From positions 682,001-746,000 of the forward strand of contig NZ_OZ075067.1 of NCBI RefSeq assembly GCF_964186585.1: a DNA stretch of 64,000 nt, written 5' to 3'. The position numbers were made by a program, and so were the translations under genes. The notes beneath the pieces are model-generated. The model made no database searches and was not told where the DNA came from. It saw only the letters and a list, made by a program, of their open reading frames with translations. Shown one piece after another: positions 1 to 64,000 of the stretch. Every line of letters begins with the position of its first letter. Within the stretch, counting starts at the first letter, position 1. Origin of the DNA: Microbacterium sp. MM2322. Lineage in GTDB: Bacteria > Actinomycetota > Actinomycetes > Actinomycetales > Microbacteriaceae.

Positions 1-648
1 TCGTTCGACGAGTGGAACGTCTGGTACCTGTCTCGGTGGGAGAACGTCGAGAAGATCGACGGCATCGACAACTGGCCGGTGGCTCCGCGGCTGCTCGAGG
101 ACGTGTATTCGGTGGTGGATGCCGTGGTCTTCGGCAGCCTCATGATCTCGCTACTCAAGCACGCCGACCGGGTCGCCAGTGCGTCGCTTGCGCAGCTCGT
201 CAACGTGATCGCGCCGATCATGACGGAGCCGGGTGGGCCGGCGTGGCGGCAGACGACGTTCTTCCCGTTCTCGCTGACGTCGCGCCTCGCGCAGGGGACC
301 GCGCTGCGGGTGCTGATCGACGCGCCGTCGTACGAGACGGCGGTTTTCGGCGAGGTTCCGCTCGTCGACGCCGTCGCGACGCGCGACGACGAGACCGGGC
401 AGAGCTCAGTGTTCCTCGTGAACCGCAGCCGCACCGAGTCGATCGAGGTGACGGTCGACGTGTCGGGCCTGGGCGTTTCGTCGATCACCGAGACGCACAC
501 GCTGTCGGATGACGACGTCTACGCGAAGAACACGCTGGCCGATCGTGAGCGGGTGGCGTCGCGGGCGAACGAGTCTGCGCGCGTCGAGAACGGCACGCTG
601 ACGATCACGCTGCCGCCGGTGTCGTGGACGGCGGTCGCCCTCAGCTGA
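1..648 (+). CDS. alpha-L-arabinofuranosidase, GH51 family, C-terminal part
   Basis: Partial gene entering from the left edge; the frame is open from base 1 and ends at TGA 646-648, giving 215 residues. It opens with SFDEWNVWYL, the conserved GH51 motif whose Glu is, from family knowledge, the probable catalytic nucleophile. The rest matches the late barrel (IAPIMTEPGG, QTTFFPF) and the C-terminal beta domain ending in PPVSWTAVAL, which is typical of this family. GH51 enzymes release terminal arabinofuranosyl residues from hemicellulose or arabino-oligosaccharides, usually inside the cell. No signal peptide can be judged because the N-terminus is missing. A hairpin follows the stop codon. Confidence 0.9.
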   Translation, partial: SFDEWNVWYLSRWENVEKIDGIDNWPVAPRLLEDVYSVVDAVVFGSLMISLLKHADRVASASLAQLVNVIAPIMTEPGGPAWRQTTFFPFSLTSRLAQGTALRVLIDAPSYETAVFGEVPLVDAVATRDDETGQSSVFLVNRSRTESIEVTVDVSGLGVSSITETHTLSDDDVYAKNTLADRERVASRANESARVENGTLTITLPPVSWTAVALS

Positions 649-658
649 CGCCCCGCAG

Positions 659-693
659 GAGGCATCCGATCGTCCTGGCGAGACGGATGCCTC
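659..693 (+). terminator. stem-loop after the GH51 gene
   Basis: Arms GAGGCATCCG (659-668) and CGGATGCCTC (684-693) pair perfectly over 10 bp with a 15-base loop, starting 10 bases after the arabinofuranosidase stop. There is no T-run, as is common in high-GC actinobacteria. Confidence 0.6.
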
Positions 694-724
694 TGGTGCG
701 ACACTCTCGGATGAGGGGGTCGGC

Positions 725-1156
725 ATGAAGCGTGCGCTGGTCGTGGGGGGATTCGGAGTGATGGCGGTGGCAGGCATCGCGGGGTGCGCCGCGGGTGCCG
801 CGGCGAGGGTCGATTCGGTGACATGCGTGTCCTGGGCGGCATTCGAATCCGAGGAGTCTCGTATCGAGGCGGCCGATCTCGTGGTCGATGTCGATGCCGT
901 CCAGCCCGATGGCACGAGCGACGTGTACGGGTACGCGGCGAATGCGTATCGTCTCTCGGGGGTGTCGATGATCAAGGGCGACCTGACGGACATCCGCGAT
1001 CTGCGCGTGGCTTCGACTGCGGACAACTGCGCGTCGCCGGCCTATGCGAACGGGGACCCGATGCTGCAGAAGGGCCCGCTCCGCCTGTACCTGAGTTTCG
1101 ACAGCGGGCAATGGATCACCCTCTCGCCCTTCGACGGCGTGCGGCCCGCGTCGTGA
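725..1156 (+). CDS. putative lipoprotein of unknown function
   Basis: A 143-residue protein. Its N-terminus has a short basic start (MKR), a hydrophobic stretch and a lipobox-like GIAGC with Cys at about residue 21, so it is probably exported and lipid-anchored. The mature part holds two further Cys (in VTCVSW and DNCASP) that could form a disulfide. I do not recognise the family. The start follows a purine-rich GAGGGGG ribosome site. Its stop overlaps the next gene's GTG by three bases within GTGA, so the two are probably translationally coupled. Confidence 0.7.
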   Translation: MKRALVVGGFGVMAVAGIAGCAAGAAARVDSVTCVSWAAFESEESRIEAADLVVDVDAVQPDGTSDVYGYAANAYRLSGVSMIKGDLTDIRDLRVASTADNCASPAYANGDPMLQKGPLRLYLSFDSGQWITLSPFDGVRPAS

Positions 1157-1698
1157 GGTTCGTCTTCCACCAGCGCGTCCCGCTCGTGGGTGAGCTGCTC
1201 GTCCCGGCATCCGATCTCGCGGAGATCGACCCTGACGGGTATGCGCGGGCGATGGCGAAGTACGACGACACCCCGGAGCGGCAGCGTCTCAGAAACACGG
1301 CGATCCCGGGCACGGGCCGCACGTGGACCGAGGTCGTCTTTTTGAGCCCGGTGCATCCGCATGCGATCTGGCGGGCCTGGCGCAAGGTGCGCGGCAAGGA
1401 TCTCCCGCGTGTGGAGTTCTGGGCGATCCCCGCGGCGGACCTGCCGGTGGGAACGGTGGCTCTCGACCGCAGCGTGTCTGCCGTCGGTGACCCGATCGAT
1501 GCGTCGGAGGTTGCGCCCTTCGACGCGGCGTCGTTCACGACGGCGATCGAGGTACCCGCGGCGAACCGGGTGTGGCTCGAGGAGATGGCGCGTCGCGGGG
1601 TGAGCGGAGCCTGGTTCCACGGCATCCCGCATGTTCTGGCGCCAGGCGCGGTTCCGCTCGGGAATGCGCGCGTGATCGGCTGGGAAGAGCCGGTTTGA
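1153..1698 (+). CDS. hypothetical protein coupled to the upstream lipoprotein
   Basis: The GTG at 1153 overlaps the preceding stop (GTGA) and is preferred over more upstream in-frame starts, which would overlap the lipoprotein gene. The product has 181 residues, begins VRFVFHQRVPLVGELLVPASDL, and has no signal peptide, membrane segment or motif I recognise. Trp-rich stretches (AIWRAWRKVRG, WLEEMARRGVSGAW) suggest a soluble folded protein. Coupling to the lipoprotein gene suggests a shared role, which cannot be named. Confidence 0.6.
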   Translation: MRFVFHQRVPLVGELLVPASDLAEIDPDGYARAMAKYDDTPERQRLRNTAIPGTGRTWTEVVFLSPVHPHAIWRAWRKVRGKDLPRVEFWAIPAADLPVGTVALDRSVSAVGDPIDASEVAPFDAASFTTAIEVPAANRVWLEEMARRGVSGAWFHGIPHVLAPGAVPLGNARVIGWEEPV

Positions 1699-1754
1699 CG
1701 ACGCTCCTCACCCCCCGCGTATCCCCACACCAGATGGTCACCTCGCCGGCCGAT

Positions 1755-3074
1755 CTAGAACGGCGGCGGCGGGGTTGGATCCGGCCTGAAGTACGGTCCG
1801 CGTCTCGGCGGTGGCATGGCCACGTCCGGATCCGGCGGCGGATCGAGGTGTGAGATGAAGCGCGCCGCGGGAGCCGGTCGGTCAGTGTATGTGCGGCCGG
1901 TCGGGCTCGTCCAGCGCAGCACTCCTGCCTGCGTCTGGATGACACTCCACGCGGACGCGTGCTTCAGAACGTGATGGCGTCGGCAGAGATGCGCCAGATT
2001 GTCGGGTCGCGTGGCACCGCCGTGCGCCGCATCGACGGTGTGGTCGATGTCGGAGCGCCACACCGGGAGGCGGCATCCGACGAATCGGCAGTGCTCGTCC
2101 CGCGCGCGAAGGAAGCGGCGCAGCTGCTCGGACGGCCGGTAGCGGTCGACGGCGAGGACGGCGCCTTGGACCGGGTGCGTCATGACGCGATCCCAACCCG
2201 AGGCCGCGCCCGCCAGGCGCAGAGCGTCATCGAGGGGAACCGGCCCGTAACCGGCGAGCACGCAGGGCTCGGTCGAACCTGCGACGGCCGTCATGACGGG
2301 AACCGTCACCTGGACGTGGCCTGTGATGCCGGCCAGACCGTCCCCATGAGCGACGGGATCTGCGCCGAGGAGAAGATCGGTCAAGACGTCGGCGCGCAGT
2401 TCGTCGAGTGAGCGCGAATCGGCTGCGGCGTCACCACCCGCATCCCGCACGGCACGCGCCATCGCCCCCAGACGATCGACGATCCCGTGCGCCTCGACCG
2501 CTGGCAGATCCGCGATCAGCCGCGCCATGCCGTCTGCGCTGTTAGCCACGATCACGCGCCGCGCAACTCTCGCGCGGGCATGGCGGTCGGCGAGCGACTC
2601 AGGATGCGCGCGCTCGGCGAGGGCGACGGCGATCGGCCGCAACCGCGTGGCCGTCGTCTCTTTCGCCTGTGCGAGCACGCGCCGCTCGAACCACGCTCGC
2701 GCGTCGTCGTCGAACAGCCCGGCGGATGCGTCGACGATCACCGAAACGTGCCGCCGGTCGATCGCCCCCTCCTGCCACGCCGCGAGGGTTGCCGGCAGAA
2801 GCGTGGACAGGGATGCCGCGGCATCCATTCGCGCCTGCACTGTGCGATCGCCGATGCGGGTCGCTGCGCCCAGCTGCGCGGCCAGATCGCGCGCGGCGAG
2901 GTCGGATCCGTGCGAGGTGGTTCCTTGCGCGTCGAGGGACCTCACCCAGGCGTGCGCCTCGGCGAGGAGAGCGACCTCAGCGGCCTCTGCCACGGCAATC
3001 CGGCGCCTGGCCTCGAGGGCTCGCTCAACGAACCGTTCCGCCCTGCGGAGGTCGTCGATCGCGGATCCTGACAT
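1755..3074 (-). CDS. DUF222 / HNH-endonuclease domain protein (copy 1)
   Basis: A 439-residue protein with the DUF222 (13E12-repeat type) architecture: a long helical N-terminal region (residues 1 to about 300), then a C-terminal HNH nuclease fold. The nuclease part shows CRFVGC, then DIDHTVDAAHGG, DNLAHLCRRHH and LRWTSPTGRTY, so the zinc Cys, the DH metal-binding pair and the final His are present. Two more copies lie at 12327-13652 and 15966-17282, and this is the most divergent. Family members are often multi-copy and their target is unknown. A 17-bp element shared with the other two copies lies 12 bases before the start. A LexA-like box lies between this gene and the divergent small gene. 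Confidence 0.88.
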   Translation of the reverse strand: MSGSAIDDLRRAERFVERALEARRRIAVAEAAEVALLAEAHAWVRSLDAQGTTSHGSDLAARDLAAQLGAATRIGDRTVQARMDAAASLSTLLPATLAAWQEGAIDRRHVSVIVDASAGLFDDDARAWFERRVLAQAKETTATRLRPIAVALAERAHPESLADRHARARVARRVIVANSADGMARLIADLPAVEAHGIVDRLGAMARAVRDAGGDAAADSRSLDELRADVLTDLLLGADPVAHGDGLAGITGHVQVTVPVMTAVAGSTEPCVLAGYGPVPLDDALRLAGAASGWDRVMTHPVQGAVLAVDRYRPSEQLRRFLRARDEHCRFVGCRLPVWRSDIDHTVDAAHGGATRPDNLAHLCRRHHVLKHASAWSVIQTQAGVLRWTSPTGRTYTDRPAPAARFISHLDPPPDPDVAMPPPRRGPYFRPDPTPPPPF

Positions 3075-3086
3075 GTCTCGATCATG

Positions 3087-3103
3087 GCACCGACCTCAGA
3101 CAT
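3087..3103 (-). promoter_or_regulatory. conserved 17-bp upstream element of DUF222/HNH copy 1
   Basis: On the minus strand it reads ATGTCTGAGGTCGGTGC, 15 of 17 identical to the elements before the other two copies and at the same 12-base distance from the start codon. Read as codons it gives MSEVGA, as do the other two. Confidence 0.5.
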
Positions 3104-3130
3104 TGATTCGAAACTGCGTCTCGATTGTGG

Positions 3131-3144
3131 AGAACAAATGTTCT
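3131..3144 (+). promoter_or_regulatory. putative LexA (SOS) operator
   Basis: AGAACAAATGTTCT contains GAAC-N4-GTTC with matching A/T flanks. This fits the Gram-positive/actinobacterial LexA consensus CGAACnnnnGTTCG, differing only in the outermost pair. It touches the -10-like TAGCCT (3144-3149) of the gene starting at 3157, a position where a bound repressor would block transcription. It also sits 57 bases upstream of the divergent HNH gene, so either or both could be controlled. Confidence 0.55.
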
Positions 3145-3156
3145 AGCCTGAGTGTC

Positions 3157-3411
3157 ATGGAAGCCCGGGCATTCGAACACGATCTGACGCTGTGGTTCGT
3201 CGACGACGTGCCTGCGCGCATGTTCTTCGGTGGTCGCCGGTGGAGCGTGACCGACACCCCCACTCGCCTCGGGCCAGCGACGTGGCCGTCGCCACCCGAG
3301 CCGGTTGCACACGCCTGGCGGTTCCAGGCGACCGACCGATCCGGTGTCTCGTTCGTCTTCGACGTCTACGACGACGGTGACCACTGGCATGTCCACCGTG
3401 CGTACTCCTGA
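3157..3411 (+). CDS. small conserved-type protein, possibly SOS-controlled
   Basis: An 84-residue soluble protein from an ATG seven bases after TAGCCT, which suggests a nearly leaderless mRNA. It is rich in Trp and aromatic residues (LTLWFVDD, FGGRRWSV, AWRFQATD, FVFDVYDDGDHWHVHRAYS). The layout (short beta-rich protein, GRRW then W-F-A then a D-W-V-R end) resembles the small DUF6504-type proteins that sit beside SOS mutagenesis genes in actinobacteria, but I cannot confirm that without a search. A putative LexA box overlaps its promoter. It is convergent with the next gene, with only two bases between their stop codons. Confidence 0.6.
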   Translation: MEARAFEHDLTLWFVDDVPARMFFGGRRWSVTDTPTRLGPATWPSPPEPVAHAWRFQATDRSGVSFVFDVYDDGDHWHVHRAYS

Positions 3412-3413
3412 GC

Positions 3414-4337
3414 TCACCGAAGGTACGCATCCACCATGAGCTCTCCGCGGATGCCGCGCAGCGCGTCGACGATCGTGGGAACGGTCCGCGATCCGGCTGA
3501 CCGCACCACCACGTCGTTCGGTCCCCGCGCCTCGAGCCCGCCCGTTCGCACTCGCACCACCTCCCACCCGGCTGCGCGCAGCAGGGAGTCCTTCCGCCGA
3601 TCGGATGCCTCTCGCTTGCCCACGTGCTCGAGTCCGTGGCGGCCGGGGGTGTCGTACTCCACGGCCACGCGTAGTTCGGGCAGCAGGATGTCGGGCCACA
3701 CTTCGCGGTGTCTGAAGAACGGTCGCCCGACGCGGACCGCCGTCATCCCTTCGGTGAAGAGGAGCGCGGCGGTGAGGTCTGCGCGCAGGCGCGCTTCCGC
3801 GGCGGATGCGGGCCGCGGAGCGCACTCGCTCGTGAACGGCGCCCCGATCGAGACGTCCGGCGTCTTGTCGCAGATCGTCGCGGTCGCACGCTTTTTCACG
3901 GGTGCTGGGCCCGGCGCCACCGGCATCCGCACCGCCTTCGCCCGCTCCACCGCAGTGAGCACCGCCTTCGCGTCGAGGCGCTCGACGACCTTCACGGGCC
4001 GCGGCGCCGCGAGGGCGGAGCACTCCGGGCACCACGCCGACCGTCGCCGCACGCGGCCCGGCCGCTCCCGCTGCTCTGTCGGTGTCGCGGCGAATCGGTG
4101 GCCCGCCGAACACTCCCAGCACAGCAGCACGTCGGCGGCCGGGGGGATCTGCGACAGGACGATGCCCTCGTTGAGGTCGGGGTGGTACTGCCGGATCAGT
4201 TCGGGGTACGCAGCCCATGCCGACCGATAGGTGCCGACGGCGTACGGGACGTCGGTGCCGCGCGAGAACTGACGCCGCTCCCACCACCACCGCACCGGTT
4301 CCGTCACGGTGCCGACGGTAGAGGCGGGTTCGGACAC
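3414..4337 (-). CDS. zinc-ribbon protein with a C-terminal endonuclease-like domain
   Basis: A 307-residue protein from a GTG start. Near the N-terminus (about 70-110) is a treble-clef zinc ribbon, CWECSAGHRF followed by WCPEC, of the kind found in DUF4379-type proteins. A low-complexity linker follows. From about residue 180 there is a PD-(D/E)XK-like fold similar to DUF559/Vsr: WPDILLPELRVAVEYD with acidic residues at the expected sites, then a Lys/Arg-rich helix and LLRAAGWEVVRVR. This suggests a DNA-binding or cutting protein. It stands alone between unrelated genes. I see no partner methylase, so a restriction role is not supported. Confidence 0.7.
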   Translation of the reverse strand: MSEPASTVGTVTEPVRWWWERRQFSRGTDVPYAVGTYRSAWAAYPELIRQYHPDLNEGIVLSQIPPAADVLLCWECSAGHRFAATPTEQRERPGRVRRRSAWCPECSALAAPRPVKVVERLDAKAVLTAVERAKAVRMPVAPGPAPVKKRATATICDKTPDVSIGAPFTSECAPRPASAAEARLRADLTAALLFTEGMTAVRVGRPFFRHREVWPDILLPELRVAVEYDTPGRHGLEHVGKREASDRRKDSLLRAAGWEVVRVRTGGLEARGPNDVVVRSAGSRTVPTIVDALRGIRGELMVDAYLR

Positions 4338-4375
4338 GTGCAGGTGTCGACGTGGCGACCCGCCATACTGTCGGG

Positions 4376-5134
4376 GTGAGTCTGCTCCGGAGCCTTCCCG
4401 TCGTGCTCGTTCTTGCCGTCGTGCTGACCGGGTGCGTGTCTACGAACGACCTCGAGCCTGAAAAGCTGCCGTCGCCACTTCAGAGCACCACACCCATCGA
4501 GCCGCGAGGTGAGTTCGCATCGTGTGCGGATGAGGTCGAGGTGGACACGCCTCTGGTGAATTCCCTGCAGGGGATGCCGGGGATCGACGAGGTCGTCGAG
4601 TCGGCGTCACGTGCGAAGAGGTACGAACGCAGCGAACGGGCCTGCGTGCCGGCGGGGACGCAGCCCGGGTATCCGGCGGAGCCGTGCGCGGCCGCGATCG
4701 GCGACAACGCTGCCTACACCGCTCCGCTCGACTACATGTTCGCGGCTGGAGCGGCGGATCAGACATCCCTGCAACTCAGTGCCCAGACCGCGGCGGGGGC
4801 CGAGTTCGCGTACGCTGCGTCGATGTGGCGGTTCGCCTCGGCGTCAGAGGCCGCGGTGGCGCCGCTCATCGACCTGGTCTCGTCATGCGACGGTGTCATG
4901 GAGTCCACGAGCGATGATGCACATCGCTTCGACTTGTTTGACGGCGATGAGCCCCACCTGCGCCTCGTCGTCGCCGAAACCGACGTTCTCCTCTATCGCA
5001 GCGTTCAAGTCGCCGACGGGTCCGGCAGCGACGGCGTGCCGTCGACGGCGTCCGGGCTTCTTCCCGCCGCGGCGGTCGACCACCTCGAGAAGTGGTGGCT
5101 CGCCAACGCGACGAAGGTTCCGCGCGAGCCCTGA
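4376..5134 (+). CDS. putative lipoprotein of unknown function
   Basis: The GTG at 4376 is preferred: it lies six bases after CATACT (4364-4369), the spacing seen at many leaderless starts here, and gives a clean signal peptide. The start (VSLLRSLP, hydrophobic VVLVLAVVLTGC) has a lipobox LTGC, so the mature protein would begin at Cys about 20. The product has 252 residues. The mature domain has four more Cys (FASCADEV, RACVPAG, EPCAAAIG, SSCDGVM), probably disulfides, and a Ser/Asp-rich beta pattern. I do not recognise the family. Confidence 0.7.
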   Translation: MSLLRSLPVVLVLAVVLTGCVSTNDLEPEKLPSPLQSTTPIEPRGEFASCADEVEVDTPLVNSLQGMPGIDEVVESASRAKRYERSERACVPAGTQPGYPAEPCAAAIGDNAAYTAPLDYMFAAGAADQTSLQLSAQTAAGAEFAYAASMWRFASASEAAVAPLIDLVSSCDGVMESTSDDAHRFDLFDGDEPHLRLVVAETDVLLYRSVQVADGSGSDGVPSTASGLLPAAAVDHLEKWWLANATKVPREP

Positions 5135-5154
5135 TTTCCTAGGCTGAGCCCCGC

Positions 5155-5568
5155 TCAGACGACCTGCCGTCCGCACATCCCGCAGACGCCCGCGGCGGAG
5201 ACCTCGACGAAGCAGTCCGGGCACATCGCCCGCACCACGTCGAGCGAGGGACCGGGGCGCCGCGGTGCGACGGTCCGCTCGGGGCGGGCCTTCGGTGCTG
5301 CGCCGCGAGCGCGGCCGGGGCTTGCGACCGAGGGCGCGGGAGGCGGCGGTGTCTTCGGGCTGTGCTCGGCGCAGTAGTAGCGCACGAAGCCGGCATGGTT
5401 GTTCGGATGCCGGTGCTTGACGGCCCACAGTTCGGTCCGTTCCAGCGGCTCACTGCCCGCGGGGCAGCTCACGCATCGCGTCGGCTCTCCGGGCACGGCC
5501 TCGGCGGCGAGGACCGGTACCTCGAACGGAAGAGCGTCCCGCCAGTCGGATGATCTCGTGATCTTCAT
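5155..5568 (-). CDS. small Cys-rich protein, probably zinc binding
   Basis: The ATG at 5566-5568 is chosen for a good ribosome site (GGAGGGA, eight bases upstream); the open frame extends much further only because it is antisense to menB/menE. The product has 137 residues. The N-terminal part (MKITRSSDWRDALPFEVPVL) carries CVSC and a YYCAEH motif. A Pro/Ala/Arg-rich linker follows, then a C-terminal CPDC-x9-CGMCGR. Two Cys2-type clusters suggest two zinc-ribbon knuckles. It may be a nucleic-acid-associated accessory protein. I know of no defined function. Confidence 0.65.
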   Translation of the reverse strand: MKITRSSDWRDALPFEVPVLAAEAVPGEPTRCVSCPAGSEPLERTELWAVKHRHPNNHAGFVRYYCAEHSPKTPPPPAPSVASPGRARGAAPKARPERTVAPRRPGPSLDVVRAMCPDCFVEVSAAGVCGMCGRQVV

Positions 5569-5682
5569 GCGGGGGTCCCTCCGCGGCGCTCGTTTCGGGG
5601 TGAGAGCCGCCCTACAAGCTTCGCACGCCGGCGGCCCGTTCGGGTGCCCGCGGCGGCGGGAGCACCGGCTGCACCCCGCGCG

Positions 5683-5688
5683 TAGGCT
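5683..5688 (+). promoter_or_regulatory. -10 hexamer of menB
   Basis: TAGGCT followed by six bases (GGCCGG) and then the GTG at 5695, so the transcript probably begins on the start codon. Confidence 0.55.
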
Positions 5689-5694
5689 GGCCGG

Positions 5695-6597
5695 GTGACC
5701 GTCTCCGAGCTCTTCGACCCGTCGGAGTGGACCGAGGCGCCCGGCGCCGCGGCCTACACCGACATCACCGCGCACGTCTCGAACGATGGGCGGATCGCCC
5801 GCATCGCGTTCGATCGCCCCGAGGTGCGGAACGCCTTCCGCCCGCACACGGTCGACGAGCTGTACCGGGCTCTCGACATCGCGCGCCAGGACCCGAAGAT
5901 CGGGGTCGTCCTGCTGACCGGCAACGGTCCGAGCGCGAAGGACGGTGGCTGGGCCTTCTGCTCGGGCGGCGATCAGCGCATCCGCGGGCGCGACGGCTAC
6001 AAGTACTCGGACGACGAGACGGCGGTCCACGATCCGGCTCGCGCGGGGCGCCTCCACATCCTCGAAGTGCAGCGCCTCATCCGGTTCATGCCGAAGGTCG
6101 TCATCGCGGTCATCCCCGGCTGGGCGGCCGGCGGCGGGCACTCGCTGCACATCGTCTGCGACCTCTCGATCGCGAGCGCCGAGCACGGCAAGTTCAAGCA
6201 GACCGACGCGGACGTCGGCTCGTTCGACGCCGGATACGGCTCGGCGTACATGGCTCGCCAGGTCGGTCAGAAGGTCGCCCGCGAGGTGTTCTTCCTCGCC
6301 GAGGAGTACTCCGCGCAGCGGGCGTACGAGATGGGCGCCGTCAATCGCGTCGTCCCGCACGCAGACCTCGAGCGCGAGGCGATCTCGATGGCGCGGACGA
6401 TCCTCGGCAAGTCGCCGACAGCGATCCGCATGTTGAAGTTCGCGTTCAACGCGGTGGATGACGGGATGGTGGGCCAGCAGGTCTTCGCCGGCGAGGCGAC
6501 TCGTCTCGCTTACGGCACCGACGAGGCCGTCGAGGGGCGCGACGCGTTCCTCGAGAAGCGCGACCCGGACTGGGCGCCGTACCCATACCACTTCTGA
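5695..6597 (+). CDS. menB: 1,4-dihydroxy-2-naphthoyl-CoA synthase
   Basis: A 300-residue crotonase-fold enzyme that closes the ring of o-succinylbenzoyl-CoA to DHNA-CoA in menaquinone synthesis. It shows the MenB signatures FCSGGDQRIRGRDGY (oxyanion hole and substrate loop), GWAAGGGHSLHIVCDL, TDADVGSFDAGYGS with the catalytic Asp, and the C-terminal PDWAPYPYHF, whose Tyr completes a neighbour's active site in known MenB structures. Length fits the actinobacterial form. The GTG start is set by the TAGGCT hexamer six bases before it. menE follows nine bases after the stop, so the two are very likely one operon. Confidence 0.97.
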   Translation: MTVSELFDPSEWTEAPGAAAYTDITAHVSNDGRIARIAFDRPEVRNAFRPHTVDELYRALDIARQDPKIGVVLLTGNGPSAKDGGWAFCSGGDQRIRGRDGYKYSDDETAVHDPARAGRLHILEVQRLIRFMPKVVIAVIPGWAAGGGHSLHIVCDLSIASAEHGKFKQTDADVGSFDAGYGSAYMARQVGQKVAREVFFLAEEYSAQRAYEMGAVNRVVPHADLEREAISMARTILGKSPTAIRMLKFAFNAVDDGMVGQQVFAGEATRLAYGTDEAVEGRDAFLEKRDPDWAPYPYHF

Positions 6598-6606
6598 GAC
6601 TCGCGC

Positions 6607-7782
6607 ATGCGACTCAGCCGACTCGATTCCGCCGACCCGCGTGACGTCCTCCGGGCGCTCCGCGGCGCCGCCCTCGGCGCAGGCCCGGCGGTCGCCCTCG
6701 GCGCCCCAGACGGCCTTCCCGACGAGGTCACCGCGGGAACCGCGGTCGTCGTCACGACGAGCGGTTCGACCGGCTACCCGAAGTCCGTCGCCCTCAGCCG
6801 CTCGGCGCTGACCTCGTCGGCTCTCGCCACCGCGAGCCGGATCGGCAGCGGGTCGTGGCTCCTCGCCCTCCCCGCGACCTACGTCGCCGGAGTGCAGGTG
6901 ATGGTCCGGGCACTCGTCGCCGGTCGCGACCCTGCGATCCTGACCGGGTCGTTCACGCCGCAGACGTTCACCGCCGCGGCCTCGGCGATGGCCGCCAGCG
7001 AGGGCGGACACCGCATCCCGACCTACACGTCCCTCGTCCCCGCGCAGGTGCAGACCCTCGTCGAGGCGGGGGAGACGGATGCCGCCGTCGCCCGCGCGTT
7101 CGCGTCGTTCGAGGCCGTGCTGGTCGGCGGTCAGGCGCTCCCGGCCGCGCTCGCCGACCGGGCCGCCGCGCTCGGCGCCCGCATCGTCCGGACCTACGGA
7201 TCGACCGAGACGAGCGGCGGATGCGTCTACGACGGCCGCCCGCTCGACGGCGTCACGCTGCGCATCGAGGACGGCGAGGTCCAGCTCGGCGGCCCGACCC
7301 TCGCCGACGGCTACCTCGGCGATCCCGCCCGCACGGCCGAGGCCTTCGTTCGCGACACGGACGGCGCCCGGTGGTACCGCACCGGCGACCTCGGCTCGTT
7401 CGACGACGGGATGCTGCGCGTCACCGGCCGCCGCGACAACGTCATCGTGTCGGGCGGCGTCAACGTCTCGCTCGATCGTGTCGAACGGGCGGTGCGTGCG
7501 GTCGTCGGACTCACCGGTGCAGTCGTCGTGCCGACCACGGATGAGCGGTGGGGCGCGGCATCCGTCGTCGTCCTGTCGCGCCGCGCGCTCGCCGGACGCA
7601 GCGAGACGGACCTGCTGGCCGAGCTGCGGCTCGCCGTGAAGAACCAGATCGGTGCGCCCGCGCGCCCGCGCGAGCTGCTCGTTCTCGAAGAGGTACCGCT
7701 GACCGCGAGCGGCAAGCCCGACCGCGCGCTCCTGCGGGGGCTCCTGACGGACGAGGACGGGCGGGCCCCGCGCGGGGAATAG
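6607..7782 (+). CDS. menE: o-succinylbenzoate-CoA ligase
   Basis: A 391-residue short-form adenylate-forming enzyme that activates o-succinylbenzoate with ATP and CoA, supplying MenB. The AMP-binding P-loop TTSGSTGYPKS is at residues 50-60. RTYGSTETSGG is the A5-type motif, WYRTGDLG and GRRDNVIVSGG form the hinge region, and TASGKPDR near the end carries the catalytic Lys. The N-terminus is abbreviated compared with fatty-acyl-CoA ligases, as is usual for actinobacterial MenE. It lies between menB and menA in the same direction. Confidence 0.95.
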   Translation: MRLSRLDSADPRDVLRALRGAALGAGPAVALGAPDGLPDEVTAGTAVVVTTSGSTGYPKSVALSRSALTSSALATASRIGSGSWLLALPATYVAGVQVMVRALVAGRDPAILTGSFTPQTFTAAASAMAASEGGHRIPTYTSLVPAQVQTLVEAGETDAAVARAFASFEAVLVGGQALPAALADRAAALGARIVRTYGSTETSGGCVYDGRPLDGVTLRIEDGEVQLGGPTLADGYLGDPARTAEAFVRDTDGARWYRTGDLGSFDDGMLRVTGRRDNVIVSGGVNVSLDRVERAVRAVVGLTGAVVVPTTDERWGAASVVVLSRRALAGRSETDLLAELRLAVKNQIGAPARPRELLVLEEVPLTASGKPDRALLRGLLTDEDGRAPRGE

Positions 7783-7793
7783 GATCACTGCTC

Positions 7794-8774
7794 GTGGCAG
7801 CATCCCGGAAGACCCCCCGCAAGCCCGCTCCGAAGCGCACCGCGCCGCGCGGCAACCCGGCGAAGGCACGCGTCTCGGCGGCGCCGTCGAAGCCCGCTCC
7901 CGTCACGGCGCGCGACTGGATCGGTGCAGCCCGGCTTCGCACCCTGCCGCTCGCGATCAGCCCCATCCTCGTCGGCACGGGCGCCGCGATCGCGGTCGGC
8001 GGCGGTTTCCACTGGGTGCTCGCGCTGTGCTGCCTCGTGGTCGCCGTCTCGCTGCAGATCGCCGTCAACTTCGCCAACGACTACAGCGACGGCATCCGCG
8101 GCACCGACGATCACCGAGTCGGCCCCACCCGTCTGACCGCGTCGGGACGCGTCACCCCGCGCGCCGTGCTGGTCGCCGCGCTTGTCTTCTTCGCGATCGC
8201 GGCGATCGTCGGCATCGCCGTGGTCATCCGCACGCAGCATTGGTGGATGCTGGCGGTGGGCGCCGTGTGCATCGTCGCCGCCTGGTTCTACACCGGCGGA
8301 AAGCGGCCCTACGGCTACATCGGTCTCGGCGAGCTCTTCGTCTTCATCTTCTTCGGACCGGTCGCCACGATCGGGACGACGTTCGTGCAGGTCGGCTCGG
8401 TCCCGCAGGAATCGTGGATCCCCTCGATCGCCGTCGGCGCCTTGGCGTGCGGTGTGCTGATCACCAACAACCTCCGCGACATCGACCAGGATCGCGTCGC
8501 CGGCAAACGCACCTTGACGGTCCTCGTCGGCAAGCGCGTCTCGCAGGTGCTGTTCACCGTGTTCATGCTGGTGCCGTTCGCGACCGTGTTCGTTCTCGCG
8601 CCGTTCTATCCGGTCGTGTGGCTGTCGCTGCTGGTGCTGCTGGTGACCCTGTCCGCGACGCTGATCGTCTGGACCTACCGCACGCCGCGCGAACTGATCG
8701 TCGCGCTGCAGCTCAGCTCGGTGGCCTCACTCGCCTGGAGCGGGTTCGTCCTCTGGGCGTACGTCGCCGCCTGA
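7794..8774 (+). CDS. menA: 1,4-dihydroxy-2-naphthoate polyprenyltransferase
   Basis: An integral membrane UbiA-family enzyme that joins the polyprenyl tail to DHNA, giving demethylmenaquinone. The GTG at 7794 (326 residues) gives a Lys/Arg/Ala/Pro-rich cytoplasmic tail of about 40 residues before the first membrane segment. The two Asp motifs are clear: NDYSDGIRGTDD with GPTRLTASG, and NNLRDIDQDRVAGKRTLTVLVGK. About eight hydrophobic segments are visible. A TAGGAT hexamer overlaps the menE stop, eight bases before the start, so menA may have its own promoter in addition to operon read-through. Confidence 0.95.
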   Translation: MAASRKTPRKPAPKRTAPRGNPAKARVSAAPSKPAPVTARDWIGAARLRTLPLAISPILVGTGAAIAVGGGFHWVLALCCLVVAVSLQIAVNFANDYSDGIRGTDDHRVGPTRLTASGRVTPRAVLVAALVFFAIAAIVGIAVVIRTQHWWMLAVGAVCIVAAWFYTGGKRPYGYIGLGELFVFIFFGPVATIGTTFVQVGSVPQESWIPSIAVGALACGVLITNNLRDIDQDRVAGKRTLTVLVGKRVSQVLFTVFMLVPFATVFVLAPFYPVVWLSLLVLLVTLSATLIVWTYRTPRELIVALQLSSVASLAWSGFVLWAYVAA

Positions 8775-8777
8775 CGC

Positions 8778-9110
8778 TCAGTGAGCGGTGTCGTCGGATG
8801 CCGGCTGCCCGGGCGTCGTGGCCGCGGCATCCGTGTCGCTCTCATCGCGGAACGCGTCCTCGACCGCTTCGTCGCTGTCGTTGCGGCGGCGCGCGGCGCG
8901 GCGCTCGGCGATACCCATCGACACGTCGTCGAGGGGGCGGCGGAGGAACAGCATCGACAGGCTGAGTCCGATGAGCGCCGCGAAGATCGCAGCGAGCCAG
9001 TACTGGTCGCGCAGGACGGGGAAGAGCATCATGATCCCGAACGGGACGAAGAAGGCGAGCAGCCGCAGCAGCGCATAGACGAAGGCTGACCGGGCACGCA
9101 TACCCGCCAT
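8778..9110 (-). CDS. DUF4229-type small membrane protein
   Basis: A 110-residue protein with two membrane segments (ALLRLLAFFVPFGIMMLFPVL, then WLAAIFAALIGLSLSMLFL), followed by the DUF4229 hallmark RRPLDDVSMGIAERRAARR and an acidic C-terminal tail. Function is unknown; it is a common neighbour of men genes in Microbacteriaceae as I recall. It is convergent with menA, three bases from its stop, and shares its upstream gap with the divergent gene at 9179. Confidence 0.8.
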   Translation of the reverse strand: MAGMRARSAFVYALLRLLAFFVPFGIMMLFPVLRDQYWLAAIFAALIGLSLSMLFLRRPLDDVSMGIAERRAARRRNDSDEAVEDAFRDESDTDAAATTPGQPASDDTAH

Positions 9111-9166
9111 TCTACGGCCGCCAGCCTGAGCGGCCGCCGCGCCGCCTCGGGCAGGACGAGCGCGCC

Positions 9167-9172
9167 TAGGAT
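9167..9172 (+). promoter_or_regulatory. -10 hexamer of the PLDc_N gene and probably menD
   Basis: TAGGAT, then GGAGGA, then the ATG at 9179. The six-base gap is itself Shine-Dalgarno-like. Confidence 0.5.
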
Positions 9173-9178
9173 GGAGGA

Positions 9179-9574
9179 ATGGCGCGCTTCTACCTCGTTC
9201 TGGCGCTGCTGCTGACCGCGTTCTGGGTCTACAGCATCGCCGACTGCGCGCTCCAGCCCCCGACCCGGCACCGCGGCGTCAGCAAACCGATCTGGTTGCT
9301 CATCGTCGTCCTCCTGCCGGTCGTCGGTGCCGTTCTCTGGTTCGTCATCGGTCGCGCACGGGCGTCGTCCACGCGCGTCGTGCTGAGGGCTCCCGACGAC
9401 GACCCCGACTTCCTCGGTCGCATCGGCACCTCGAGCGATCAGGACGAGCGGATCCGCCGTCTCGAAGAGGAGCTCGCCGCGCTCGACTCCGAAGCCCCCG
9501 ACCCGCGAGACCTCCCTGCGGACCCGCCGGCAGAGGACGACAGCGACGAGCAGTCGCGCGGCTCGCACTCCTGA
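9179..9574 (+). CDS. PLDc_N-domain small membrane protein
   Basis: A 131-residue protein with two membrane helices: residues 4-22 and a second around KPIWLLIVVLLPVVGAVLWFVIGR. That Lys-Pro-x-Trp...P-x-x-G-x-x-x-W-F pattern is the PLDc_N module. The C-terminal half is soluble, highly charged and probably helical or disordered (residues about 65-131). No nuclease or phospholipase domain is attached. The stop lies one base before the menD start, so the gene is almost certainly cotranscribed with menD. Its role is unknown. Confidence 0.8.
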   Translation: MARFYLVLALLLTAFWVYSIADCALQPPTRHRGVSKPIWLLIVVLLPVVGAVLWFVIGRARASSTRVVLRAPDDDPDFLGRIGTSSDQDERIRRLEEELAALDSEAPDPRDLPADPPAEDDSDEQSRGSHS

Positions 9575-9575
9575 C

Positions 9576-11360
9576 ATGACGATCGACGGACCCGGCCGAG
9601 CGCCTGCGACGGATGCTGCGGCCGCGCTCCTCGCCCGACTCGTCGAGCGGGGGCTGCGGCACATCGTCCTCTCTCCCGGGTCGCGCTCGCAGGCTCTCGC
9701 CCTGGTCGCCGCCGAGTTCGAGGCTCGCGGTCTTGTCCGACTGCACGTCCGCATCGACGAGCGCGTGGCGGGATTCACCGCCCTCGGGATCGGTCGCGAA
9801 GACCGGATGCCCGCGGCCGTCGTGTGCACGTCGGGCACCGCGGTCGCGAATCTCCTCCCCGCCGTCCTCGAGGCGCACCACTCAGGTGTGCCGCTCCTTC
9901 TCCTGACGGCGGACCGTCCGCCGGAGCTCCGCGGCATCGGCGCGAATCAGGCGACGCGTCAGCCCGGGATGTTCTCCGGCTTCGTCCGTCACGAAGCCGA
10001 CCTCCCCGTCGCCGAGGCGCTCGCCGACGCGGTCGACGCGGATGAGGTCGCCCCGATCCGTGCCGCCGCCGATGAGGGGTGGGATGCCGCGATCGGCGCC
10101 GGGTCGCGCGTCGCCGGGCCCGTGCACCTCAACGTCCCCTTCCGCGAGCCGCTCGCCGGGGAGCTGCCCGCCTGGCTGCCGTCGGCCGCCGCTGTCGTCG
10201 CGGCATCCGACTCCACGGTGGTCGATCCCGAGCCGGTCGAGGCGGAATGGGGCGCTCACTATCAGGGGGGCGGCGGTGTCGGCGCCGCGCTCGAGGTCAT
10301 CGAGGCGGAGCCGATCGTTCTCGAGGCCGGCCCGCGGACGGTGGTCGTCGCCGGTGCGGACGCGGGAGCGGATGCGGAGCAGCTGGCGCACGAGGGCGGC
10401 TTCCCGCTCATCGCGGAGATCGTCAGCGGCTCCCGTTTCGGACGCCACCTGGTGCACGGCTATCGTCGGCTTCTGTCCGACCCGGAACTCGGCGGCCGCA
10501 TCGAGCGGGTCGTCGTCTTCGGGCACCCGACCCTCAGTCGCGAGGTCACGCGCCTGCTCAGCCGGAGCGACGTCGAGGTTCTGGCCGTCCGCGGGCCGGG
10601 CGAGCAGCTGAACCTGAATGGCACGACGGTCGCCGTCGACGGGGTGACCGCGCCGCACGGCGGAGACCGCGACTGGCTCGGGGCGTGGATGCGCGCGTCA
10701 CGCGATCAGGTCGTCGACCTCAGCCCGGCGGCACCCGACGCCGATGCGCTGTCGTCTGCCGTCCCCGCTGAGCGGCTCGGTGCGATCTCCGCTGAACTCG
10801 GTGCGATTCGTGCTCCCGTCGATCGGGCAGGTCTCGTCGACGCGCTCTGGCGTGCGAGCTGGCCGCACGATCGGCTGCTGTTCGGGTCGTCGCGGCTGGT
10901 GCGGGTGGCCGACGAACTGCTGGGCGGCAAGAAGGTGCCGGTGCACGCCAACCGCGGGCTCGCCGGAATCGACGGCACCATCGCGACCGGTCTGGGAATC
11001 GCCGCGGCGTCGCAAGTCGGCACGGCCCCGGGAGTGACCCGGGTCCTGCTCGGCGACCTCGCGTTCCTGCACGATGTCGGCGCGCTGCTGCACTCGGCGG
11101 TCGAGCCCGAACCGCGCATCCAGGTCGTCGTCGGCAATGATGGCGGCGGCACGATCTTCGACGGGCTCGAGGTGGCCGGCGTCGCGGGATCGAACGCGTT
11201 CGACCGGGTGCAGTACACGCCGCAGACGGCGCGGATCGAGGAACTCGCCCGGGCCTACGGGTGGGAGTATCAGCGCATCACGACGCGCGGTGCGCTCGAT
11301 CAGGCGCTGACCTCCCCCGCCGGTGGCCGCCAGATCATCGAAGTTCCGCTGACGCGATAG
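9576..11360 (+). CDS. menD: 2-succinyl-5-enolpyruvyl-6-hydroxy-3-cyclohexene-1-carboxylate synthase
   Basis: A 594-residue thiamine-diphosphate enzyme that adds 2-oxoglutarate-derived succinic semialdehyde to isochorismate, the first committed step of menaquinone synthesis. Visible landmarks are the N-terminal LSPGSRSQAL, the RIDERVAGFTALGI region holding the conserved ThDP-activating Glu, CTSGTAVANLLPAV, PPELRGIGANQATRQ, and the C-terminal ThDP/Mg site, GDLAFLHDVGALL followed by NDGGGTIFDGLE. The enzyme appears complete. Its substrate comes from MenF, encoded 12 kb downstream. Confidence 0.96.
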   Translation: MTIDGPGRAPATDAAAALLARLVERGLRHIVLSPGSRSQALALVAAEFEARGLVRLHVRIDERVAGFTALGIGREDRMPAAVVCTSGTAVANLLPAVLEAHHSGVPLLLLTADRPPELRGIGANQATRQPGMFSGFVRHEADLPVAEALADAVDADEVAPIRAAADEGWDAAIGAGSRVAGPVHLNVPFREPLAGELPAWLPSAAAVVAASDSTVVDPEPVEAEWGAHYQGGGGVGAALEVIEAEPIVLEAGPRTVVVAGADAGADAEQLAHEGGFPLIAEIVSGSRFGRHLVHGYRRLLSDPELGGRIERVVVFGHPTLSREVTRLLSRSDVEVLAVRGPGEQLNLNGTTVAVDGVTAPHGGDRDWLGAWMRASRDQVVDLSPAAPDADALSSAVPAERLGAISAELGAIRAPVDRAGLVDALWRASWPHDRLLFGSSRLVRVADELLGGKKVPVHANRGLAGIDGTIATGLGIAAASQVGTAPGVTRVLLGDLAFLHDVGALLHSAVEPEPRIQVVVGNDGGGTIFDGLEVAGVAGSNAFDRVQYTPQTARIEELARAYGWEYQRITTRGALDQALTSPAGGRQIIEVPLTR

Positions 11361-11416
11361 CAGCGGCATCCGCAAGACCATCGCGCGGACGTTCGCGGCA
11401 CGGCAGGATGAGCCGC

Positions 11417-12271
11417 ATGACTGACGCTCACTGGACCGGTTCGCCGTCGACGCTGCTGCAGGTCGGGCCGGGATTCCGCCTCGCCGATGTGGACCCGGCA
11501 TCCACCCCTGGATACGACGGCGGTAAGAAGGCCGGCCAGGCGGAGCTCGCCCGGGCGGCGGAGCAGTTCGATCAGCTGCAGGAACGGCTCTACGCGCAGA
11601 GTCGGACGCAGCCTGACTCGCCGTCGGTCCTCCTCGTGCTGCAGGCGATGGACTCCGCGGGCAAGGGCGGGATCGTCCGGCACGTGATCGGCGCGACCGA
11701 CCCGCAGGGCGTGCACCTGAAAGCGTTCAAGAAGCCGACGCCCGATGAGCTGGCGCACGACTTCCTGTGGCGCATCGAGAAGGAGGTGCCGGATGCCGGG
11801 TACATCGGCGTCTTCGATCGGTCGCACTACGAGGACGTCCTGATCGGGCGGGTGCGCCAGCTCGCCCCCGCGGACGAGATCGAGCGACGCTATGGCGCGA
11901 TCGTCGACTTCGAGCAGCGTCTGACGGAGCGGGGCGTGCACATCGTGAAGGTCATGCTGCACATCTCGGGCGACGAGCAGAAGGCGCGGCTGAGCGAACG
12001 TCTCGACCGGCCCGACAAGCACTGGAAGTACAACCCCGGCGACGTCGACGAGCGTGAGCTGTGGCCGGCGTACATGGACGCGTACCAGGCGCTGTTCGAG
12101 CGCACGTCGACCGGTCAGGCGCCCTGGTTCGTCGTGCCTGCGAACCACAAGTGGTATGCCCGGCTGGCGGTGCAGGCGTTGCTTCTCGACGTGCTCACGC
12201 GCATCGATCCGCAGTGGCCGGTCGCCGATTTCGACGTCGAGGCCGAGAAGGCGCGGCTCGCGGCGACCTGA
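11417..12271 (+). CDS. PPK2-family polyphosphate:nucleotide phosphotransferase
   Basis: A 284-residue enzyme that transfers phosphate between polyphosphate and nucleotides. It has Walker A (LQAMDSAGKGGIVRHV), Walker B (GVFDRSHYEDVL) and the lid segment ERLDRPDKHWKYNPGDVDER of the PPK2 family. Which nucleotide it uses (ADP, AMP or other) cannot be settled by eye. The ATG at 11417 is preferred over the in-frame ATG at 11408 because AGGA (11405-11408) sits eight bases before it. It is a single gene after menD with a 56-base gap. Confidence 0.92.
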   Translation: MTDAHWTGSPSTLLQVGPGFRLADVDPASTPGYDGGKKAGQAELARAAEQFDQLQERLYAQSRTQPDSPSVLLVLQAMDSAGKGGIVRHVIGATDPQGVHLKAFKKPTPDELAHDFLWRIEKEVPDAGYIGVFDRSHYEDVLIGRVRQLAPADEIERRYGAIVDFEQRLTERGVHIVKVMLHISGDEQKARLSERLDRPDKHWKYNPGDVDERELWPAYMDAYQALFERTSTGQAPWFVVPANHKWYARLAVQALLLDVLTRIDPQWPVADFDVEAEKARLAAT

Positions 12272-12326
12272 TCTTCACCGGAACGGCAGGGCATCCACAG
12301 GGGCGACGAGCTCGTCCGGATGCTGC

Positions 12327-13652
12327 TCAGAACGGCGCGGGGTCTCCGGGTTGTGGCGGTGCGGCAGGGGTGAACGCGACGGCCGGGGTCGGTGCGTCTT
12401 CGCGGTAGGTCCTGCCGAGGGGTGAAGTCCATTCAAGAACGCCACCCTTCAGTTGTCGCACTCGCCAGGCGGTGAACTGCTTCATCGAATGATGCCTCTG
12501 GCACAGGTGCGCGATGTTGGAGAGTTCTGTCTGCCCGCCGAGGGCGTGATCGTGGGTGTGGTCGACCTCGCAGCGGATGGCGGCGACGCGGCATCCGGGG
12601 AACCGGCAGTGCTGATCCCGGGCTTGCAAGAACCGACGCATCCCGGAGGGGACGCGGTACGAGTCGGTTGCGATGGTCACGCCGGTGGTGGGGTCGTGGA
12701 ACAGCCGCTCCCAGACGCCGGTGTCTCCCGCGAGTGTCCGTGCCGATGCCGGGTCGATGGGGGAGCGGCCACCGAGGTCGCACGGCCCATCCTCTGCACC
12801 GGTCAGCGTCGCTGCAGGGAGGAGCACCTGCACCCGCGCCCGTATCGCGCCGAGCGGCCCTGCGGTGGTGTCGCGGGTGTCGTCGAGCGCTGGGGTTCCC
12901 GCAAGGAGCAGGTCGGCGAACACGTCTGCTCGCACCTGGTCGGTCGTGCGCGCATCGGTCGCGACGACGTTCGTGTCGTCGCCCGCCGCACGCTCGTCCC
13001 GCGTGTCGACGATCGCCCGAGCCTGCTGCGTCAGCCGATCGTGGATCCCCTCGGCGATCACCGTGGGGAGCGTCGCGACAAGATCGCTCATCCCGTCCCG
13101 CCCGGGAACCAGCCTCACGCAACGTCCGGCTGCGGCTTCTTCGTGTCGTTCCGCGAACGAGCGCGGATGCATCCGGTGCGCGAGGATCTCCAGCTCGCCC
13201 CGCACCCGGTTCGGGGTGTCCTGCTCGCACCGTTCGATCGCGATCGCCTCGAACTCGCCCCACATCTCGGCCGGCAGTGTCGTCCCGGCGTCGACGATTG
13301 CCCGCACATGCTCCCGGACGATCCGCCCCGACTCCCACGCCGCCACCGCGGCGGGGAACCCTTCGATGATCGTGCGGGCCTCGCCGATCCGGCGTTGCAC
13401 GGTCCGATCCGTCGTGCGCAGGACGCCGCCGACCTCGGCCGCGATCGACCGGAGCGCCATGTCGTGGAGGCGCACCTTGGCGTTCCTCGGCGCGGCCTGC
13501 TCTTCCGCCAGGCGACCGGCCGCAGCCAGTACGCGCAGCTGCTCGATCTGCGCCTGGGTGATCCGGCGCTCGATGCTCCCGACGTCCGCGACGATGCCCG
13601 CCAAGGTTGCGAGATAGTTCTCGCCACCGGGGGTTTCCATCGCTTCCGTCAT
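12327..13652 (-). CDS. DUF222 / HNH-endonuclease domain protein (copy 2)
   Basis: The start at 13652 (MTEAMETPGGENYL) is set by an AAGG-type ribosome site and by matching copy 3; the open frame upstream is non-coding antisense. The product has 441 residues: a helical DUF222 region, then HNH motifs CRFPGC, EVDHTHDHALGG, SNIAHLCQRHH and LEWTSPLGRTYRED, all intact. It is closely similar to copy 3 at 15966-17282 at both DNA and protein level, so the two arose by recent duplication or exchange. It is the undamaged member of that pair. Function is unknown beyond a likely HNH nuclease fold. Confidence 0.9.
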   Translation of the reverse strand: MTEAMETPGGENYLATLAGIVADVGSIERRITQAQIEQLRVLAAAGRLAEEQAAPRNAKVRLHDMALRSIAAEVGGVLRTTDRTVQRRIGEARTIIEGFPAAVAAWESGRIVREHVRAIVDAGTTLPAEMWGEFEAIAIERCEQDTPNRVRGELEILAHRMHPRSFAERHEEAAAGRCVRLVPGRDGMSDLVATLPTVIAEGIHDRLTQQARAIVDTRDERAAGDDTNVVATDARTTDQVRADVFADLLLAGTPALDDTRDTTAGPLGAIRARVQVLLPAATLTGAEDGPCDLGGRSPIDPASARTLAGDTGVWERLFHDPTTGVTIATDSYRVPSGMRRFLQARDQHCRFPGCRVAAIRCEVDHTHDHALGGQTELSNIAHLCQRHHSMKQFTAWRVRQLKGGVLEWTSPLGRTYREDAPTPAVAFTPAAPPQPGDPAPF

Positions 13653-13664
13653 GCCTTCACTCTT

Positions 13665-13681
13665 GCACCAACCTCCGACAT
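13665..13681 (-). promoter_or_regulatory. conserved 17-bp upstream element of copy 2, also a possible 10-codon ORF
   Basis: The minus strand reads ATGTCGGAGGTTGGTGC, identical to that of copy 3, 12 bases before the start codon. Reading on from its ATG gives MSEVGARVKA and a TGA that overlaps the gene's own ATG. Confidence 0.45.
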
Positions 13682-13723
13682 CGCCGTGGGGTCGGGCCCC
13701 GCGGTGAACGCAGCCCGGCGGTG

Positions 13724-14488
13724 TCAGTTCAGATGCGCGCGGAGCGCTCGGACGACGGCATCCGGTCGTTCCACCGGGACGAAGTGCCCGCACGAGGGAA
13801 CGGTCTGGAGCTGCACGTCCGTGAAGTGTTCGAAAAGCTTGTCGGCCCACTCGAGCGGGAACAGCGGGTCGCTGTCGGGCCACAGCATCGTCGTCGGAAC
13901 CGTGATCGGTTCGGCGTCGGCCGCGTAGCCGCGGTTCGCGACGTACCACTGCAGGCTCGCGGCGAACGCTCCCGGCCGCGCGTAGGCCGCGACGATCTCG
14001 TCGAGGTGCGGGGGAGGAGCGGCATCCGCTCGCCATTCGCGCCAGAGGTAGGAGAGGTACGCGCGGACGGCGCGCTCGTCGCCGTCGATGAGCTCCGCGG
14101 CGATCGGTTCGCGGTGGAAGTGCTGGTACCAGAACACCGAGGCGAGGGCGGGGGATGCCGCTCGGTCGCCGATCCCGGGGTAGGCGGGCGTCAGCACGGC
14201 GCCGTCGAACCGGCCGGGGTCCGTGCGAAGGGCCGCCTGCGCGATGCGACTGCCGATGTCGTACCCGGCGATGATCACGCCGTCGCTGATGCCCGCAGCG
14301 TCAAGGCTTGCGAGCACGCGGTCCGCATGCGACTGGGCGGCGGATGCCGCGACCGCCGGAACTCCGTCGAAACCGGCGCCCATTCCTCGCAGGTCCGGGA
14401 CGATCACGCGCACGTCCGGGAGGCCGGCCACGACGGCGTCGTAATCGGAGGGGAGTCCGGGCCAGCCGTGCAGGAGGACCACCGTCAT
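13724..14488 (-). CDS. alpha/beta hydrolase, epoxide-hydrolase-like
   Basis: A 254-residue protein. The oxyanion motif HGWPG lies at residues 7-11. The nucleophile elbow is GYDIGS, with Asp rather than Ser, which is the epoxide-hydrolase/haloalkane-dehalogenase pattern. The acid DSDPLFPLEW and the catalytic His in CGHFVPVERPD follow. It begins directly at the strand before HGWPG, shorter than usual, but TAGCCT lies six bases before this ATG and supports it. The substrate is unknown. A Crp-type palindrome lies just upstream, shared with the divergent hydrolase at 14591. Confidence 0.82.
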   Translation of the reverse strand: MTVVLLHGWPGLPSDYDAVVAGLPDVRVIVPDLRGMGAGFDGVPAVAASAAQSHADRVLASLDAAGISDGVIIAGYDIGSRIAQAALRTDPGRFDGAVLTPAYPGIGDRAASPALASVFWYQHFHREPIAAELIDGDERAVRAYLSYLWREWRADAAPPPHLDEIVAAYARPGAFAASLQWYVANRGYAADAEPITVPTTMLWPDSDPLFPLEWADKLFEHFTDVQLQTVPSCGHFVPVERPDAVVRALRAHLN

Positions 14489-14494
14489 GCCTCG

Positions 14495-14500
14495 AGGCTA
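14495..14500 (-). promoter_or_regulatory. -10 hexamer of the epoxide-hydrolase-like gene
   Basis: On the minus strand TAGCCT, then CGAGGC, then the ATG at 14488; a leaderless arrangement that fixes the short N-terminus. Confidence 0.5.
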
Positions 14501-14519
14501 GCGGCGTGACCCGGAAACG

Positions 14520-14533
14520 GTGACACATGTCAC
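14520..14533. promoter_or_regulatory. Crp/GlxR-like palindrome
   Basis: GTGACACATGTCAC contains GTGA-N6-TCAC, the core of the Crp/GlxR consensus TGTGA-N6-TCACA. Its centre is about 38 bases upstream of the inferred minus-strand transcription start at 14488 and 64 bases before the plus-strand GTG at 14591. Confidence 0.4.
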
Positions 14534-14590
14534 GGCAGGTGGTGACGTCTGAGACTGCCGCTTGCGGAGCGCGGCTGGTCGACTGAAGGA

Positions 14591-15538
14591 GTGAAGAAGT
14601 CCGTCAAGAAGGCCCTCGTGATCACCCTCGTCGTGGTGCTCGGAATCCCCGCGTTCGGCCTGATGGCTACTGCCGGTGTGAACGCCGTCGCGACGAGCGT
14701 CGAAGCCTCGGAGATCAGGTCCTACGGCCAGAAGGTCCGAGTCGGGGACCGCGATCTCAACGTCGTCATCAGCGGCGATCACGCGGCCACCGTGGTGCTG
14801 CTGCCGGGTCTCGGGACGGCCGCACCGGGGCTCGACTTCGCGCCGCTCATCGACGAACTGGACGACACCTACCGCGTGATCGCGGTCGAACCGTTCGGAA
14901 CCGGGCTGAGCGACCAGACCGACGTGCCGCGGACCACGGCCAACATCGTCGCGGAGGTCCACGAGGCGCTGGCTCAGCTCGGCGTCACCCGGTACGCGCT
15001 CGCCGCCCACTCGATCTCGGGTCTGTACGCGCTGGCGTACGTCGAGGCCCACCGTGACGAGGTGACGGCCTTCGTCGGCATCGACAGCAGCGTTCCCGCT
15101 CAGCCGGGCGGCGAGGAGCCGATCCCCACCGACGGGATCGCGACGCTGAATGACCTGGGCATCACGCGTGCCATCCGGGCGGTCTCGCCTGATCCCTACG
15201 CCGGGACGCCGTTCGACGCCGAGACGAAGCGGCAGATGGGGTTGCTCGCGACGAGAAACGCCGCTGCGCCGACGATGATCGACGAAACGGCGCACAAGGC
15301 GGAGAATTTCCGGGATGCCGCGGGGCGAACGTTCCCCGCGGATCTGCCCGTGCTGCTCTTCGTGCGCGTTGACGGCACCGACGTCGTGGGCTGGGTCGGC
15401 CTGCACCGTGAGCAGGCCGCGTCGGTGACCCACGGCATCCTGGTCGAGATGCACGGCGACCATTACCTGCATTACGCGAACGCGCCACAGATCGCTCGTG
15501 ACATGCGCGCGTTCTTCGCGGAGGTTCACGGACGCTGA
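14591..15538 (+). CDS. membrane-anchored or secreted alpha/beta hydrolase
   Basis: A 315-residue protein starting at GTG with GAAGGA just before it. The N-terminus (MKKSVKKA, then a hydrophobic run to about residue 28) is a signal peptide or membrane anchor. The fold shows VVLLPGLG (oxyanion region), EPFGTGLSD, the nucleophile elbow AAHSISGLYAL with Ser, and a late His in HGDHYLHYANAPQIARDM. It is probably an extracytoplasmic esterase or lipase-like enzyme of unknown substrate. It is divergent from the epoxide-hydrolase-like gene. Confidence 0.8.
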   Translation: MKKSVKKALVITLVVVLGIPAFGLMATAGVNAVATSVEASEIRSYGQKVRVGDRDLNVVISGDHAATVVLLPGLGTAAPGLDFAPLIDELDDTYRVIAVEPFGTGLSDQTDVPRTTANIVAEVHEALAQLGVTRYALAAHSISGLYALAYVEAHRDEVTAFVGIDSSVPAQPGGEEPIPTDGIATLNDLGITRAIRAVSPDPYAGTPFDAETKRQMGLLATRNAAAPTMIDETAHKAENFRDAAGRTFPADLPVLLFVRVDGTDVVGWVGLHREQAASVTHGILVEMHGDHYLHYANAPQIARDMRAFFAEVHGR

Positions 15539-15601
15539 CGTGCTCGACTGGCTAGTGTGTGGCGGGGGACCGTGCCACGCCGTGGCCGGAGAAGGGCTGA
15601 C

Positions 15602-15895
15602 ATGTTCTCGCAGCGCCGCACGCTCATCGCGTGGATCGTCGTGCTGGGGCTCGTCGCCCTGGTCCTGGTCTTCGTGCTGATGGCCGCCGCAGCAACCGCG
15701 GCCGTGCTCGTGGACCAGGTCCCCGGAGGCGATGCGGGTCTCGCCACGACATCGGCGCTCGATGGCGCCTACCGCACCATGACGTGGTCGTTCGTGGCGC
15801 TCCTCGCGGTCACCGCAGTCGGTGTGAGCGTGCCTCTCGTCGCACGGCGTCGCGGTGAGCAGCGCGCGCAGGGGGCGACTCGACTATCCCGCTGA
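15602..15895 (+). CDS. small membrane protein, unknown
   Basis: A 97-residue protein from an ATG preceded by GGAGAAGGG. It has two membrane segments (about 9-37, Val/Leu/Ala-rich, and about 63-85, WSFVALLAVTAVGVSVPLVA) with a short outside loop and an Arg-rich cytoplasmic tail. The family is not recognised. It stands between the hydrolase and the broken HNH gene. Confidence 0.6.
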   Translation: MFSQRRTLIAWIVVLGLVALVLVFVLMAAAATAAVLVDQVPGGDAGLATTSALDGAYRTMTWSFVALLAVTAVGVSVPLVARRRGEQRAQGATRLSR

Positions 15896-15965
15896 CGGCG
15901 CTAACGTCTGGCCGTTACGGCACGCGCTGCTGCGATGTCGCGCGCGGCTGGGTGAGCGCGCTCGC

Positions 15966-17282
15966 TCAGAAGGGTGCGGTGTCTCCGGTGTGTGGGTTGG
16001 CAGGGGTGAAAGCGACGGCCGGTGTGGGTGCGTCTTCGCGATAGATCCTGCCGAGGGGTGAGGTCCACTCGAGGACGCCACCCTTCAGTTGTCGGACCCG
16101 CCAGGCGGTGAATTGCTTCATCGAGTGATGCCGTTGGCAGAGGTGAGCGAGGTTGCTCAGTTCGGTGAGCCCGCCGAGGGTGTGATCGTGGGTGTGGTCG
16201 ACTTCGCAGCGGATGGCTGCGACGCGGCATCCGGGGAACCGGCAGTGCTGGTCCCGGGCCTGCAGGAACCGGCGCATCCCGGCGGGAACACGGTACGAAT
16301 CGGTCGCGACCGTGACTCCGGTGGTCGGGTCGTGGAAGAGGCGTTCCCAGATTCGGGTGTTGCCGGCGAGTGTTCGCGCGGCGGCGGGGTCGATGGGGGA
16401 GCGGCCCGCGAGGTCGCACGGGCCGTCGTCGTCACCGGTCAGCGTCGCTGCGGGTACGAGGACTTGCACGCGGGCGCGGATCGCGCCGAGGGGACCTGCG
16501 GACGTGTCGCGGGTGTCGTCCAGAGCGGGTGTGCCGGCAAGCAGGAGGTCGGCAAACACGTCGGCCCGCACCTGATCGGTCGTCCGCGTATCCGAGGCGA
16601 TGACCTCCTACCCCGCCGCACGCTCTGCTCGAGTGTCGACGATCGCGCGAGCTTGCCGCGTGAGCCGATCGTGAATCCCTTCCGCGATCACCGTCGGCAG
16701 TGTCGCGACCAGATCGCTCATCCCATCCCGCCCTGGAACAAGCCGCACGCACCGGCCTGCGGCTGCTTCTCCGTGGCGTTCCGCGAACGACCTTGGGTGC
16801 ATCCGGTGGGCGAGGGTTTCGAGCTCACCCCGCACGCGGTTCGGCGTATCCCGCTCGCACCGTTCGATCGCGACCGATTCGAACTCGGCCCACATCTCCT
16901 GAGGCAGCACCCCGGCCGCGTCGACGATCGCAGTCACGTGCCCGCGGACGATCCGCCCCGACTCCCACGCGTCAACCGCGGCAGGGAACCCTTCGATGAT
17001 CGTCCGCGCTTCACCGATACGCCGTTGCACCGTGCGATCGGTGGTCCGCAGAACCCCGCCGACCTCGGCCGCGATCGAGCGCAATGCCATGTCGTGCAGT
17101 CGGACTTTCGCGTTGGTCGAGACGGCCTGTGCCGCTGCGAGACGTCCGGCCGCGGCGAGCACGCGCAGCTCGGCGATCTGCGCCGCAGCGACCTGGCGCG
17201 CGACGTCCGAGACATCCGCGACTATGCCCGCCAGAGCGGCGAGATAGCTCTCGCCACCGGGGGTTTCCGTCGCTTCCGTCAT
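15966..17282 (-). pseudogene. DUF222 / HNH protein (copy 3), interrupted by an in-frame amber codon
   Basis: The frame from ATG 17282 (MTEATETPGGES) to the stop at 15966 matches copy 2 along its length, except for a TAG at 16608-16610 after VDTRAERAAG. Compared with copy 2 (AAGDDTNVVATDARTTD) this copy reads AAG*EVIASDTRTTD, so two codons are missing and one is a stop; the frame is the same on both sides. The N-terminal piece is 224 residues. The C-terminal piece keeps a complete HNH motif and could in principle start at GTG 16571. Ribosome site GGAGG precedes the start. A sequencing error cannot be excluded. Confidence 0.85.
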
Positions 17283-17294
17283 GCCTCCACTCTC

Positions 17295-17311
17295 GCACCA
17301 ACCTCCGACAT
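17295..17311 (-). promoter_or_regulatory. conserved 17-bp upstream element of copy 3, also a possible 10-codon ORF
   Basis: Identical to the copy 2 element over 17 bases and at the same 12-base distance. Its ATG opens MSEVGARVEA, and the TGA overlaps the start codon of copy 3. Confidence 0.45.
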
Positions 17312-17404
17312 CGACTCGAGCCGGTCGGGGCGGGTGGGAGTGCACACCCGGGCGACGGAACCTCCTGCCTCCGTCCATTCCTCGCGGTACCCGACGGCGT
17401 CCCT

Positions 17405-17410
17405 TAGGTT
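17405..17410 (+). promoter_or_regulatory. -10 hexamer of the 55-residue gene
   Basis: TAGGTT, then GAAGGA, then the ATG at 17417. Confidence 0.45.
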
Positions 17411-17416
17411 GAAGGA

Positions 17417-17584
17417 ATGATCAAGGCCTACATCGCGCTCCTGCTCGTCTGCGGGCTGGCCATGGCAGTCTTCGGCATACTGGCGCCGCTGGGCGGCGGG
17501 CTGATCGTCGCCGCCGTCGGAACCGCGGGAATTGCGGCGGGGCTCACGCTCATCGGCGTGGAACTCCGCTCTCCCAGTCGCTGA
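17417..17584 (+). CDS. small hydrophobic protein (55 residues)
   Basis: A short gene beginning at ATG right after GAAGGA and six bases after TAGGTT, so both translation and transcription signals support it. The product MIKAYIALLLVCGLAMAVFG... has two hydrophobic segments (about 5-22 and 27-48) separated by LGGG, and a short polar tail ERLSPSR-like (VELRSPSR). It is probably a membrane hairpin protein. Function is unknown. The DUF1905 gene follows 13 bases after the stop and may be cotranscribed. Confidence 0.6.
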   Translation: MIKAYIALLLVCGLAMAVFGILAPLGGGLIVAAVGTAGIAAGLTLIGVELRSPSR

Positions 17585-17597
17585 CCCGAGAGAGCTC

Positions 17598-17888
17598 ATG
17601 CCCTCCGAGCCCGTTGCGCTCGCCCACACCTTTACCGCCCCGATCGGGGTGGAGGTGAACGGTGAGACTTGGGCCTGCGTCGAGATGCCGGGTTCGGCGG
17701 ATTTCTTCGGAACCGGCCGGTCCGTCCGGGTGGACCTGACCGTCGACGATGTCGAGATGCCGAACGTCGGGCTCATGGTGACGGGTACGGGCGGTCACAT
17801 GGTCTCGCTGAACGCCGCGATCCGACGCAAGCTCGGGAAGGACATCGGAGACACGGTCACCGTTCACCTGACCCGCCGCCTCAGGTAG
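17598..17888 (+). CDS. DUF1905 domain protein
   Basis: The ATG at 17598 gives 96 residues (MPSEPVALAHTFTAPIG). The pattern is that of DUF1905: FTAPIGV...ETWACVEMPG, GRSVRVDLTVDD, GGHMVSLNAAIRRKLGKDIGDTVTVHL. The fold is a small beta-barrel; the biological role is unknown. Sometimes this domain is fused to a YdeI/OmdA-like repeat; here it stands alone. Confidence 0.8.
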   Translation: MPSEPVALAHTFTAPIGVEVNGETWACVEMPGSADFFGTGRSVRVDLTVDDVEMPNVGLMVTGTGGHMVSLNAAIRRKLGKDIGDTVTVHLTRRLR

Positions 17889-17968
17889 GTCAACCCCCGG
17901 AGCCTGGGCGGATGTGGCAGTTAGCGTGAAGCCTCCCGGCTCTGGCTGGGCAGGGCGAGAGGGGACGC

Positions 17969-18757
17969 GTGAGACGACCACACGAGGCGACCGTCGATGA
18001 GGTGACGGTCGACGGACGGGTCTTCCGCGTCGTGCGCTCTCGGGCTTCTGATGCGACGCGCACTTTCCTCCTCGTGCACGGGATCGGAATGTCGCATCGC
18101 TATCTGGGCCGTTTGCACACCGCATTCGCACGCACGGATTCGGTCGTATCGATTGATCTGCCCGGGTTCGGAGGGACGCCGAAGCCCGGCGCAGACCTCG
18201 ACGTCTCCGCCATGGCCGCGGCGATCGCGGGACTGCTCGACCACCTCAGCCTGCAAGACGCCGTCGCCGTCGGCCACTCGATGGGCGGCCAATGGGTGGT
18301 CGAACTCGCCCTGCAGCGGCCGGACCTGGTCTCGCACGTCGTCGCGATCGGACCGGTCGCCGACGACCATCACCGGACGGCGTTCGCCCAAGCTCGAGCC
18401 CTGGCGCTGGACGTGTTCGGCGAGTCGCCGCGCGCGAACTGGCTCGTGCTGACCGACTACCTGCGATGCGGCATCCGCTGGTACCTCAGGCAATTGCCGC
18501 ACATGCTCGCTTATCCCCTCGAAGACCGGGTGCGCCTGCTGACGAGGCCCTTGCTGGTCGTCCGGGGTGCACGCGACCCGATCGCGGGCCTGCCCTGGTG
18601 TCGGCGACTGGCTGACGCTGCTCCGGATGCCGCCATCGTCGAGGTTCCCGGTAGTTGGCACGTCGTGCAGGACAGGGGGCACCGGGCGGTCGTCGGCGCG
18701 GTCGAGTCGTTCCTCGCCGCACGGATCCCGCCTGGCCCGAGAACGGCGAGCCGATGA
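17969..18757 (+). CDS. alpha/beta hydrolase
   Basis: A 262-residue cytoplasmic alpha/beta hydrolase starting at GTG after GAGAGGGG. The oxyanion loop is HGIGMSHRYL, the strand SIDLPGFGGTPKP is typical, the nucleophile elbow is GHSMGGQW (Ser), and the acid and His are in GARDPIAGLPW and PGSWHVVQDRGH. Substrate unknown. Its TGA overlaps the next gene's ATG (ATGA), so the two hydrolases are translated together. Confidence 0.88.
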   Translation: MRRPHEATVDEVTVDGRVFRVVRSRASDATRTFLLVHGIGMSHRYLGRLHTAFARTDSVVSIDLPGFGGTPKPGADLDVSAMAAAIAGLLDHLSLQDAVAVGHSMGGQWVVELALQRPDLVSHVVAIGPVADDHHRTAFAQARALALDVFGESPRANWLVLTDYLRCGIRWYLRQLPHMLAYPLEDRVRLLTRPLLVVRGARDPIAGLPWCRRLADAAPDAAIVEVPGSWHVVQDRGHRAVVGAVESFLAARIPPGPRTASR

Positions 18758-19440
18758 TCGCTCTCGCTCGCAACGCGCTCTGGTGGGCTCGGGACTATCT
18801 CTACGCGGCGGTGTGGCAGATCCGGGCGGCACTGAACCGCACCGACCCGCGCACCTTCTCCGACGGGGATCGCGCGCCCATCGTCATCCTTCCGGGCGTC
18901 TACGAGACCTGGCAGTTCATGTTCCCGCTCATCACCGCGATGCATGGCCGCGGGCATCCCGTTCACGTCGTCCAGGTGCTGCACCGCAACCGTCGACCGG
19001 TCGACGAAGCCGCTGCCCGCGTCATCGACTACCTCCAGGCGAACGATCTCCGTGGCTGCGTACTCCTTGCGCACAGCAAGGGCGGACTCGTCGGCAAGCG
19101 CGCGATGGCGCTCGATGCGGAGGCGGGGCGGATCGCTCGGATGCTGGCTGTCGCCACGCCGTTCGGCGGCTCGAGGTACGGGCGCCTCATGGTGCTTCCG
19201 TCGCTGCGCATCTTCTCGCCGCGGAGTGCCACGATCCTCGCTCTCGCCAAGGAGCCCGACCTCAACGCGCGCATCGTGTCGGTGTACGGGCGATTCGATC
19301 CGCACATCCCCGAGGGCAGCGAGCTGAACGGGGCCGCGAAGAACGTGCGACTCGACAACGGTGGGCACTTCCGCGTCCTCGCCGATCCTCGCGTCGTCGG
19401 CGAACTCATCGCACTGTCGGAGTCCGGCGCGACGCGCTGA
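18754..19440 (+). CDS. lipase/esterase-like alpha/beta hydrolase
   Basis: The ATG at 18754 (MIALARNALWWARDYLYA) overlaps the upstream stop and is preferred over longer in-frame starts. The product has 228 residues. It carries VILPGVYETWQFM at the oxyanion position, the nucleophile elbow AHSKGGLVG (Ser), VATPFGGSRYG, and a late D-x-H region (VYGRFDPHIPEG, NGGHFRVLADPRV). The pattern is like triacylglycerol-lipase-type hydrolases that act on large hydrophobic substrates. The role is inferred to be related to the partner at 17969. Confidence 0.82.
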   Translation: MIALARNALWWARDYLYAAVWQIRAALNRTDPRTFSDGDRAPIVILPGVYETWQFMFPLITAMHGRGHPVHVVQVLHRNRRPVDEAAARVIDYLQANDLRGCVLLAHSKGGLVGKRAMALDAEAGRIARMLAVATPFGGSRYGRLMVLPSLRIFSPRSATILALAKEPDLNARIVSVYGRFDPHIPEGSELNGAAKNVRLDNGGHFRVLADPRVVGELIALSESGATR

Positions 19441-19541
19441 GCCTCCCGCGTAACGACGCGTGCGCTCACGGGAAACACGCCGTTTCGTCGGGTGCATTAA
19501 CCTGCCAGGGCCAGATCAACCGTTCCACGGATAGGGATCCC

Positions 19542-20417
19542 ATGCCACGCGCCGCCGAGGTCGACTTCAACAATGTCTTCTCCATCGTTCCGTGGCTGGT
19601 CGGTCAGTGGTGGTTCTGGGCCGTGGTGGGCGTCGTCGTGCTGCTGTGCCTCATCGGATGGCTGCTGCCCGGCGCCAAGGCGAAACCTTCGGCGGATCAT
19701 CCGACCGACGGCCCCGACGCCAACGAGATCGCGCTCGGATTCCTGCAGATACACAACCTCCCCTCCGGCCCGTGGAACGACCCGACAGCGTCGGGACTGA
19801 CCGACCGGGAGAAGCGCACACTCATCGACCAGTGGGGTGTTCCCACCCGCGACGAGTGGCTGGCGGCCATCCAGCGACTTGTCGTCGATCGCCGCCGTCG
19901 CGACGTCTGGGTGAGCTACCTCGCCATTCGCGCCGATCTCGCATCGACGACCGGGCGCGCGCCGAAGAAGAAGGAATGGGTGCAGGCCGCTGTGGAGGCA
20001 GGCGCCGACAAGCGACCGGCGGCGACCTTCGTCGATGCCATCGAGACCCTCGAACGGCAGGTCAAGAAGGCGGCCGGCAGGAACACCATCCCCGCGGAGA
20101 CCTTCGTCACGACCCTCGACGGGTACGCCGTCGGGCAGTCGGTCGCTCTTGCCACCTGGGGTGTCGCGCTCGGCTACGCCGACGTCACCGAAGTGCGCGG
20201 ACTGATCCACGAGATCAACCTCGCAGCGCGTCCCGCTTTCCGCTCGTGGCCGGACTTCGGGCTCAGCTACGCAGTGGGTCGCGTCATGCACTGGAGCGAC
20301 GGCTCCCTGAACGACAAGACGTTCGACAAGTTCGGGGAATCCACGGCTTCCGATCTCGGCGTCGCCCTGTCGGAGAAGCGCCAGGGCCCGTGGGCCACGC
20401 TTCCGTGGAACCTGTAG
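19542..20417 (+). CDS. DUF1266 domain protein with an N-terminal membrane helix
   Basis: The ATG at 19542 gives 291 residues. One hydrophobic segment (about residues 21-44, WWFWAVVGVVVLLCLIGWLL) anchors it. The soluble part (about 60-291) has the DUF1266 landmarks: GQSVALATWGVALGYADVTEV, a WPDFGLSYAVGR helix and the LPWNL end. DUF1266 proteins are uncharacterised. Its last 13 bases overlap the GTG of the next membrane protein, so the pair probably works together at the membrane. Confidence 0.82.
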   Translation: MPRAAEVDFNNVFSIVPWLVGQWWFWAVVGVVVLLCLIGWLLPGAKAKPSADHPTDGPDANEIALGFLQIHNLPSGPWNDPTASGLTDREKRTLIDQWGVPTRDEWLAAIQRLVVDRRRRDVWVSYLAIRADLASTTGRAPKKKEWVQAAVEAGADKRPAATFVDAIETLERQVKKAAGRNTIPAETFVTTLDGYAVGQSVALATWGVALGYADVTEVRGLIHEINLAARPAFRSWPDFGLSYAVGRVMHWSDGSLNDKTFDKFGESTASDLGVALSEKRQGPWATLPWNL

Positions 20418-21451
20418 GAGTCGACCTCGAGCCGCTGCGGCACACCCGACGACTCGGCGACGTCCTCCAGTACGAGCGGCTCGCCGGGATCCCCTGGTAC
20501 CGGCGCTTCCTCATGGTCCTGCTCTGGCTCCTCCTGCTGGCCCTCGGGGTCGCGGCAGGAATCCTCCTTCTCGCGAACGCGGGTGCCGCGGACGTGGCGC
20601 AGGTGCTCGGACTCATCGCGGGGGCATACGGGATCCTCGGTGCCGCGTCGTTCGTCTGGTTCGCGGTCGACCTCGCGCGACGAGCAACGCTCGCGTCGTT
20701 CGCGTGGGCGAACGGGTGGGCCTACGCCGACACGCTCGAACACACGCGCCGGCCGGGATCCGCATTCACCCGGGTTCTGCGAGGTCGCGAGAGGGCGGTC
20801 ATCGTCAGCAGTGACCCCCGCCTGCCGTTCGAGCTGGGGCGGCACTACTCGGTCGCTCGCAGTCGCGAGGAGGCAGCCACCCGGCAATGGCCGTTCAGCT
20901 TCATCGAACTGCCCTTGCCCACGGCCGTGCCCAACATCTTCCTCCGCAACCGGCGCCGCAGCGTCGTCCCCTCGCTCGGGTTCGGACGCGCGAACGCGAA
21001 GCTCGATCTCGAGGGGGATTTCGCGAGCCGTTTCACTTTGTTGGTGCCGCGAGGCTACGAACGGGACGCGCTCTACATCTTCACGCCCGACCTCATGCAC
21101 CGGGTGATGGAGCTCGGTGGGGGAGCCGAGATCGAGCTCAGCGGCGACCGTCTCTACGTCTACCTCCCGCACAGCACTCGCTTCGATCGCCCGGCGACCA
21201 TGCAGGCGGCCCTCGTCCTGGCGGAGGAGTTCCACCGGCGCTTCGCCGCCCGCACGACGAACTACCGCGACGACCGTCGTGGGACGCTGGCAACGGGTGG
21301 CGGGGCGGTCTCGCTGCGGGGCCAGAAGCTCGCCGGGAACGGCGTCCCCCTCATCGCCGTGGCGGCGGGAGCGGCGATGGTGTTGCTCTCCGGCGCTGCC
21401 GTGGCTTTCGCGCTGTTCGGGGCCCCGCTCTTCGCTCACGGGATCGGGTGA
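20405..21451 (+). CDS. membrane protein, unknown, coupled to the DUF1266 gene
   Basis: The start is placed at GTG 20405, inside the end of the DUF1266 gene (VEPVGVDLEPLRHTRRLGDV), giving 348 residues. There are two membrane helices near the N-terminus (MVLLWLLLLALGVAAGILLLA and IAGAYGILGAASFVWFAV), a soluble domain (about 90-310) and a third helix at the C-terminus (AAGAAMVLLSGAAVAFALFGA). The soluble part (FSFIELPLPTAVPNIFLRNRR, YIFTPDLMHRVMELGGG) resembles DUF3137-like membrane proteins in outline only. Function unknown. Confidence 0.7.
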   Translation: MEPVGVDLEPLRHTRRLGDVLQYERLAGIPWYRRFLMVLLWLLLLALGVAAGILLLANAGAADVAQVLGLIAGAYGILGAASFVWFAVDLARRATLASFAWANGWAYADTLEHTRRPGSAFTRVLRGRERAVIVSSDPRLPFELGRHYSVARSREEAATRQWPFSFIELPLPTAVPNIFLRNRRRSVVPSLGFGRANAKLDLEGDFASRFTLLVPRGYERDALYIFTPDLMHRVMELGGGAEIELSGDRLYVYLPHSTRFDRPATMQAALVLAEEFHRRFAARTTNYRDDRRGTLATGGGAVSLRGQKLAGNGVPLIAVAAGAAMVLLSGAAVAFALFGAPLFAHGIG

Positions 21452-21500
21452 TCGCGGCCCTCATCGATCTCGGACCGCAGCGCATCGCGTTCTGCGACGG

Positions 21501-22394
21501 TCATCGGCGCGAGCGGGTAGCGGCTGACGTCCTCGCGGAACTCGTACCCGTCGCGATGACCGCCAGGACGGACAAGAACACCAGCGCGACACCGCCGGCC
21601 TGGGTCAGCGTCAGGGACTCGTGAGCGACAAGCCCTCCGATGGCGAGTGCCACGACCGGGCTGAGGAGGCCGAGGAACGCCGGTATGCGGGTGGGGAGTT
21701 GCGCGATGCCGCGGAACCACAGGACGTAGGCCAGGGCTGTGCCGATGAGGGTCAGGTACGCGTAGCCGGCAACGTTCGTCAGCGTGAACGCCTCTGACGG
21801 CAGCGGTTCGAAGGCGGCGGTGAGGGCTGCCAGGATGACGCCGCCCGCGATGAGTTGCCATGCCGTCACCACGAGCGGCGGGAGATCGCTGGACCACTTC
21901 TTGGTCAAGACGACGCCGAGCGCCATCGACACGGCCCCGAGGATCGCGGCGGCGATGCCGATCGCATCGAGCCCGCCGGCCGATCGCAGCACGATGAGGG
22001 CCACGCCGACGACTCCTCCGATGCCCGCGGCGACGACCTTGCCGGTCAGCCGTTCGGAGAGCAGCAGAGACGCCAGCACCGCGACGAGCAGGGGTTGGAT
22101 GCCGCCCACCACCGCCGCGACGCCACCGGGCAGACGGTCCGCAGCGATGAACAGGAACGCGAAGAACCCGGCGATGTTGAGCCCGCCGAGCACCGCAGAC
22201 CTCCACCACCAGGAACCCCGCGGCATCCGTCGCCCGATCGCGAGGAGCACGAGACCCGCGGGGAGCGCCCGCACCGTCGCCGTGAGAAGCGGGTGCCCCG
22301 GGACCAGGAAGGTGGTGGACGTGATGTAGGTCGTTCCCCAAAGGACGGGCGCGACCGCAGTGAGGGCGATGACGAAACGGATATTGCTAAGCAC
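21501..22394 (-). CDS. EamA/DMT-family transporter
   Basis: A 297-residue integral membrane protein with about ten helices in two EamA halves (PVLWGTTYITSTTFLVPG in the first, SLTLTQAGGVALVFLSVLAV at the end). DMT transporters move metabolites or toxic compounds out of the cell; the substrate is unknown. The GTG start at 22394 lies six bases after TACATT on the minus strand, so the mRNA is probably leaderless, and the start codon is inside a palindromic operator. It is divergent from marR, which likely controls it. Confidence 0.88.
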   Translation of the reverse strand: MLSNIRFVIALTAVAPVLWGTTYITSTTFLVPGHPLLTATVRALPAGLVLLAIGRRMPRGSWWWRSAVLGGLNIAGFFAFLFIAADRLPGGVAAVVGGIQPLLVAVLASLLLSERLTGKVVAAGIGGVVGVALIVLRSAGGLDAIGIAAAILGAVSMALGVVLTKKWSSDLPPLVVTAWQLIAGGVILAALTAAFEPLPSEAFTLTNVAGYAYLTLIGTALAYVLWFRGIAQLPTRIPAFLGLLSPVVALAIGGLVAHESLTLTQAGGVALVFLSVLAVIATGTSSARTSAATRSRR

Positions 22395-22399
22395 TTAGC
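22386..22399. promoter_or_regulatory. MarR operator at the EamA transporter start
   Basis: GCTAAG-CA-CTTAGC is an inverted repeat covering the inferred transcription start and the GTG of the transporter (22394). A related sequence, CGCTTAGCG (22413-22421), precedes marR, so two sites for the same repressor are likely. Confidence 0.6.
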
Positions 22400-22400
22400 T

Positions 22401-22428
22401 AATGTAGCTCACCGCTTAGCGATATGGT
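22401..22428. promoter_or_regulatory. back-to-back promoters of the EamA transporter and marR
   Basis: Minus strand: TACATT (22401-22406), six bases before GTG 22394. Plus strand: TATGGT (22423-22428), seven bases before ATG 22436. CGCTTAGCG lies between them. Confidence 0.5.
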
Positions 22429-22435
22429 CCTGGGT

Positions 22436-22915
22436 ATGGATCACGTGGATCGCATCCTCGCGCAGTGGCGCGCCGCACGCCCCGGCCTCGACGTGAGTCC
22501 GATGGCCGTCATCGGGCGGCTCGGGCGGGCTGCCGCGGTCGTCGACGCCCGCCTGGCCACGACCTTCGCCGCGCACGGCATCGACGCGGGGACGTTCGAC
22601 GTCCTCGCGACGCTGGCGCGACAGGGGGAGCCCTCCCGGATCACCCCCGCTGAACTCGCGGCCGACGCGATGATCACGACGAGTGCCGTGGCGCAGCGGC
22701 TCAATCGTTTGGACCGGCAGGGACTCATCATTCGCGAACCGAACCCCGACGACGGCCGAGGCAAGTTCGTCCGTCTGACCGACGCGGGCCGCGCCCTGCT
22801 CGACGCCGTCCTGCCCGATCACCTCGCCACCGAGGAGGAAGTGCTCGCCTCGCTGACGTCGGCGGAGCGTGAGACGCTCGCCCGGTTGCTGTCGAAGCTG
22901 GTCGCGCCCGAGTGA
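22436..22915 (+). CDS. MarR-family transcriptional regulator
   Basis: A 159-residue winged-helix regulator. The ATG at 22436 (MDHVDRILAQW) is preferred over 22424 because of the -10-like TATGGT seven bases before it. The DNA-binding core is about 65-115: GIDAGTFDVLATLARQGEP, the recognition region MITTSAVAQRLNRLDRQGLIIREPN, and the wing PDDGRGKFVRLTDAGRALL. A C-terminal helix gives the dimer interface. Position and shared palindromes suggest it represses itself and the divergent transporter, with an unknown ligand. Confidence 0.92.
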   Translation: MDHVDRILAQWRAARPGLDVSPMAVIGRLGRAAAVVDARLATTFAAHGIDAGTFDVLATLARQGEPSRITPAELAADAMITTSAVAQRLNRLDRQGLIIREPNPDDGRGKFVRLTDAGRALLDAVLPDHLATEEEVLASLTSAERETLARLLSKLVAPE

Positions 22916-22931
22916 CCGAGTGACCGAGTGA
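22908..22931 (+). repeat. three tandem copies of CCGAGTGA
   Basis: The 8-mer repeats exactly three times, starting in the last codon of marR. Each unit carries a TGA; the first one is the stop codon of marR. Confidence 0.7.
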
Positions 22932-22942
22932 GCGGGCCGCCG

Positions 22943-24193
22943 TCAGGCGAGGGCGTCGACGATCGGCCGGAACTTCACGCGCGTTTCGAGCATCTCGGTC
23001 TCGGGGTCGCTTCCCGCGACGATGCCCGCCCCGGCATGCGCGATGAGCGGGATGTCGCTCCCGGCATCCGTGTGCACGTCGAACTGCGCGCAGCGCAGCG
23101 CGATGGCCCACTCGCCGTCGCCGTTCGCGTCGATCCAGCCGACCGGTCCGGCGTAGCGTCCGCGATCGAACGGCTCGACGCGCCGGATCACCTCGAGCGC
23201 GGCCTGCGTCGGCGTACCGGCGACGGCCGCGGTCGGGTGCAGCACCTCGACGAGGTCGAGCGACGACGCCCGGCCCGAGAGCGTGCCCTCGACATCCGTC
23301 GCGAGATGCCACACATTCGGCAGCTTCAGCATGAACGGCTCGGGCTCGGCGACCAACGCCGACGTGTGCGCGCGCAACGAGGTGAGCACGCTCTGCACGG
23401 CGTACCGGTGCTCGTCGAGGTCCTTCGCGCTCGTCGCGAGGGCGAGGGATGCCGCGGTGTCGGCGTCGGCGTCGGCGCCGCGCGCGGCGGTCCCCGCCAG
23501 CACCCGCGCCGTGACGGTGCCGCCCGACACGGTGACGAGGGTCTCGGGGCTCGCCCCAATCAGACCGTCGACCGCGAAGGTCCACGTGTCGGGGTAGGCC
23601 GAGGTGAGCGCGCGCACGAGCCGGCGGAGGTCCGACCCTGCGGGCACCGACCCGACCAGATCGCGGGCGAGGACGACCTTGGCGACCTCGCCCGACGCGA
23701 TCGCGTCGAGGCCGGCGCGCACCTCGCCCTGGTACCCGTCCGGGGTGCAGGCCCCGGGGCCGACCGTCGCCGACCAGTGCGGACCGAAGGAGATGGATGC
23801 CGGTTCGGGCCGTTCGTCCTCACCGTCGACGAAGACGTGGGTCACCCACGTCGTGTCGCCGCGGCGGCCGATGATCATGCGGGGCACCGTCAAGGAAGCG
23901 CTCGCCGAGCTGTTCGCCGGGTCGAAGGGGAGGGCGCCGAAGGCGATGAGGCCGGACCCCGGCATCCGTACCTTGTCGTCGATCTCCGCGGCGGCGGAGA
24001 CGTCGCGCCACCACTTCGCCGCGGATGCGCCGGCGGGCAGTTCGGCCGCGCGGCCCACGCCGATGAAGAGGTCGCCGCGACGCGACCAGACCATCGGGTC
24101 GTCGGGTGACGCGTAGGAGAGGGGTTCGTCGAGCGCCTCGATCCGGCGGGTGACGGCGTGCAGTCGGGGGGCGCCGAGCGCGGTCGAAGTCAC
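22943..24193 (-). CDS. menF: isochorismate synthase
   Basis: A 416-residue chorismate-utilising enzyme that converts chorismate to isochorismate at the head of the menaquinone pathway. It shows the family core: KVVLARDLVGS, LIGASPETLV, VLAGTAARG, GTPTQAALEVIRR, GPVGWIDANGDGEWAIALRCAQ and the C-terminal GAGIVAGSDPETEMLET with the metal-binding Glu. The N-terminal beta domain is typical of MenF/DhbC. No siderophore genes are near, and menG is divergent, so a menaquinone role is favoured. The GTG start follows TAGGCT by six bases. Confidence 0.93.
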   Translation of the reverse strand: MTSTALGAPRLHAVTRRIEALDEPLSYASPDDPMVWSRRGDLFIGVGRAAELPAGASAAKWWRDVSAAAEIDDKVRMPGSGLIAFGALPFDPANSSASASLTVPRMIIGRRGDTTWVTHVFVDGEDERPEPASISFGPHWSATVGPGACTPDGYQGEVRAGLDAIASGEVAKVVLARDLVGSVPAGSDLRRLVRALTSAYPDTWTFAVDGLIGASPETLVTVSGGTVTARVLAGTAARGADADADTAASLALATSAKDLDEHRYAVQSVLTSLRAHTSALVAEPEPFMLKLPNVWHLATDVEGTLSGRASSLDLVEVLHPTAAVAGTPTQAALEVIRRVEPFDRGRYAGPVGWIDANGDGEWAIALRCAQFDVHTDAGSDIPLIAHAGAGIVAGSDPETEMLETRVKFRPIVDALA

Positions 24194-24199
24194 TCCTTC

Positions 24200-24264
24200 A
24201 GCCTAATCCGGTGGCGGGCGACCCGGCCCGCGGTCAGCCCGCCCGCATCCCGCCGGATTAGGCT
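24200..24264. promoter_or_regulatory. mirror-image divergent promoters of menF and menG
   Basis: CCGGATTAGGC occurs as an 11-bp inverted repeat in the 77-bp gap. Each copy supplies a TAGGCT -10 hexamer (24200-24205 minus, 24259-24264 plus), and each is exactly six bases from a GTG start. The two genes are therefore likely to be expressed together. Confidence 0.65.
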
Positions 24265-24270
24265 CGACAC

Positions 24271-25017
24271 GTGACCGAACAGCCCTCCCGCACCCCGTCC
24301 ACCCGCGCGGACCTCGGCAAGGACCCTGCGCGCGTCAGCGGGATGTTCGACGAGGTCGCGGCGGCCTACGACCGCACCAACACGGTGCTGAGCCTCGGCA
24401 ACGACAAGCTGTGGCGTGTGGCGACGACGCGCGCTGTGGCGCCGCGGCGCGGGCAGCGGATCCTCGACCTCGCCGCCGGCACCGGCGCGAGCTCGGTCTC
24501 GCTCGCGGCCTCCGGTGCCGACGTGGTGGCCGGCGACTTCTCGGCGGGGATGATCGCGGAGGGCAAGCGTCGGCACGGCGGCATCCCGAACCTGTCGTTC
24601 GTCGAAGCCGATGCGACTGCCCTGCCGTTCGCCGACGAGGAGTTCGACACCGTCACGATCTCGTTCGGCCTCCGCAACGTCAACGACCCCGAGAAGGCGC
24701 TCCGCGAGATGCTCCGCGTCACCAAGCCCGGCGGAACGCTCGTCATCTGCGAGTTCTCGCACCCGCCGGCAGCTCTCATGCGAGGCCTCTACCGCTTCTA
24801 CAACGACCGCGTCCTCCCGGTCGTCGCCCGCGCGTTCAGCTCCAACGCGGCCGCCTACGACTACCTCAACGAATCGATCCGCGACTGGCCCGACCAGCGC
24901 ACCCTCGCCGGTCGCATGCGCGAGGCGGGGTGGGAGAAGGTCGCGTGGCGCGACCTCACCTTCGGGATCGTCGCGCTCCATCGGGCCCGCAAGCCCGAGG
25001 GGTCGGACCAGGCGTAG
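24271..25017 (+). CDS. menG: demethylmenaquinone methyltransferase
   Basis: A 248-residue UbiE/MenG-type SAM-dependent methyltransferase that makes the last step to menaquinone. The N-terminal [19 protein letters not shown] signature, SAM motif I ([16 protein letters not shown]), acidic motif [31 protein letters not shown] and [15 protein letters not shown] are all present. The GTG start is fixed by TAGGCT six bases before it. A polyprenyl diphosphate synthase gene follows, which suggests coordinated production of ring and tail. Confidence 0.95.
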
Positions 25018-25028
25018 GACGCGACGGG

Positions 25029-25034
25029 TACGCT
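25029..25034 (+). promoter_or_regulatory. -10 hexamer of the polyprenyl diphosphate synthase gene
   Basis: TACGCT, then GGAGCC, then the ATG at 25041; an internal promoter just after the menG stop. Confidence 0.45.
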
Positions 25035-25040
25035 GGAGCC

Positions 25041-26102
25041 ATGACCCCCCGCCCCGGTACTCCGGGCTCGCAGATTGCGAGCCGACTCGGCGTCACCGAA
25101 CGCATTTTCGTGGGCCCGCGCATGCGCAAGCTCCTCACCACGGTGGAAGAAGGCCTCGACCTCGTCGAGGCGCGTCTGGCCGGTGAGTTGAAGGTCGGCG
25201 ACTCGCTCGCCGACGTCACGTCGCGCTACCTCTACGAAGCCGGCGGAAAGCGGATGCGGCCGATGCTGGCGATCCTGACCGCGCAGCTCGGCTCCGGGGT
25301 CACCGACGACGTCCTCGCCGGTGCGACCGCGCTCGAGATGACCCACCTCGGCTCGCTCTACCACGACGACGTCATGGACGAGGCTGACCGCCGTCGCGGC
25401 GTCCCGAGCGCCCACGCCGTGTGGGGCAACAACGTCGCCATCCTCACCGGAGATCTGCTCTTCTCCCGCGCGAGCCAGCTCATGGCCCAGGTGGGCGAGC
25501 GCGCCATCCGTCTGCAGGCCGACACCTTCGAACGCCTCGTCCTCGGTCAGATGCACGAGACCGTCGGGGCGCAGCCGGGCGATGACCCCGTCGAGTTCTA
25601 CCTCCAGGTCCTGAGCGACAAGACCGGCTCGCTGATTGCGGCCGCGGCTGAGACGGGTGTCGTCTTCTCCGACGCCTCCGACGAGTACGCGGCACCCGTG
25701 CGCGAGTTCGGCGAGCGGATCGGCGTCGCCTTCCAGCTGCTCGACGACGTCATCGATCTGTCGGCCGATCCCGCGGAAACGGGCAAGGTTCCCGGCACGG
25801 ATCTGCGTGCGGGCGTGCCGACGATGCCGTACCTCCTCCTCGGACGGGCGACCGATCCGGCGTCGCGGGCGCTCAAAGTCACGATCGACGAGGGTGTCGC
25901 CCGCATCTCGGACGGCGCGGACCCCGCCACCCTCGACGAGCCGCTCGCGCAGCTGCGCGTGCACCCGGCGACCGAGGCGACCCGCCAGCTCGCCCACGAA
26001 TGGTCCGACCGCGCCGTGGCGGCGCTCGCACCGCTTCCCGACGGACTCGTGCGCGAGGCGCTGACTCGCTTCGCTCAGGTCGTCGTCGACCGCTCCAGCT
26101 GA
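25041..26102 (+). CDS. polyprenyl diphosphate synthase
   Basis: A 353-residue all-helical trans-prenyltransferase that elongates isoprenoid chains with IPP. Both Asp-rich motifs are present: first SLYHDDVMDEADRRRG (DDxxD), second FQLLDDVIDLSADP (DDxxD). GGKRMRPML binds IPP, and KTGSLIAAAAETG precedes the second motif. Its place after menG suggests it makes the menaquinone side chain. The chain length (probably long) cannot be fixed by eye, though the residues before the first motif (ALEMTHLGSLYH) are small, as in long-chain enzymes. Confidence 0.93.
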   Translation: MTPRPGTPGSQIASRLGVTERIFVGPRMRKLLTTVEEGLDLVEARLAGELKVGDSLADVTSRYLYEAGGKRMRPMLAILTAQLGSGVTDDVLAGATALEMTHLGSLYHDDVMDEADRRRGVPSAHAVWGNNVAILTGDLLFSRASQLMAQVGERAIRLQADTFERLVLGQMHETVGAQPGDDPVEFYLQVLSDKTGSLIAAAAETGVVFSDASDEYAAPVREFGERIGVAFQLLDDVIDLSADPAETGKVPGTDLRAGVPTMPYLLLGRATDPASRALKVTIDEGVARISDGADPATLDEPLAQLRVHPATEATRQLAHEWSDRAVAALAPLPDGLVREALTRFAQVVVDRSS

Positions 26103-26164
26103 TCACCCGGCGGACACGCCGCTTCTTCGTCACGCCCGCGCGCGGGCTCTCGGAAAGGACACCC

Positions 26165-27538
26165 ATGACCAAGCTTCGGCTGGCCATCGTCGGCGCAGGA
26201 CCCGCCGGCATCTACGCAGCGGACATCCTCCTCAAGGCAGAGCGCAAGTTCGACGTCTCGATCGACCTGTTCGATCACCTGCCCGCGCCCTACGGACTCG
26301 TCCGCTACGGCGTCGCGCCCGACCACCCGCGCATCAAGGGCATCATCAACGCCCTCCGCGACGTGCTCGACCGCGGCGACATCCGCATCTTCGGCAACGT
26401 CCGCTTCGGCACTGATGTCACCCTCGCCGACCTCAAGAAGCACTACAACGCCGTCATCTTCGCGACCGGTGCGATCAAGGATGCCGACCTCGACATCCCC
26501 GGCATCGACGCGGAGGGCTCCTACGGGGCCGCCGACTTCGTGAGCTGGTACGACGGTCACCCCGACTTCCCGCGCGAGTGGCCGCTGGATGCGGCATCCG
26601 TCGCCGTTCTCGGCAATGGCAACGTCGCGCTCGACGTCGCCCGCGTGCTCGCCAAGCACGCCGACGACCTGCTCTCGACCGAGATCCCCGCGAACGTCTA
26701 CGAGGGTCTCAAGGAGTCGCCCGTCACCGACGTGCACGTCTTCGGCCGCCGCGGTCCCGCGCAGGTGAAGTTCACGCCTCTCGAGCTCCGCGAGCTCGGC
26801 GAGCTGCGCGACGTCGACATGGTCGTCTACGACGAGGACTTCGACTACGACGAGGCATCCAAGGCAGCGATCGCGTCGAACAAGCAGGTCATGGTCATCG
26901 ACCGCGTGCTGCAGTCGTGGCGCACGCGTCCCAGCGTCAACAACGCCGGCGGCGAGGCGAGCCGTCGCCTGCACCTCCACTTCTGGGCGCGTCCCGTGGA
27001 GATCAAGAAGGATGCCGACGGCCGCGTCGCCGCGATCGTCACCGAGCGCACACGTCCCGACGGCGCCGGCGGCGTCGAGGGCACCGGCGAGCTCCGCGAG
27101 ATCGCCATCGGGCAGGTCTACCGCGCGGTCGGGTACTTCGGTTCGCCGCTGCCCGACGTCCCGTTCGACAAGCGTCACGGTGTCATCCCGAACCACGAGG
27201 GCCAGGTCGTCGAGAAGGGCTCGAACGAGCGGGTTCCCGGCGTCTACGCGACGGGCTGGATCAAGCGCGGGCCGGTCGGTCTCATCGGGCACACGAAGTC
27301 CGACGCGATGGAGACGATCCGTCACCTCATCAACGACCAGGCGTCGTGGTGGACCCCGGAGGACTCGTCCGACGACGCGATCATCTCGCTGCTCGCCGAG
27401 CGGCAGGTGGCGTGGACCGATCTTGACGGATGGCACCGCCTCGACGAACACGAGGTCGCCCTGGGTGCGCCGCACGAGCGCGAGCGCGTCAAGGTCGTCG
27501 ACCGTGACGAGATGGTGCGGGTCTCGCGAGGCGAGTGA
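26165..27538 (+). CDS. ferredoxin/adrenodoxin-type NADP reductase (FprA-like)
   Basis: A 457-residue flavoprotein that passes electrons from NADPH to ferredoxin or a similar carrier. The FAD-binding Rossmann motif is near the N-terminus (VGAGPAGIYAADILL), then DHLPAPYGLVRYGVAPDHPRIK, the NADPH motif VLGNGNVALDVARVL, FGRRGPAQVKFTPLELREL and the late ATGWIKRGPVGLIGHTKSDA, all typical of the FprA/adrenodoxin reductase family. The ATG follows GGAAAGGA. The next hydrolase gene starts eight bases after its stop codon. Confidence 0.94.
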   Translation: MTKLRLAIVGAGPAGIYAADILLKAERKFDVSIDLFDHLPAPYGLVRYGVAPDHPRIKGIINALRDVLDRGDIRIFGNVRFGTDVTLADLKKHYNAVIFATGAIKDADLDIPGIDAEGSYGAADFVSWYDGHPDFPREWPLDAASVAVLGNGNVALDVARVLAKHADDLLSTEIPANVYEGLKESPVTDVHVFGRRGPAQVKFTPLELRELGELRDVDMVVYDEDFDYDEASKAAIASNKQVMVIDRVLQSWRTRPSVNNAGGEASRRLHLHFWARPVEIKKDADGRVAAIVTERTRPDGAGGVEGTGELREIAIGQVYRAVGYFGSPLPDVPFDKRHGVIPNHEGQVVEKGSNERVPGVYATGWIKRGPVGLIGHTKSDAMETIRHLINDQASWWTPEDSSDDAIISLLAERQVAWTDLDGWHRLDEHEVALGAPHERERVKVVDRDEMVRVSRGE

Positions 27539-27545
27539 GGTCACG

Positions 27546-28571
27546 GTGAGCGGCGGGTGGGAGCCGGACGTCCTGGGGCGTCCATTCGAACAGCTCACCC
27601 TGCCGCTCGGCAGTGACAACGAGGGCGAAGTCGTCGCGACGCTCGTCCGGCTCGATCCGCCGAAGCTCGCGGGATTGACCGGGCCGCTGCGCGACGTCGA
27701 CGTCCTCTACCTCCACGGCTGGTCGGACTACTTCTTCCAGGTCGAGCTCGCCCGGTTCTGGGCGTCGCTCGGGGCGCGGTTCCACGCGCTCGACCTCCGG
27801 AAATACGGGCGGAGCCTCCGCCCCGGTCAGACGCCCGGTTTCGTCGCGTCGCTCGAGACCTACGATGCCGACATCGCTGCGGCGCTCGAGGCGATCGGTC
27901 ATTCCCTCGAGGGGAAGCCCTCGCACCGGCGGCTCGTGATGATGGCGCATTCGACCGGAGGTCTCACCGCGACGCTGTGGGCATCGCGTCATCCCGGTCG
28001 CCTCGCGGCCCTCGTCCTCAACAGTCCCTGGCTCGAACTCCAGCTGGGCACGCTCGGTCGACAGGCGCTGTCACCGCTCGTGCAGATGCGGGCGCGCGTC
28101 GATCCCATGGGCGCGCACCCGGTCGTGGACCTCGGCTTCTACACGCGTGCGCAGACCGAGGTGGGGGCACTCCCGGTGCGCGGATACCGCCGGGACTGGC
28201 GCCCCGAGCGGGGGTTCCCGACGCATCCCGCCTGGCTGGCCGCGGTGGTCGACGCGCACCGTCGGGTGTCGGCTGGCGTGGATGTGGGGTGCCCGACTCT
28301 CGTGATGCTGTCGACGAAGTCGACCAATCCGTTCGCCTGGAATGCCGAGATGACGGGGAGCGATTCCGTTCTCGTCGTCGACGACATCGCGCGCGCAGCC
28401 ATCCGCATCGGTCGCGATGTCACGCTCGCGCGCATCGAGGGCGGCATCCACGACATCTTCCTCTCGCGGCCCGCCCCGCGGGAGCGCGCGTACCGCAGGC
28501 TCGAGCGATGGCTCACTCAGGGCGCTCTCGCGCGCTCGCGCGGCGTGAGGCGAGGCCGAGCGTCAGGCTGA
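27546..28571 (+). CDS. alpha/beta hydrolase (S33-like)
   Basis: The GTG at 27546, eight bases after the fprA-like stop, gives 341 residues (VSGGWEPDVLGRPFEQ). The features are LYLHGWSDYFFQ (oxyanion), HALDLRKYGRSLRPGQTPGF, the nucleophile elbow MAHSTGGLTATLW (Ser), and a late His in EGGIHDIFLSRPAPR. This is like serine-aminopeptidase/monoacylglycerol-lipase-type hydrolases. Substrate unknown. Its last 59 bases overlap the convergent drug-efflux gene in antisense. Confidence 0.85.
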   Translation: MSGGWEPDVLGRPFEQLTLPLGSDNEGEVVATLVRLDPPKLAGLTGPLRDVDVLYLHGWSDYFFQVELARFWASLGARFHALDLRKYGRSLRPGQTPGFVASLETYDADIAAALEAIGHSLEGKPSHRRLVMMAHSTGGLTATLWASRHPGRLAALVLNSPWLELQLGTLGRQALSPLVQMRARVDPMGAHPVVDLGFYTRAQTEVGALPVRGYRRDWRPERGFPTHPAWLAAVVDAHRRVSAGVDVGCPTLVMLSTKSTNPFAWNAEMTGSDSVLVVDDIARAAIRIGRDVTLARIEGGIHDIFLSRPAPRERAYRRLERWLTQGALARSRGVRRGRASG

Positions 28572-29727
28572 CCAGGGCGCCGAGGAGCATGATGCAGGCC
28601 ATCGGCAGTGCGGTCTCCTCACCCCAGAGCCCGACGATCGGGGTGACGATGGCGCCGGCCGCGAACTGGCAGGCGCCCATCAACGCCGCCCCGGCACCGC
28701 GGTTACTCGTCGTGGCGCGCGCGAGCCCGAGCGCGCTCGCGTTCCCGAACGTGAGTCCCGCTGCTGCCATGGTGGTGAACGCGCAACCGAGGAAGAGTGG
28801 GATCGACAGGATGCCGGTGGCCGCCGACACGGTCATGACCACCGCCGATGTCGCGCTGAGGACAGCGCCGACCACCAGCATCCGCTCGGGTCCGATCCGG
28901 GGCGCGTAGGTGGCGTTGATGAGGTTCGTGACCAGCAGGGCTGCCCCGCCGCCGGCGAAACCGAGTCCGTAGAGCAAGGGCGACATCCCCAGGATGACTT
29001 GCCCGACGAAGGGGGATGCCGCGACGTACGCGAACAGGCCGGCGAACCCGGTCGCGTAGGCGCCGGTGTAGCCGAGGTAGATCGGGTCCTTCATGAAGTG
29101 CGCGAACGAGGACCGCATGGCCCCGAGGCCGCCGGTGTGCCGGTGCTCGCGGGGGAGCGACTCGGGAACGGCGAGCCAGGCGAGCACCAGCATCAGCACG
29201 GCGATGGCGGCGATGGCGGCGAGGGCCGTGAGGACGCCCCGCCAGCCCGAGAACGAGGCGACGAGACCACCGATCGGGGGAGCGACGAGCGGCCCGAGAC
29301 CGCCCACGGTCGCGATCAGACTGAGTGCACGGACTGCGGTGCGGCCGGTGCTGAGGTCCACGGCGATCGCTCGCGCGACGACGACGCCCGCGGCCCCCGA
29401 CAGTCCCTGCAGGAGTCGCAGGCCGATGAAGACCTCGATGTTCGGCGAGGCGATCAGGGCGACGCTCGCCAGTGCGAAAACGCTCGTCGACAGCAGCAGG
29501 ACGCGCCGGCGACCCCACATGTCCGACAGGGGGCCGAGCAGGAGCTGCCCGGCGCCGAGTCCGATGAGGAACGCGGTGAGCGTGAGCTGGACGGTCGCGG
29601 GCGGCGCCTCGAGTTCCCTCGCGATCTGCGGCAGTGACGCGAGGTACATGTCGATGGCGAACGGGCCGACGGCCGACAGGAAGCCGAGGATGACCACGAG
29701 CCCGCTGGTCAGGCGAGGGGAGGTCAT
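28513..29727 (-). CDS. MFS drug-efflux transporter, Bcr/CflA-like
   Basis: The ATG at 29727 overlaps the tetR stop (ATGA), giving 404 residues with 12 membrane helices. It has the Bcr/CflA start (LGFLSAVGPFAIDMYLASLPQIARELEA), the motif A loop GPLSDMWGRRRVLL and a motif C-like GGLGPLVAPPIGGLV, all typical of proton-driven drug export. It is cotranscribed with and probably controlled by the TetR repressor. It ends inside the convergent hydrolase gene, with 59 bases of overlap. Confidence 0.9.
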   Translation of the reverse strand: MTSPRLTSGLVVILGFLSAVGPFAIDMYLASLPQIARELEAPPATVQLTLTAFLIGLGAGQLLLGPLSDMWGRRRVLLLSTSVFALASVALIASPNIEVFIGLRLLQGLSGAAGVVVARAIAVDLSTGRTAVRALSLIATVGGLGPLVAPPIGGLVASFSGWRGVLTALAAIAAIAVLMLVLAWLAVPESLPREHRHTGGLGAMRSSFAHFMKDPIYLGYTGAYATGFAGLFAYVAASPFVGQVILGMSPLLYGLGFAGGGAALLVTNLINATYAPRIGPERMLVVGAVLSATSAVVMTVSAATGILSIPLFLGCAFTTMAAAGLTFGNASALGLARATTSNRGAGAALMGACQFAAGAIVTPIVGLWGEETALPMACIMLLGALVSLTLGLASRRASARERPE

Positions 29728-30323
29728 GCCGGTGGGCGCAGCAGCGCGCCGAGCGTGCGCAGCGTCGACTCGAGTCCCACGGCCGGATCGAGCAGCCATT
29801 GGATCTGCAGACCGTCGGATGCCGCGATGAGGAGGGCGGCGAGGTGTTCCGCCGGAACGTCGTCGCGCACCGCGCCCTCGCTCTGCTGCTGCCGGAGGCT
29901 CTCCGTCATCGTTTCGCGCAGCCCGTCGAAGCGCGCCATGAAGAAGTCGCGCCCGACGCCTTCCTCGCTCTCGAGCGAGGCCGCCAGGAGCGTGGAGTAG
30001 AGGGTGACGAGTCCGGGGATCCCGACGTTGCGTTTGGCCGCATGGACCATCGTGTCGATGCCGGGTCGGAGCTCCGGCGGGTCTTCGTGCAGCTGCTCGG
30101 CGTGGGCGTAGACGGCGACGAGGAGCTGTTCGCGGGAGTCGAAGTAGTGGAGGAGCGCTGCGTGGGAGACGCCGATCGACTCGGCGATCTTGCGAAGGGA
30201 GGTGCCGCTGGCGCCGCGCTCGCGGAAGACCTCGATGGCGCGATCGAGGATCTCCTGACGCCGGGCGACGCCCTTGGGGCGCGATCCGCGGCGACCGATC
30301 ACCGCGTCCTCATCTGAGCCCAT
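29724..30323 (-). CDS. TetR-family repressor
   Basis: The ATG at 30323 is chosen because TACTCT lies six bases before it; longer in-frame starts run through the operator. The product has 199 residues. The helix-turn-helix is at about 20-65: RQEILDRAIEVFRERGASGTSLRKIAESIGVSHAALLHYFDSREQLL. The C-terminal ligand domain (to PAEHLAALLIAASDGLQIQWLL) resembles the BetI/AcrR C-terminal type. A perfect 8-bp-arm palindrome upstream is the likely operator. It forms an operon with the efflux gene. Confidence 0.92.
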   Translation of the reverse strand: MGSDEDAVIGRRGSRPKGVARRQEILDRAIEVFRERGASGTSLRKIAESIGVSHAALLHYFDSREQLLVAVYAHAEQLHEDPPELRPGIDTMVHAAKRNVGIPGLVTLYSTLLAASLESEEGVGRDFFMARFDGLRETMTESLRQQQSEGAVRDDVPAEHLAALLIAASDGLQIQWLLDPAVGLESTLRTLGALLRPPA

Positions 30324-30329
30324 GGGGAC

Positions 30330-30335
30330 AGAGTA
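30330..30335 (-). promoter_or_regulatory. -10 hexamer of the tetR-mfs operon
   Basis: Minus strand TACTCT, then GTCCCC, then the ATG at 30323. Confidence 0.5.
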
Positions 30336-30349
30336 GGGCGCGGAAACTG

Positions 30350-30369
30350 TAACCTCCAACCGGAGGTTA
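30350..30369. promoter_or_regulatory. TetR-type operator
   Basis: TAACCTCC-AACC-GGAGGTTA has perfect 8-bp arms. It lies 15 bases beyond the tetR -10 hexamer, and also within the region between the expected -35 and the -10-like TATCGT (30377-30382) of the divergent isomerase operon. Confidence 0.7.
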
Positions 30370-30433
30370 ATTCTGATATCGTCGTGGCCACGCCGCCCCG
30401 CGGCATCCGACAACGACGTACGAAGGATGGCCC

Positions 30434-31258
30434 ATGGCTCTGCCACTTGCCTCAGTCCAGCTCTACACACTCGCCAAAGAGTTCAGCGAGGACATGTCCG
30501 GATCGCTCGACAAGCTGGCCGCACTGGGCCTGCGCAACGTGGAGGCGTTCGACTTCGTGCGGCGCCCCGACGAGATCCGCGCGGCCCTCGACGCCAGCGG
30601 TCTCGCCTCGCCGACCGGACACGCACCGCTGCTGTCCGACGAGCTGTGGACGCCGGACGGTTCGATCCCCACCCCCGCCCCCGAGGTCGTCTTCGAGGCA
30701 GCGGCGAAGATCGGGATGACGACGGTCATCGACCCGTTCGTCCCCGCCGAGCGCTGGTTCACCGAAGAGGGCGTCGCCGACATCGCCGAGCGCCTCAACC
30801 GGCTCGTCGAGACCGCGGCCGGTTTCGGCATGACGGTTGGCTACCACAACCACGCGCAGGAGTTCGTGAAGAGCTTCGACGGGCAGACCGCCTACGAGCG
30901 CTTCCTCGAGCTCACCGACGACCGCGTCGAGATCGAACTCGACCTGTTCTGGGCGCTCACCGGCGGACAAGACGTGCCTGCTCTCGTCGAGAAGCTCGGC
31001 GACCGTCTCGTCGCCGTGCACGTGAAGGACGGCATCGCGCCGGCATCCAACCCGTGGGCACCCGGAGCCGACTCGTTCGGCTCCGACTCGCTCGAGCAGC
31101 TGCGCGCCGGCACCGGTGACGTTCCGCTCGCCGCGTCGCTGCAGGCCGGCACGGGCATCAAGTACGCCGTGATCGAGTACGACAAGGCGCCCGGCGACGT
31201 GTTCGAGGACATCGCCGCGTCGTACGCCTTCCTGAAGGACGGCGGGTTCATCGCATGA
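30434..31258 (+). CDS. TIM-barrel sugar phosphate isomerase/epimerase-like protein
   Basis: A 274-residue AP-endonuclease-2-like TIM barrel of the kind used in sugar or inositol metabolism. Landmarks are SVQLYTLAKEF, ALGLRNVEAFDF, GYHNHAQEF (metal-binding His), VEIELDLFWALTGGQD with metal-binding Glu/Asp, VAVHVKDGI and VIEYDKAPGD near the end. The substrate cannot be named. The ATG follows GAAGGA. The stop overlaps the next oxidoreductase gene (ATGA), so they form one unit, possibly sensitive to the TetR operator upstream. Confidence 0.88.
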   Translation: MALPLASVQLYTLAKEFSEDMSGSLDKLAALGLRNVEAFDFVRRPDEIRAALDASGLASPTGHAPLLSDELWTPDGSIPTPAPEVVFEAAAKIGMTTVIDPFVPAERWFTEEGVADIAERLNRLVETAAGFGMTVGYHNHAQEFVKSFDGQTAYERFLELTDDRVEIELDLFWALTGGQDVPALVEKLGDRLVAVHVKDGIAPASNPWAPGADSFGSDSLEQLRAGTGDVPLAASLQAGTGIKYAVIEYDKAPGDVFEDIAASYAFLKDGGFIA

Positions 31259-32382
31259 CCGGGCCCGTCGGAGTCGGCATCGTCGGTGCCGGTGTCATCA
31301 GCCAGACCTACCTCGAGAACCTGACGTCGTTTCCCGACGTCAAGGTCGTCGCCATCGGCGACATGATCCCCGAGCGCGCGAAAGCGAAGGCCGAAGAGCA
31401 CGGCGTCCCGTCGTGGGGAACGCTCGAGGACGTCCTCAGCAACCCCGACGTCGAGCTCGTGGTGAACCTCACGATCCCCGAGTCGCACATCGCGGTCTCC
31501 TCGCAGGCGGTCGCCGCCGGCAAGCACGTGTGGACCGAGAAGCCGCTGGGCCTCGACCGCGAGGGCGCTCGTCAGCTGCTGAAGGATGCGGATGCCGCCG
31601 GTGTCCGCGTCGGCTCGGCTCCCGACACGATCCTCGGTCCGGGCTTCCAGTCCGCGAAGCGCGCCATCGCCGAGGGCGTCATCGGCACGCCCCTGTTCGT
31701 GCAGACGGCGTTCCAGACGCAGGGGCCCGACCTGTGGCATCCCGAGCCGGCATTCCTGTTCGCGAAGGGTGCGGGGCCGCTCCTCGACATGGGGCCGTAC
31801 TACTTCTCGGCCCTCGTGAGCCTCCTCGGTCCGATCGCCGGCGTCGCCGCGCGCGGCTCGCGATTCCGCACGGAGCGTCACATCCATACCGGTCCCCGTG
31901 CCGGTGAGACCTTCCCCGTCGAGGTGCCCTCGTCGGTGCAGGTGCTGTCGACGTTCGAGGGCGGCCAGCACGGCACGCACCTGCTGAGCTTCGACTCCGC
32001 ACTCGAGCGTCACGGCGTCGTGGAGATCCACGGCACCGAGGGTTCGATCGTGCTGCCCGACCCCAACCGGTTCGACGGCCCCACCCGTTACGTGAAGCCG
32101 CTGGGCGTCTTCCGCGACGGCATGAAGACCGAGCAGGAGTGGATCGACGTCGAGCAGCAGGGCACGGTCGTCGGCCGTGGCCTCGGTGTGCTCGACATGG
32201 TTCGCGCCATCGCTGACGGTCGCCCGCACGTCGCGACCGGCGAGCTCGGCTTCCACGTCCTCGACGTGCTGCTCTCGGCGCAGGACTCGGCCGAGACAGG
32301 TCAGTACCTCGAGATCGACAGCACGGTCGCGCCGGTCCCGCCGGTGCCGGTCGATTTCGACCCGTTCGCCAGCACGCTCTGA
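31255..32382 (+). CDS. Gfo/Idh/MocA-family oxidoreductase
   Basis: A 375-residue NAD(P)-dependent dehydrogenase-fold protein. The Rossmann motif VGIVGAGVISQTYLENL is at the N-terminus, VVNLTIPESHIAVSSQAVAAGKHVWTEKPLGLD is the cofactor-site segment with the EKP motif, and the C-terminal beta-sheet domain begins around 120 (LLDMGPYYFSALVSLLG). Family members oxidise or epimerise sugars or inositols. It is translationally coupled to the TIM-barrel protein and followed by a strong terminator. Confidence 0.92.
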   Translation: MTGPVGVGIVGAGVISQTYLENLTSFPDVKVVAIGDMIPERAKAKAEEHGVPSWGTLEDVLSNPDVELVVNLTIPESHIAVSSQAVAAGKHVWTEKPLGLDREGARQLLKDADAAGVRVGSAPDTILGPGFQSAKRAIAEGVIGTPLFVQTAFQTQGPDLWHPEPAFLFAKGAGPLLDMGPYYFSALVSLLGPIAGVAARGSRFRTERHIHTGPRAGETFPVEVPSSVQVLSTFEGGQHGTHLLSFDSALERHGVVEIHGTEGSIVLPDPNRFDGPTRYVKPLGVFRDGMKTEQEWIDVEQQGTVVGRGLGVLDMVRAIADGRPHVATGELGFHVLDVLLSAQDSAETGQYLEIDSTVAPVPPVPVDFDPFASTL

Positions 32383-32394
32383 CGCGCTGACACG

Positions 32395-32435
32395 ACGACG
32401 GCCCGGGCCCCTTTCGTGGGGGCCCGGGCCGTCGT
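32395..32435. terminator. strong stem-loop between convergent genes
   Basis: A 17-bp GC-rich stem (32395-32411 with 32419-32435) and a 7-base loop, starting 12 bases after the oxidoreductase stop. It is suited to end transcription from both sides, since the BLUF gene ends at 32442 on the other strand. Confidence 0.88.
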
Positions 32436-32441
32436 TGTCGC

Positions 32442-32891
32442 TCAGGCGGTGAGCCCCGAGCGCACGCGGAACCAGAGGCTCAGCTCGCGCGCAGCGCGGA
32501 GGGTCGCCGACGGGTCGCCATGGCCTTCGAGGTCGTCGAACGTATCCCGGAAACCTTCGGGTGCGTCGCCGTGGGAGGTCGTGATCGCCTCATAGCCCAT
32601 CGTCCATTCCGCGAAGTGGCGCTCGTCGATGAACTCGTCGATCAGTACCCGCAGACGGTCGTGGCGCGGGTCGCGTTCGATCTTCCCCATCGTTTCGCGG
32701 ACGGCCTGCTCGGGGCCCTCGAGGATCTGGATGAAGCGGCCGTTTCGATACAGCAGCATCCCGGTCACGTCGCGTTCCGCATTGGACGCGCGGCACTGTT
32801 CCAGCAACTCGCGGAGCGCGTCATCGTCCATCGGCTCGGTCGCCGTGCTCGAGTAGACGACGGAGAAAACCGTCTCGTCGGTGGCTGTCAT
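32442..32891 (-). CDS. BLUF-domain blue-light photoreceptor protein
   Basis: A 149-residue protein that is essentially a BLUF domain (residues 8-100) plus a short helical tail. The flavin-site residues are all present: Tyr13 in VVYSS, Asn37 in RASNAERDVTG and Gln55 in RFIQILEG, with the same spacing as AppA Tyr21, Asn45 and Gln63. EAVRETMGKIERDPRHDRLRVL-type sequence follows. There is no attached output domain, so it must signal through a partner. Its ATG overlaps the stop of the upstream 83-residue gene, which is the best partner candidate. Confidence 0.93.
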   Translation of the reverse strand: MTATDETVFSVVYSSTATEPMDDDALRELLEQCRASNAERDVTGMLLYRNGRFIQILEGPEQAVRETMGKIERDPRHDRLRVLIDEFIDERHFAEWTMGYEAITTSHGDAPEGFRDTFDDLEGHGDPSATLRAARELSLWFRVRSGLTA

Positions 32892-33139
32892 CGGTTCTCC
32901 CGGATCGTGAGGATGCCGGGGGTCTCCGGAGTCTGGGGGGCCGCCGACAACACACGCATCGCACTGACGAGGTCCGCGAACGTCCCGACGGCGGCGGAGC
33001 GCATGTCGAAGGCAGTGTACCGGCCGTCCCGGCGCCGCTCGATGTAGCCGAGGAAGTTGCCGTTGCGGCTGCCGACATGGAAGCCGTCCTCGACGCGCGA
33101 CCACACGGTCCCGGGGGCGTGACGTTGACTCTGGGGCAC
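32888..33139 (-). CDS. small protein of unknown function, coupled to the BLUF gene
   Basis: An 83-residue soluble protein from a GTG start with AGTGAGGAT about eight bases before it. It contains a beta-rich GFHVGSRNGNFLGYIERRRDGRYTAFDMRS stretch (split here: GFHVGSRNG, NFLGYIERR, RYTAFDMRS) and an Ala-rich helix. The family is not recognised. The stop overlaps the BLUF start (ATGA). A 36-base hairpin whose 3' arm reaches the ribosome site lies directly upstream. It may be an output partner of the photoreceptor; that is inference from coupling only. Confidence 0.6.
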   Translation of the reverse strand: MPQSQRHAPGTVWSRVEDGFHVGSRNGNFLGYIERRRDGRYTAFDMRSAAVGTFADLVSAMRVLSAAPQTPETPGILTIRENR

Positions 33140-33147
33140 GGGGGATC

Positions 33148-33183
33148 CTCACTTACGGTGGCGCTTCCGCCACGCTAAGTGAG
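33148..33183 (-). promoter_or_regulatory. hairpin before the BLUF operon, touching its ribosome site
   Basis: Arms CTCACTTA and TAAGTGAG pair perfectly. The stem continues to 16 bp with two mismatches and a four-base loop. The 3' arm contains the GTGAG of the ribosome site of the 33139 gene. It could be an RNA switch or a protein-binding palindrome. Confidence 0.5.
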
Positions 33184-33236
33184 GGGTCGGACGCCCCGCG
33201 CGGGCTTGACAACCCCAGCGGGGTGCTGCCCCAATG

Positions 33237-33728
33237 TCAGCGGTAGTTGATGAACTGCAGGTCGACGTCGAGGTCGGCGGCCTTCAGCATCCGCTGCACT
33301 TCCTGCAGGTCGTCGCGGGACTTCGACTGCACGCGCAACTCATCGCCCTGAATCTGGGACTTGACCGACTTGGGGCCCTCGTCGCGGATCAGCTTGCTGA
33401 CCTTCTTCGCGTCCTCCGAAGAGATGCCCTCTTTCAGGGTCGTGACGATGCGGTACTCCTTGCCGGACGCCACCGGGTCGGCCGAGTCGAGACTCTTGAG
33501 CGAGATGCCCCGCTTGATCACCTTCGACTGGAACACGTCGAGCACGGCCTTCGCCCGCTCTTCGCTGTTCGCCTTGATGAGAACCGAATCCCCGCTCCAC
33601 TCGATCGAGGCGCCGGTGCCCTTGAAGTCGTACCGCTGCTCGACCTCTTTGCGAGCCTGGTTGAGGGCGTTCTCTGCCTCTTGACGATCGATCTTGCTGA
33701 CGATGTCGAATGAACTGTCGCTGGCCAT
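33237..33728 (-). CDS. YajQ-family nucleotide-binding protein (UPF0234)
   Basis: A 163-residue protein matching YajQ throughout: [92 protein letters not shown] and the [10 protein letters not shown] end. YajQ proteins bind RNA/nucleotides, and some bind cyclic di-GMP. The ATG at 33728 lies seven bases after TAACCT on the minus strand. It is divergent from the LysM gene, and a short palindrome lies between them. Confidence 0.94.
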
Positions 33729-33745
33729 GGGTTCGAGGTTACCGT

Positions 33746-33760
33746 CGCAACATCGTTGCG
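33746..33760. promoter_or_regulatory. small palindrome between yajQ and the LysM gene
   Basis: CGCAAC-ATC-GTTGCG, arms of 6 bp, in the 64-bp divergent gap. It is upstream of the minus-strand TAACCT (33736-33741) and of the plus-strand TAGCGT (33781-33786). Confidence 0.35.
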
Positions 33761-33780
33761 CGCCCGTAACTCGCGACCGA

Positions 33781-33786
33781 TAGCGT
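33781..33786 (+). promoter_or_regulatory. -10 hexamer of the LysM gene
   Basis: TAGCGT, then CGGGGT, then the GTG at 33793; this favours 33793 over the overlapping GTG at 33791. Confidence 0.45.
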
Positions 33787-33792
33787 CGGGGT

Positions 33793-34635
33793 GTGGAGCG
33801 GCGAGAAAAAGTCCTGGTCGGAATCGCCGTGGGGGCCGTCGTCGGATTGCTTGCCCTTGCGGCGCCGGCAATCATCGGCATGATCCCGACCGACGAGGTC
33901 GTCGCCGAAGCGCCGCCGTCGTCCGCCGCTCCGGAGCCGATCGCATCGACCCCGCCACCGCGCCCGACACTCGAACCGACGCAGCCCGCTCCGGTCGAAA
34001 CCACCCCCGCGCCGCCCGAGAGCAAGTGCGACGGCGTTCCCGTGGGCAAGGACCGAGGATCGATCTCACCGGGAGCGGAGGGGGTCGTCGAGCGCTCGAA
34101 CGCGAAGGGGCTGTCCACCGTGTACCGGGTCGTGTCGAACGATTCCTACTGGGCGATCATCGAGCGGTTCTGTCTCGACAGCGACGAGTTCAACGCCGCG
34201 AACAACTTCGCCGGGGCAGACGACATCTACGAGGGCGACTTCCTCGCGATCCTCCCCGAGGGGCAGTCGACCGCCGCCGCGCTCAACGAGGCGAAGAAGG
34301 GTGGCTACCGCACCCACCAGGACTGCGACGGCATCGCCCGAATCTCTCTGGGGAAGCCGAACGCGGAGGGTCGGATCCCCGTGAGCACGACCGGCACGGT
34401 CGTCGACAGCGGCACGGGCGAGTACGCCGAAGGCCCGGTGGAGAAGGTCGATGGGAAGCCCACCTATTACACCGTGCAGCCCGGCGACACGTACCGCGGC
34501 ATCGGTGACCGATTCTGCATCGACGCCATCACGGTGCAAGCGTTCAACGAAGCGGGGGGACCGGAGCGCGTCCTGCAGCCGGGAGACCGCGTGCAGCTGC
34601 GGCCAACGAGCCGAACGATCGAGTCCAAGGGGTGA
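33793..34635 (+). CDS. LysM-like domain cell-surface protein
   Basis: A 280-residue exported protein. The N-terminus has a membrane anchor or signal (about 7-30), then a Pro/Thr/Glu-rich linker to about 78. Two LysM-like repeats follow: about 108-155 ([20 protein letters not shown]...EGDFLAILP) and about 228-275 ([19 protein letters not shown]...[10 protein letters not shown]), each with a Cys in the same place. A short Cys-bearing segment ([16 protein letters not shown]) lies between. LysM domains bind peptidoglycan; no catalytic domain is attached. Confidence 0.82.
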
Positions 34636-34673
34636 CTCCCGCGCGCCCTGGGGCTGAATGCGTCGCGCGCACC

Positions 34674-34679
34674 TAACCT
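34674..34679 (+). promoter_or_regulatory. -10 hexamer of the 104-residue membrane protein gene
   Basis: TAACCT, then GACGGG, then the GTG at 34686. Confidence 0.45.
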
Positions 34680-34685
34680 GACGGG

Positions 34686-35000
34686 GTGAGCACGCCCGCA
34701 CCTCCCCATCTCGCTCAGCGTGCGTGGGGCATCGCCGCCGTCGTCATCGTCGTCCTCTCGGTCTTGCCGACGCTCCTCGTGCTGATCCTCGTGGCGACCG
34801 TCGACGAGCAGTACGCATGGCTGCTCATCGTGACCTTCGCGGTGCTCGTCGCGGGCGGATCCGCCGCGATGCTCGCCGGCCTCGTCGGGGTGGTGTTCGC
34901 CGCCATCCGCCGTCGCGGCTTCCTCTGGCCCGTGATCGGCACGGTCCTCGGTATCGGGCTGGTCGCCGTCGCGTCGCTCATCCTGGCGATCGGCGGGTGA
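34686..35000 (+). CDS. small membrane protein, unknown
   Basis: A 104-residue protein with three hydrophobic segments (about 14-37, 43-68 and 78-102) and an RRRG turn between the last two. The family is not recognised. Its GTG start is supported by TAACCT six bases upstream. It stands between the LysM and FBP-domain genes, in the same direction, each with its own promoter. Confidence 0.6.
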   Translation: MSTPAPPHLAQRAWGIAAVVIVVLSVLPTLLVLILVATVDEQYAWLLIVTFAVLVAGGSAAMLAGLVGVVFAAIRRRGFLWPVIGTVLGIGLVAVASLILAIGG

Positions 35001-35031
35001 CGTCGGCGGAGCCGCGGCATCCGTCGGTTCG

Positions 35032-35037
35032 TAGACT
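35032..35037 (+). promoter_or_regulatory. -10 hexamer of the FBP-domain gene
   Basis: TAGACT, then GGGTTG, then the ATG at 35044; this decides against the adjacent TTG at 35041 as the start. Confidence 0.5.
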
Positions 35038-35043
35038 GGGTTG

Positions 35044-35532
35044 ATGCGGCCGCTGACAGAAGATGAGTTGCGCAAAGCGCTGGTCAACGCCACGAGGGAC
35101 GAGCGGGAACGTCTCGAACTGCCCCACGACTTCCCGATCCTCGAATGGGATCACCTCGACTTCCTCGCCTGGCGCGACCCCACGACGCGCAGCCGCGGCT
35201 ACGTGATCGCCGAGCTCGCGGGCGAGCCCACGGGCATCGTGCTGCGCGCGTCGAGCGGCTCATCGCAGGGCAGCTCCGCCATGTGCAACATCTGCCACAC
35301 GTTGCAGCCCGGCAACCAGGTCGCAATGTTCACCGCACGAAGGACAGGGGATGCCGGTGACCGCGGCGACAGCGTCGGCACCTACGTGTGCGCTGATCTG
35401 ACCTGTCACGACAACGTGCGGATCGCCGGCCCCCTGGCGCCGAGCGAGGTCCGCGCGAGCGTCGATCGACGCATCGACGGCACGCGACACCGGCTGGAAT
35501 CCTTCGTCGAACGGGTGGCCACCGCCGCCTGA
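35044..35532 (+). CDS. FBP-domain (FusB-like) zinc-finger protein
   Basis: A 162-residue protein. The N-terminal half is helical and mixed (TEDELRKALVNATRDER, DHLDFLAWRDP). The C-terminal treble-clef zinc finger has MCNICHTLQPGNQV and YVCADLTCHDNVR (C-x2-C and C-x4-C). This is the FBP/FusB-type C-terminal domain, which in known members binds elongation factor G and rescues stalled ribosomes or gives fusidic acid resistance. Whether this member does so is unknown. It lies directly upstream of tRNA-Tyr. Confidence 0.85.
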   Translation: MRPLTEDELRKALVNATRDERERLELPHDFPILEWDHLDFLAWRDPTTRSRGYVIAELAGEPTGIVLRASSGSSQGSSAMCNICHTLQPGNQVAMFTARRTGDAGDRGDSVGTYVCADLTCHDNVRIAGPLAPSEVRASVDRRIDGTRHRLESFVERVATAA

Positions 35533-35564
35533 GGCCTCGGTTTTCGTCACGCCGTTCGGGAGGG

Positions 35565-35570
35565 TAAGAT
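35565..35570 (+). promoter_or_regulatory. probable -10 of tRNA-Tyr
   Basis: TAAGAT about 50 bases before the mature tRNA 5' end, in a gap with no other candidate. Confidence 0.4.
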
Positions 35571-35619
35571 AGGTGATCGCGCCTCCGGTCGACTGCACAA
35601 GCCGGTCGGGTGCGCACCT

Positions 35620-35704
35620 GGCGAGTTACCCAAGCGGCCAAAGGGATCTGACTGTAAATCAGACTGCATTGCATTCGGGGGTTCGAATCCCTCACTCGCC
35701 ACCA
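35620..35704 (+). tRNA. tRNA-Tyr (GTA)
   Basis: Acceptor GGCGAGT pairs with ACTCGCC, and CCA is encoded. The anticodon stem CTGA(CT)-GTA-(AA)TCAG gives GTA. A long variable arm is present, as expected for bacterial tRNA-Tyr. The T arm GGGGTTCGAATCCCT is standard. Confidence 0.97.
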
Positions 35705-35711
35705 CCACGAC

Positions 35712-35741
35712 AAAGAGCTGCGGAGATCTCCGCAGCTCTTT
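35712..35741 (+). terminator. terminator of tRNA-Tyr
   Basis: A perfect 30-base palindrome (AAAGAGCTGCGGAG and its complement around ATCT) begins eight bases after the tRNA and is followed by CTTGTTTCT, so it is a classic intrinsic terminator. Confidence 0.9.
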
Positions 35742-35849
35742 CTTGTTTCTCCCCGCCGCGACTTCCGCAACCCCTTGGAGATCTCTGTGCTCAGCGAGGC
35801 GGTCTGACAGGATGGGACGCGAGGGCGGGGGGAGGCCTCCGCCGAAGGG

Positions 35850-36842
35850 ATGCCGAAAATGAGCGAACCGACTACCGCCCCAAGTGGCAACAAGATCTTC
35901 CGAGCCGCCATCTGGGTCGCGATCGGTGCGCTGATCGCCGCGGCGATCGTGTGCGTCGTCTGGGTGCTCATCGGTGACTCGAACGGCATCGTGGGCCGCG
36001 CGTTCCTGACGATCCTGCTCCTCGCCGCCTTCGCGGGAGTCTCGATCCTCGAGGCATCCCTCGCCGATCGCCGCCCGGCGTGGTTCGCGCTGGCCAGCAT
36101 CGTCTCGTGGGTCATCGCGCTGATCGTCGGCGTCTTCATGGTGTGGATGCCGGAAGAGGTCGGTCAGTACGGTGTCGGCGCGGAGCGCTTCTTCAAGTAC
36201 ATCGTCATCCTGCTCGTCCTGCAGGGGGCGCTGCTCCACATCCGTCTCTACGCGAAGTCCTTCGCGCGTCACCAGACGACGTTCACGAGCGTCGTCGCAT
36301 ACGTGACGATGGGCCTCGTCGTCATCCTCGCGTTCCTGCTGATCATCCCGCTCCTGCTGAGCGAGTTCATCGAGTTCCGCGACATCTACTGGAAGGTCGT
36401 CGTGTCGGTGACGATCCTCGCGGCCGTCGGGACCGCTCTCGTTCCCCTCGTCAACGCGCTGTTCGCTCCGAAGAAGGAGCGCCCGCAGGCCGCCGCCTAC
36501 GGTGCACAGGGCTATGGTGCGCAGGCTTACGGCGCTTCCCCCCAGACCGACCCCGCTGCCGCTCTGTCGGCCGCTGTCCAGGCCTGGCCGACGTACGCCG
36601 ACGGACGCACTCCACTTCCGGTCATGCCCGACGGCAGCCCCGACTGGAACGCGTACTACACGGGCCAGCCGACCTACCCGCAGCAGCCCTACGGAGCCAC
36701 GTCGCCCGAGGCGCCGCCGGCGCCTGACGCGGGTCCTGTCGATGCACCCGCACCGCCGGTCCCGGACGCCGCCGTGCCGCCGGTGCCCCCGGTTCCTCCC
36801 CTCCCGGGTACGCCCGACGTTCCGCCGCCGCCGCGCTACTGA
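35850..36842 (+). CDS. multi-pass membrane protein with a Pro/Tyr-rich tail
   Basis: A 330-residue protein with about six membrane helices in residues 18-205 and a cytoplasmic tail (about 210-330) rich in Pro, Ala, Gly and Tyr (GAQGYGAQAYG, PVPPVPPVPPLPG). The tail is probably disordered and might bind SH3-like or scaffold partners. The family is not recognised. The start may be ATG 35850 or 35859 (MSEPTTAPSG); both have GGG-type ribosome sites. It is convergent with the CrtI-like gene, three bases away. Confidence 0.65.
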   Translation: MPKMSEPTTAPSGNKIFRAAIWVAIGALIAAAIVCVVWVLIGDSNGIVGRAFLTILLLAAFAGVSILEASLADRRPAWFALASIVSWVIALIVGVFMVWMPEEVGQYGVGAERFFKYIVILLVLQGALLHIRLYAKSFARHQTTFTSVVAYVTMGLVVILAFLLIIPLLLSEFIEFRDIYWKVVVSVTILAAVGTALVPLVNALFAPKKERPQAAAYGAQGYGAQAYGASPQTDPAAALSAAVQAWPTYADGRTPLPVMPDGSPDWNAYYTGQPTYPQQPYGATSPEAPPAPDAGPVDAPAPPVPDAAVPPVPPVPPLPGTPDVPPPPRY

Positions 36843-36845
36843 CCG

Positions 36846-38420
36846 TCAGCCGGTCCGGCCCGAAAGGATCTCCCATGCCGCCATCGCGGCGTTGTGGCCA
36901 CCGATCCCGCTGACCGCTCCGCCCCGGCGTGCGCTCGATCCGCACAGCAGCACACCCTCGACACCGCTCGAGACTCCCCACCGTTCGGCGGGCGTCTCGA
37001 GCGGTTCGTCGTTGGTCGCCCAGGGCCAGGCCAGGTCGCCGTGGAAGATGTCGCCGCCGACCATGCCGAGGTCGCGTTCGAGGTCACCGGTCGTGCGCGC
37101 CTCGACGCAAGGCGACCCGTCCGGGGCACGGTAGAGGACATCGGCGATCGGCTCGGCGAGCACCGAATCCAGCGATCGTTCCGCGGCCGCCCACAGCGCG
37201 GCGCGATCCGCGGTGCCGTCGGCCACCAGGCGGTGCGGCACCTGCAGGCCGAACAGAGTCAGAGTCTGCGCTCCCGACGCCCGCAGCTCCGGACCCAGGA
37301 TCGACGGGTCCGTCAGCGAGTGGCAGTAGATCTCCGCGGGCAGTGGATCCGGGATGCCGCCGGCCACTGCGCGGTAATACGCGGCATCCACCTGCGACAG
37401 CGTCTCGTTGATGTGGAACGTGCCCGCGAAGGCCGCCCGCGGGTCGACCTCCGTGTCGCGGAGGCGCGGCAGTCGAGCGAGCAGCATGTTGACCTTGATC
37501 TGCGCCCCCTCCGGCGGCGGCGCGTTCGTGCCGGCCGCGCCGCCGGCTCGCAGGAGGCGGTCGAGCACCGCTGCGCCGACCCCGCTCATCACCACGCGGG
37601 CGCCGAGCCGTTCGCCCCCGGCGATCTCGACCTCGCCGTCGGGCGAGACGGAGACGACCTCCGTATCGGTGCGGATCTCGGCGCCGGCGGCGCGCGCCGC
37701 CCGCTCGAGCTCGCCGCTGACCGCGCCCATCCCGCCGACGGGGACGTCCCAGTCCCCGGTTCCGCCGCCGATCACGTGGTAGAGGAAGCAGCGGTTCTGG
37801 CGCAGCGACGCATCGTCCGACCGGGCGAATGTCCCGATGAGCCCGTCGGTGAAGGCGATGCCGCGCGCCACGTCCGTGTCGAAGGAGTCGCGCATCAACG
37901 CTCCGAGCGGCTGCCGGGTCACGGCATCCCATAGTGCGTCGTCGCCGATCGACGCGCGGACGTCCGCCTCTCGCCGCAGCGGCGCCGTCACGGTCGGGAA
38001 GAGCGTCGCACCGACCGGCGCGAGTCGTTCGTAGAACTCGGCGAACCGTGCCGCCTCGCGTCCGTCGCCCGTCGCGTGGGCGAAGCTCGCGGCGGTGGCC
38101 GCGGCATCCGCGTTGTCGATCAGGATGCCGCGGTCCGGGGCATCCGGCATCGGCGTGTACGACGAGTAGCGGCGGCGTTCGAGGCGGATGCGGAGGCCGA
38201 GGTCATCGATCACGGTGCGGGGGAGCAGGCTGACGAGGTAGGAGTAGCGCGACAGTCGGGCGTCGACACCCGGCCACGGCCGCTCCGAGACGGCGGCGCC
38301 ACCGACGTGCCCCTGGCGTTCGAGCACCGTGACGGTGCGTCCCGCACGGGCGAGGTAGGCGGCGGCGACGAGGGCGTTGTGCCCGCCGCCCACGATGACG
38401 ACGTCGCGGATCGCGCTCAT
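36846..38420 (-). CDS. FAD-dependent oxidoreductase of the phytoene-desaturase (CrtI/PYROXD2) type
   Basis: A 524-residue flavoprotein. The dinucleotide-binding motif VVIVGGGHNALVAAAYLARAG is followed by VTVLERQGHVGGAA. The C-terminus has the family's second flavin motif, GVLLCGSSARRGGAVSGIGGHNAAMAA. It resembles the PYROXD2-like branch, which is distinct from true carotenoid desaturases; no carotenoid genes are nearby, so the substrate is unknown. The ATG at 38420 lies seven bases after TAGGTT on the minus strand, sharing a 31-base gap with the divergent phosphatase. Confidence 0.88.
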   Translation of the reverse strand: MSAIRDVVIVGGGHNALVAAAYLARAGRTVTVLERQGHVGGAAVSERPWPGVDARLSRYSYLVSLLPRTVIDDLGLRIRLERRRYSSYTPMPDAPDRGILIDNADAAATAASFAHATGDGREAARFAEFYERLAPVGATLFPTVTAPLRREADVRASIGDDALWDAVTRQPLGALMRDSFDTDVARGIAFTDGLIGTFARSDDASLRQNRCFLYHVIGGGTGDWDVPVGGMGAVSGELERAARAAGAEIRTDTEVVSVSPDGEVEIAGGERLGARVVMSGVGAAVLDRLLRAGGAAGTNAPPPEGAQIKVNMLLARLPRLRDTEVDPRAAFAGTFHINETLSQVDAAYYRAVAGGIPDPLPAEIYCHSLTDPSILGPELRASGAQTLTLFGLQVPHRLVADGTADRAALWAAAERSLDSVLAEPIADVLYRAPDGSPCVEARTTGDLERDLGMVGGDIFHGDLAWPWATNDEPLETPAERWGVSSGVEGVLLCGSSARRGGAVSGIGGHNAAMAAWEILSGRTG

Positions 38421-38427
38421 GGTGCTC

Positions 38428-38445
38428 AACCTAGCGGCGTACCGT
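38428..38445. promoter_or_regulatory. compact divergent promoters
   Basis: Minus strand TAGGTT (38428-38433) for the CrtI-like gene and plus strand TACCGT (38440-38445) for the phosphatase, whose ATG 38452 is six bases on. The -35 regions must lie inside the opposite genes. Confidence 0.5.
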
Positions 38446-38451
38446 GGAGGG

Positions 38452-39240
38452 ATGGATGCCGCCGCGCTCGCCGACCTCGCTCTCGACATCGCCCGGGAAG
38501 CCGGCGCGCTCGCGCTCCGACGCCGGCAGGAGGGCGTGTCGATCGCGGCGACGAAGTCCGTGATCGCCGACATCGTCACCGAAGCCGACCGCGAGGTCGA
38601 AGAGCTCATCCGCGCGCGGCTGGCCGCCGAACGCCCCGGCGACGGGTTCCTCGGCGAGGAGTCGGGCGCCGAGCGCGGGACCGCCGACGTGACCTGGGTC
38701 GTCGACCCGATCGATGGCACGGTGAACTACGCCTATGGGATGCCGCACTACGCCGTCAGCATCGCGGCGGTCACCGGCGAACCCACGCCCCCGACGTGGA
38801 CCGCTCTCGCCGGTGTGGTCCACAACCCGGCGGTCGGCGAGACGTTCCACGCGATCCGCGGCGGCGGCGCCTGGCTGGGAGAGCACCGCCTGGCCGTCTC
38901 GGGTGTCGGCGCGGCGGGTGGGCTCGTCGCCACGGGGTTCGGGTACGACCCGAAGCACCACGAAGAGGACCTCGCTCGCGTCGCGGCGGTCATGCCGATG
39001 CTCCGCGATCTGCGCCGCGCGGGGGCGGCGTCGCTCGACCTCGCCTACGTGGCCGCGGGGCGTCTCGACGGCTACTTCGAGCGCGGCCTGCACCCGTGGG
39101 ACCACGCGGCCGGCGCGCTGCTCGTGACCGAAGCGGGCGGCATGATCACGGGGTCGCCCGACGGGTTCCCGGGGCGGGACATGACCATCGCGGCCGGCCC
39201 GGAGCTGTTCGCGCGGCTGACCGCGACGATCGGGTTGTGA
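38452..39240 (+). CDS. inositol monophosphatase family protein
   Basis: The ATG at 38452 is set by TACCGT six bases before it; 262 residues. It has the metal-binding motifs of the family: GFLGEESG, WVVDPIDGTVNYAYG, and WDHAAGALLVTEAGG near the end, with the three Asp/Glu clusters for Mg. Family members remove phosphate from inositol-1-phosphate, fructose-1,6-bisphosphate, histidinol phosphate or PAP; the specific substrate is not clear from sequence. It is transcribed away from the CrtI-like gene. Confidence 0.92.
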   Translation: MDAAALADLALDIAREAGALALRRRQEGVSIAATKSVIADIVTEADREVEELIRARLAAERPGDGFLGEESGAERGTADVTWVVDPIDGTVNYAYGMPHYAVSIAAVTGEPTPPTWTALAGVVHNPAVGETFHAIRGGGAWLGEHRLAVSGVGAAGGLVATGFGYDPKHHEEDLARVAAVMPMLRDLRRAGAASLDLAYVAAGRLDGYFERGLHPWDHAAGALLVTEAGGMITGSPDGFPGRDMTIAAGPELFARLTATIGL

Positions 39241-39312
39241 ACGGACATCCCATTCCCAGTCCCGGTCGTGTAGCGTGTTTATCTGATCGTTACTTTCGCT
39301 GCCCGAGCGAAG

Positions 39313-40740
39313 GTGTCTGTCCATGAAGCCCGCGGCCCCGCCGCCTCTATCCGAGAGCCCGCACGTTTGACTTTCGAGACCTCCCCGACTGACGCGCCCG
39401 CATCGCGTCGCGATCGGCGACCCATCGCGTCCGGCCCCGCGCCGTTGACGCGCGCGGAGCTCCGTCGCCGAGCCGCAGACGCCGCCACCGTGAGTGACGC
39501 CGAGGTCGTCGCCGCGCAGGCCGTTGCCGCCATGGGTGAGGTCATCGCGATGGTCCAGGCTGCCGAGGAGCCCGCGCTGCGTCGTCGCCGCTCCCGCGCC
39601 ACCGCATCGGTCGAGGCTCACGCCACCGAGACGCCGGCATCCGACGCTGCTCCCGCCTCGATCGCAGAGTCCGTCGTCTCCGAGGCGGCCGCAGCCGCTC
39701 TTCCGCTCCGCCGCCGGGCACGCGCACCCCGCCCCGCGGCTTCCGTCACGCCGGTTCCCGCTGCCGCTCCGGTTCGCGAGTTCCTCGGTGAGACGATCGT
39801 CCTTCCCGCCGCGGGGTCCACGCACTCCGCGGCTGACGAGAACGTCCCGACCATCGACGAGTTCGAGCTCGCGGCCAAGGCCTTCTCGTTCACCGGCGAG
39901 ACCCCGATCCAGGTGGCTCGTGCGGCTGCCGACGCGGAGGAGCGGGCGAAGCCGACGACGCGGGTGCGCATGGCCGACCAGCCGCCTCGCCCCCGGCGGG
40001 GTCGGATCGTGTTCAAGCGGCTTGCCGCGGCATCCTTCTCGGTCAGCGTGGTCGGTGTCGTCGGTCTTCTCGCCATCGGGACGACCACCCCCGTCGCTGC
40101 TGTCGGCGCATTCGGTCAGCAGGTGCGCGGCGACATAACGCTCGCGAGCACCGCGACGGACGCCGACGCTCCCGAGATCCAGGCGTACGTCGCCGGTTCG
40201 ACGGTCGCATCGGGAGATCTGGCCCGTTCCGACGAGTACGACATCGAGTCCATGGCCGATGTCGCCGCGGACTCCGGTGTGACGAAGTTCGCCGGCACCT
40301 GGGTGAACGACGCCACCGCCGAGGTGCAGTGGCCGTTCCCCGTGGGTGTGCCGATCTCGGCTCAGTTCGGGTCGAGGTCGTACATGTCGAAGTTCTCGCG
40401 CCCTCACCACGGCACGGACTTCACCCCGGGCGCCGGCGCGGAAGTTCACGCCGTCGCCGGAGGGACCGTCCGCATCGCCACCGAGGCCGGTGGTGACTAC
40501 GGCGTGACCGTCGTCCTCGACCACATCATCGACGGCAAGCTCGTCTCGACTCGTTACGGCCACATGCAGTACGGCTCGCTCCGCGTCTCGCCCGGTGAGA
40601 CGGTCAAGGCCGGCGACGTCATCGGTCGCGTCGGCAGCACGGGCAAGTCGACCGGCGCTCACCTGCACCTCGAGGTGCTGCTGGGCGGCACGACTCGGAT
40701 CGATCCGCTCCCGTGGCTGAAGGAGCACACCCAGGGCTGA
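39313..40740 (+). CDS. M23-family (LytM-like) peptidoglycan peptidase
   Basis: A protein of up to 475 residues. A long Ala/Arg-rich cytoplasmic N-terminus (to about 230) leads to one membrane helix (FSVSVVGVVGLLAIGTTTPVAAVG). An extracytoplasmic region follows, and from about 340 a LytM domain: FGSRSYMSKFSRPHHGTDFTPG with the HxxxD zinc ligands, VHAVAGGTVRIA, and HLHLEV with HxH. It probably cuts peptide cross-links during growth or division. The start is uncertain: GTG 39313 is the longest, and downstream starts would shorten the tail. Confidence 0.88.
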   Translation: MSVHEARGPAASIREPARLTFETSPTDAPASRRDRRPIASGPAPLTRAELRRRAADAATVSDAEVVAAQAVAAMGEVIAMVQAAEEPALRRRRSRATASVEAHATETPASDAAPASIAESVVSEAAAAALPLRRRARAPRPAASVTPVPAAAPVREFLGETIVLPAAGSTHSAADENVPTIDEFELAAKAFSFTGETPIQVARAAADAEERAKPTTRVRMADQPPRPRRGRIVFKRLAAASFSVSVVGVVGLLAIGTTTPVAAVGAFGQQVRGDITLASTATDADAPEIQAYVAGSTVASGDLARSDEYDIESMADVAADSGVTKFAGTWVNDATAEVQWPFPVGVPISAQFGSRSYMSKFSRPHHGTDFTPGAGAEVHAVAGGTVRIATEAGGDYGVTVVLDHIIDGKLVSTRYGHMQYGSLRVSPGETVKAGDVIGRVGSTGKSTGAHLHLEVLLGGTTRIDPLPWLKEHTQG

Positions 40741-40770
40741 CCTGGTTACAGGAGGATGCCGCGACTCTGG

Positions 40771-40776
40771 TATCCT
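40771..40776 (+). promoter_or_regulatory. -10 of the tRNA-Thr/tRNA-Met unit
   Basis: TATCCT 30 bases before tRNA-Thr. Confidence 0.45.
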
Positions 40777-40784
40777 CTTCTAGT

Positions 40785-40800
40785 TGCCCGCATGCGGGCA
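40785..40800. repeat. perfect 16-bp palindrome before tRNA-Thr
   Basis: TGCCCGCATGCGGGCA lies between the -10 hexamer and the tRNA. It may form a hairpin in the tRNA leader or bind a protein. Confidence 0.6.
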
Positions 40801-40805
40801 GCACG

Positions 40806-40877
<72 letters not shown>

Positions 40878-40901
40878 GCAGCATCCTTCAGATGCGCCAC
40901 G

Positions 40902-40975
40902 GCGGGGTAGCTCAGCTGGTCAGAGCGCACGACTCATAATCGTGAGGTCGCGGGTTCAAGCCCCGCTCCCGCTAC
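40902..40975 (+). tRNA. tRNA-Met (CAT), probably the elongator
   Basis: Acceptor GGCGGGG pairs with TCCCGCT using two G-U pairs. Anticodon stem CACGA/TCGTG encloses CTCATAA, giving CAT. The base pair at the acceptor end argues against an initiator tRNA. A lysidine-type tRNA-Ile2 also has CAT and is less likely by sequence. CCA is not encoded. Confidence 0.9.
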
Positions 40976-40978
40976 GCA

Positions 40979-41008
40979 AAACCCCTGGGCTCCACCCCGG
41001 GGGTTTTG
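40979..41008 (+). terminator. terminator of the tRNA pair
   Basis: AAAACCCC...GGGG TTTT hairpin (inner GGG/CCC with small bulges) beginning four bases after tRNA-Met and followed by GTCTTTTTC. Confidence 0.85.
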
Positions 41009-41111
41009 TCTTTTTCGGCCCCGGATCAGTCCCTCGAAACAGGCCGAGTGCAGCCAACGGTGTAGCCGATGACGCCATACGGGCACCGATGCGCAGACGT
41101 GCGCAGGCCGA

Positions 41112-41117
41112 TAGGCT
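41112..41117 (+). promoter_or_regulatory. -10 hexamer before the short ORF at 41156
   Basis: TAGGCT; transcription would start near 41124. Just upstream TGCGCA occurs twice four bases apart (41090-41095 and 41100-41105), a possible operator over the -35 region. Confidence 0.4.
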
Positions 41118-41155
41118 CGCCGGCATTGAACAGCGCGACTCGAAGGAGCGCCACC

Positions 41156-41182
41156 ATGAACGGGATCAACGGACTGCCGTGA
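41156..41182 (+). CDS. eight-residue upstream ORF (leader peptide candidate)
   Basis: ATG 41156 follows a strong ribosome site GAAGGAG (41142-41148) by seven bases. It encodes MNGINGLP and stops at TGA 41180-41182, whose last base is the A of the ATG of the membrane protein gene (TGATG). The main start has no comparable ribosome site, so translation probably reaches it by termination and restart here. Confidence 0.5.
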   Translation: MNGINGLP

Positions 41183-41565
41183 TGACCCCGACGCGTGAGC
41201 CGGAGGCTGCCGTGAGCCGACCAGATAAGTCCGGCGGGGCTTTCGAGGGAGGCTGGCTCACCTGGACACTTCTCATCGGTCAGATCTTCCTTGCGGTCGC
41301 AGCGGTGGCGCTGACTCCCCTCCAGGGGCTCCGAAGCGCCGTGTGCGACGAGCAGTGTGACTTCGCGACTGCGGAAGCTGCACTGGAGGGAGTCTCCATC
41401 GCAGCCTTCTCGATCCTGGCGCTGACTCTCGTGCTTCTTTATGTGCGGCGGCACCGGTGGTCGACGAGCTGGCCGATTCCTGCAACGGGCATAATCCTCA
41501 CAGTGATCGCCATGATCGTGTCGAACCAGATCTTCATGGCGGCTCTGCCACCGCTGCCAGCGTGA
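41182..41565 (+). CDS. small membrane protein, unknown, downstream of a short ORF
   Basis: A 127-residue protein from the ATG at 41182, which overlaps the stop of the eight-codon ORF. An alternative GTG at 41212 has GGAGG five bases before it and would give 117 residues. The features are three hydrophobic segments (WLTWTLLIGQIFLAVAAVALTP, VSIAAFSILALTLVLLYV, and IPATGIILTVIAMIVSNQIFMAAL) and two Cys in SAVCDEQCDF. The family is not recognised. Confidence 0.6.
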   Translation: MTPTREPEAAVSRPDKSGGAFEGGWLTWTLLIGQIFLAVAAVALTPLQGLRSAVCDEQCDFATAEAALEGVSIAAFSILALTLVLLYVRRHRWSTSWPIPATGIILTVIAMIVSNQIFMAALPPLPA

Positions 41566-41619
41566 TCAGTAGGCCCTTCGCACCTCGGCCATCACGTATC
41601 CAGGTTCGCCCGACTGAGC

Positions 41620-41625
41620 TACCCT
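41620..41625 (+). promoter_or_regulatory. -10 hexamer of the phosphodiesterase gene
   Basis: TACCCT, then TCCGCG, then the GTG at 41632. Confidence 0.45.
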
Positions 41626-41631
41626 TCCGCG

Positions 41632-42126
41632 GTGACGACCCGACTGCTGCTGATCTCCGACACCCACATCCCCGGCCGCGCTCGCCGACTGCCTGACGCG
41701 GTGCTGCGCGAAGCGGATGCCGCAGATGTCATCGTCCACGCGGGGGACTGGGTCGCGGCATCCGTTCTCGACGAGCTCCGCGAGCACGGGGACGTGCTCG
41801 GCGTGTACGGCAACAACGACGGCGACGATCTGCGCGCCGTGCTGCCGGAGGTCGCCCGCCGAGAGGTCGAGGGGGTCCGCATTTCGGTCGTCCACGAGAC
41901 CGGGCAGAAACTCCGACGCGAGGAACGGATGGATGCCGCGTTCCCCGACACGGATCTCCTCGTCTTCGGTCACAGCCACATCCCGTGGGACACGACGACG
42001 CCGGGCGGGATGCGGCTGCTCAACCCCGGGTCCCCGACGGACCGTCGGCGTCAACCCGATCACACCCTGATGACACTCGAAGTGGCGGACGGCGGCATCC
42101 GTTCCGTCGAAATCCACACTCTCTGA
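41632..42126 (+). CDS. YfcE-type metallophosphoesterase
   Basis: A 164-residue protein of the MJ0936/YfcE phosphodiesterase family. The metal motifs are in order: ISDTHIPG (DxH), VIVHAGDWV (GD), YGNNDG (GNxD type), VVHETGQ (H) and VFGHSHIP (GHSH). Family members hydrolyse phosphodiesters in vitro, but the physiological substrate is generally unknown. The GTG start is supported by TACCCT six bases before it. It is a single gene. Confidence 0.92.
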   Translation: MTTRLLLISDTHIPGRARRLPDAVLREADAADVIVHAGDWVAASVLDELREHGDVLGVYGNNDGDDLRAVLPEVARREVEGVRISVVHETGQKLRREERMDAAFPDTDLLVFGHSHIPWDTTTPGGMRLLNPGSPTDRRRQPDHTLMTLEVADGGIRSVEIHTL

Positions 42127-42193
42127 CGGGTTGCACCGCGTCGCCGGAGGAGTACTATCGCTGTCGGATTGCTAGAAAAGCGAGGTAAATCTC

Positions 42194-43801
42194 ATGGCGA
42201 AAGACTCCCGACGCTGGCTCGGTCTCGTCTTCATCAGCGTTGCCGTATCGCTCATCATCGTCGACTCGACGATCGTGAACGTCGCGGTGCCCTCGATCGT
42301 CGAGGAGCTGAAGATCAGCTCCACCGAGGTCCAGTGGGTGCAGGAGGTCTACACGCTCGTCTTCGCCTCGCTGCTGCTGCTCTTCGGTGCTTTCGCCGAC
42401 CGCTTCGGCAGGCGACGGATCATGCTCCTCGGTGTCTCGATCTTCGCGGCATCGTCGGTGCTGGCGAGCTTCGCTCCGACCGGTGAGCTGCTGATCCTTG
42501 CGCGCTTCGTGCAGGGGATCGGCGGCGCGATGATCCTCCCGACGACCCTCTCGCTCATCAACTCGACCTTCCGCGGTCGTGAGCGCGGCATCGCGTTCGC
42601 GGTGTGGGGATCGACCATCGGCGGCATGGCGGCCGTCGGGCCGCTGCTCGGCGGCTGGCTCACGACGGCCTTCTCGTGGCGCTGGGCCTTCGGCATCAAC
42701 ATCCCGCTCGGCATCATCATCGTGATCGGCGTGTTGCTCACGGTCGCCGAGTCCCGGGAGTCCCGCCGACGGTCGATCGACGGCGTCGGTGCGCTGCTGT
42801 CGATCGTGCTCTTCGGGTCCCTCGTGTTCGGCCTCATCGAAGGCCGCACGTTCGGCTGGTGGACGGCGGAGGACGGGCTCACGATCGCCGGCTGGACCTG
42901 GCCCCTGTCGATCTCCCCGATCCCGTTCGCCTTCGCTGTCACCCTCGTCGCGCTGGTCCTCTTCATCTGGTGGGGGCTCCGCCGTGCGAGGCTGGGCAAA
43001 GACCCGCTCATCGAGTTCTCGCTCCTCGGCATCTCATCGTTCCGCAACGGCAACATCGCGGCCCTGGTGGTCTCGCTCGGCGAGTTCGGCCTCATCCTCG
43101 CGCTGCCGCTCTGGCTGCAGTTCGTCCTCGGATTCGATGCCCTGCAGGTCGGCTTCCTCCTCCTCGCTCTCGCCGGAGGGTCGTTCGTCGCGAGCGGGGC
43201 GGCGGGTGCGTTCAGCGGCAAGGTTCCGGCAGTGGTCGTCGTGCGCGTCGGCATCCTCGCCGAGATCATCGGCATCGCGTGGGCGGGTGTCATCATCGGA
43301 CCGGATGCCGCTTGGGGTTGGCTCATTCCTGCGCTCGCCATCTACGGCTTCGGTGTCGGACTCGCGACGGCGCAGCTCACGGGCGTCATCTTGCAGGACG
43401 TCCCGGTCGAGAAGTCGGGTCAGGGCTCCGGCATCCAATCCACGTCGCGCCAGGTCGGTTCGGCGCTCGGCGTCGCGATCCTCGGCACGGTACTGTTCAC
43501 GACCACGGGAGGCGTGCTCGCATCATCCCTCGACGATGCCGGCATCCCCGCGGCGTCGGCAGACAAGGTCGTGTCCGCGGTCGTCGATTCGGCGGGCGCC
43601 GCGATTGCGGGACTCGAGGCGGACCCCGCAAACGCGCACATAGCGGATGCCGCCCGCACCGCGTTCTCCGACGGCACCCGGGCCTCGGCGCTGACCGCAG
43701 CCGGATTCCTCGTCATCGGTCTGGGGGCGACCTTCGCCCTCGGCTCCGGTAAGCGCCGCGACGAGGATGCGCGGCCCGAGGAGCGAGTCGCCGAGTCGTA
43801 G
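42194..43801 (+). CDS. DHA2-type MFS transporter (14 helices)
   Basis: A 535-residue integral membrane protein of the EmrB/QacA (DHA2) group, with about 14 helices. It shows SLIIVDSTIVNVAVPSIVEELK (motif D1), FGAFADRFGRRRIMLLG (motif A), RFVQGIGGAMILPTTLSLI, and GPLLGGWLTTAFSWRWAFGINIPLG (motif C). Such proteins export drugs or other toxic compounds by proton antiport. There is no adjacent regulator in the same direction. The ATG follows GCGAGG. The gene ends in front of a repeat-rich stretch. Confidence 0.93.
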   Translation: MAKDSRRWLGLVFISVAVSLIIVDSTIVNVAVPSIVEELKISSTEVQWVQEVYTLVFASLLLLFGAFADRFGRRRIMLLGVSIFAASSVLASFAPTGELLILARFVQGIGGAMILPTTLSLINSTFRGRERGIAFAVWGSTIGGMAAVGPLLGGWLTTAFSWRWAFGINIPLGIIIVIGVLLTVAESRESRRRSIDGVGALLSIVLFGSLVFGLIEGRTFGWWTAEDGLTIAGWTWPLSISPIPFAFAVTLVALVLFIWWGLRRARLGKDPLIEFSLLGISSFRNGNIAALVVSLGEFGLILALPLWLQFVLGFDALQVGFLLLALAGGSFVASGAAGAFSGKVPAVVVVRVGILAEIIGIAWAGVIIGPDAAWGWLIPALAIYGFGVGLATAQLTGVILQDVPVEKSGQGSGIQSTSRQVGSALGVAILGTVLFTTTGGVLASSLDDAGIPAASADKVVSAVVDSAGAAIAGLEADPANAHIADAARTAFSDGTRASALTAAGFLVIGLGATFALGSGKRRDEDARPEERVAES

Positions 43802-43856
43802 CCCTCCTCGAGTCGTCGCGCTCCTCGAGCGACTCCGGCGGGCCGTCGTCCCCCGG

Positions 43857-43907
43857 TTCCCCTGTCGCAACACGCCGTGCGGCGCCGCCATTCGTGACGG
43901 GGGAGCG
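43857..43907 (+). repeat. palindromic repeat, copy A1
   Basis: 51 bp, opening TTCCCCTGTCGCAACACGCC and closing GTGACGGGGGAGCG. Its ends are inverted relative to each other (CCCCTGTC against GACGGGGG, one mismatch), so it can fold. It matches A2 at 47 of 51 positions with no gaps. Confidence 0.8.
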
Positions 43908-43930
43908 AGGTGCCCGGGCCGCCACCGCCA

Positions 43931-43981
43931 TTCCCCTGTCGCGACTCGCCGTGCGGCGCTGCCATTCGTGACAGGGGAGCG
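43931..43981 (+). repeat. palindromic repeat, copy A2
   Basis: 51 bp, 74 bp after A1, with perfect CCCCTGTC/GACAGGGG ends. Its last base directly abuts the stop codon of the nuclease-like gene (43982-43984). Confidence 0.82.
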
Positions 43982-44932
43982 TCAACGAGCTCGCAGCGCG
44001 GCCGCGACCTTGTTCGCTGCGCGCTCTGTCCGCCCGAACAGGTCGGCTTTCGTGATGCGCACGACTGCCCAGCCGGCGGAGCGGAGCGCGTCGTACCGAT
44101 CTATGTCGTAGGCCCATTGCTGGGCGTCGAGGAGGTGATGCTCGCCCTCGTACTCGACGGCGACGCGCGACTCGGGGTACACGAGATCCGCTGTCGCGAC
44201 CACGCGTCCGTCGATGATGACCGGATGGTTGAGCTCCGGCTCGGGCAGACCCGCGTCGAGCAGTGCCAGCCGAAGATGGCTCTCGGGGCGCGACGCGGAG
44301 CCCATCCTGAGAAGGGGGAGAGCGTCGCGAAGCGAGCGGATGCCGACACGTCGGCCCGTGTCGAGGACCTCCGCGAGCTCGTCGATGGTGGCAAGCGGAT
44401 GCCGCACACGCCACGTCCGGATGATCGCATCGCCTGCGGCGACGAGATCGCGCTCCGATCGGAGGACCGAGCCGAGAGCCGCCCACGTCGACGCAGGGTC
44501 CGTCGTCCGGAGGCCGGTGCGGGGTTCGACGGTGACGGTCGTGCTTCCCGCCGTGACCTCATGCCCGCGGACGCCTCTCGACCGGGGCAGGCGAAGGGGG
44601 CCTGTGACGCAGACGTGCAGACGCGGGTCTTCCAGCACGCTCAGGGGGAGGGGAATGTCCCAGAGAATCGCAGCGGTCACATGGCTGAAGGCCTCGTGGG
44701 GCAGCATCCTCTGGGCATACTGTCGCGCGCGGCGGATGTGAGCCGACTCAGCGGCTCCGCGCGGCTGCCCGTGTCGATCGTGGTCGTCGCCATCGCTGAC
44801 TCCTCTCCGTTCCCGAATACCGTGGAACGGTCGAATCAGGTCGCCTCGGCGAAGCCGGCTGACCGAGGCGACCGCAGCGCGGGCGGAGGCGACGGAGAAC
44901 CGGTCGCCGAGCGTGAGGGGGAGGGGCATCAT
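43982..44932 (-). CDS. DUF559/Vsr-like endonuclease-domain protein framed by repeats
   Basis: The ATG at 44932 (MMPLPLTLGDRF) is preferred; CATTCT lies six bases before it. The product has 316 residues. The N-terminal third looks like a winged-helix AbiEi-type region (ASVSRLRRGDLIRPFHGIR) followed by SHVTAAILWDIPLP and LHVCVTGP. The C-terminal part (about 230-316) is a PD-(D/E)XK-like DUF559 domain: HPVIIDGRVVATADLVYPESRVAVEYEGEHH, then YDIDRYDALRSAGWAVVRITKADL. Two copies of a palindromic repeat lie at each end in opposite orientation. Activity and target are unknown. Confidence 0.75.
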   Translation of the reverse strand: MMPLPLTLGDRFSVASARAAVASVSRLRRGDLIRPFHGIRERRGVSDGDDHDRHGQPRGAAESAHIRRARQYAQRMLPHEAFSHVTAAILWDIPLPLSVLEDPRLHVCVTGPLRLPRSRGVRGHEVTAGSTTVTVEPRTGLRTTDPASTWAALGSVLRSERDLVAAGDAIIRTWRVRHPLATIDELAEVLDTGRRVGIRSLRDALPLLRMGSASRPESHLRLALLDAGLPEPELNHPVIIDGRVVATADLVYPESRVAVEYEGEHHLLDAQQWAYDIDRYDALRSAGWAVVRITKADLFGRTERAANKVAAALRAR

Positions 44933-45023
44933 GCGTCGAGAATGCGTCCCGATCCCGGTGGTCGGGCCCGTTCGCCGGCGCACAGGGGGCAGACGCCGTC
45001 GAGGCGCGCCTGGGGAGGAGCCG

Positions 45024-45077
45024 CTCGCCTGTCGCGAAGTGCAGAGGGCCGCGGCGTGTTGCGACAGGGGAGGGATG
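45024..45077 (-). repeat. palindromic repeat, copy B1
   Basis: 54 bp; on the minus strand it contains TCCCCTGTCGCAACACGCCG, identical over 20 bases to the start of A1, so it is the same family in opposite orientation. Its ends CCTGTCGC/GCGACAGG are inverted. Confidence 0.82.
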
Positions 45078-45107
45078 GAGGGGGCTGCGGCGGGAGCGGT
45101 GGCCGCT

Positions 45108-45161
45108 CTCGCCTGTCGCGAAGTGCAGAGGGCCGCGGCGTGTTGCGACAGGGGAGGGATG
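45108..45161 (-). repeat. palindromic repeat, copy B2
   Basis: 54 bp, identical at every position to B1 and 84 bp from it. The B pair fills much of the 308-base gap between the nuclease-like gene and the aminopeptidase; the rest of that gap holds only the aminopeptidase promoter region (TACGAT at 45194-45199). Confidence 0.85.
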
Positions 45162-45239
45162 CCGCCACGGGGTTGCGCCGGACCTGGCCGAACTACGATC
45201 GGAGGGTCCCGCCCGGCATCCTTCTCTGGAGGTACACCC

Positions 45240-46535
45240 ATGTCCACGCCCGTGACCGGCTCGTCAGCACTCGACCACGCCGCCGACCTCGCCGACTTCG
45301 TCGCCGCCTCACCGTCGAGCTACCACGCCGCCGCCGAGGTCGCCCGCCGCCTCCGGGGTGCGGGGTTCCGCGAGCTCGACGAGCGTGAGGCGTGGCCCGC
45401 GCAGCCCGGCGGGCGGTTCTTCGTCGTGCGCGACGGAGCTGTCCTCGCGTGGGTCGTCCCGAACGGGGCGGATGCCGCGACCGGCGTCCATGTCTTCGGC
45501 GCACACAGCGACTCCCCCGCCCTGAAGCTCAAGCCGCGTCCCACGACGGGGAGCCTCGGCTGGTTGCAGGCCGGCGTCGAGGTGTACGGCGGACCCCTTC
45601 TGAACTCGTGGCTCGACCGGGAACTCCGCCTCGCCGGGAGGCTCGTCCTCGACGACGGTTCGAGCGTCCTCGCCGCGACGGGAGCCCTGTTGCGCCTGCC
45701 GCAGCTCGCGATCCACCTCGACCGCGAGGTCAACGACGGCCTCGCCCTCGACAAGCAGCGCCAGACCCAGCCGGTCTGGGGCCTGGGCGACGCGGATTCG
45801 GCCGATCTCCTCGGCGAGCTCGCGGCAGAAGCCGGTGTCGACGCGTCCCGCATCCGCGGCTACGACGTGGTGACGGCGGACGCCGCTCGGGGAGCCGTCT
45901 TCGGCAAGGGCGACGTCTTCTTCGCCTCGGGGCGCCTGGACGACCTCGCCTCCGTCCATGCCGGCGTCGTCGCCCTCGAGCGCGCGGCAGACGGCTTCGA
46001 CGCCGAGCGCATCGCGATGCTCGCCGTCTTCGATCACGAGGAGGTCGGCTCGGCGACCCGATCCGGTGCGGCCGGTCCGTTCCTCGCCGACGTCCTCGAA
46101 CGCATCCAGTTGTCGCTCGGCGCGGACCGCGAGCAGCACCTGCGCTCGCTCGCCGACTCGTGGTGCGTCTCGAGCGACGTGGGTCACGCCGTGCACCCGA
46201 ACTACGCCGAGAAGCACGACCCCGTCGTCCAACCGCGCCTCGGGTCCGGCCCCATCCTCAAGATCAACGCGAATCAGCGCTACGCGACGGATGGCGCGGG
46301 TGCTGCCGCCTGGCACGGCTGGTGTGAGGCGGCCGGCGTCGGTTCGCAGGAGTTCGTGTCGAACAACGCCGTCCCCTGTGGGTCGACGATCGGTCCGATC
46401 ACGGCAACGCGACTCGGGATCGCCACGGTCGACGTCGGCATCCCGATCCTGTCGATGCATTCTGCGCGCGAACTCGCCGGCGTGAGCGACCTGTACGACC
46501 TGTCCCGCGTCGCGGAGGCGTTCCTCACCGCCTGA
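45240..46535 (+). CDS. M18-family aminopeptidase
   Basis: A 431-residue zinc aminopeptidase (aspartyl-aminopeptidase family). The ATG follows GGAGGT. The metal and catalytic motifs are visible: FGAHSDSPALKLKP (His, Asp), DDLASVHAG, DHEEVGSATRSGA (Glu pair), SSDVGHAVHPNY (Asp) and the late GIPILSMHSARELAG (His). It removes N-terminal residues, often acidic ones, from peptides in the cytoplasm. It is a single gene with a terminator after it. Confidence 0.95.
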   Translation: MSTPVTGSSALDHAADLADFVAASPSSYHAAAEVARRLRGAGFRELDEREAWPAQPGGRFFVVRDGAVLAWVVPNGADAATGVHVFGAHSDSPALKLKPRPTTGSLGWLQAGVEVYGGPLLNSWLDRELRLAGRLVLDDGSSVLAATGALLRLPQLAIHLDREVNDGLALDKQRQTQPVWGLGDADSADLLGELAAEAGVDASRIRGYDVVTADAARGAVFGKGDVFFASGRLDDLASVHAGVVALERAADGFDAERIAMLAVFDHEEVGSATRSGAAGPFLADVLERIQLSLGADREQHLRSLADSWCVSSDVGHAVHPNYAEKHDPVVQPRLGSGPILKINANQRYATDGAGAAAWHGWCEAAGVGSQEFVSNNAVPCGSTIGPITATRLGIATVDVGIPILSMHSARELAGVSDLYDLSRVAEAFLTA

Positions 46536-46556
46536 GGCCTTCCTTAAACGACGGAT

Positions 46557-46594
46557 GCCGCGGGCCCGCCGACGAGGTGTCGGGGACCCGCGGC
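46557..46594. terminator. stem-loop between convergent genes
   Basis: GCCGCGGG...CCCGCGGC arms, extended by CCCGCCGA/TCGGGG with small mismatches, in the 78-base gap between the aminopeptidase and the secreted cell-wall protein. Confidence 0.7.
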
Positions 46595-46613
46595 AGCCAC
46601 GGTGAATCGAAGG

Positions 46614-47633
46614 TCAGTACCAGCCGCTGGACTTCGAGTGGCTCCAGGCGCCGCACGGGCTGCCGTAACGGCCGTCGATGTAGCCGAGGCCCCACGCGAT
46701 CTGGGTGGCGGGGTTGGTCTTCCAGTCCGATCCGGCGCTGCTCATCTTGCTGCCGGGGAGAGCCTGCGGGATGCCGTAGGCGCCGCTGGAAGAATTGTGC
46801 GCCTGGTAGTTCCAGCTGGACTCCTTGTCCCAGAGCGAGACGAGGCAGGAGAACTGGTCGTCGCCCCAGCCGTGGCTACCGAGCATGTTCCGCGCGGTCG
46901 ACTGCGCGGCTGCGGCGGACGTGCCGCTGCGGGCGACGCCGCTCGAGGGCACGCTGCTCGACGAGGAGCGGGAGGAGCTGGAGGACCGAGACGAGCTCTC
47001 CTGCGCCTCTGCGGCGGCAGCTTCCTCGGCGGCCTTCTTCTCGGCTGCGGCCTTTGCGGCGGCCTCGGCCTTGCGCTTCTCCTCGGCCAGGCGCTCCTTC
47101 TCCTTCGCGACGGCGGCGTCGAGGCTGCCGCGCAGGGCGCTCGTCTTCTCGCTCACGGCCGCGACCTCGGCTTCGACGGACGCCGTGGCATCGCGGGTGT
47201 CGAGGAGCAACGGGAGAGCCGAAACGGTCTCGAGCTCGTCGACGGCCTTCGAGAGGTCATCGGTCGGAACCGTGGTGTCGGTCGTTCCCACGTTGAGCTT
47301 CGACGCCGTGATGTCGGCGCTCACGTCCTTGGATGCGGCGACCGCCTTCTCGGCCGCGTCGAGCGTCGACTGGATCTTCGACTCGGGAGCGGAGGTGGCG
47401 ACGCCTTCGGTGAGCGACTCGGGGAGAGTCTGTGTGAAGGACGCCAGCGCGATCGCGGGAGTCGAGGGTTCCGACTGCGCGATCTGGGGCGCGGGGGCCA
47501 TGGCGGTCGCGCTCGCAGCGATGACGAACGCGGTGGTCAGCGTCGAGAGGACGACGACCGGGCGGCGCCGGAGTCGGCGCTCTTCGTTACGGATGGATCG
47601 GCGGGAGGGGGGCAGAGTCGAGTCAGTAGGCAT
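46614..47633 (-). CDS. secreted transglycosylase-like cell-wall protein
   Basis: A 339-residue protein. An Arg-rich N-terminus and a hydrophobic run (VVVLSTLTTAFVIAASATAMA) form a signal peptide. Residues about 120-200 are a charged helical coiled-coil stretch (KEKERLAEEKRKAEAAAKAAAEKK), then a Ser-rich linker. The C-terminal domain of about 80 residues is lysozyme/transglycosylase-like: WGDDQFSCLVSLWDKESSWNYQAHN with the catalytic Glu, SGAYGIPQALPGSKM, and IAWGLGYIDGRYGSPCGAW. This resembles small actinobacterial wall hydrolases. The start at ATG 47633 lacks a clear ribosome site. Confidence 0.85.
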   Translation of the reverse strand: MPTDSTLPPSRRSIRNEERRLRRRPVVVLSTLTTAFVIAASATAMAPAPQIAQSEPSTPAIALASFTQTLPESLTEGVATSAPESKIQSTLDAAEKAVAASKDVSADITASKLNVGTTDTTVPTDDLSKAVDELETVSALPLLLDTRDATASVEAEVAAVSEKTSALRGSLDAAVAKEKERLAEEKRKAEAAAKAAAEKKAAEEAAAAEAQESSSRSSSSSRSSSSSVPSSGVARSGTSAAAAQSTARNMLGSHGWGDDQFSCLVSLWDKESSWNYQAHNSSSGAYGIPQALPGSKMSSAGSDWKTNPATQIAWGLGYIDGRYGSPCGAWSHSKSSGWY

Positions 47634-47732
47634 GCAGAAGTAATGGTTCCGTGTAGCGGGACACGCCCCTTGCGAGGCGAGCGTGACCGTTCGGGCGGGC
47701 ACGAGTCGCCCACTCTGGCCGATGTACCTGGG

Positions 47733-47749
47733 CGTTACCCGAACGTTAC
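47733..47749 (-). promoter_or_regulatory. tandem GTAACG motif upstream of the cell-wall gene
   Basis: On the minus strand GTAACG occurs twice with an 11-base period, about 100-115 bases before the start codon. Such tandem half-sites one helical turn apart fit OmpR-type response regulators such as MtrA, which controls wall hydrolases in relatives. The match is suggestive only. Confidence 0.3.
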
Positions 47750-47835
47750 CTGGATGCCGTTCGCCCGACACCCTCGAGAAAAAGTCCTGATCACGATCCC
47801 TGGGAACTTCCTATCGACCGCCCGGGGTCGTTGTG

Positions 47836-47849
47836 AACGATATATCGTT
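47836..47849. promoter_or_regulatory. palindrome upstream of padR
   Basis: AACGATATATCGTT, a perfect 14-bp palindrome, 30 bases before the padR start codon. It is AT-rich in a GC-rich background and is a likely autoregulatory operator. Confidence 0.6.
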
Positions 47850-47879
47850 GTGTATCGGTCACCATCTGAAGGAGACACC

Positions 47880-48488
47880 ATGAACAACTCATTCGGTTCG
47901 CAGGGCTTCGGCTCGAGCGGCTTCGGCGCCAGCGGGCGCGGGTTCGGATCAGGGGCGCAGGGCCTCGATCTCGGCAACCTCGGCGCCGGCCTTATGGAGG
48001 CGTTCGAACAGTTCCGTACGTCGTTCGACCAGCGGCCGGGTCCGTCCCGGATGAGCCGCGGCGACGTCCGCACAGCGGTTCTCGCGCTCCTTGCGGAGAA
48101 GCCCATGCACGGCTACCAGATCATTCAGGAGATCGATTCGCGCAGCGGCGGGTCGTGGAAGCCGAGCGCGGGTTCGGTGTATCCCACCCTGCAGCTTCTG
48201 GCCGACGAGGGCCTCATCGTCGCGGAGGAAGCGGGCGGGCGTAAGACCTACTCGCTCACCGACGCCGGCGGCATGGTGGCCGAAGAAGCGGCCGGCTCCG
48301 CTCCGTGGGAGACCGCCGCGCCGACCAAGGAGCACCACCGTGCGACCGCACTGCCCAAGGCAGGCGTCGAGCTGGCCCAGGCCGCCGCACAGGTGGCGCG
48401 GACCGGCACGCCTGCCCAGGTGGCGGAAGCCGTGGAGATCCTCGACGAGGCTCGCCGCCGCCTCTACGCGCTCCTCGCGCAGGGCTGA
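47880..48488 (+). CDS. PadR-family transcriptional regulator
   Basis: A 202-residue regulator. The first 40 residues are unusual: a Gly/Ser/Phe-rich repeat (GSQGFGSSGFGASGRGFGSG). The PadR winged helix is at about 60-125: DVRTAVLALLAEKPMHGYQIIQEIDSRSGGSWKPSAGSVYPTLQLL split by the wing GGRKTYSLTDAG. A helical C-terminal part gives the dimer arm. The ATG follows GGAGA. A perfect palindrome upstream suggests self-control. The kinase gene follows within six bases, so they are probably one operon. Confidence 0.9.
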   Translation: MNNSFGSQGFGSSGFGASGRGFGSGAQGLDLGNLGAGLMEAFEQFRTSFDQRPGPSRMSRGDVRTAVLALLAEKPMHGYQIIQEIDSRSGGSWKPSAGSVYPTLQLLADEGLIVAEEAGGRKTYSLTDAGGMVAEEAAGSAPWETAAPTKEHHRATALPKAGVELAQAAAQVARTGTPAQVAEAVEILDEARRRLYALLAQG

Positions 48489-48493
48489 TCCGC

Positions 48494-50221
48494 GTGGCAG
48501 CACGGCGTCGGGAAGGCGAGAACCTTCCCGACGACCGCGACGCGCGGGCGCGCTACCGACGCATCCTGAGATTCGCGGCGAGAGCGCTCGCCGTCACGTG
48601 GTGGTTCGAACTCTTCCTCCCGCGGATCGGTCTCGGCTGGATCGGCGTGCGAGGTCGCTCGGCGCGGATGCAGCGCATCGCGCGCCGCTTCCACGGCCTG
48701 GCCATCGACCTCGGCGGTCTCATGATCAAAGTCGGGCAGTTCATGTCGTCGCGCCTCGACGTCCTGCCGCCTGAGATCACGAAGGAACTCGAGGGGTTGC
48801 AGGACGAGGTTCCCGCGGTCCCGTTCCCCGAGATCCGGGCGGAGGCAGAGGGCCAACTGGGCGTGAGCCTCGACCGCGCGTTCGCCGTGGTCGAGCCCGC
48901 TCCCGTGGCCGCGGCATCCCTCGGTCAGGCGCATCGTGCGAGGCTCGCGCAGGAGGATGCCGCTCTCACCGGCCTCGATGCCGTCATCCTCAAGGTGCAG
49001 CGCCCCGGCATCCAGCGCATCGTCGACACCGATCTCGCCGCGCTTCGTCGTGTCGGCCGCTGGCTCAGCCACGTCCGTATCGTGTCGGACCGCGTGGACG
49101 CGCCCCAGCTCGTCGAGGAGTTCGCCGAGACGAGCCTCGAGGAGATCGACTACCTCCAGGAAGCCGCGAACAGTGAGCGGTTCGCCGCGAACTTCGCCGG
49201 CGACCCCCGCGTCGGCGTCCCCGCGGTCGTCTGGGAGCGGACGTCGCGGCGCACCCTCACTCTCGAGGACGTCACCGCGATCAAGATCACTGATCACGAG
49301 GCGCTGCGTGCGGCGGGCATCGACCCCGACGAGGTGGCGCAGGTGTTCGCCTCCGTCATGTTCGACCAGGTGTTCACGCACGGGTTCTTCCACGCCGACC
49401 CGCATCCGGGCAACATCTTCGTCACGCCGCTGCCGGGAACGGATGCCGACGGTGCCGCGACCCCGCCGTGGCGGCTCACGTTCATCGACTTCGGGATGAT
49501 GGGCGAGGTCCCGCCGAACCTCCGGAACGGGCTCCGCCGGCTCATGATCGCCGTCGCCGCGCGAGACGGTGTCGCGCTCGTGCAGAGCATCCGCGACGTC
49601 GGCGTGCTGCTGCCGAGCGCCGACACGACCGAGCTCGAGCGCGCGATGACGCAGCTGTTCGCGCGCTTCGGCGGCATGGGCTTCGCGGAGCTGCGCGAAG
49701 TCGACCCGCGGGAGTTCCGCGCGTTCGCGATCGAGTTCCAGGACGTCGTCCGCTCGCTGCCGTTCCAGCTGCCGGAGAACTTCCTCCTCATCGTCCGCGC
49801 GATGTCGCTGACCTCGGGTGTCTGCAGTGCGCTCGATCCCGCCTTCAATCTGTGGGATGCCGTCGAGCCGTACGCCTCGCGCCTCGTGCGGGAAGAGGGG
49901 CGGAACGTCGTGACCGACGTGCTCCGCCGAGCCGTGTCGGGCATCGCCACGGCCTCCCGCCTGCCGGCGCGCGTCGACGACTTCATCACCCGCGTCGAGG
50001 ACCACCGCATCTCGCTCCCCGACCCGGCTCTCGAGCGTCGCGTCGCCCGCCTCGAGCAACTCGGCCGCCGCACCCTCTCGGGGCTGCTGTTCGCCGCACT
50101 CCTCGTCGGCGGAGCGACGCTGCGTCCCGACGACCCGACCCTCGGCGGGGTCCTCATGACCGGTTCGCTCCTGCCGCTCGCGCACGCTCTGCTGGCCGGC
50201 GTGTTCGGTCGCCGCTGGTGA
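48494..50221 (+). CDS. AarF/UbiB-type (ABC1) kinase-like protein
   Basis: A 575-residue protein of the ABC1/UbiB atypical kinase family, linked in other organisms to isoprenoid quinone metabolism. The start is GTG 48494, six bases after padR. The family motifs are the KxGQ loop IKVGQFMSSRLD, the Ala-rich nucleotide loop AAASLGQ, VILKVQRPG with the conserved Lys, the catalytic HADPHPGNI and metal site FIDFGMMG. Two hydrophobic segments near the C-terminus (LSGLLFAALLVGGATL and SLLPLAHALLAGVFG) would anchor it in the membrane. Confidence 0.93.
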   Translation: MAARRREGENLPDDRDARARYRRILRFAARALAVTWWFELFLPRIGLGWIGVRGRSARMQRIARRFHGLAIDLGGLMIKVGQFMSSRLDVLPPEITKELEGLQDEVPAVPFPEIRAEAEGQLGVSLDRAFAVVEPAPVAAASLGQAHRARLAQEDAALTGLDAVILKVQRPGIQRIVDTDLAALRRVGRWLSHVRIVSDRVDAPQLVEEFAETSLEEIDYLQEAANSERFAANFAGDPRVGVPAVVWERTSRRTLTLEDVTAIKITDHEALRAAGIDPDEVAQVFASVMFDQVFTHGFFHADPHPGNIFVTPLPGTDADGAATPPWRLTFIDFGMMGEVPPNLRNGLRRLMIAVAARDGVALVQSIRDVGVLLPSADTTELERAMTQLFARFGGMGFAELREVDPREFRAFAIEFQDVVRSLPFQLPENFLLIVRAMSLTSGVCSALDPAFNLWDAVEPYASRLVREEGRNVVTDVLRRAVSGIATASRLPARVDDFITRVEDHRISLPDPALERRVARLEQLGRRTLSGLLFAALLVGGATLRPDDPTLGGVLMTGSLLPLAHALLAGVFGRRW

Positions 50222-50302
50222 CGCCGGGATGCGGGGAGCCCGCCGCCTAGGATGATTCCGGCGCACCGGCACAGCACTGACGGCGCGCGCAGAGGAGGCG
50301 GC

Positions 50303-50860
50303 ATGGCCGACAATCGCAGGACCTGGATTCTTGTCGACGGCGAGAACATCGACGCGACGCTCGGCGGATCGATCCTCGGGCGGCGTCCGCAGCCCGACGA
50401 GCGTCCGCGCTGGGACCGCATCCTCTCCTTCGTCGCCGACCAGTGGAACCAGGAAGCGCGCGGCCTGTTCTTCCTGAACGCCTCGATCAACCTGCCGATG
50501 TCGTTCGTCCAGGCCCTCCTGGCTCTCGGGTACCAGCCGGTGCCGCTCTCGGGCGACCCCGACGAGAAGGTCGTCGACCTCGCCATCCAGCGGACGCTGA
50601 AGGCGCTGCAGGCCCACGGCGACGATGTCGTGCTCGTCAGTCACGACGGCGACTTCGTCGACGACCTGGGCGTGCTGGCCGACGGCTCCCGTCGCATCGG
50701 CGTGCTCGCCTTCGAGGAGTTCCGCAACGCCGGGTTCGCTCAGATCCCCGGCATCCGCTTCTTCGACTTGGAGTACGACGCGAGCGCCTTCGACGCGCAG
50801 CTGCCGCGCGTGCGCATCATCCCGATCGAGGAGTTCGACCCGGAGCAGTTCCTGCGCTGA
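50303..50860 (+). CDS. NYN-domain protein (PIN-like RNase fold)
   Basis: The ATG at 50303 follows GAGGAGG; 185 residues. The NYN/LabA-type fold shows WILVDGENIDATLGG (first acidic strand), DEKVVDLAIQRTLKAL and VVLVSHDGDFVDDL (second acidic cluster), as in metal-dependent RNases of the PIN superfamily. Target RNA is unknown. The segment LNASINLPMSFVQALLALGYQPVPLSG is typical. A TAGGAT hexamer lies at 50248-50253, so the mRNA has a leader of some 45 bases. Confidence 0.88.
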   Translation: MADNRRTWILVDGENIDATLGGSILGRRPQPDERPRWDRILSFVADQWNQEARGLFFLNASINLPMSFVQALLALGYQPVPLSGDPDEKVVDLAIQRTLKALQAHGDDVVLVSHDGDFVDDLGVLADGSRRIGVLAFEEFRNAGFAQIPGIRFFDLEYDASAFDAQLPRVRIIPIEEFDPEQFLR

Positions 50861-50866
50861 GCGGGA

Positions 50867-51901
50867 TCAGGCGAAGCGCACCCAGTTCGCGCCGCGCCCC
50901 GTCTCGTACCGGCCCTGCAGGTGCAGGTCGGTGCCGTCGATCCGGTAGAGCGAGACCGTCGTCGACTGCTCGCCCGCCGCGACCAGCAGCGTGCGGTCGG
51001 GGCTGACGGCGAAGCCGCGCGGCTGCGTCTCGGTCACGACGAAGCCGGCGGGCTCGGCGAGTGAGCCGTCCGCGCCGATGGGGAGCGCGGCGAGGGTGCT
51101 CGCGGTGCGCTCGGACGCCCAGACGACTCCGTCGGTGAGGTGGATGTCGGCGCCCCACACGTAGTGGTTCTTCCGCGGGTCCTCGTCGATCACGCTGTGA
51201 CGCAGCTTCTCGGACGGGTCGTGCGCGGGGGTCGAATCGACGAGGTCGAGCGTTCCGGTCGACGGGTCGCGGTGGTAGCGCAGCACCTCACCGGTGAACT
51301 CGGTGAGGACGTACACCGTCTGCTCGTCGTCGCTGAACGCGAGGTGGCGCGGACCGCTTCCGGCGGGAGCCGCGGCGGTCGGCGCGTCGAGCGGCGACAG
51401 GGCGAGGTCGTCCCCGAGCGCGAACTGCGCGACGAGGTCGGTCTCGAGCGACACGAAGTACGCGTGCCGTCCGTCCGCGCTGGCCAGCACGGAATGGAGC
51501 CGAGGGAAGCGGACCTCGGCCGAGGGGGTCGAGACCTCGCCGCCATCGCCGACCGCGCACACGATGCCGTAGCCGCCGGAATAGGCCGCCCCAAGGAGGG
51601 CCGACCCGTCCCGCGTCAGCGACAGGTAGTTCATCGCGCCGCCGGGCAGCGACACCCGCGACTGCGGCGTCAGCACGCCGGTCTCACGATCGAGCGAGAG
51701 GGTCAGGATGCCGGCATCCGAGTTGTCGTCGTCGGCTTTGACCGAGGCGTAGACGAGGCCGCGCTCGGCATCGACGGCGAAGTTCGAGCACCCGGTGGTC
51801 CCCGGGGTGACGGAGAGGCGATCGAGTCCGGCATCCGTCACACGGAACGTGCTGATCGAGGAGTCACCGGCATTGGCCACGAGGACGAGCGAAGAGGACA
51901 T
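50867..51901 (-). CDS. lactonase-fold seven-bladed beta-propeller protein
   Basis: A 344-residue protein of the 6-phosphogluconolactonase (YbhE/Pgl) type beta-propeller family. It has repeated blades (VANAGDSSISTFRV, NFAVDAERGLVYASVK, GPRHLAFSDDEQTVYVLTEFTGEV, PRGFAVSPDRTLLVAAGEQSTTVSLYRI) and the typical GANWVRF end. It could hydrolyse 6-phosphogluconolactone, but a structural or other role is equally possible. The ATG at 51901 lies six bases after TACGAT on the minus strand. It is convergent with the NYN gene, six bases apart. Confidence 0.88.
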   Translation of the reverse strand: MSSSLVLVANAGDSSISTFRVTDAGLDRLSVTPGTTGCSNFAVDAERGLVYASVKADDDNSDAGILTLSLDRETGVLTPQSRVSLPGGAMNYLSLTRDGSALLGAAYSGGYGIVCAVGDGGEVSTPSAEVRFPRLHSVLASADGRHAYFVSLETDLVAQFALGDDLALSPLDAPTAAAPAGSGPRHLAFSDDEQTVYVLTEFTGEVLRYHRDPSTGTLDLVDSTPAHDPSEKLRHSVIDEDPRKNHYVWGADIHLTDGVVWASERTASTLAALPIGADGSLAEPAGFVVTETQPRGFAVSPDRTLLVAAGEQSTTVSLYRIDGTDLHLQGRYETGRGANWVRFA

Positions 51902-51907
51902 GATCCG

Positions 51908-51913
51908 ATCGTA
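51908..51913 (-). promoter_or_regulatory. -10 hexamer of the lactonase-fold gene
   Basis: Minus strand TACGAT, then CGGATC, then the ATG at 51901. Confidence 0.45.
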
Positions 51914-51951
51914 TGCCGCAGCCCGCAGGCAGTGCCTCGTCCACCCGGGAG

Positions 51952-51957
51952 TAGGGT
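51952..51957 (+). promoter_or_regulatory. -10 hexamer of the short ORF/TauE-SafE transcript
   Basis: TAGGGT, then CGACGC, then the ATG of the nine-residue ORF at 51964. No comparable hexamer is placed to make the transporter itself leaderless. Confidence 0.5.
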
Positions 51958-51963
51958 CGACGC

Positions 51964-51993
51964 ATGCGTTTCGTGTCGGATCTTCTCTCGTGA
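51964..51993 (+). CDS. nine-residue leaderless upstream ORF
   Basis: ATG 51964 lies six bases after TAGGGT, so the mRNA should begin on it. It reads MRFVSDLLS and stops at TGA 51991-51993, which overlaps the GTG start (51990) of the transporter as GTGA. This would place translation of the transporter under control of ribosomes finishing the short ORF. It has no Cys or Met run that would suggest a particular sensed amino acid. Confidence 0.5.
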   Translation: MRFVSDLLS

Positions 51994-52787
51994 CCACGTC
52001 TCCGACCATCGACCGCACCCCCCGCTATTACCTCGGCGCGCTGTCGATCGGTCTGCTCGCGGGGCTCATGTCGGGCATGTTCGGTGTCGGCGGCGGCACG
52101 GTCATCGTGCCGCTTCTGCTCACCCTTCTCGTCTTCGACCAGCGGCGCGCGGCAGGAACGTCGCTCGCGGCGATCGTGCCCACCGCCGCAGTCGGCGTCA
52201 TCTCGTACGCCGCGGTCGGCGCGGTGGCCTGGATCCCCGCGCTCATCCTCGCGGCCGGCGCCGTCATCGGCGCGCAGGTCGGCACGTGGCTGCTCGCGCG
52301 ACTGCCGCAGAATGCGGTCCGGTGGGGGTTCATCGCCTTCCTCGCGCTCGTGATCGTCATGCTGTTCATCGTCATCCCCTCGCGCGACGCCGAGGTGGCG
52401 CTCACCTGGGGAACCGGCATCGGATTCGCGGTCCTCGGCGTCTTCACGGGAGTCATGGCAGGTCTCCTCGGCGTCGGCGGCGGCGTCATCGTCGTGCCGG
52501 CGCTCATGTTCCTCTTCGGCACGAGCGACCTCATCGCCAAGGGCACGTCGCTGCTGATGATGATCCCGACGGCGATCTCGGGGACGATCGGCAACCTCCG
52601 TCGCCACAACGTCGACCTTGTCGCCGCAGGTGTCATCGGTGTCGCCGCCTGCACCACCACCGCCCTGGGTGCCTGGCTCGCGACTCTCGTCGACCCGTTC
52701 ACCGCGAACGTCCTGTTCGCCGTCTACCTCACTTTCATCGCCGTGCAGCTCTCGATCAAGGCCGTCCGCGCGCACCGCTCCCGCTGA
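51990..52787 (+). CDS. TauE/SafE-type (TSUP) membrane transporter
   Basis: The GTG at 51990 gives 265 residues with eight to nine helices. Two family repeats begin with LAGLMSGMFGVGGGTVIVPLLL and MAGLLGVGGGVIVVPALMFL, the Gly-rich signature of sulfite exporter TauE/SafE proteins, followed by AGTSLAAIVPTA and KGTSLLMMIPTAISGT. Family members move sulfur oxyanions or organic sulfonates; this substrate is unknown. No sulfur genes are adjacent. It is preceded by a nine-codon ORF whose stop overlaps the start. Confidence 0.9.
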   Translation: MTTSPTIDRTPRYYLGALSIGLLAGLMSGMFGVGGGTVIVPLLLTLLVFDQRRAAGTSLAAIVPTAAVGVISYAAVGAVAWIPALILAAGAVIGAQVGTWLLARLPQNAVRWGFIAFLALVIVMLFIVIPSRDAEVALTWGTGIGFAVLGVFTGVMAGLLGVGGGVIVVPALMFLFGTSDLIAKGTSLLMMIPTAISGTIGNLRRHNVDLVAAGVIGVAACTTTALGAWLATLVDPFTANVLFAVYLTFIAVQLSIKAVRAHRSR

Positions 52788-52812
52788 CCGGACCCGCCCA
52801 GGGCCCGGACGG

Positions 52813-52818
52813 TAGGAT
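52813..52818 (+). promoter_or_regulatory. -10 hexamer of the MaoC-MaoC-murB operon
   Basis: TAGGAT, then CGTCCG, then the GTG at 52825. Confidence 0.5.
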
Positions 52819-52824
52819 CGTCCG

Positions 52825-53271
52825 GTGCCTGTGAATCCCGAGTTGCTCGGTCGTGCGTTCCCGCCGACCACCCCGTACCTCGTCGGCCGCGAGAAGGTCC
52901 GCGAGTTCGCGCGCGCCGTCTTCGCGACCGACCCGCAGCACGACGACCCCGCCGCGGCCCAGGCTTTCGGCTACGCCGACGTCGTCGCGCCGCCGACGTT
53001 CGCGATGGTGGTCCAGGACATCACGCTGCAGCAGCTGTTGAGCGAGCCGGACTCCGGCATCGTGCTCGAGCGGGTCGTCCACGCCGAGCAGCGCTTCCGC
53101 TACACGCGGCCCATCGTCGCCGGCGACGAGCTGTCGGCCGTCTTGACGGTCACCGGCATCCGCTCCTTCGGCAAGGGCGCGATGGTGACGAGTGAGGCCG
53201 AGATCACGGATGCCGGTGGCGACCACGTCGTCACGGCGACATCCGTCCTGCTGGTGGGAGGCGACGAATGA
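52825..53271 (+). CDS. MaoC-like dehydratase subunit (FAS1-type, HadA-like)
   Basis: A 148-residue hot-dog-fold protein: PELLGRAFPPTTPYLVGREKVREFARAV, VAPPTFAMVVQDITLQQLL, HAEQRFRYTRPIVAGDEL. It lacks a clear hydratase active-site motif, as expected for the structural subunit in HadA/HadB-type pairs. Its stop overlaps the next MaoC gene (ATGA), which supplies the motif. Together they probably dehydrate 3-hydroxyacyl chains in fatty acid elongation; the exact substrate is unknown. Confidence 0.85.
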   Translation: MPVNPELLGRAFPPTTPYLVGREKVREFARAVFATDPQHDDPAAAQAFGYADVVAPPTFAMVVQDITLQQLLSEPDSGIVLERVVHAEQRFRYTRPIVAGDELSAVLTVTGIRSFGKGAMVTSEAEITDAGGDHVVTATSVLLVGGDE

Positions 53272-53675
53272 TCCCTCTCGAGATCGGCGCCGTCGTCGCC
53301 GAGCGCACTGTGCACCTGACGCGCGCGTCGCTCGTCCGTTACGCGGGAGCGTCGGGCGACTTCAACCCCATCCACTACAACGACGCCGTCGCCGAGCGCG
53401 TCGGACTCCCCGGCGTCCTCGCCCACGGCATGCTCACGATGGGCCTCGCGGTCGAGACGATCGTCGAGTGGCTCGGCGACTCGGGCCGCATCCTCGAATA
53501 CGGCGTGCGCTTCACGCGCCCCGTCGTGGTCGACAGCGAGTCGGGCGCGGACGTCACCGTGGTCGCGAAGGTCGGCGCCGTCGACGACGACACCGTCCGC
53601 ATCGATCTGACCGTCAGCCACGAGGGCACGACGGTCCTCGGCAAGGCGCAGGTGCGCGTGCGCGCGGCATCCTGA
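53268..53675 (+). CDS. MaoC-like hydratase/dehydratase (HadB-like)
   Basis: A 135-residue hot-dog-fold enzyme. The hydratase-2 motif YAGASGDFNPIHYND (with catalytic Asp and His) is at residues 25-40, followed by GVLAHGMLTMGLA. It is the catalytic partner of the upstream subunit, with a four-base overlap. Its stop shares one base with the murB start (TGATG), so the three genes are translated as one unit. This order, two MaoC genes then murB, is common in Actinobacteria as I recall. Confidence 0.9.
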   Translation: MIPLEIGAVVAERTVHLTRASLVRYAGASGDFNPIHYNDAVAERVGLPGVLAHGMLTMGLAVETIVEWLGDSGRILEYGVRFTRPVVVDSESGADVTVVAKVGAVDDDTVRIDLTVSHEGTTVLGKAQVRVRAAS

Positions 53676-54811
53676 TGCCCGAGATCACTCCCGTCCCGCT
53701 CTCGCAGCTGACAACCCTCCGCGTCGGGGGGACCCCGCAGCGGACCGTCGAGGCACGGACGACCGACGAGCTCGTCGACGCGCTCCGCGACGTCTGGTCG
53801 ACGGGGGAGCGGTGGCTGGTGCTCGGCGGCGGCTCGAACCTGCTCTTCGGCGACGACGAGTTCGACGGCACCGTCATCCTGGTCCGGACGACCGGCATCG
53901 AGCGGCTCCCGTCGCCGACCCCCGGGCACGTGCGCCTCAAGGTGCAGGCCGGCCACTCCTGGGACGACCTCGTCGCGCAGACGGTCGCCGCGGGCCTCAG
54001 CGGGATCGAGGCGATGGCGGGCATTCCCGGCACCACCGGTGCCGCGCCCATCCAGAACGTCGGCGCCTACGGTCAGGAGATCGTCGAGACGCTCGTCGAG
54101 GTCGAGCTGATCGACGAGGCGACCGGGGACGTGTCGGTGGTGCCGGCATCCGATCTCGGTCTCGGTCTTCGCACCTCGGTCTTGAAGAAGCACTACGGCT
54201 CGGTGCCCGAGCGCTCTGCGGTCATCCTGTCGGTCACGCTCGAGCTCGCCCAGGTCGGCCACGGCGCTGTCCCCGTCCGCGGGGCGCAGTTGCGCTCGGC
54301 GCTGGGACTTGACGCGGATGCCGCGGTTCCGCTCGCGTGGATCCGCGAGACCGTCCTCGAGATCCGCGCCCGCAAGGGCATGGTCCTCGACGAGGACGAT
54401 CACGACACGTGGAGCGCCGGCTCGTTCTTCCAGAACCCCGTCGTCTCGGCGCAGTTCGCGGCCACGCTTCCCGCGGAGGCGCCGCGCTGGTCGATGGCGC
54501 CGGAACCCGAAGCAGACCGCGTCATTCCGCTCGACCAGTTCACCGGGTTCGTCCCGCCTCGCGTGGGGGGACCTGCGCCCGTGAAGATCAGCGCCGCCTG
54601 GCTCATCGAGCAGGCCGGCATGCGCAAGGGGTTCCGCCTCCCCGGCTCGCAGGCGTCGCTCTCGACGAAGCACGCGCTCGCGCTCACCAACCGGGGCCGC
54701 GCGACGGCCGAAGAGGTCGCCGCACTCGCCCGGCTCATCCAGCAGCGCGTGCAGTCCGAGTTCGGCGTGCTGCTGCAGCCCGAGCCGGTGCTCTTCGACG
54801 TCGAGCTCTGA
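53675..54811 (+). CDS. murB: UDP-N-acetylenolpyruvoylglucosamine reductase
   Basis: A 378-residue FAD enzyme that reduces UDP-GlcNAc-enolpyruvate to UDP-MurNAc for peptidoglycan synthesis. It shows TTLRVGGTPQ, the FAD loop LVLGGGSNLLFGDD, GIEAMAGIPGTTGAAPIQNVGAYGQEI, the catalytic Ser region in WSAGSFFQNPVV, and the KISAAWLIEQAGMRKGFR end. Length fits the longer actinobacterial MurB. A conspicuous palindrome follows. Confidence 0.95.
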   Translation: MPEITPVPLSQLTTLRVGGTPQRTVEARTTDELVDALRDVWSTGERWLVLGGGSNLLFGDDEFDGTVILVRTTGIERLPSPTPGHVRLKVQAGHSWDDLVAQTVAAGLSGIEAMAGIPGTTGAAPIQNVGAYGQEIVETLVEVELIDEATGDVSVVPASDLGLGLRTSVLKKHYGSVPERSAVILSVTLELAQVGHGAVPVRGAQLRSALGLDADAAVPLAWIRETVLEIRARKGMVLDEDDHDTWSAGSFFQNPVVSAQFAATLPAEAPRWSMAPEPEADRVIPLDQFTGFVPPRVGGPAPVKISAAWLIEQAGMRKGFRLPGSQASLSTKHALALTNRGRATAEEVAALARLIQQRVQSEFGVLLQPEPVLFDVEL

Positions 54812-54824
54812 GGCGCGCGTTCGA

Positions 54825-54887
54825 CGCCGAAGTCCCGATACGGCCGGAAATAGCGCGCCCATTCCCGGCCGTACCGGGACCTCGGCG
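54825..54887. repeat. 63-bp near-palindrome between murB and the aminotransferase
   Basis: Arms 54825-54847 and 54865-54887 match at 21 of 23 positions, with a 17-base centre that itself has GGAAAT/ATTCC symmetry. It lies between two convergent genes and may be a bidirectional terminator or an intergenic palindromic repeat. Confidence 0.8.
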
Positions 54888-54909
54888 ATCGTCGCCGGGG
54901 TCCGGCGCG

Positions 54910-56109
54910 TCAGGCGAAGAGGCGCTGCAGGCGCTGGACGCCCTCGAGCAACTGGTCCTCGCCGAGCGCGTACGACAAGCGCAGGTAGCCCGACGGGCCG
55001 AACGCCTCGCCCGGGACGACCGCGACCTCGGCGCGCTCGAGGATGAAATCGGCGAGCTCGAGCGACGTGTCGATGCGGACGCCGTCCCACTCCCGGCCGA
55101 GGAGACCGGTGACGTCGGGGTAGACGTAGAACGCACCGTGCGGGTTCGGGACCGTCATGCCGGGGATCTTCGCGAGTTCCGCGACGATGAGCCCGCGGCG
55201 GCGGTCGAACGCCTGCCGCATGCTCTCCGCCTCGTCCTGCGGACCCGTGAGAGCGGCGAGGGCAGCGCGCTGCGCGATGTTGTTGACGTTCGAGCTGAGG
55301 TGCGACTGCAGGTTGGCGGCGATCTTGATGGCGTCGGCAGGCCCCACCATCCAGCCCACGCGCCATCCGGTCATCGCATAGGTCTTCGCGACGCCGTTGA
55401 CGAGGATCGTCTGCCCGGCGAGGTCGGGCACCGCTTCGACGATCGACTGCGCCCGGGCGCCTTCGTAGACCAGGTTCTGGTAGATCTCGTCGCTGATCAC
55501 CCAGATGCCGTGGGTGAGGGCCCATTCGCCGATGGCCTTCGTCTCGTCGGGCGTGTAGACCGCGCCGGTCGGGTTGGACGGCGAGACGAAGACGAGCACC
55601 GTGGTCTTGTCGGTGCGAGCGGCCTCGAGCTGGTCGACGGTGACCTTGTACTCCTGGTCGGCCCCGGCGAACACCTCGACGGGCACACCGTCGGCGAGGG
55701 CGATCGCCTCGGGGTACGTGGTCCAGTACGGCGCGGGAAGCAGGACCTCGTCGCCCGGGTTCACGACCGCCTGGAACGCCTGGTAGACGGACTGCTTGCC
55801 GCCGTTGGTGACGATGACCTGCGACGGCGCGACCTCGAGCCCCGAGTCGCGGAGGGTCTTGCCGGCGATCGCTTCACGCAGCACCGGCAGACCGGCAGCG
55901 GGCGTGTAGCGGAAGTTCGCGGGGTCGCGGAGGGCCTCGGCAGCGGCATCCACGACGAACTGCGGCGTCGCGAAGTCGGGCTCTCCGGCGGCGTAGGAGA
56001 TGACCGGTCGGCCGGCGGCCTGCAGGGCCTTGGCCTTGGCATCGACCTTGAGGGTCGCGGACTCGGCGATGGCGGTCAATTTGCGGGAGAGCGGGGCGCG
56101 TTCGGTCAC
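54910..56109 (-). CDS. class I pyridoxal-phosphate aminotransferase, aspartate-type
   Basis: A 399-residue PLP enzyme (aspartate/prephenate-type AT, subgroup I-beta). Landmarks are [66 protein letters not shown], the PLP-Lys site [19 protein letters not shown] and the C-terminal [10 protein letters not shown]. It likely interconverts aspartate and oxaloacetate, and may serve other amino donors. The GTG start follows TACGCT by six bases on the minus strand. Confidence 0.92.
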
Positions 56110-56115
56110 CCTCCG

Positions 56116-56121
56116 AGCGTA
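56116..56121 (-). promoter_or_regulatory. -10 hexamer of the aminotransferase gene
   Basis: Minus strand TACGCT, then CGGAGG, then the GTG at 56109. Confidence 0.5.
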
Positions 56122-56157
56122 GCGTCGGGGACCGCCCCGGCGCGGGGTGTGTCGCGG

Positions 56158-56931
56158 TCAGCGCGTGGGTCGCGTGAGGATCTCGTTGCCGGACTCGAGG
56201 ATCGCCACGGTGTGCTCGGTGTGCGCCGTGCGGCATCCCGTCGCGCTCCGGAGGGTCCAGCCGTCTTCATCGACCTTCAGCTCGTCGGTGTCGACCATCA
56301 CCCAGGGCTCGATCGCGAGCATGAGGCCCGGACGCAGGCGGTAGCCGCGGCCGCCGCGGCCGATGTTCGATACATGGGGGTCCTGGTGCATCGTCGTGCC
56401 GATGCCGTGCCCGCCGAACTCCGTGTTCACGGGGTAGCCCGCCCCGGTGAGCACGTCGCCGATGGCAGCGGAGATGTCGCCGATACGGGCACCGGGCTGG
56501 GCGGCCTCGATGCCGGCGGCGAGGGCTTGCTGGGTCGCCGTGATGAGCGGGTCGTTCTCGGCGTGCGCGCCGCCGCCCACCGTGAAGCTGATCGCAGCGT
56601 CGGCGGCGACGCCGCTCGTCTTGATCGCGAGGTCGAGCGTCAACAGGTCGCCCGCGACGACGCGCTGGTCGCGCGGCCGGCCGTGGAGGACGGCGTCGTT
56701 GACGGCGGTGCAGATGTAGTGACCGAACGGGCCCCGGCCGAACGACGGTGCGTAGTCGACGTAGCAGGATTCGGCGCCCGCGCCGAGGATCATGTCCTTC
56801 GCCCACGCGTCGATCTCGAGGAGGTTGGTCCCCGGCTTCACCCGCTCCTTGATGCCGTGCAGGATGTCGCCGACAAGTCCACCCGTCACGCGGGCGCGGT
56901 CGATCTGGTCAGGGGTGAGGATCTCGATCAC
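56158..56931 (-). CDS. map: methionine aminopeptidase, type I
   Basis: A 257-residue metalloenzyme that removes the initiator Met from new proteins. The metal ligands are in LLTLDLAIKTSGVAADAAISF (Asp pair), GHGIGTTMHQDPHV (His), MLAIEPWVM (Glu) and HTEHTVAI (late Glu). The GTG at 56931 (MIEILTPDQIDRA when read as Met) is preferred because family members start this way, although an in-frame upstream TTG exists. Transcription appears to start from the TATGAT region (56967-56972 on the minus strand), giving a short leader. Confidence 0.93.
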   Translation of the reverse strand: MIEILTPDQIDRARVTGGLVGDILHGIKERVKPGTNLLEIDAWAKDMILGAGAESCYVDYAPSFGRGPFGHYICTAVNDAVLHGRPRDQRVVAGDLLTLDLAIKTSGVAADAAISFTVGGGAHAENDPLITATQQALAAGIEAAQPGARIGDISAAIGDVLTGAGYPVNTEFGGHGIGTTMHQDPHVSNIGRGGRGYRLRPGLMLAIEPWVMVDTDELKVDEDGWTLRSATGCRTAHTEHTVAILESGNEILTRPTR

Positions 56932-57016
56932 GAGGCAGTCCGTTCGGTCGGCAGGCGCAACCAGCAATCATACGTCCGCGGGCGCCCGCATGGTCGGGAC
57001 CGCCCCGCGACGCACC

Positions 57017-57022
57017 TAGGCT
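57017..57022 (+). promoter_or_regulatory. -10 hexamer of the pnuC-nadR operon
   Basis: TAGGCT, then CGTCGT, then the GTG at 57029. Confidence 0.55.
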
Positions 57023-57028
57023 CGTCGT

Positions 57029-57634
57029 GTGCTCGAGTGGATCCTGGCCGAATGGATGCAGATCGTCGGATTCGCGACGGGGGCCGCGTGCGTGCTCCTC
57101 GCCGCTCGCCGGAACATCTGGACCTACCCCCTCGGCATCGCGAACAACATCGTCTTCCTGGCCGTCTTCGTGCCCGCCGGCCTGTACGCCGCCGCCGCGC
57201 TGCAGGTCGTCTACCTCGTGCTGGGCGTCCACGGCTGGGTTCGCTGGGCGCGCGGCGTCGAGCAGGACAAGGGATACGTCGCGCGGACGCCGCGTCGCGT
57301 CATCCCGTGGCTCGTCGTCGCCGGGATCGGCGGGACGGCCGTCCTCGCCTGGTTCTTGGCGACGTTCACGGACTCGCAGGTTGCGCTGGCGGATGCCGCG
57401 ACCACCGCGGCGAGCCTCGTCGCCCAGTACATGCTCAACCGCAAGTGGATCGAGAACTGGTTCGTCTGGATCGGGGTCGACATCGCCTTCGTCGCCCTGT
57501 CGATCGTGACGGGGCTCTGGATCGTCGCGGCGCTCTACGTCCTGTTCATCGGGCTCTGCGTCGGCGGGTACGTCGGCTGGCGGCGCGTCGAGCGGACGTC
57601 GGCTCCTGACGAGGTCGCGGCCACGCGTGTCTGA
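57029..57634 (+). CDS. pnuC: PnuC-type nicotinamide riboside transporter
   Basis: A 201-residue membrane protein of the PnuC family with six to seven helices. Diagnostic pieces are ARRNIWTYPLGIANNIVFLAVF, QVVYLVLGVHGWVRWARG (PnuC WxxW type), and the C-terminal AQYMLNRKWIENWFVWIGVDIAFVALSI. It brings in nicotinamide riboside or related NAD precursors. Its last bases overlap the NadR-like gene by eight, and that enzyme would trap the imported precursor by phosphorylation. Confidence 0.93.
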   Translation: MLEWILAEWMQIVGFATGAACVLLAARRNIWTYPLGIANNIVFLAVFVPAGLYAAAALQVVYLVLGVHGWVRWARGVEQDKGYVARTPRRVIPWLVVAGIGGTAVLAWFLATFTDSQVALADAATTAASLVAQYMLNRKWIENWFVWIGVDIAFVALSIVTGLWIVAALYVLFIGLCVGGYVGWRRVERTSAPDEVAATRV

Positions 57635-58709
57635 CACGCGGTTCCGGCACGGCGTCGTGGTGGGGAAGTTCTACCCCCTCCACGCCGGTCACGCCCACCT
57701 CATCCGCTCCGCCGTCCGGCAGTGCGAGCGGGTGACCGTCGAGGTTATCGCCGCCTCGGTCGAATCGATCCCGCTCGCGGAGAGGGCCGCGTGGATCCGT
57801 GAGGAGCACCCGACGGCGCGGGTCGTCGACCTCCTCGACGACACCCCCGTGGACTTCGCATCCGAGACCGCGTGGGACGCGCACACCGCGACCATCGCCG
57901 GGCTCCTGGACGCACCCGCGGACGCGGTCTTCACCTCCGATCCGTACGGCGAGGAACTCGCTCGTCGCCTCGGCGCGACCTGGGTGCAGGTCGATCCGGG
58001 GCGCCGGCACAACTCGATCTCCGGAACCCAGATCCGCGCCGACGTCGCTGCGCATTGGCACGAACTCGCCCCGGCCGCCCGAGCGTCGCTCGCGGCGCGC
58101 ATCGTCGTGCTCGGTGCCGAATCCACGGGCTCCACCACCCTGGCCGAGGCGCTCGCCGCGGAGCTCGGCACGATCTGGGTGCCCGAGTACGGCCGCGAGT
58201 ACTCCGAGATCCGCGTCGGCGGCCTCGACGCCCCGTGGCGCAGCGACGAGTTCGATCTGGTCGTCGACCGGCAGATCGCGATGGAGGATGCCGCCCTCCG
58301 CCGCGTCCCGACGCCGGTGCTCGTCTGCGACACCGACGTGCTCGCCACCGCGCTGTGGCACGAGCGCTACGTGGGGTCTCCGGCCCCCGGCATCCGTCGT
58401 CGGGCGGACGGCCACCGGCCGGCGCTGTACGTGCTGACCGGCGACGAGATCCCGTTCGTACAGGACGGCATGCGCGACGGCGAGCACATCCGCCACGCGA
58501 TGCAGCGCCGCTTCCGCGAGGTGCTCGCCGAGCAGCCGGTGCCGTGGCTGGAGGTGCGCGGCTCGGTCGCCGAGCGGGTCGCCGCGGCGCTTCCCGCCGT
58601 CCGCGACGCGACGGCGCGCGCGACGTCGTTCGCGGCGCCTCTCGAAGGGCGTCCGCTCGCCGAGCAGGAGGCCCTGCGTGGTCGCCGGGGGAGCGACGCG
58701 TCCCGTTAG
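57627..58709 (+). CDS. nadR: NadR-like bifunctional NMN adenylyltransferase / ribosylnicotinamide kinase
   Basis: A 360-residue two-domain enzyme for NAD salvage. N-terminal nucleotidyltransferase: VVGKFYPLHAGHAHLIRSA with HxGH at 19-22, and ISGTQIRADV. C-terminal kinase: P-loop VLGAESTGSTTLAEAL at about 160-175, VPEYGREYSEI and an ADP/ATP-binding CDTDVLATALWHERY segment. There is no N-terminal HTH, so it lacks the repressor part found in enteric NadR. It overlaps pnuC, supporting a transport-plus-trapping unit. Confidence 0.93.
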   Translation: MSDTRFRHGVVVGKFYPLHAGHAHLIRSAVRQCERVTVEVIAASVESIPLAERAAWIREEHPTARVVDLLDDTPVDFASETAWDAHTATIAGLLDAPADAVFTSDPYGEELARRLGATWVQVDPGRRHNSISGTQIRADVAAHWHELAPAARASLAARIVVLGAESTGSTTLAEALAAELGTIWVPEYGREYSEIRVGGLDAPWRSDEFDLVVDRQIAMEDAALRRVPTPVLVCDTDVLATALWHERYVGSPAPGIRRRADGHRPALYVLTGDEIPFVQDGMRDGEHIRHAMQRRFREVLAEQPVPWLEVRGSVAERVAAALPAVRDATARATSFAAPLEGRPLAEQEALRGRRGSDASR

Positions 58710-58712
58710 GCT
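58707..58712 (+). promoter_or_regulatory. -10 hexamer of the MoxR operon
   Basis: TAGGCT overlaps the nadR stop codon; then GGCGCG, then the ATG at 58719. Confidence 0.55.
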
Positions 58713-58718
58713 GGCGCG

Positions 58719-60290
58719 ATGGCGGACCGCTGGCACAAGCTCTCGGAATCACCCACGACGACCGCAGCGGATGCCGGGGTGGCGCCTCTCACGGCCGACG
58801 ACCTCTTCCGCGCACCGGGCCGCACCGACGCCCCGGCGCTCGACGAGAAGGCCCGCCGCGCGTACTACTGGATCGTCAACCGCGCGGTCATCTCGCCGTA
58901 CTACGACATCGAGTTCTCCGACGGCGACCCGTTGCGCTTCGGCGTGGGGGATGCCGGGGCGGAGATCACGCTGCCCACGCAGCCGTCCTTCTCCTCGAAC
59001 ATCCTCCTCCCGCTCCTGTCGTTCGTCGTCGGCGGCAAGTGCCTGCTCATCGGCGGTCCCGGTCGCGGCAAGACGACGGTCGCGGTCCTTATGGGCGTGC
59101 TCGCCGGCTCCACCGCGGAGGAGGTCCGTCGCGGGGTGCAGCAGGGCCAGCCCCAGCTCACGATCAGCGACTTGGTCGGCATCCCGTTGCCCCGCGACCT
59201 CGTGCAGGCGGGGTCGCTCGCCGAGATCGGCATCGCCTGGCGGGACTGGCTCTCCCGGCCCGTGAAGATCGTCGACGAGTACAACCGCATCCCCACCAAG
59301 ACGCAGTCGGCGCTTCTCACGATGGTCGCCGAGGGGTACGTCGAGAGTCACGACCAGATGCGCCGCACCGCGCCGGCCTCGGGTGTCGAGAGCTGGTTCT
59401 TCACCGCCAACGACGACGCCGGCGGCGGGACATTCCCGGTGATCCAGGCCCTCCGGGACCGCATGGACGTGACCGTCCCGGCGGCGGGGTTCAACAGCCG
59501 GTTCTTCGATGAGCTCGTCGCCCGCGTCGAGGCGGGGGAGAAGCCCGAGGAGCACGTTCCGGAGGAACTCATCTTCGACGGCGACGAGCAGACGCGGATG
59601 CGGGCTGCGGTCAGAGCCGTGCCTGTTCCGGATGCCGTGCGTCGCCGCCTCGAGTTCTTCTTCAGCCACTTCGAGTTCGTCCAGGGCGGCGGGCGCCGGT
59701 TCGAGTACCGGACGAAGGACACCGTGACGACGGCGGGCGGACGCGTACCCGAGGTCATCGAGTCCAACTCCGGAGCCGACCTCACCGCCGACCTCGGCGC
59801 CCAGACGACGAACGGTCTGTCGGTGCGGGCGCTGCAGACGCTCATCCTCTACGCCAAGGCGATGGCGTGGTTCCGCGGCCGGGCGGCGGTCGAGATCGCC
59901 GACGTCGCCGCGATCCTGCCGTTCGTCCTCCGCGGCAAGCTCCTGCCGAACCCGACGCATCCGCGGTTCGACGTGGGTGCGGAGCGGGAGCTCGCGACCG
60001 ACGTGTCGAGCTGGCTCAGCGACATGTTCGCGGAGTCCTGCCGCCAGTTCGACGCCCTCGGCCGCGGGCAGCACGACCCCGTCCGCGACCTGCTCGCCGA
60101 CCTCGACCGCGGTCTCGACGGGGTCAGCGCGATCGACGCCTCGCGCCGTCTCACCGAGATCGAGGCGCGGATCCGTGCGATCGCGGCCACCGGCAAGCTG
60201 TACGGGCGCGACTTCGATGACCTCGTGACGCTCAAGTACCTGCACCAGCGCTACACGGCCTACGTCCGGTGGGCGGAGCGGCGCGCGTGA
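58719..60290 (+). CDS. MoxR-family AAA+ ATPase
   Basis: A 523-residue AAA+ chaperone-like ATPase. Walker A GGPGRGKTT is at 112-120, Walker B KIVDEYNRIPTKTQSALLTM, sensor 1 FFTANDDAGGGTFPVIQALRDRMDV, then arginine-finger and lid parts to about residue 400. MoxR ATPases work with vWA proteins, typically to insert metals or cofactors or to remodel complexes. The gene opens a run of five genes with ATGA/GTGA overlaps whose third member is a vWA protein. Confidence 0.94.
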   Translation: MADRWHKLSESPTTTAADAGVAPLTADDLFRAPGRTDAPALDEKARRAYYWIVNRAVISPYYDIEFSDGDPLRFGVGDAGAEITLPTQPSFSSNILLPLLSFVVGGKCLLIGGPGRGKTTVAVLMGVLAGSTAEEVRRGVQQGQPQLTISDLVGIPLPRDLVQAGSLAEIGIAWRDWLSRPVKIVDEYNRIPTKTQSALLTMVAEGYVESHDQMRRTAPASGVESWFFTANDDAGGGTFPVIQALRDRMDVTVPAAGFNSRFFDELVARVEAGEKPEEHVPEELIFDGDEQTRMRAAVRAVPVPDAVRRRLEFFFSHFEFVQGGGRRFEYRTKDTVTTAGGRVPEVIESNSGADLTADLGAQTTNGLSVRALQTLILYAKAMAWFRGRAAVEIADVAAILPFVLRGKLLPNPTHPRFDVGAERELATDVSSWLSDMFAESCRQFDALGRGQHDPVRDLLADLDRGLDGVSAIDASRRLTEIEARIRAIAATGKLYGRDFDDLVTLKYLHQRYTAYVRWAERRA

Positions 60291-60925
60291 TCAAGCGACC
60301 CGGGCACCTCGCCGCCGCGCCGACAGCGCCCGCGTCGCCGCCGCGGGTGGAGGGAATCGACCTCGACCTCGCGGGCCGCAACGTCGACTCGGCGGGCGGT
60401 GACCCGCGCGTGTTCGCGGCGTCGTTCGCCGCGGGAGTCGCGGAGGCTCCCGACACGGACGCCGTCGACCTCGCCGGCATCGCCGCGTGGCGGGCGGGTG
60501 CCCTCGCCTTCCGCGACGACGCCCTCCGCCGCCTCGACGGCCTGTCGCAGACGCATCCGGATGCCGCGGCCGCCGCGCTCGGGCTGGATCGAGCGGACCT
60601 CGACGCGTTCCTCGAGGCGCAGCGCGGGGATCGGTTCTGGTGGCCGGGGCGGGCGGCATCCCGCGGGTACGTCTGCGCCGTCGGCGGATTCGTCGGCCTC
60701 GGCGGCGTGTGGGTCGCACCACCCGCGGAGTCGGTCGCGCTCGCCGATCCGGGCGCCTTCGGCATCCGGACGGGTGAGGAGTGGTGGCGGCTCGACGCCG
60801 ACGTGTGGGGGGCGCGGATCCGCCCGCTCGACGAGCCTCCCGAGGCGGGACCCGGGGGAGCGGCATCCGTCATCTGCTTCCCGGACTCCTACCTGGCGTG
60901 GGTCCACGTGAGGGATGCCGCGTGA
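60287..60925 (+). CDS. MoxR-operon protein, unknown
   Basis: The GTG at 60287 overlaps the MoxR stop (GTGA); 212 residues. It is soluble, Ala-rich in the first half and Trp-rich in the second (RFWWPGR, GVWVAPPAESVAL, EWWRLDADVWGARI, SYLAWVHVRD). The family is not recognised. It always being sandwiched between MoxR and the vWA protein here suggests an adaptor, but that is inference from position. Confidence 0.75.
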   Translation: MIKRPGHLAAAPTAPASPPRVEGIDLDLAGRNVDSAGGDPRVFAASFAAGVAEAPDTDAVDLAGIAAWRAGALAFRDDALRRLDGLSQTHPDAAAAALGLDRADLDAFLEAQRGDRFWWPGRAASRGYVCAVGGFVGLGGVWVAPPAESVALADPGAFGIRTGEEWWRLDADVWGARIRPLDEPPEAGPGGAASVICFPDSYLAWVHVRDAA

Positions 60926-62763
60926 ATGCTGTGGCGACGACGCCGCTCGAGGGTGAGACGCGGCACGCGTGGGAGAGCGCGCTCGAACTCTGGGGCGTGC
61001 ACCTGCGCGATGTGCGCCTCGCTCCCGGCGAAGGGGCGGCGAAGGGCACCGCCGCCTGGTTCTCGTTCCCGCCATCGGTGACCGTCGACCCGCAGATGCT
61101 CCGCACCTGGGGCGTGGAGCGCGAGGCCGAGAGCATGTTCGCGCACGAGATCGGTCATCACGTCCTGGCACCGGCGACCCGGATCGATGCGCTGAAGATC
61201 CGGCATCAGCTCGCTCGCACGCTCGCCGCGGCCGGCGCGGACCCGGTTTCGAGCGACGACCTCGGTCTGCTGTCGAACCTCTGGACCGATCTGCTCGTCA
61301 ACGCCCGCGTCGCTCTGCTGCAGCGGCGCCGGGGTGACGCGGAGCCGGTCGGGATCGTGCGTCTCGTGCAGGCGACGCTGTCTGCGCCCGAGAGCGCGGA
61401 TCGCCTCTGGTGGGTGTACCTGCGCACCTTCGAACTGATCTGGGGTCTTCCCGCCGGACGCCTCTGCCCGACCAGTCCGCCCCCGCCTGCTCCGCCGGCG
61501 GCCCGCGGGGCCGAGTCGGAGCCGCCGCTCGACAGCATCCCCGAGAAGCACCGCGAGAAGGAGCGGGCCTTGCGCGATGCGCGCCGGGAGCGCGAACGCA
61601 TCGCCGCGGAACTCGCGGGCGTCATCACGACCCGACCAGAAGTGGATGCCGACCAGATCGCCGCGGTCGTGCGCGCGTTCGCGGGCGACCCGGTGCTCGG
61701 GGCACTGCGGTTCGGCGTGCTGACGGCCCCGTACCTCGTCGAGCGGCAACGATCCGCTCGCCCGCAGAGCGGCAACGGAGCGGGCTGCGCCGCCGACGAC
61801 GCGCCCGCGAGCGCGGAGGAGCTCGGCCGCATCCTCTCCGACCGAAGGCTCCACGAAGTGCTCCCCGCGCATCCCAGCTCGAGCGGGCCCGGGGCGGTCG
61901 CACCCGCGACCGGCAGCGGCGAGGGTCGCGGCCAGGCTCTGGGGCTCGCGCAGACGCTCGCGCTCTACGGCGCGAGCGATCCCGACGAGGTCATCGCCGC
62001 GTGGTACCGCGCCGAGGCGGCGCCCTGGGTGCGTCCGTTGACGCAGCTGATGCCCGCGGTCCCCGCGCCCGACCTGCCCGGCCCGCTGGAGCTGTGGGAG
62101 GCGGGCGACGACCTCGCCGACCTCGATTGGCCGGCGACCCTGCAGGCCGGTGCAACGGTTCTCCCCGGGGTCACGACGCGTCGACGCTCTTTTTTGCCTG
62201 ACGAACCGATACCCCGCGAGGCCAGCATCACGCTCGACGTCTTCATCGACTCGTCCGGGTCGATGCCGCGCCCGGAGCGAGGGTCGTCCGCCGTGCTCGC
62301 CGGAATGATCGTGGCGCTGTCGGTGCTGCGAGGCGGTGGTCGAGTGCGGGTCACGAGCTTCTCGGGAGCGGGCCAGGTCGCCGGCTCCGAGGACTTCCAG
62401 CGCACCGTCCCTGGTGTCGTGCGCGATCTCGCCTGCTACTTCGGCGGCGGGACGACGTTCCCGCTCGACCTTCTCGAGCGGCGCTACGCCGACCTCCGCC
62501 CGCCGCTCCCCGACGAGCGACGGCACCTCCTCGTCCTCTCGGACGACGGCCTGGTGTCGATGTTCGGAGACGGCAACGATGCGTTCGCCGGTGTGGCGGC
62601 GCGGGTCCGTCCGCTGCTGACGACCGCGACGCTCCTGCTCTCGGTGCGCTCCGACCGTGTCGACGCCCAGGCTGCCGCCGCGGGATACGACGTCCTGCAC
62701 GTGAAGACGATGGATGAGGCGCCCGCCGCGTGCGCCCGACTGGCGGAGGTCCTGCATGGCTGA
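60922..62763 (+). CDS. vWA-domain protein with an N-terminal HExxH metallopeptidase-like domain
   Basis: The GTG at 60922 overlaps the previous stop; 613 residues. The N-terminal part has HEIGHH at 75-80 inside AESMFAHEIGHHVLAPATR, a zinc-metallopeptidase-like motif, with an aligned helical region after it. A Pro/Arg/Glu-rich linker region (about 180-220) follows. The C-terminal vWA domain begins at about 437 with the MIDAS FIDSSGSM (Asp443, Ser445, Ser447) and continues through YFGGGTTFPLD and LVLSDDGLVSM. It is the likely MoxR partner. Whether the HExxH is catalytic is not known. Confidence 0.9.
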   Translation: MNAVATTPLEGETRHAWESALELWGVHLRDVRLAPGEGAAKGTAAWFSFPPSVTVDPQMLRTWGVEREAESMFAHEIGHHVLAPATRIDALKIRHQLARTLAAAGADPVSSDDLGLLSNLWTDLLVNARVALLQRRRGDAEPVGIVRLVQATLSAPESADRLWWVYLRTFELIWGLPAGRLCPTSPPPPAPPAARGAESEPPLDSIPEKHREKERALRDARRERERIAAELAGVITTRPEVDADQIAAVVRAFAGDPVLGALRFGVLTAPYLVERQRSARPQSGNGAGCAADDAPASAEELGRILSDRRLHEVLPAHPSSSGPGAVAPATGSGEGRGQALGLAQTLALYGASDPDEVIAAWYRAEAAPWVRPLTQLMPAVPAPDLPGPLELWEAGDDLADLDWPATLQAGATVLPGVTTRRRSFLPDEPIPREASITLDVFIDSSGSMPRPERGSSAVLAGMIVALSVLRGGGRVRVTSFSGAGQVAGSEDFQRTVPGVVRDLACYFGGGTTFPLDLLERRYADLRPPLPDERRHLLVLSDDGLVSMFGDGNDAFAGVAARVRPLLTTATLLLSVRSDRVDAQAAAAGYDVLHVKTMDEAPAACARLAEVLHG

Positions 62764-63367
62764 ATCCGACGCACTGCTGTCGGCGTGGTCGGCATCCGCT
62801 CCGCCCGAGGAACTCGCCTGGCGGGCGACCGTCCCCGGTCCGCCGCTCGCCGCCGTCGCGGCACGGCTGGCGAGCGTGCCTCGGTCCTTCCTCGACCCGC
62901 GCGTCTCGATCGCCGCGCTCGCCGGTGACGTCCTCCGTTCCCGGCTCCTCGCCGTCGACCACGAGGCCGACGATCGTGTCCGGCGCGGCGCTGCCGTGGG
63001 GCTGTGGGTCCTGGCGAGCGAGGACCTCGTCGAGGCGTTCTCCCCGTCGATCGCCGCGGCGGCGGGTGCGGGACGTGCGGTCGACGCGCTGGCGCTCCGG
63101 CTCGCGCCCGTCGTCGACCCGTGGGAATGGTTGTCGGACGACGAGCGCCGGGAGGAGGCCGTCCGCACGTTCCTCCTCTGGGCGGGGATGCGGCCCGCCG
63201 GCGAGGACGTCGACACCGCCCGCAGCCTCCTCGACGCGCGAGACTCGCTCCGCCGCAACGCCGCGCTCGCGCAGGCCTACGCCGCGCACCGGCACCGCGA
63301 CGAGATCGCCCGCCGCCTCGCCGAGGCCCGCGCGAAGGAGGCCGCGGCGAGGTACTCGAGTGAGTGA
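62756..63367 (+). CDS. MoxR-operon protein, HEAT-like helical, unknown
   Basis: The ATG at 62756 overlaps the vWA stop; 203 residues. It is almost wholly helical and Ala/Leu/Arg-rich (AAVAARLASVPRSFLDPRVS, RVRRGAAVGLWVLASEDLV, DEIARRLAEARAKEAAARY). No catalytic motif is visible. This looks like a scaffold or adaptor. Its stop overlaps the start of the next gene. Confidence 0.72.
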   Translation: MAESDALLSAWSASAPPEELAWRATVPGPPLAAVAARLASVPRSFLDPRVSIAALAGDVLRSRLLAVDHEADDRVRRGAAVGLWVLASEDLVEAFSPSIAAAAGAGRAVDALALRLAPVVDPWEWLSDDERREEAVRTFLLWAGMRPAGEDVDTARSLLDARDSLRRNAALAQAYAAHRHRDEIARRLAEARAKEAAARYSSE

Positions 63368-64000
63368 CCCCGACGACGGTCTCGCCCTCGCCGAGTACGC
63401 CCCGGGTTCGGCGGCGGTCCTGACGGACCCAGAACGCTGGCCGACGATGGATGCCGCCGGTGCCGCACGCCTCGACCGGTGGCGCCGGCATCCCACCGCC
63501 CCCGACTGGGTGCACGCGACCGGCGACCGGCTGACGGCCGAGATGATCGAACGCACCCGGGTGCCGCTGTCGACGGAAGATTGGCTCGAGGAGCACCTCG
63601 CCACGGCGCGGAACCTGCTCGCGTACCGAGAGCTCGGCGCCCTCCCGACTCTCTCGGACTTCCCGCCGATCACACGGCAGCACCTCGTCGACGACCTCGC
63701 CTCGTTCGTCCCCCTCGACGCCGACCTCGACCGGATGCTGCACGGCACGAGCTCCGGCTCGACCGGTGCTGCACTCCTCATCCCCGACGACGTCGAGGAG
63801 GTCGCCCGCGGGTTTCATCTGATGGTGTCGCTGGTGCGGGCGCAGGGGATCGACTGGGTTCCCGACGACGAGCGGTTCGCCGTGGCATCCGTCGTCTTCC
63901 AGCGTCAAGCGTTCACGTACGTCTCGCTGGTGAGCGGGTTCGCGCACCGAGCGATGGCGCGCCTCAACCTCGACACCGGGGCGTGGCGGACACCGTCGGA
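63360..64000 (+). CDS. adenylate-forming (PaaK/phenylacetate-CoA-ligase-like) enzyme, N-terminal part
   Basis: Partial gene cut by the right edge; no stop codon in the window. The GTG at 63360 overlaps the previous gene. The first 213 residues read VSDPDDGLALAEYAPGSAAVL... and contain LPTLSDFPPITRQHLVDDL and the AMP-binding P-loop LHGTSSGSTGAALLIP, as in PaaK-type ligases and coenzyme F390 synthetase-like proteins. It would activate a carboxylate with ATP. It appears to be the fifth member of the MoxR operon. Confidence 0.85.
   Translation, partial: MSDPDDGLALAEYAPGSAAVLTDPERWPTMDAAGAARLDRWRRHPTAPDWVHATGDRLTAEMIERTRVPLSTEDWLEEHLATARNLLAYRELGALPTLSDFPPITRQHLVDDLASFVPLDADLDRMLHGTSSGSTGAALLIPDDVEEVARGFHLMVSLVRAQGIDWVPDDERFAVASVVFQRQAFTYVSLVSGFAHRAMARLNLDTGAWRTPS

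What the first reader, a model, noticed from the sequence alone, without database searches (positions are those of the whole stretch)
43857..45161. Nuclease-like gene framed by four copies of one palindromic repeat in opposing orientation
Seen directly: A1 and A2 (51 bp, 4 differences) sit at one end of the DUF559/Vsr-like gene, and B1 and B2 (54 bp, identical) at the other. The minus strand of B shares 20 consecutive bases (TCCCCTGTCGCAACACGCCG) with A1, so all four are one family, inverted about the gene. Each unit also has inverted ends (CCCCTGTC/GACAGGGG in A2; CCTGTCGC/GCGACAGG in B), so it can fold. A2 touches the stop codon. Inference: this could be a nuclease with its own recognition hairpins (compare REP/RAYT pairs), a mobile unit with nested ends, or a self-regulating locus. 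The identical B pair suggests recent copying. I know of no described system with this layout.
Basis: partly seen in the sequence, partly recalled or inferred. Interest (0 to 1): 0.76.

Follow-up and report, generated by a model that had tools for sequence, protein, structure and literature searches.

The report
Nuclease genes with matching palindrome repeats
In actinobacteria such as Microbacterium, genes for one kind of predicted DNA-cutting protein sit between copies of a palindromic DNA repeat that differs from gene to gene, and some of these repeats have spread through the genome, which looks like an unrelated counterpart of the known REP repeats and their transposases.

Summary
A1, A2, B1 and B2 are 47-bp palindromes (51 bp with end dinucleotides) around a 316-aa DUF559 gene. 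At least 32 such units lie at 18 sites of the host genome. All 8 of its DUF559 genes have similar sequence on their two sides, mostly different palindromes. In relatives (Microbacterium, Arthrobacter, Leucobacter, Frigoribacterium and others) the two flanks of the gene resemble each other in 52 of 71 loci, against 9 of 141 controls. Many flank palindromes end in GYTC and have set lengths, 61 or 51 bp. Of 20 genomes with the window's gene clade, 19 hold 7 or more units, against 13 of 275 others. A second palindrome family is most numerous in three genomes whose DUF559 gene is flanked by it. The predicted protein joins an AbiEi-like part to a Vsr/EDxHD homing-endonuclease domain. Best reading: a REP/RAYT-like pairing built on an unrelated nuclease. 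The pairing is well supported; binding, cutting and spreading are inferred, and no clean empty site was found.

The parts
43858..43904 (+). Unit A1, 47-bp palindrome (51 bp as 43856-43906)
43932..43978 (+). Unit A2, 47-bp palindrome, 74 bp after A1, ends 3 bp before the stop codon of the gene
   Evidence: fold z -3.98
43982..44932 (-). DUF559 / MTES_1575 gene, 316 aa (start inferred from homologs)
   Evidence: Pfam DUF559 21.7 bits over cut-off 20.6, MTES_1575 31.8 bits under its cut-off 38.2; alignment A3
43985..44299 (-). Nuclease domain like I-Bth0305I and Vsr (residues 213-317 of the model; E218, H267, D277 invariant and D250 at least 90% in 29 homologs)
44306..44935 (-). N-terminal part resembling AbiEi antitoxin and Rv2827c (residues 1-210 of the model)
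45025..45071 (-). Unit B1, upstream of the gene, same orientation relative to the gene as B2
45109..45155 (-). Unit B2, identical to B1, 84 bp apart
43813..45163 (.). Stretch without counterpart in G015 and G071, which hold a LigD-polymerase-like gene at this place; homology ends at 43812 and resumes at 45163/45164, just outside B2 and 46 bp outside A1

Best explanation
Each such gene encodes a nuclease whose AbiEi-like part, as a dimer (inferred), binds the two half-sites of its own palindrome, and whose Vsr/EDxHD domain nicks or cuts there (inferred). The gene is kept between copies of that palindrome. Repair of breaks from another copy would multiply the palindrome in tandem and disperse it, mostly downstream of genes where it does little harm. 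Shown here: gene and palindrome are paired in many lineages, genes of different clades have different palindromes, the shape is set (GYTC ends, 61 or 51 bp), and two palindrome families are most numerous in genomes that hold the matching gene. Inferred: binding, cutting, dispersal, and that cutting must be conditional (a nick, single strand, cruciform or fork), because the host lives with at least 32 copies.
For: Six DUF559 genes flanked on both sides by units form the largest recurrent family among the genes next to the sites examined. Flank-to-flank similarity over control: 26 of 30 loci, 52 of 71 against 9 of 141 and 0 of 150, 8 of 8 genes of the host genome over the control maximum. Palindromes 2.2 per kb in flanks against 0.36 in control stretches; 48 GYTC-ended ones with lengths 61 (33), 51 (7), 53 (4), 50 (2), 60 and 62 (1 each), control 2. 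Gene clade and dispersed units: 19 of 20 against 13 of 275 genomes; 11 of 12 against 13 of 275 after leaving out the 8 genomes that seeded the gene model. Dispersed units match own-genome gene flanks better than others', p 0.0001 in 12 genomes outside the core clade. Second family: 22, 14 and 11 copies in three genomes with a matching gene flank. Homing-endonuclease and AbiEi folds. Reported: I-Bth0305I dimerises on a target of nearly 60 bp (PMC3943268, passages); AbiEi binds two 23-bp inverted repeats 3 bp apart (PMC7319586, passages).
Against: No binding, cutting or movement was observed, and no empty site with clean borders was found. 19 of 71 loci fail the flank test. 13 genomes hold 7 or more units without a close homolog at 400 bits, among them G071 with 15. 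In one search the own flank ranks 17th to 20th of 20 for G060, G067, G071 and G077. Eight other genomes' loci: L255, whose flank carries an arm of the second family, lies in a genome with 0 copies, and L217, L237, L271, L222 in genomes with 2, 2, 3, 6. Intact nuclease plus many intact sites in one cell needs an added assumption.
Confidence: 0.55

Rival explanations
1. The protein is foremost an AbiEi-type repressor. The palindromes are its operators, dispersed copies form a regulon or a sink that titrates the protein, and the nuclease domain is secondary.
For: AbiEi-like N-terminal fold. AbiEi and Rv2827c bind inverted repeats in their own promoters (PMC7319586, passages), and two 23-bp repeats 3 bp apart make 49 bp, close to the 51-bp class. 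Arms behave like independent half-sites.
Against: Palindromes also lie downstream of the genes. Dispersed units avoid divergent regions: 41 convergent, 38 codirectional, 7 divergent of 88 sites, and 121 of 173 neighbouring gene ends are 3' ends (tests). The nuclease residues are conserved.
Confidence: 0.25
2. The whole unit, palindromes and gene, is itself a mobile element with palindromic ends, like an insertion sequence or a free-standing homing gene; dispersed single palindromes are its remains.
For: In G015 and G071 the stretch 43813-45163 is replaced by another gene, with borders near the outermost units. Neighbourhoods of the six double-flanked genes fall into three groups. Homing-endonuclease fold.
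Against: The swap is not an empty site and one border is 46 bp off. Plasmid and phage collections hold few and partial relatives: 4 of 72,556 and 1 of 50,697 records, none covering 80%. Target duplications were not seen.
Confidence: 0.12
3. The gene is a defence or toxin-antitoxin factor, and the palindromes only control it.
For: AbiEi resemblance and a nuclease domain.
Against: Only a chance-level PADLOC match (mREase_II, E 0.051). The immediate neighbours are an MFS transporter and an M18 aminopeptidase, not an AbiEii toxin. Does not explain dispersed units.
Confidence: 0.05
4. Ordinary REP-like repeats that happen to lie by this gene.
For: The repeats are genome-wide and intergenic, and only one of the eight DUF559 genes found in the host has this particular repeat.
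Against: All the association tests.
Confidence: 0.03

Closest known systems
REP elements with RAYT / TnpA-REP (REPtrons)
   Same: A gene flanked by palindromes that also occur dispersed between genes, with a matching palindrome for each enzyme (PMC2817692, abstract and passages; PMC8266576, abstract).
   Different: The enzyme is a Vsr/EDxHD-like nuclease, not a HUH tyrosine transposase; none of that family was found in the host. Palindromes are 51 or 61 bp with GYTC at both ends, not short stem-loops with a GTAG tag at one end.
EDxHD homing endonucleases (I-Bth0305I) and Vsr
   Same: Fold of the C-terminal domain, conserved E, D, H, D residues (the matching of these to the motif is mine), long dimeric target reported for I-Bth0305I (PMC3943268, passages).
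   Different: No intron or intein was seen; the gene lies between intact palindromes, and sites are dispersed in the same genome.
AbiEi antitoxins (AbiEi, Rv2827c)
   Same: N-terminal fold; inverted-repeat binding sites near the own gene (PMC7319586, passages).
   Different: A nuclease domain follows, the neighbouring genes are no toxin, palindromes lie on both sides and elsewhere.
CGTC-tagged REPs
   Same: Dispersed palindromes without a RAYT; the second family here happens to contain CGTC.
   Different: Reported from other phyla, tagged at one end, and said to lack a dedicated transposase (PMC3733652, abstract and passages). No relation was tested.

Membership tests
REP/RAYT | HUH (Y1) tyrosine transposase encoded between the repeats | tested here: not met
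   PF01797 has no match in the host genome; the gene between the repeats is DUF559 with a Vsr-like fold.
REP/RAYT | GTAG-type tag at one end of the repeat | tested here: not met
   Host units begin TCSCC or GYTC-like and end alike; the tag of other clades is GYTC at both ends.
REP/RAYT | Gene flanked by its repeats, which are also dispersed outside genes | tested here: met
   Both-side flanking in 10 of 30 loci for this repeat and dispersed intergenic copies.
EDxHD / Vsr nucleases | Fold of the catalytic domain | tested here: met
EDxHD / Vsr nucleases | Conserved E, D, H, D residues | tested here: met
   E218, H267, D277 invariant and D250 in at least 90% of 29 homologs.
EDxHD / Vsr nucleases | Cleavage of a long target | not testable with these tools
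   Needs purified protein.
Homing endonuclease genes | Gene inside an intron or intein, or interrupting its own target | tested here: inconclusive
   Intact palindromes lie on both sides; no clean empty site was found to show what was interrupted. No search for introns was made.
AbiE type IV toxin-antitoxin | AbiEi-like two-domain fold | tested here: met
AbiE type IV toxin-antitoxin | Adjacent AbiEii nucleotidyltransferase toxin gene | tested here: not met
   The immediate neighbours match MFS_1 and Peptidase_M18 in Pfam.

The most novel reading that the evidence does not exclude
A second, independently evolved way to make and keep dispersed genomic palindromes: a family of AbiEi-Vsr nucleases in actinobacteria, each with its own 51- or 61-bp target that it copies by break repair, so that one chromosome can hold six to eight different nuclease-palindrome pairs. 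By extension, palindrome families elsewhere that lack a RAYT may have nuclease partners of this kind.
Probability: 0.45. Interest if true: 0.92.

Novelty: categorically new. Interest (0 to 1): 0.85.

Why it matters
Dispersed palindromes are widespread in bacteria, and in the papers seen here the enzyme assigned to them is the RAYT, for the GTAG class. This pairs an unrelated predicted nuclease family, so far a domain of unknown function, with palindromes, and offers many natural protein/site pairs whose specificities can be compared. It turns DUF559 into a testable class of long-site nucleases or DNA-binding proteins and raises the question how a cell tolerates dozens of sites for its own nuclease.

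Tried and rejected
RAYT as driver: no PF01797 match in the host genome. DUF222-HNH genes as driver: two of 13 DUF222 genes of the host have three-unit arrays upstream, but those two proteins are 90% identical, and in the clustering of neighbours the family flanked on both sides was DUF559. Hairpin under selection: arms do not covary more than shuffles; of three window units folded, only A2 beats shuffles, though fully paired units exist in relatives (L180, z -11.9; L276, z -10.3). Known RNA family: one match, below its gathering score. Empty-site test: stretches of G015 chosen by guessed synteny gave both flanks for 4 of the 18 host sites (413, 453, 582 and 592 kb); at none is the absence clean, and at 413 kb G071 shares the unit. 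Tree: a quick tree of 72 rows (the careful search did not finish) shows at most weak clustering of the length class, 26 changes against a shuffled mean of 29.7, as low in 18 of 200. Other phyla were not tested. Literature: eight searches of one open-access library; the listings showed no paper whose title or abstract start joins DUF559 to palindromic repeats, and DUF559 with Microbacterium gave 0 papers. Passages were seen of PMC12306157, PMC2817692, PMC3943268, PMC7319586 and PMC3733652, outline and abstract of PMC8266576; nothing was read whole. Subscription journals are mostly not held.

Limits of the counts: one search scores at most 20 candidates a genome, so 20 means 20 or more. each report 295 genomes of the genus and are taken to be the same set. 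The 400-bit cut was chosen after seeing the list, the 8 proteins of the query alignment came from genomes already known to have repeats (one search leaves them out), and related genomes count separately. The 42 genomes were picked partly because they are rich in repeats. The sites are those fetched from the top of a cut list, not all. One search used 71 of 79 loci: four at contig ends were left out by me and four had short flanks. Its same-locus control has a tail (top value 54.4), so a score over 18 is not proof for a single locus. In one search similarity was computed but palindromes were judged by eye: L010 and L012 are not clearly palindromic. Gene calls come from a home-made script. The GYTC tag was noticed in these same loci before it was counted. 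In one search the dispersed unit of G043 lies beside its gene; it is among the eight left out in the second test.

Full report
What is in the window. A 316-aa gene on the minus strand (43982-44932) matches Pfam DUF559 over its cut-off and MTES_1575 below it. Downstream of it lie A1 and A2, upstream B1 and B2, copies of one palindrome of exactly 47 bp. The gene meets an MFS transporter gene convergently and diverges from an M18 aminopeptidase gene.

The repeat is genome-wide. In stretches of the host genome (3.09 Mb) picked by pattern and similarity searches, 32 units of exactly 47 bp lie at 18 sites when units within 1 kb are joined; this is a lower bound. A covariance model of the 32 found matches in 79 of 295 genomes of the genus. 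Over 88 fetched sites in nine genomes (the host and eight relatives), 41 are convergent, 38 codirectional, 7 divergent, 1 inside a predicted gene and 1 unclear; 121 of 173 neighbouring gene ends are 3' ends (both biases p below 1e-6). Of 76 neighbouring unit pairs less than 200 bp apart, 72 have the same orientation; the start-to-start distance is 73 or 74 bp in 39 and 64 bp in 7.

The gene link. When the genes next to these sites were clustered, the largest family was DUF559: six genes, each with units on both sides, in three neighbourhoods (that these are DUF559 homologs follows from their places). Among 30 homolog loci kept from a search of 42 genomes, 10 have this repeat on both sides. The rest were checked without assuming the repeat. 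Several carry other palindromes, much the same on both sides of the gene (16 of 256 control windows of 700 bp held any palindrome), and flank-to-flank similarity exceeded the highest of 60 random-position controls in 26 of 30 loci; L188, L198, L200 (contig end) and L210 did not. In the host genome all 8 DUF559 genes found score 19.4 to 45.5 by the same measure (that control's maximum is 17.3), with different shared segments; six look palindromic by eye, L010 and L012 do not clearly. So the fact that only one of the eight has this particular repeat points to specificity rather than to lack of a link.

Named relatives. A scan of GTDB species genomes gave 79 loci, in Microbacterium, Arthrobacter, Leucobacter, Frigoribacterium, Occultella, Mycetocola and unclassified actinobacteria. 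Similarity between flanks exceeded 18 in 52 of 71 testable loci, against 9 of 141 control pairs from the same loci and 0 of 150 mismatched flanks (Fisher 4e-24). A dyad scan found a palindrome in both flanks in 42 of 71 loci. Palindromes are 2.2 per kb in flanks (110 in 49.7 kb) and 0.36 per kb in control stretches (50 in 140.8 kb); 59 of 71 loci have at least one. Palindromes ending in GYTC..GARC number 48 in the flanks of 33 loci, with lengths 61 (33), 51 (7), 53 (4), 50 (2), 60 (1) and 62 (1); the larger control stretches gave 2. The two main lengths differ by 10 bp, about one helical turn.

Co-occurrence. Of 295 genomes of the genus, the 20 with homologs of 400 bits or more hold 7 or more units in 19 cases; the other 275 do so in 13. 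Without the 8 genomes whose proteins made the query, it is 11 of 12 against 13 of 275. A dispersed unit resembles gene flanks of its own genome more than those of others: mean 21.1 against 14.4 in 20 genomes, none of 20,000 permutations as high, and p 0.0001 in the 12 genomes outside the core clade; the own flank ranks first in 7 of 20 and 17th to 20th in 4. A second family, CGTCRCNNATG..CATNNGYGACG, was sought in 55 genomes (two of 57 handles were not held). Copies: 22 in M. helvum, 14 in M. kunmingense, 11 in Microbacterium sp. AK009, 1 to 6 in 16 more, none in 36; the reversed pattern gave none anywhere. Those three genomes are the ones of loci L276, L245 and L250, whose gene flanks hold the full palindrome; of five other loci with arms of this kind, the genomes hold 2 (L217), 6 (L222), 2 (L237), 3 (L271) and 0 (L255). 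The host holds 4. Listed hits are nearly all 46 or 47 bp although the pattern allowed 34 to 62.

How it may work. The arms of 30 distinct host units do not covary more than shuffles, and column 3 pairs with column 45 in only 7 of 30, so the arms look like two half-sites read in duplex DNA. With a nuclease attached and many copies in the genome, conditional nicking followed by copying from a sister site is the simplest account of arrays, dispersal and matching. This part is inference. The operator reading explains upstream palindromes and the fold, but not the downstream palindromes or the scarcity of divergent sites.

What does not fit or is open. No empty site with intact borders was found. 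19 of 71 loci fail the flank test. Plasmids and phages hold few, partial relatives (4 of 72,556 and 1 of 50,697 records). Novelty rests on eight searches of one open-access library.

Verdict. The pairing of DUF559 genes with gene-specific palindromes is strongly supported. It fails defining features of REP/RAYT (enzyme and tag) while resembling it in layout and distribution, and the AbiE toxin partner is not next to it. I rate it categorically new as a system, with the mechanism at about even odds.

Noticed in passing
G000:C1 592529-593749 and 2179009-2180244 (L068, L070): Two DUF222-HNH genes, 90% identical in protein, each start about 70 bp after a three-unit array of the window's repeat.
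   Followed up: partly
window about 2097-2996, 12615-13529, 16251-17171: Three of the 13 DUF222 genes of the host lie in this window, one with an internal stop.
   Followed up: no
L160 (G206:C2, 12,324 bp) and L159: A small contig holds the same two-unit array twice in opposite orientation and repeats chromosomal sequence next to it; a fold-back, an assembly artefact or a real rearrangement.
   Followed up: no
G000:C1: 17 of the 18 unit sites lie outside 0.73-2.18 Mb; whether this reflects distance from the origin was not tested.
   Followed up: no
L166, L168, L152: Arrays of up to seven units with 26-bp spacers that are nearly identical within an array, as if whole 73-bp units had been duplicated.
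   Followed up: no
PDB 3hrl (Neisseria) and CGTC-tagged REPs: The nearest solved structure by sequence is a Neisseria endonuclease-like protein, and Neisseriae carry CGTC REPs said to lack an enzyme. An idea only.
   Followed up: no
L230: A contig filed as Planococcus carries an actinobacterial-type DUF559 gene that groups with Microbacteriaceae in the quick tree; probably contamination or a misnamed record.
   Followed up: no
L316, L317 about 213-1394: G015 and G071 have a LigD primase-polymerase gene where the window has the DUF559 unit (Pfam run on L316 only).
   Followed up: partly
G015:C1 2246436-2246482: A unit of the second palindrome family lies about 50 bp from a DUF559 homolog at 2246535-2247362 in G015.
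   Followed up: no
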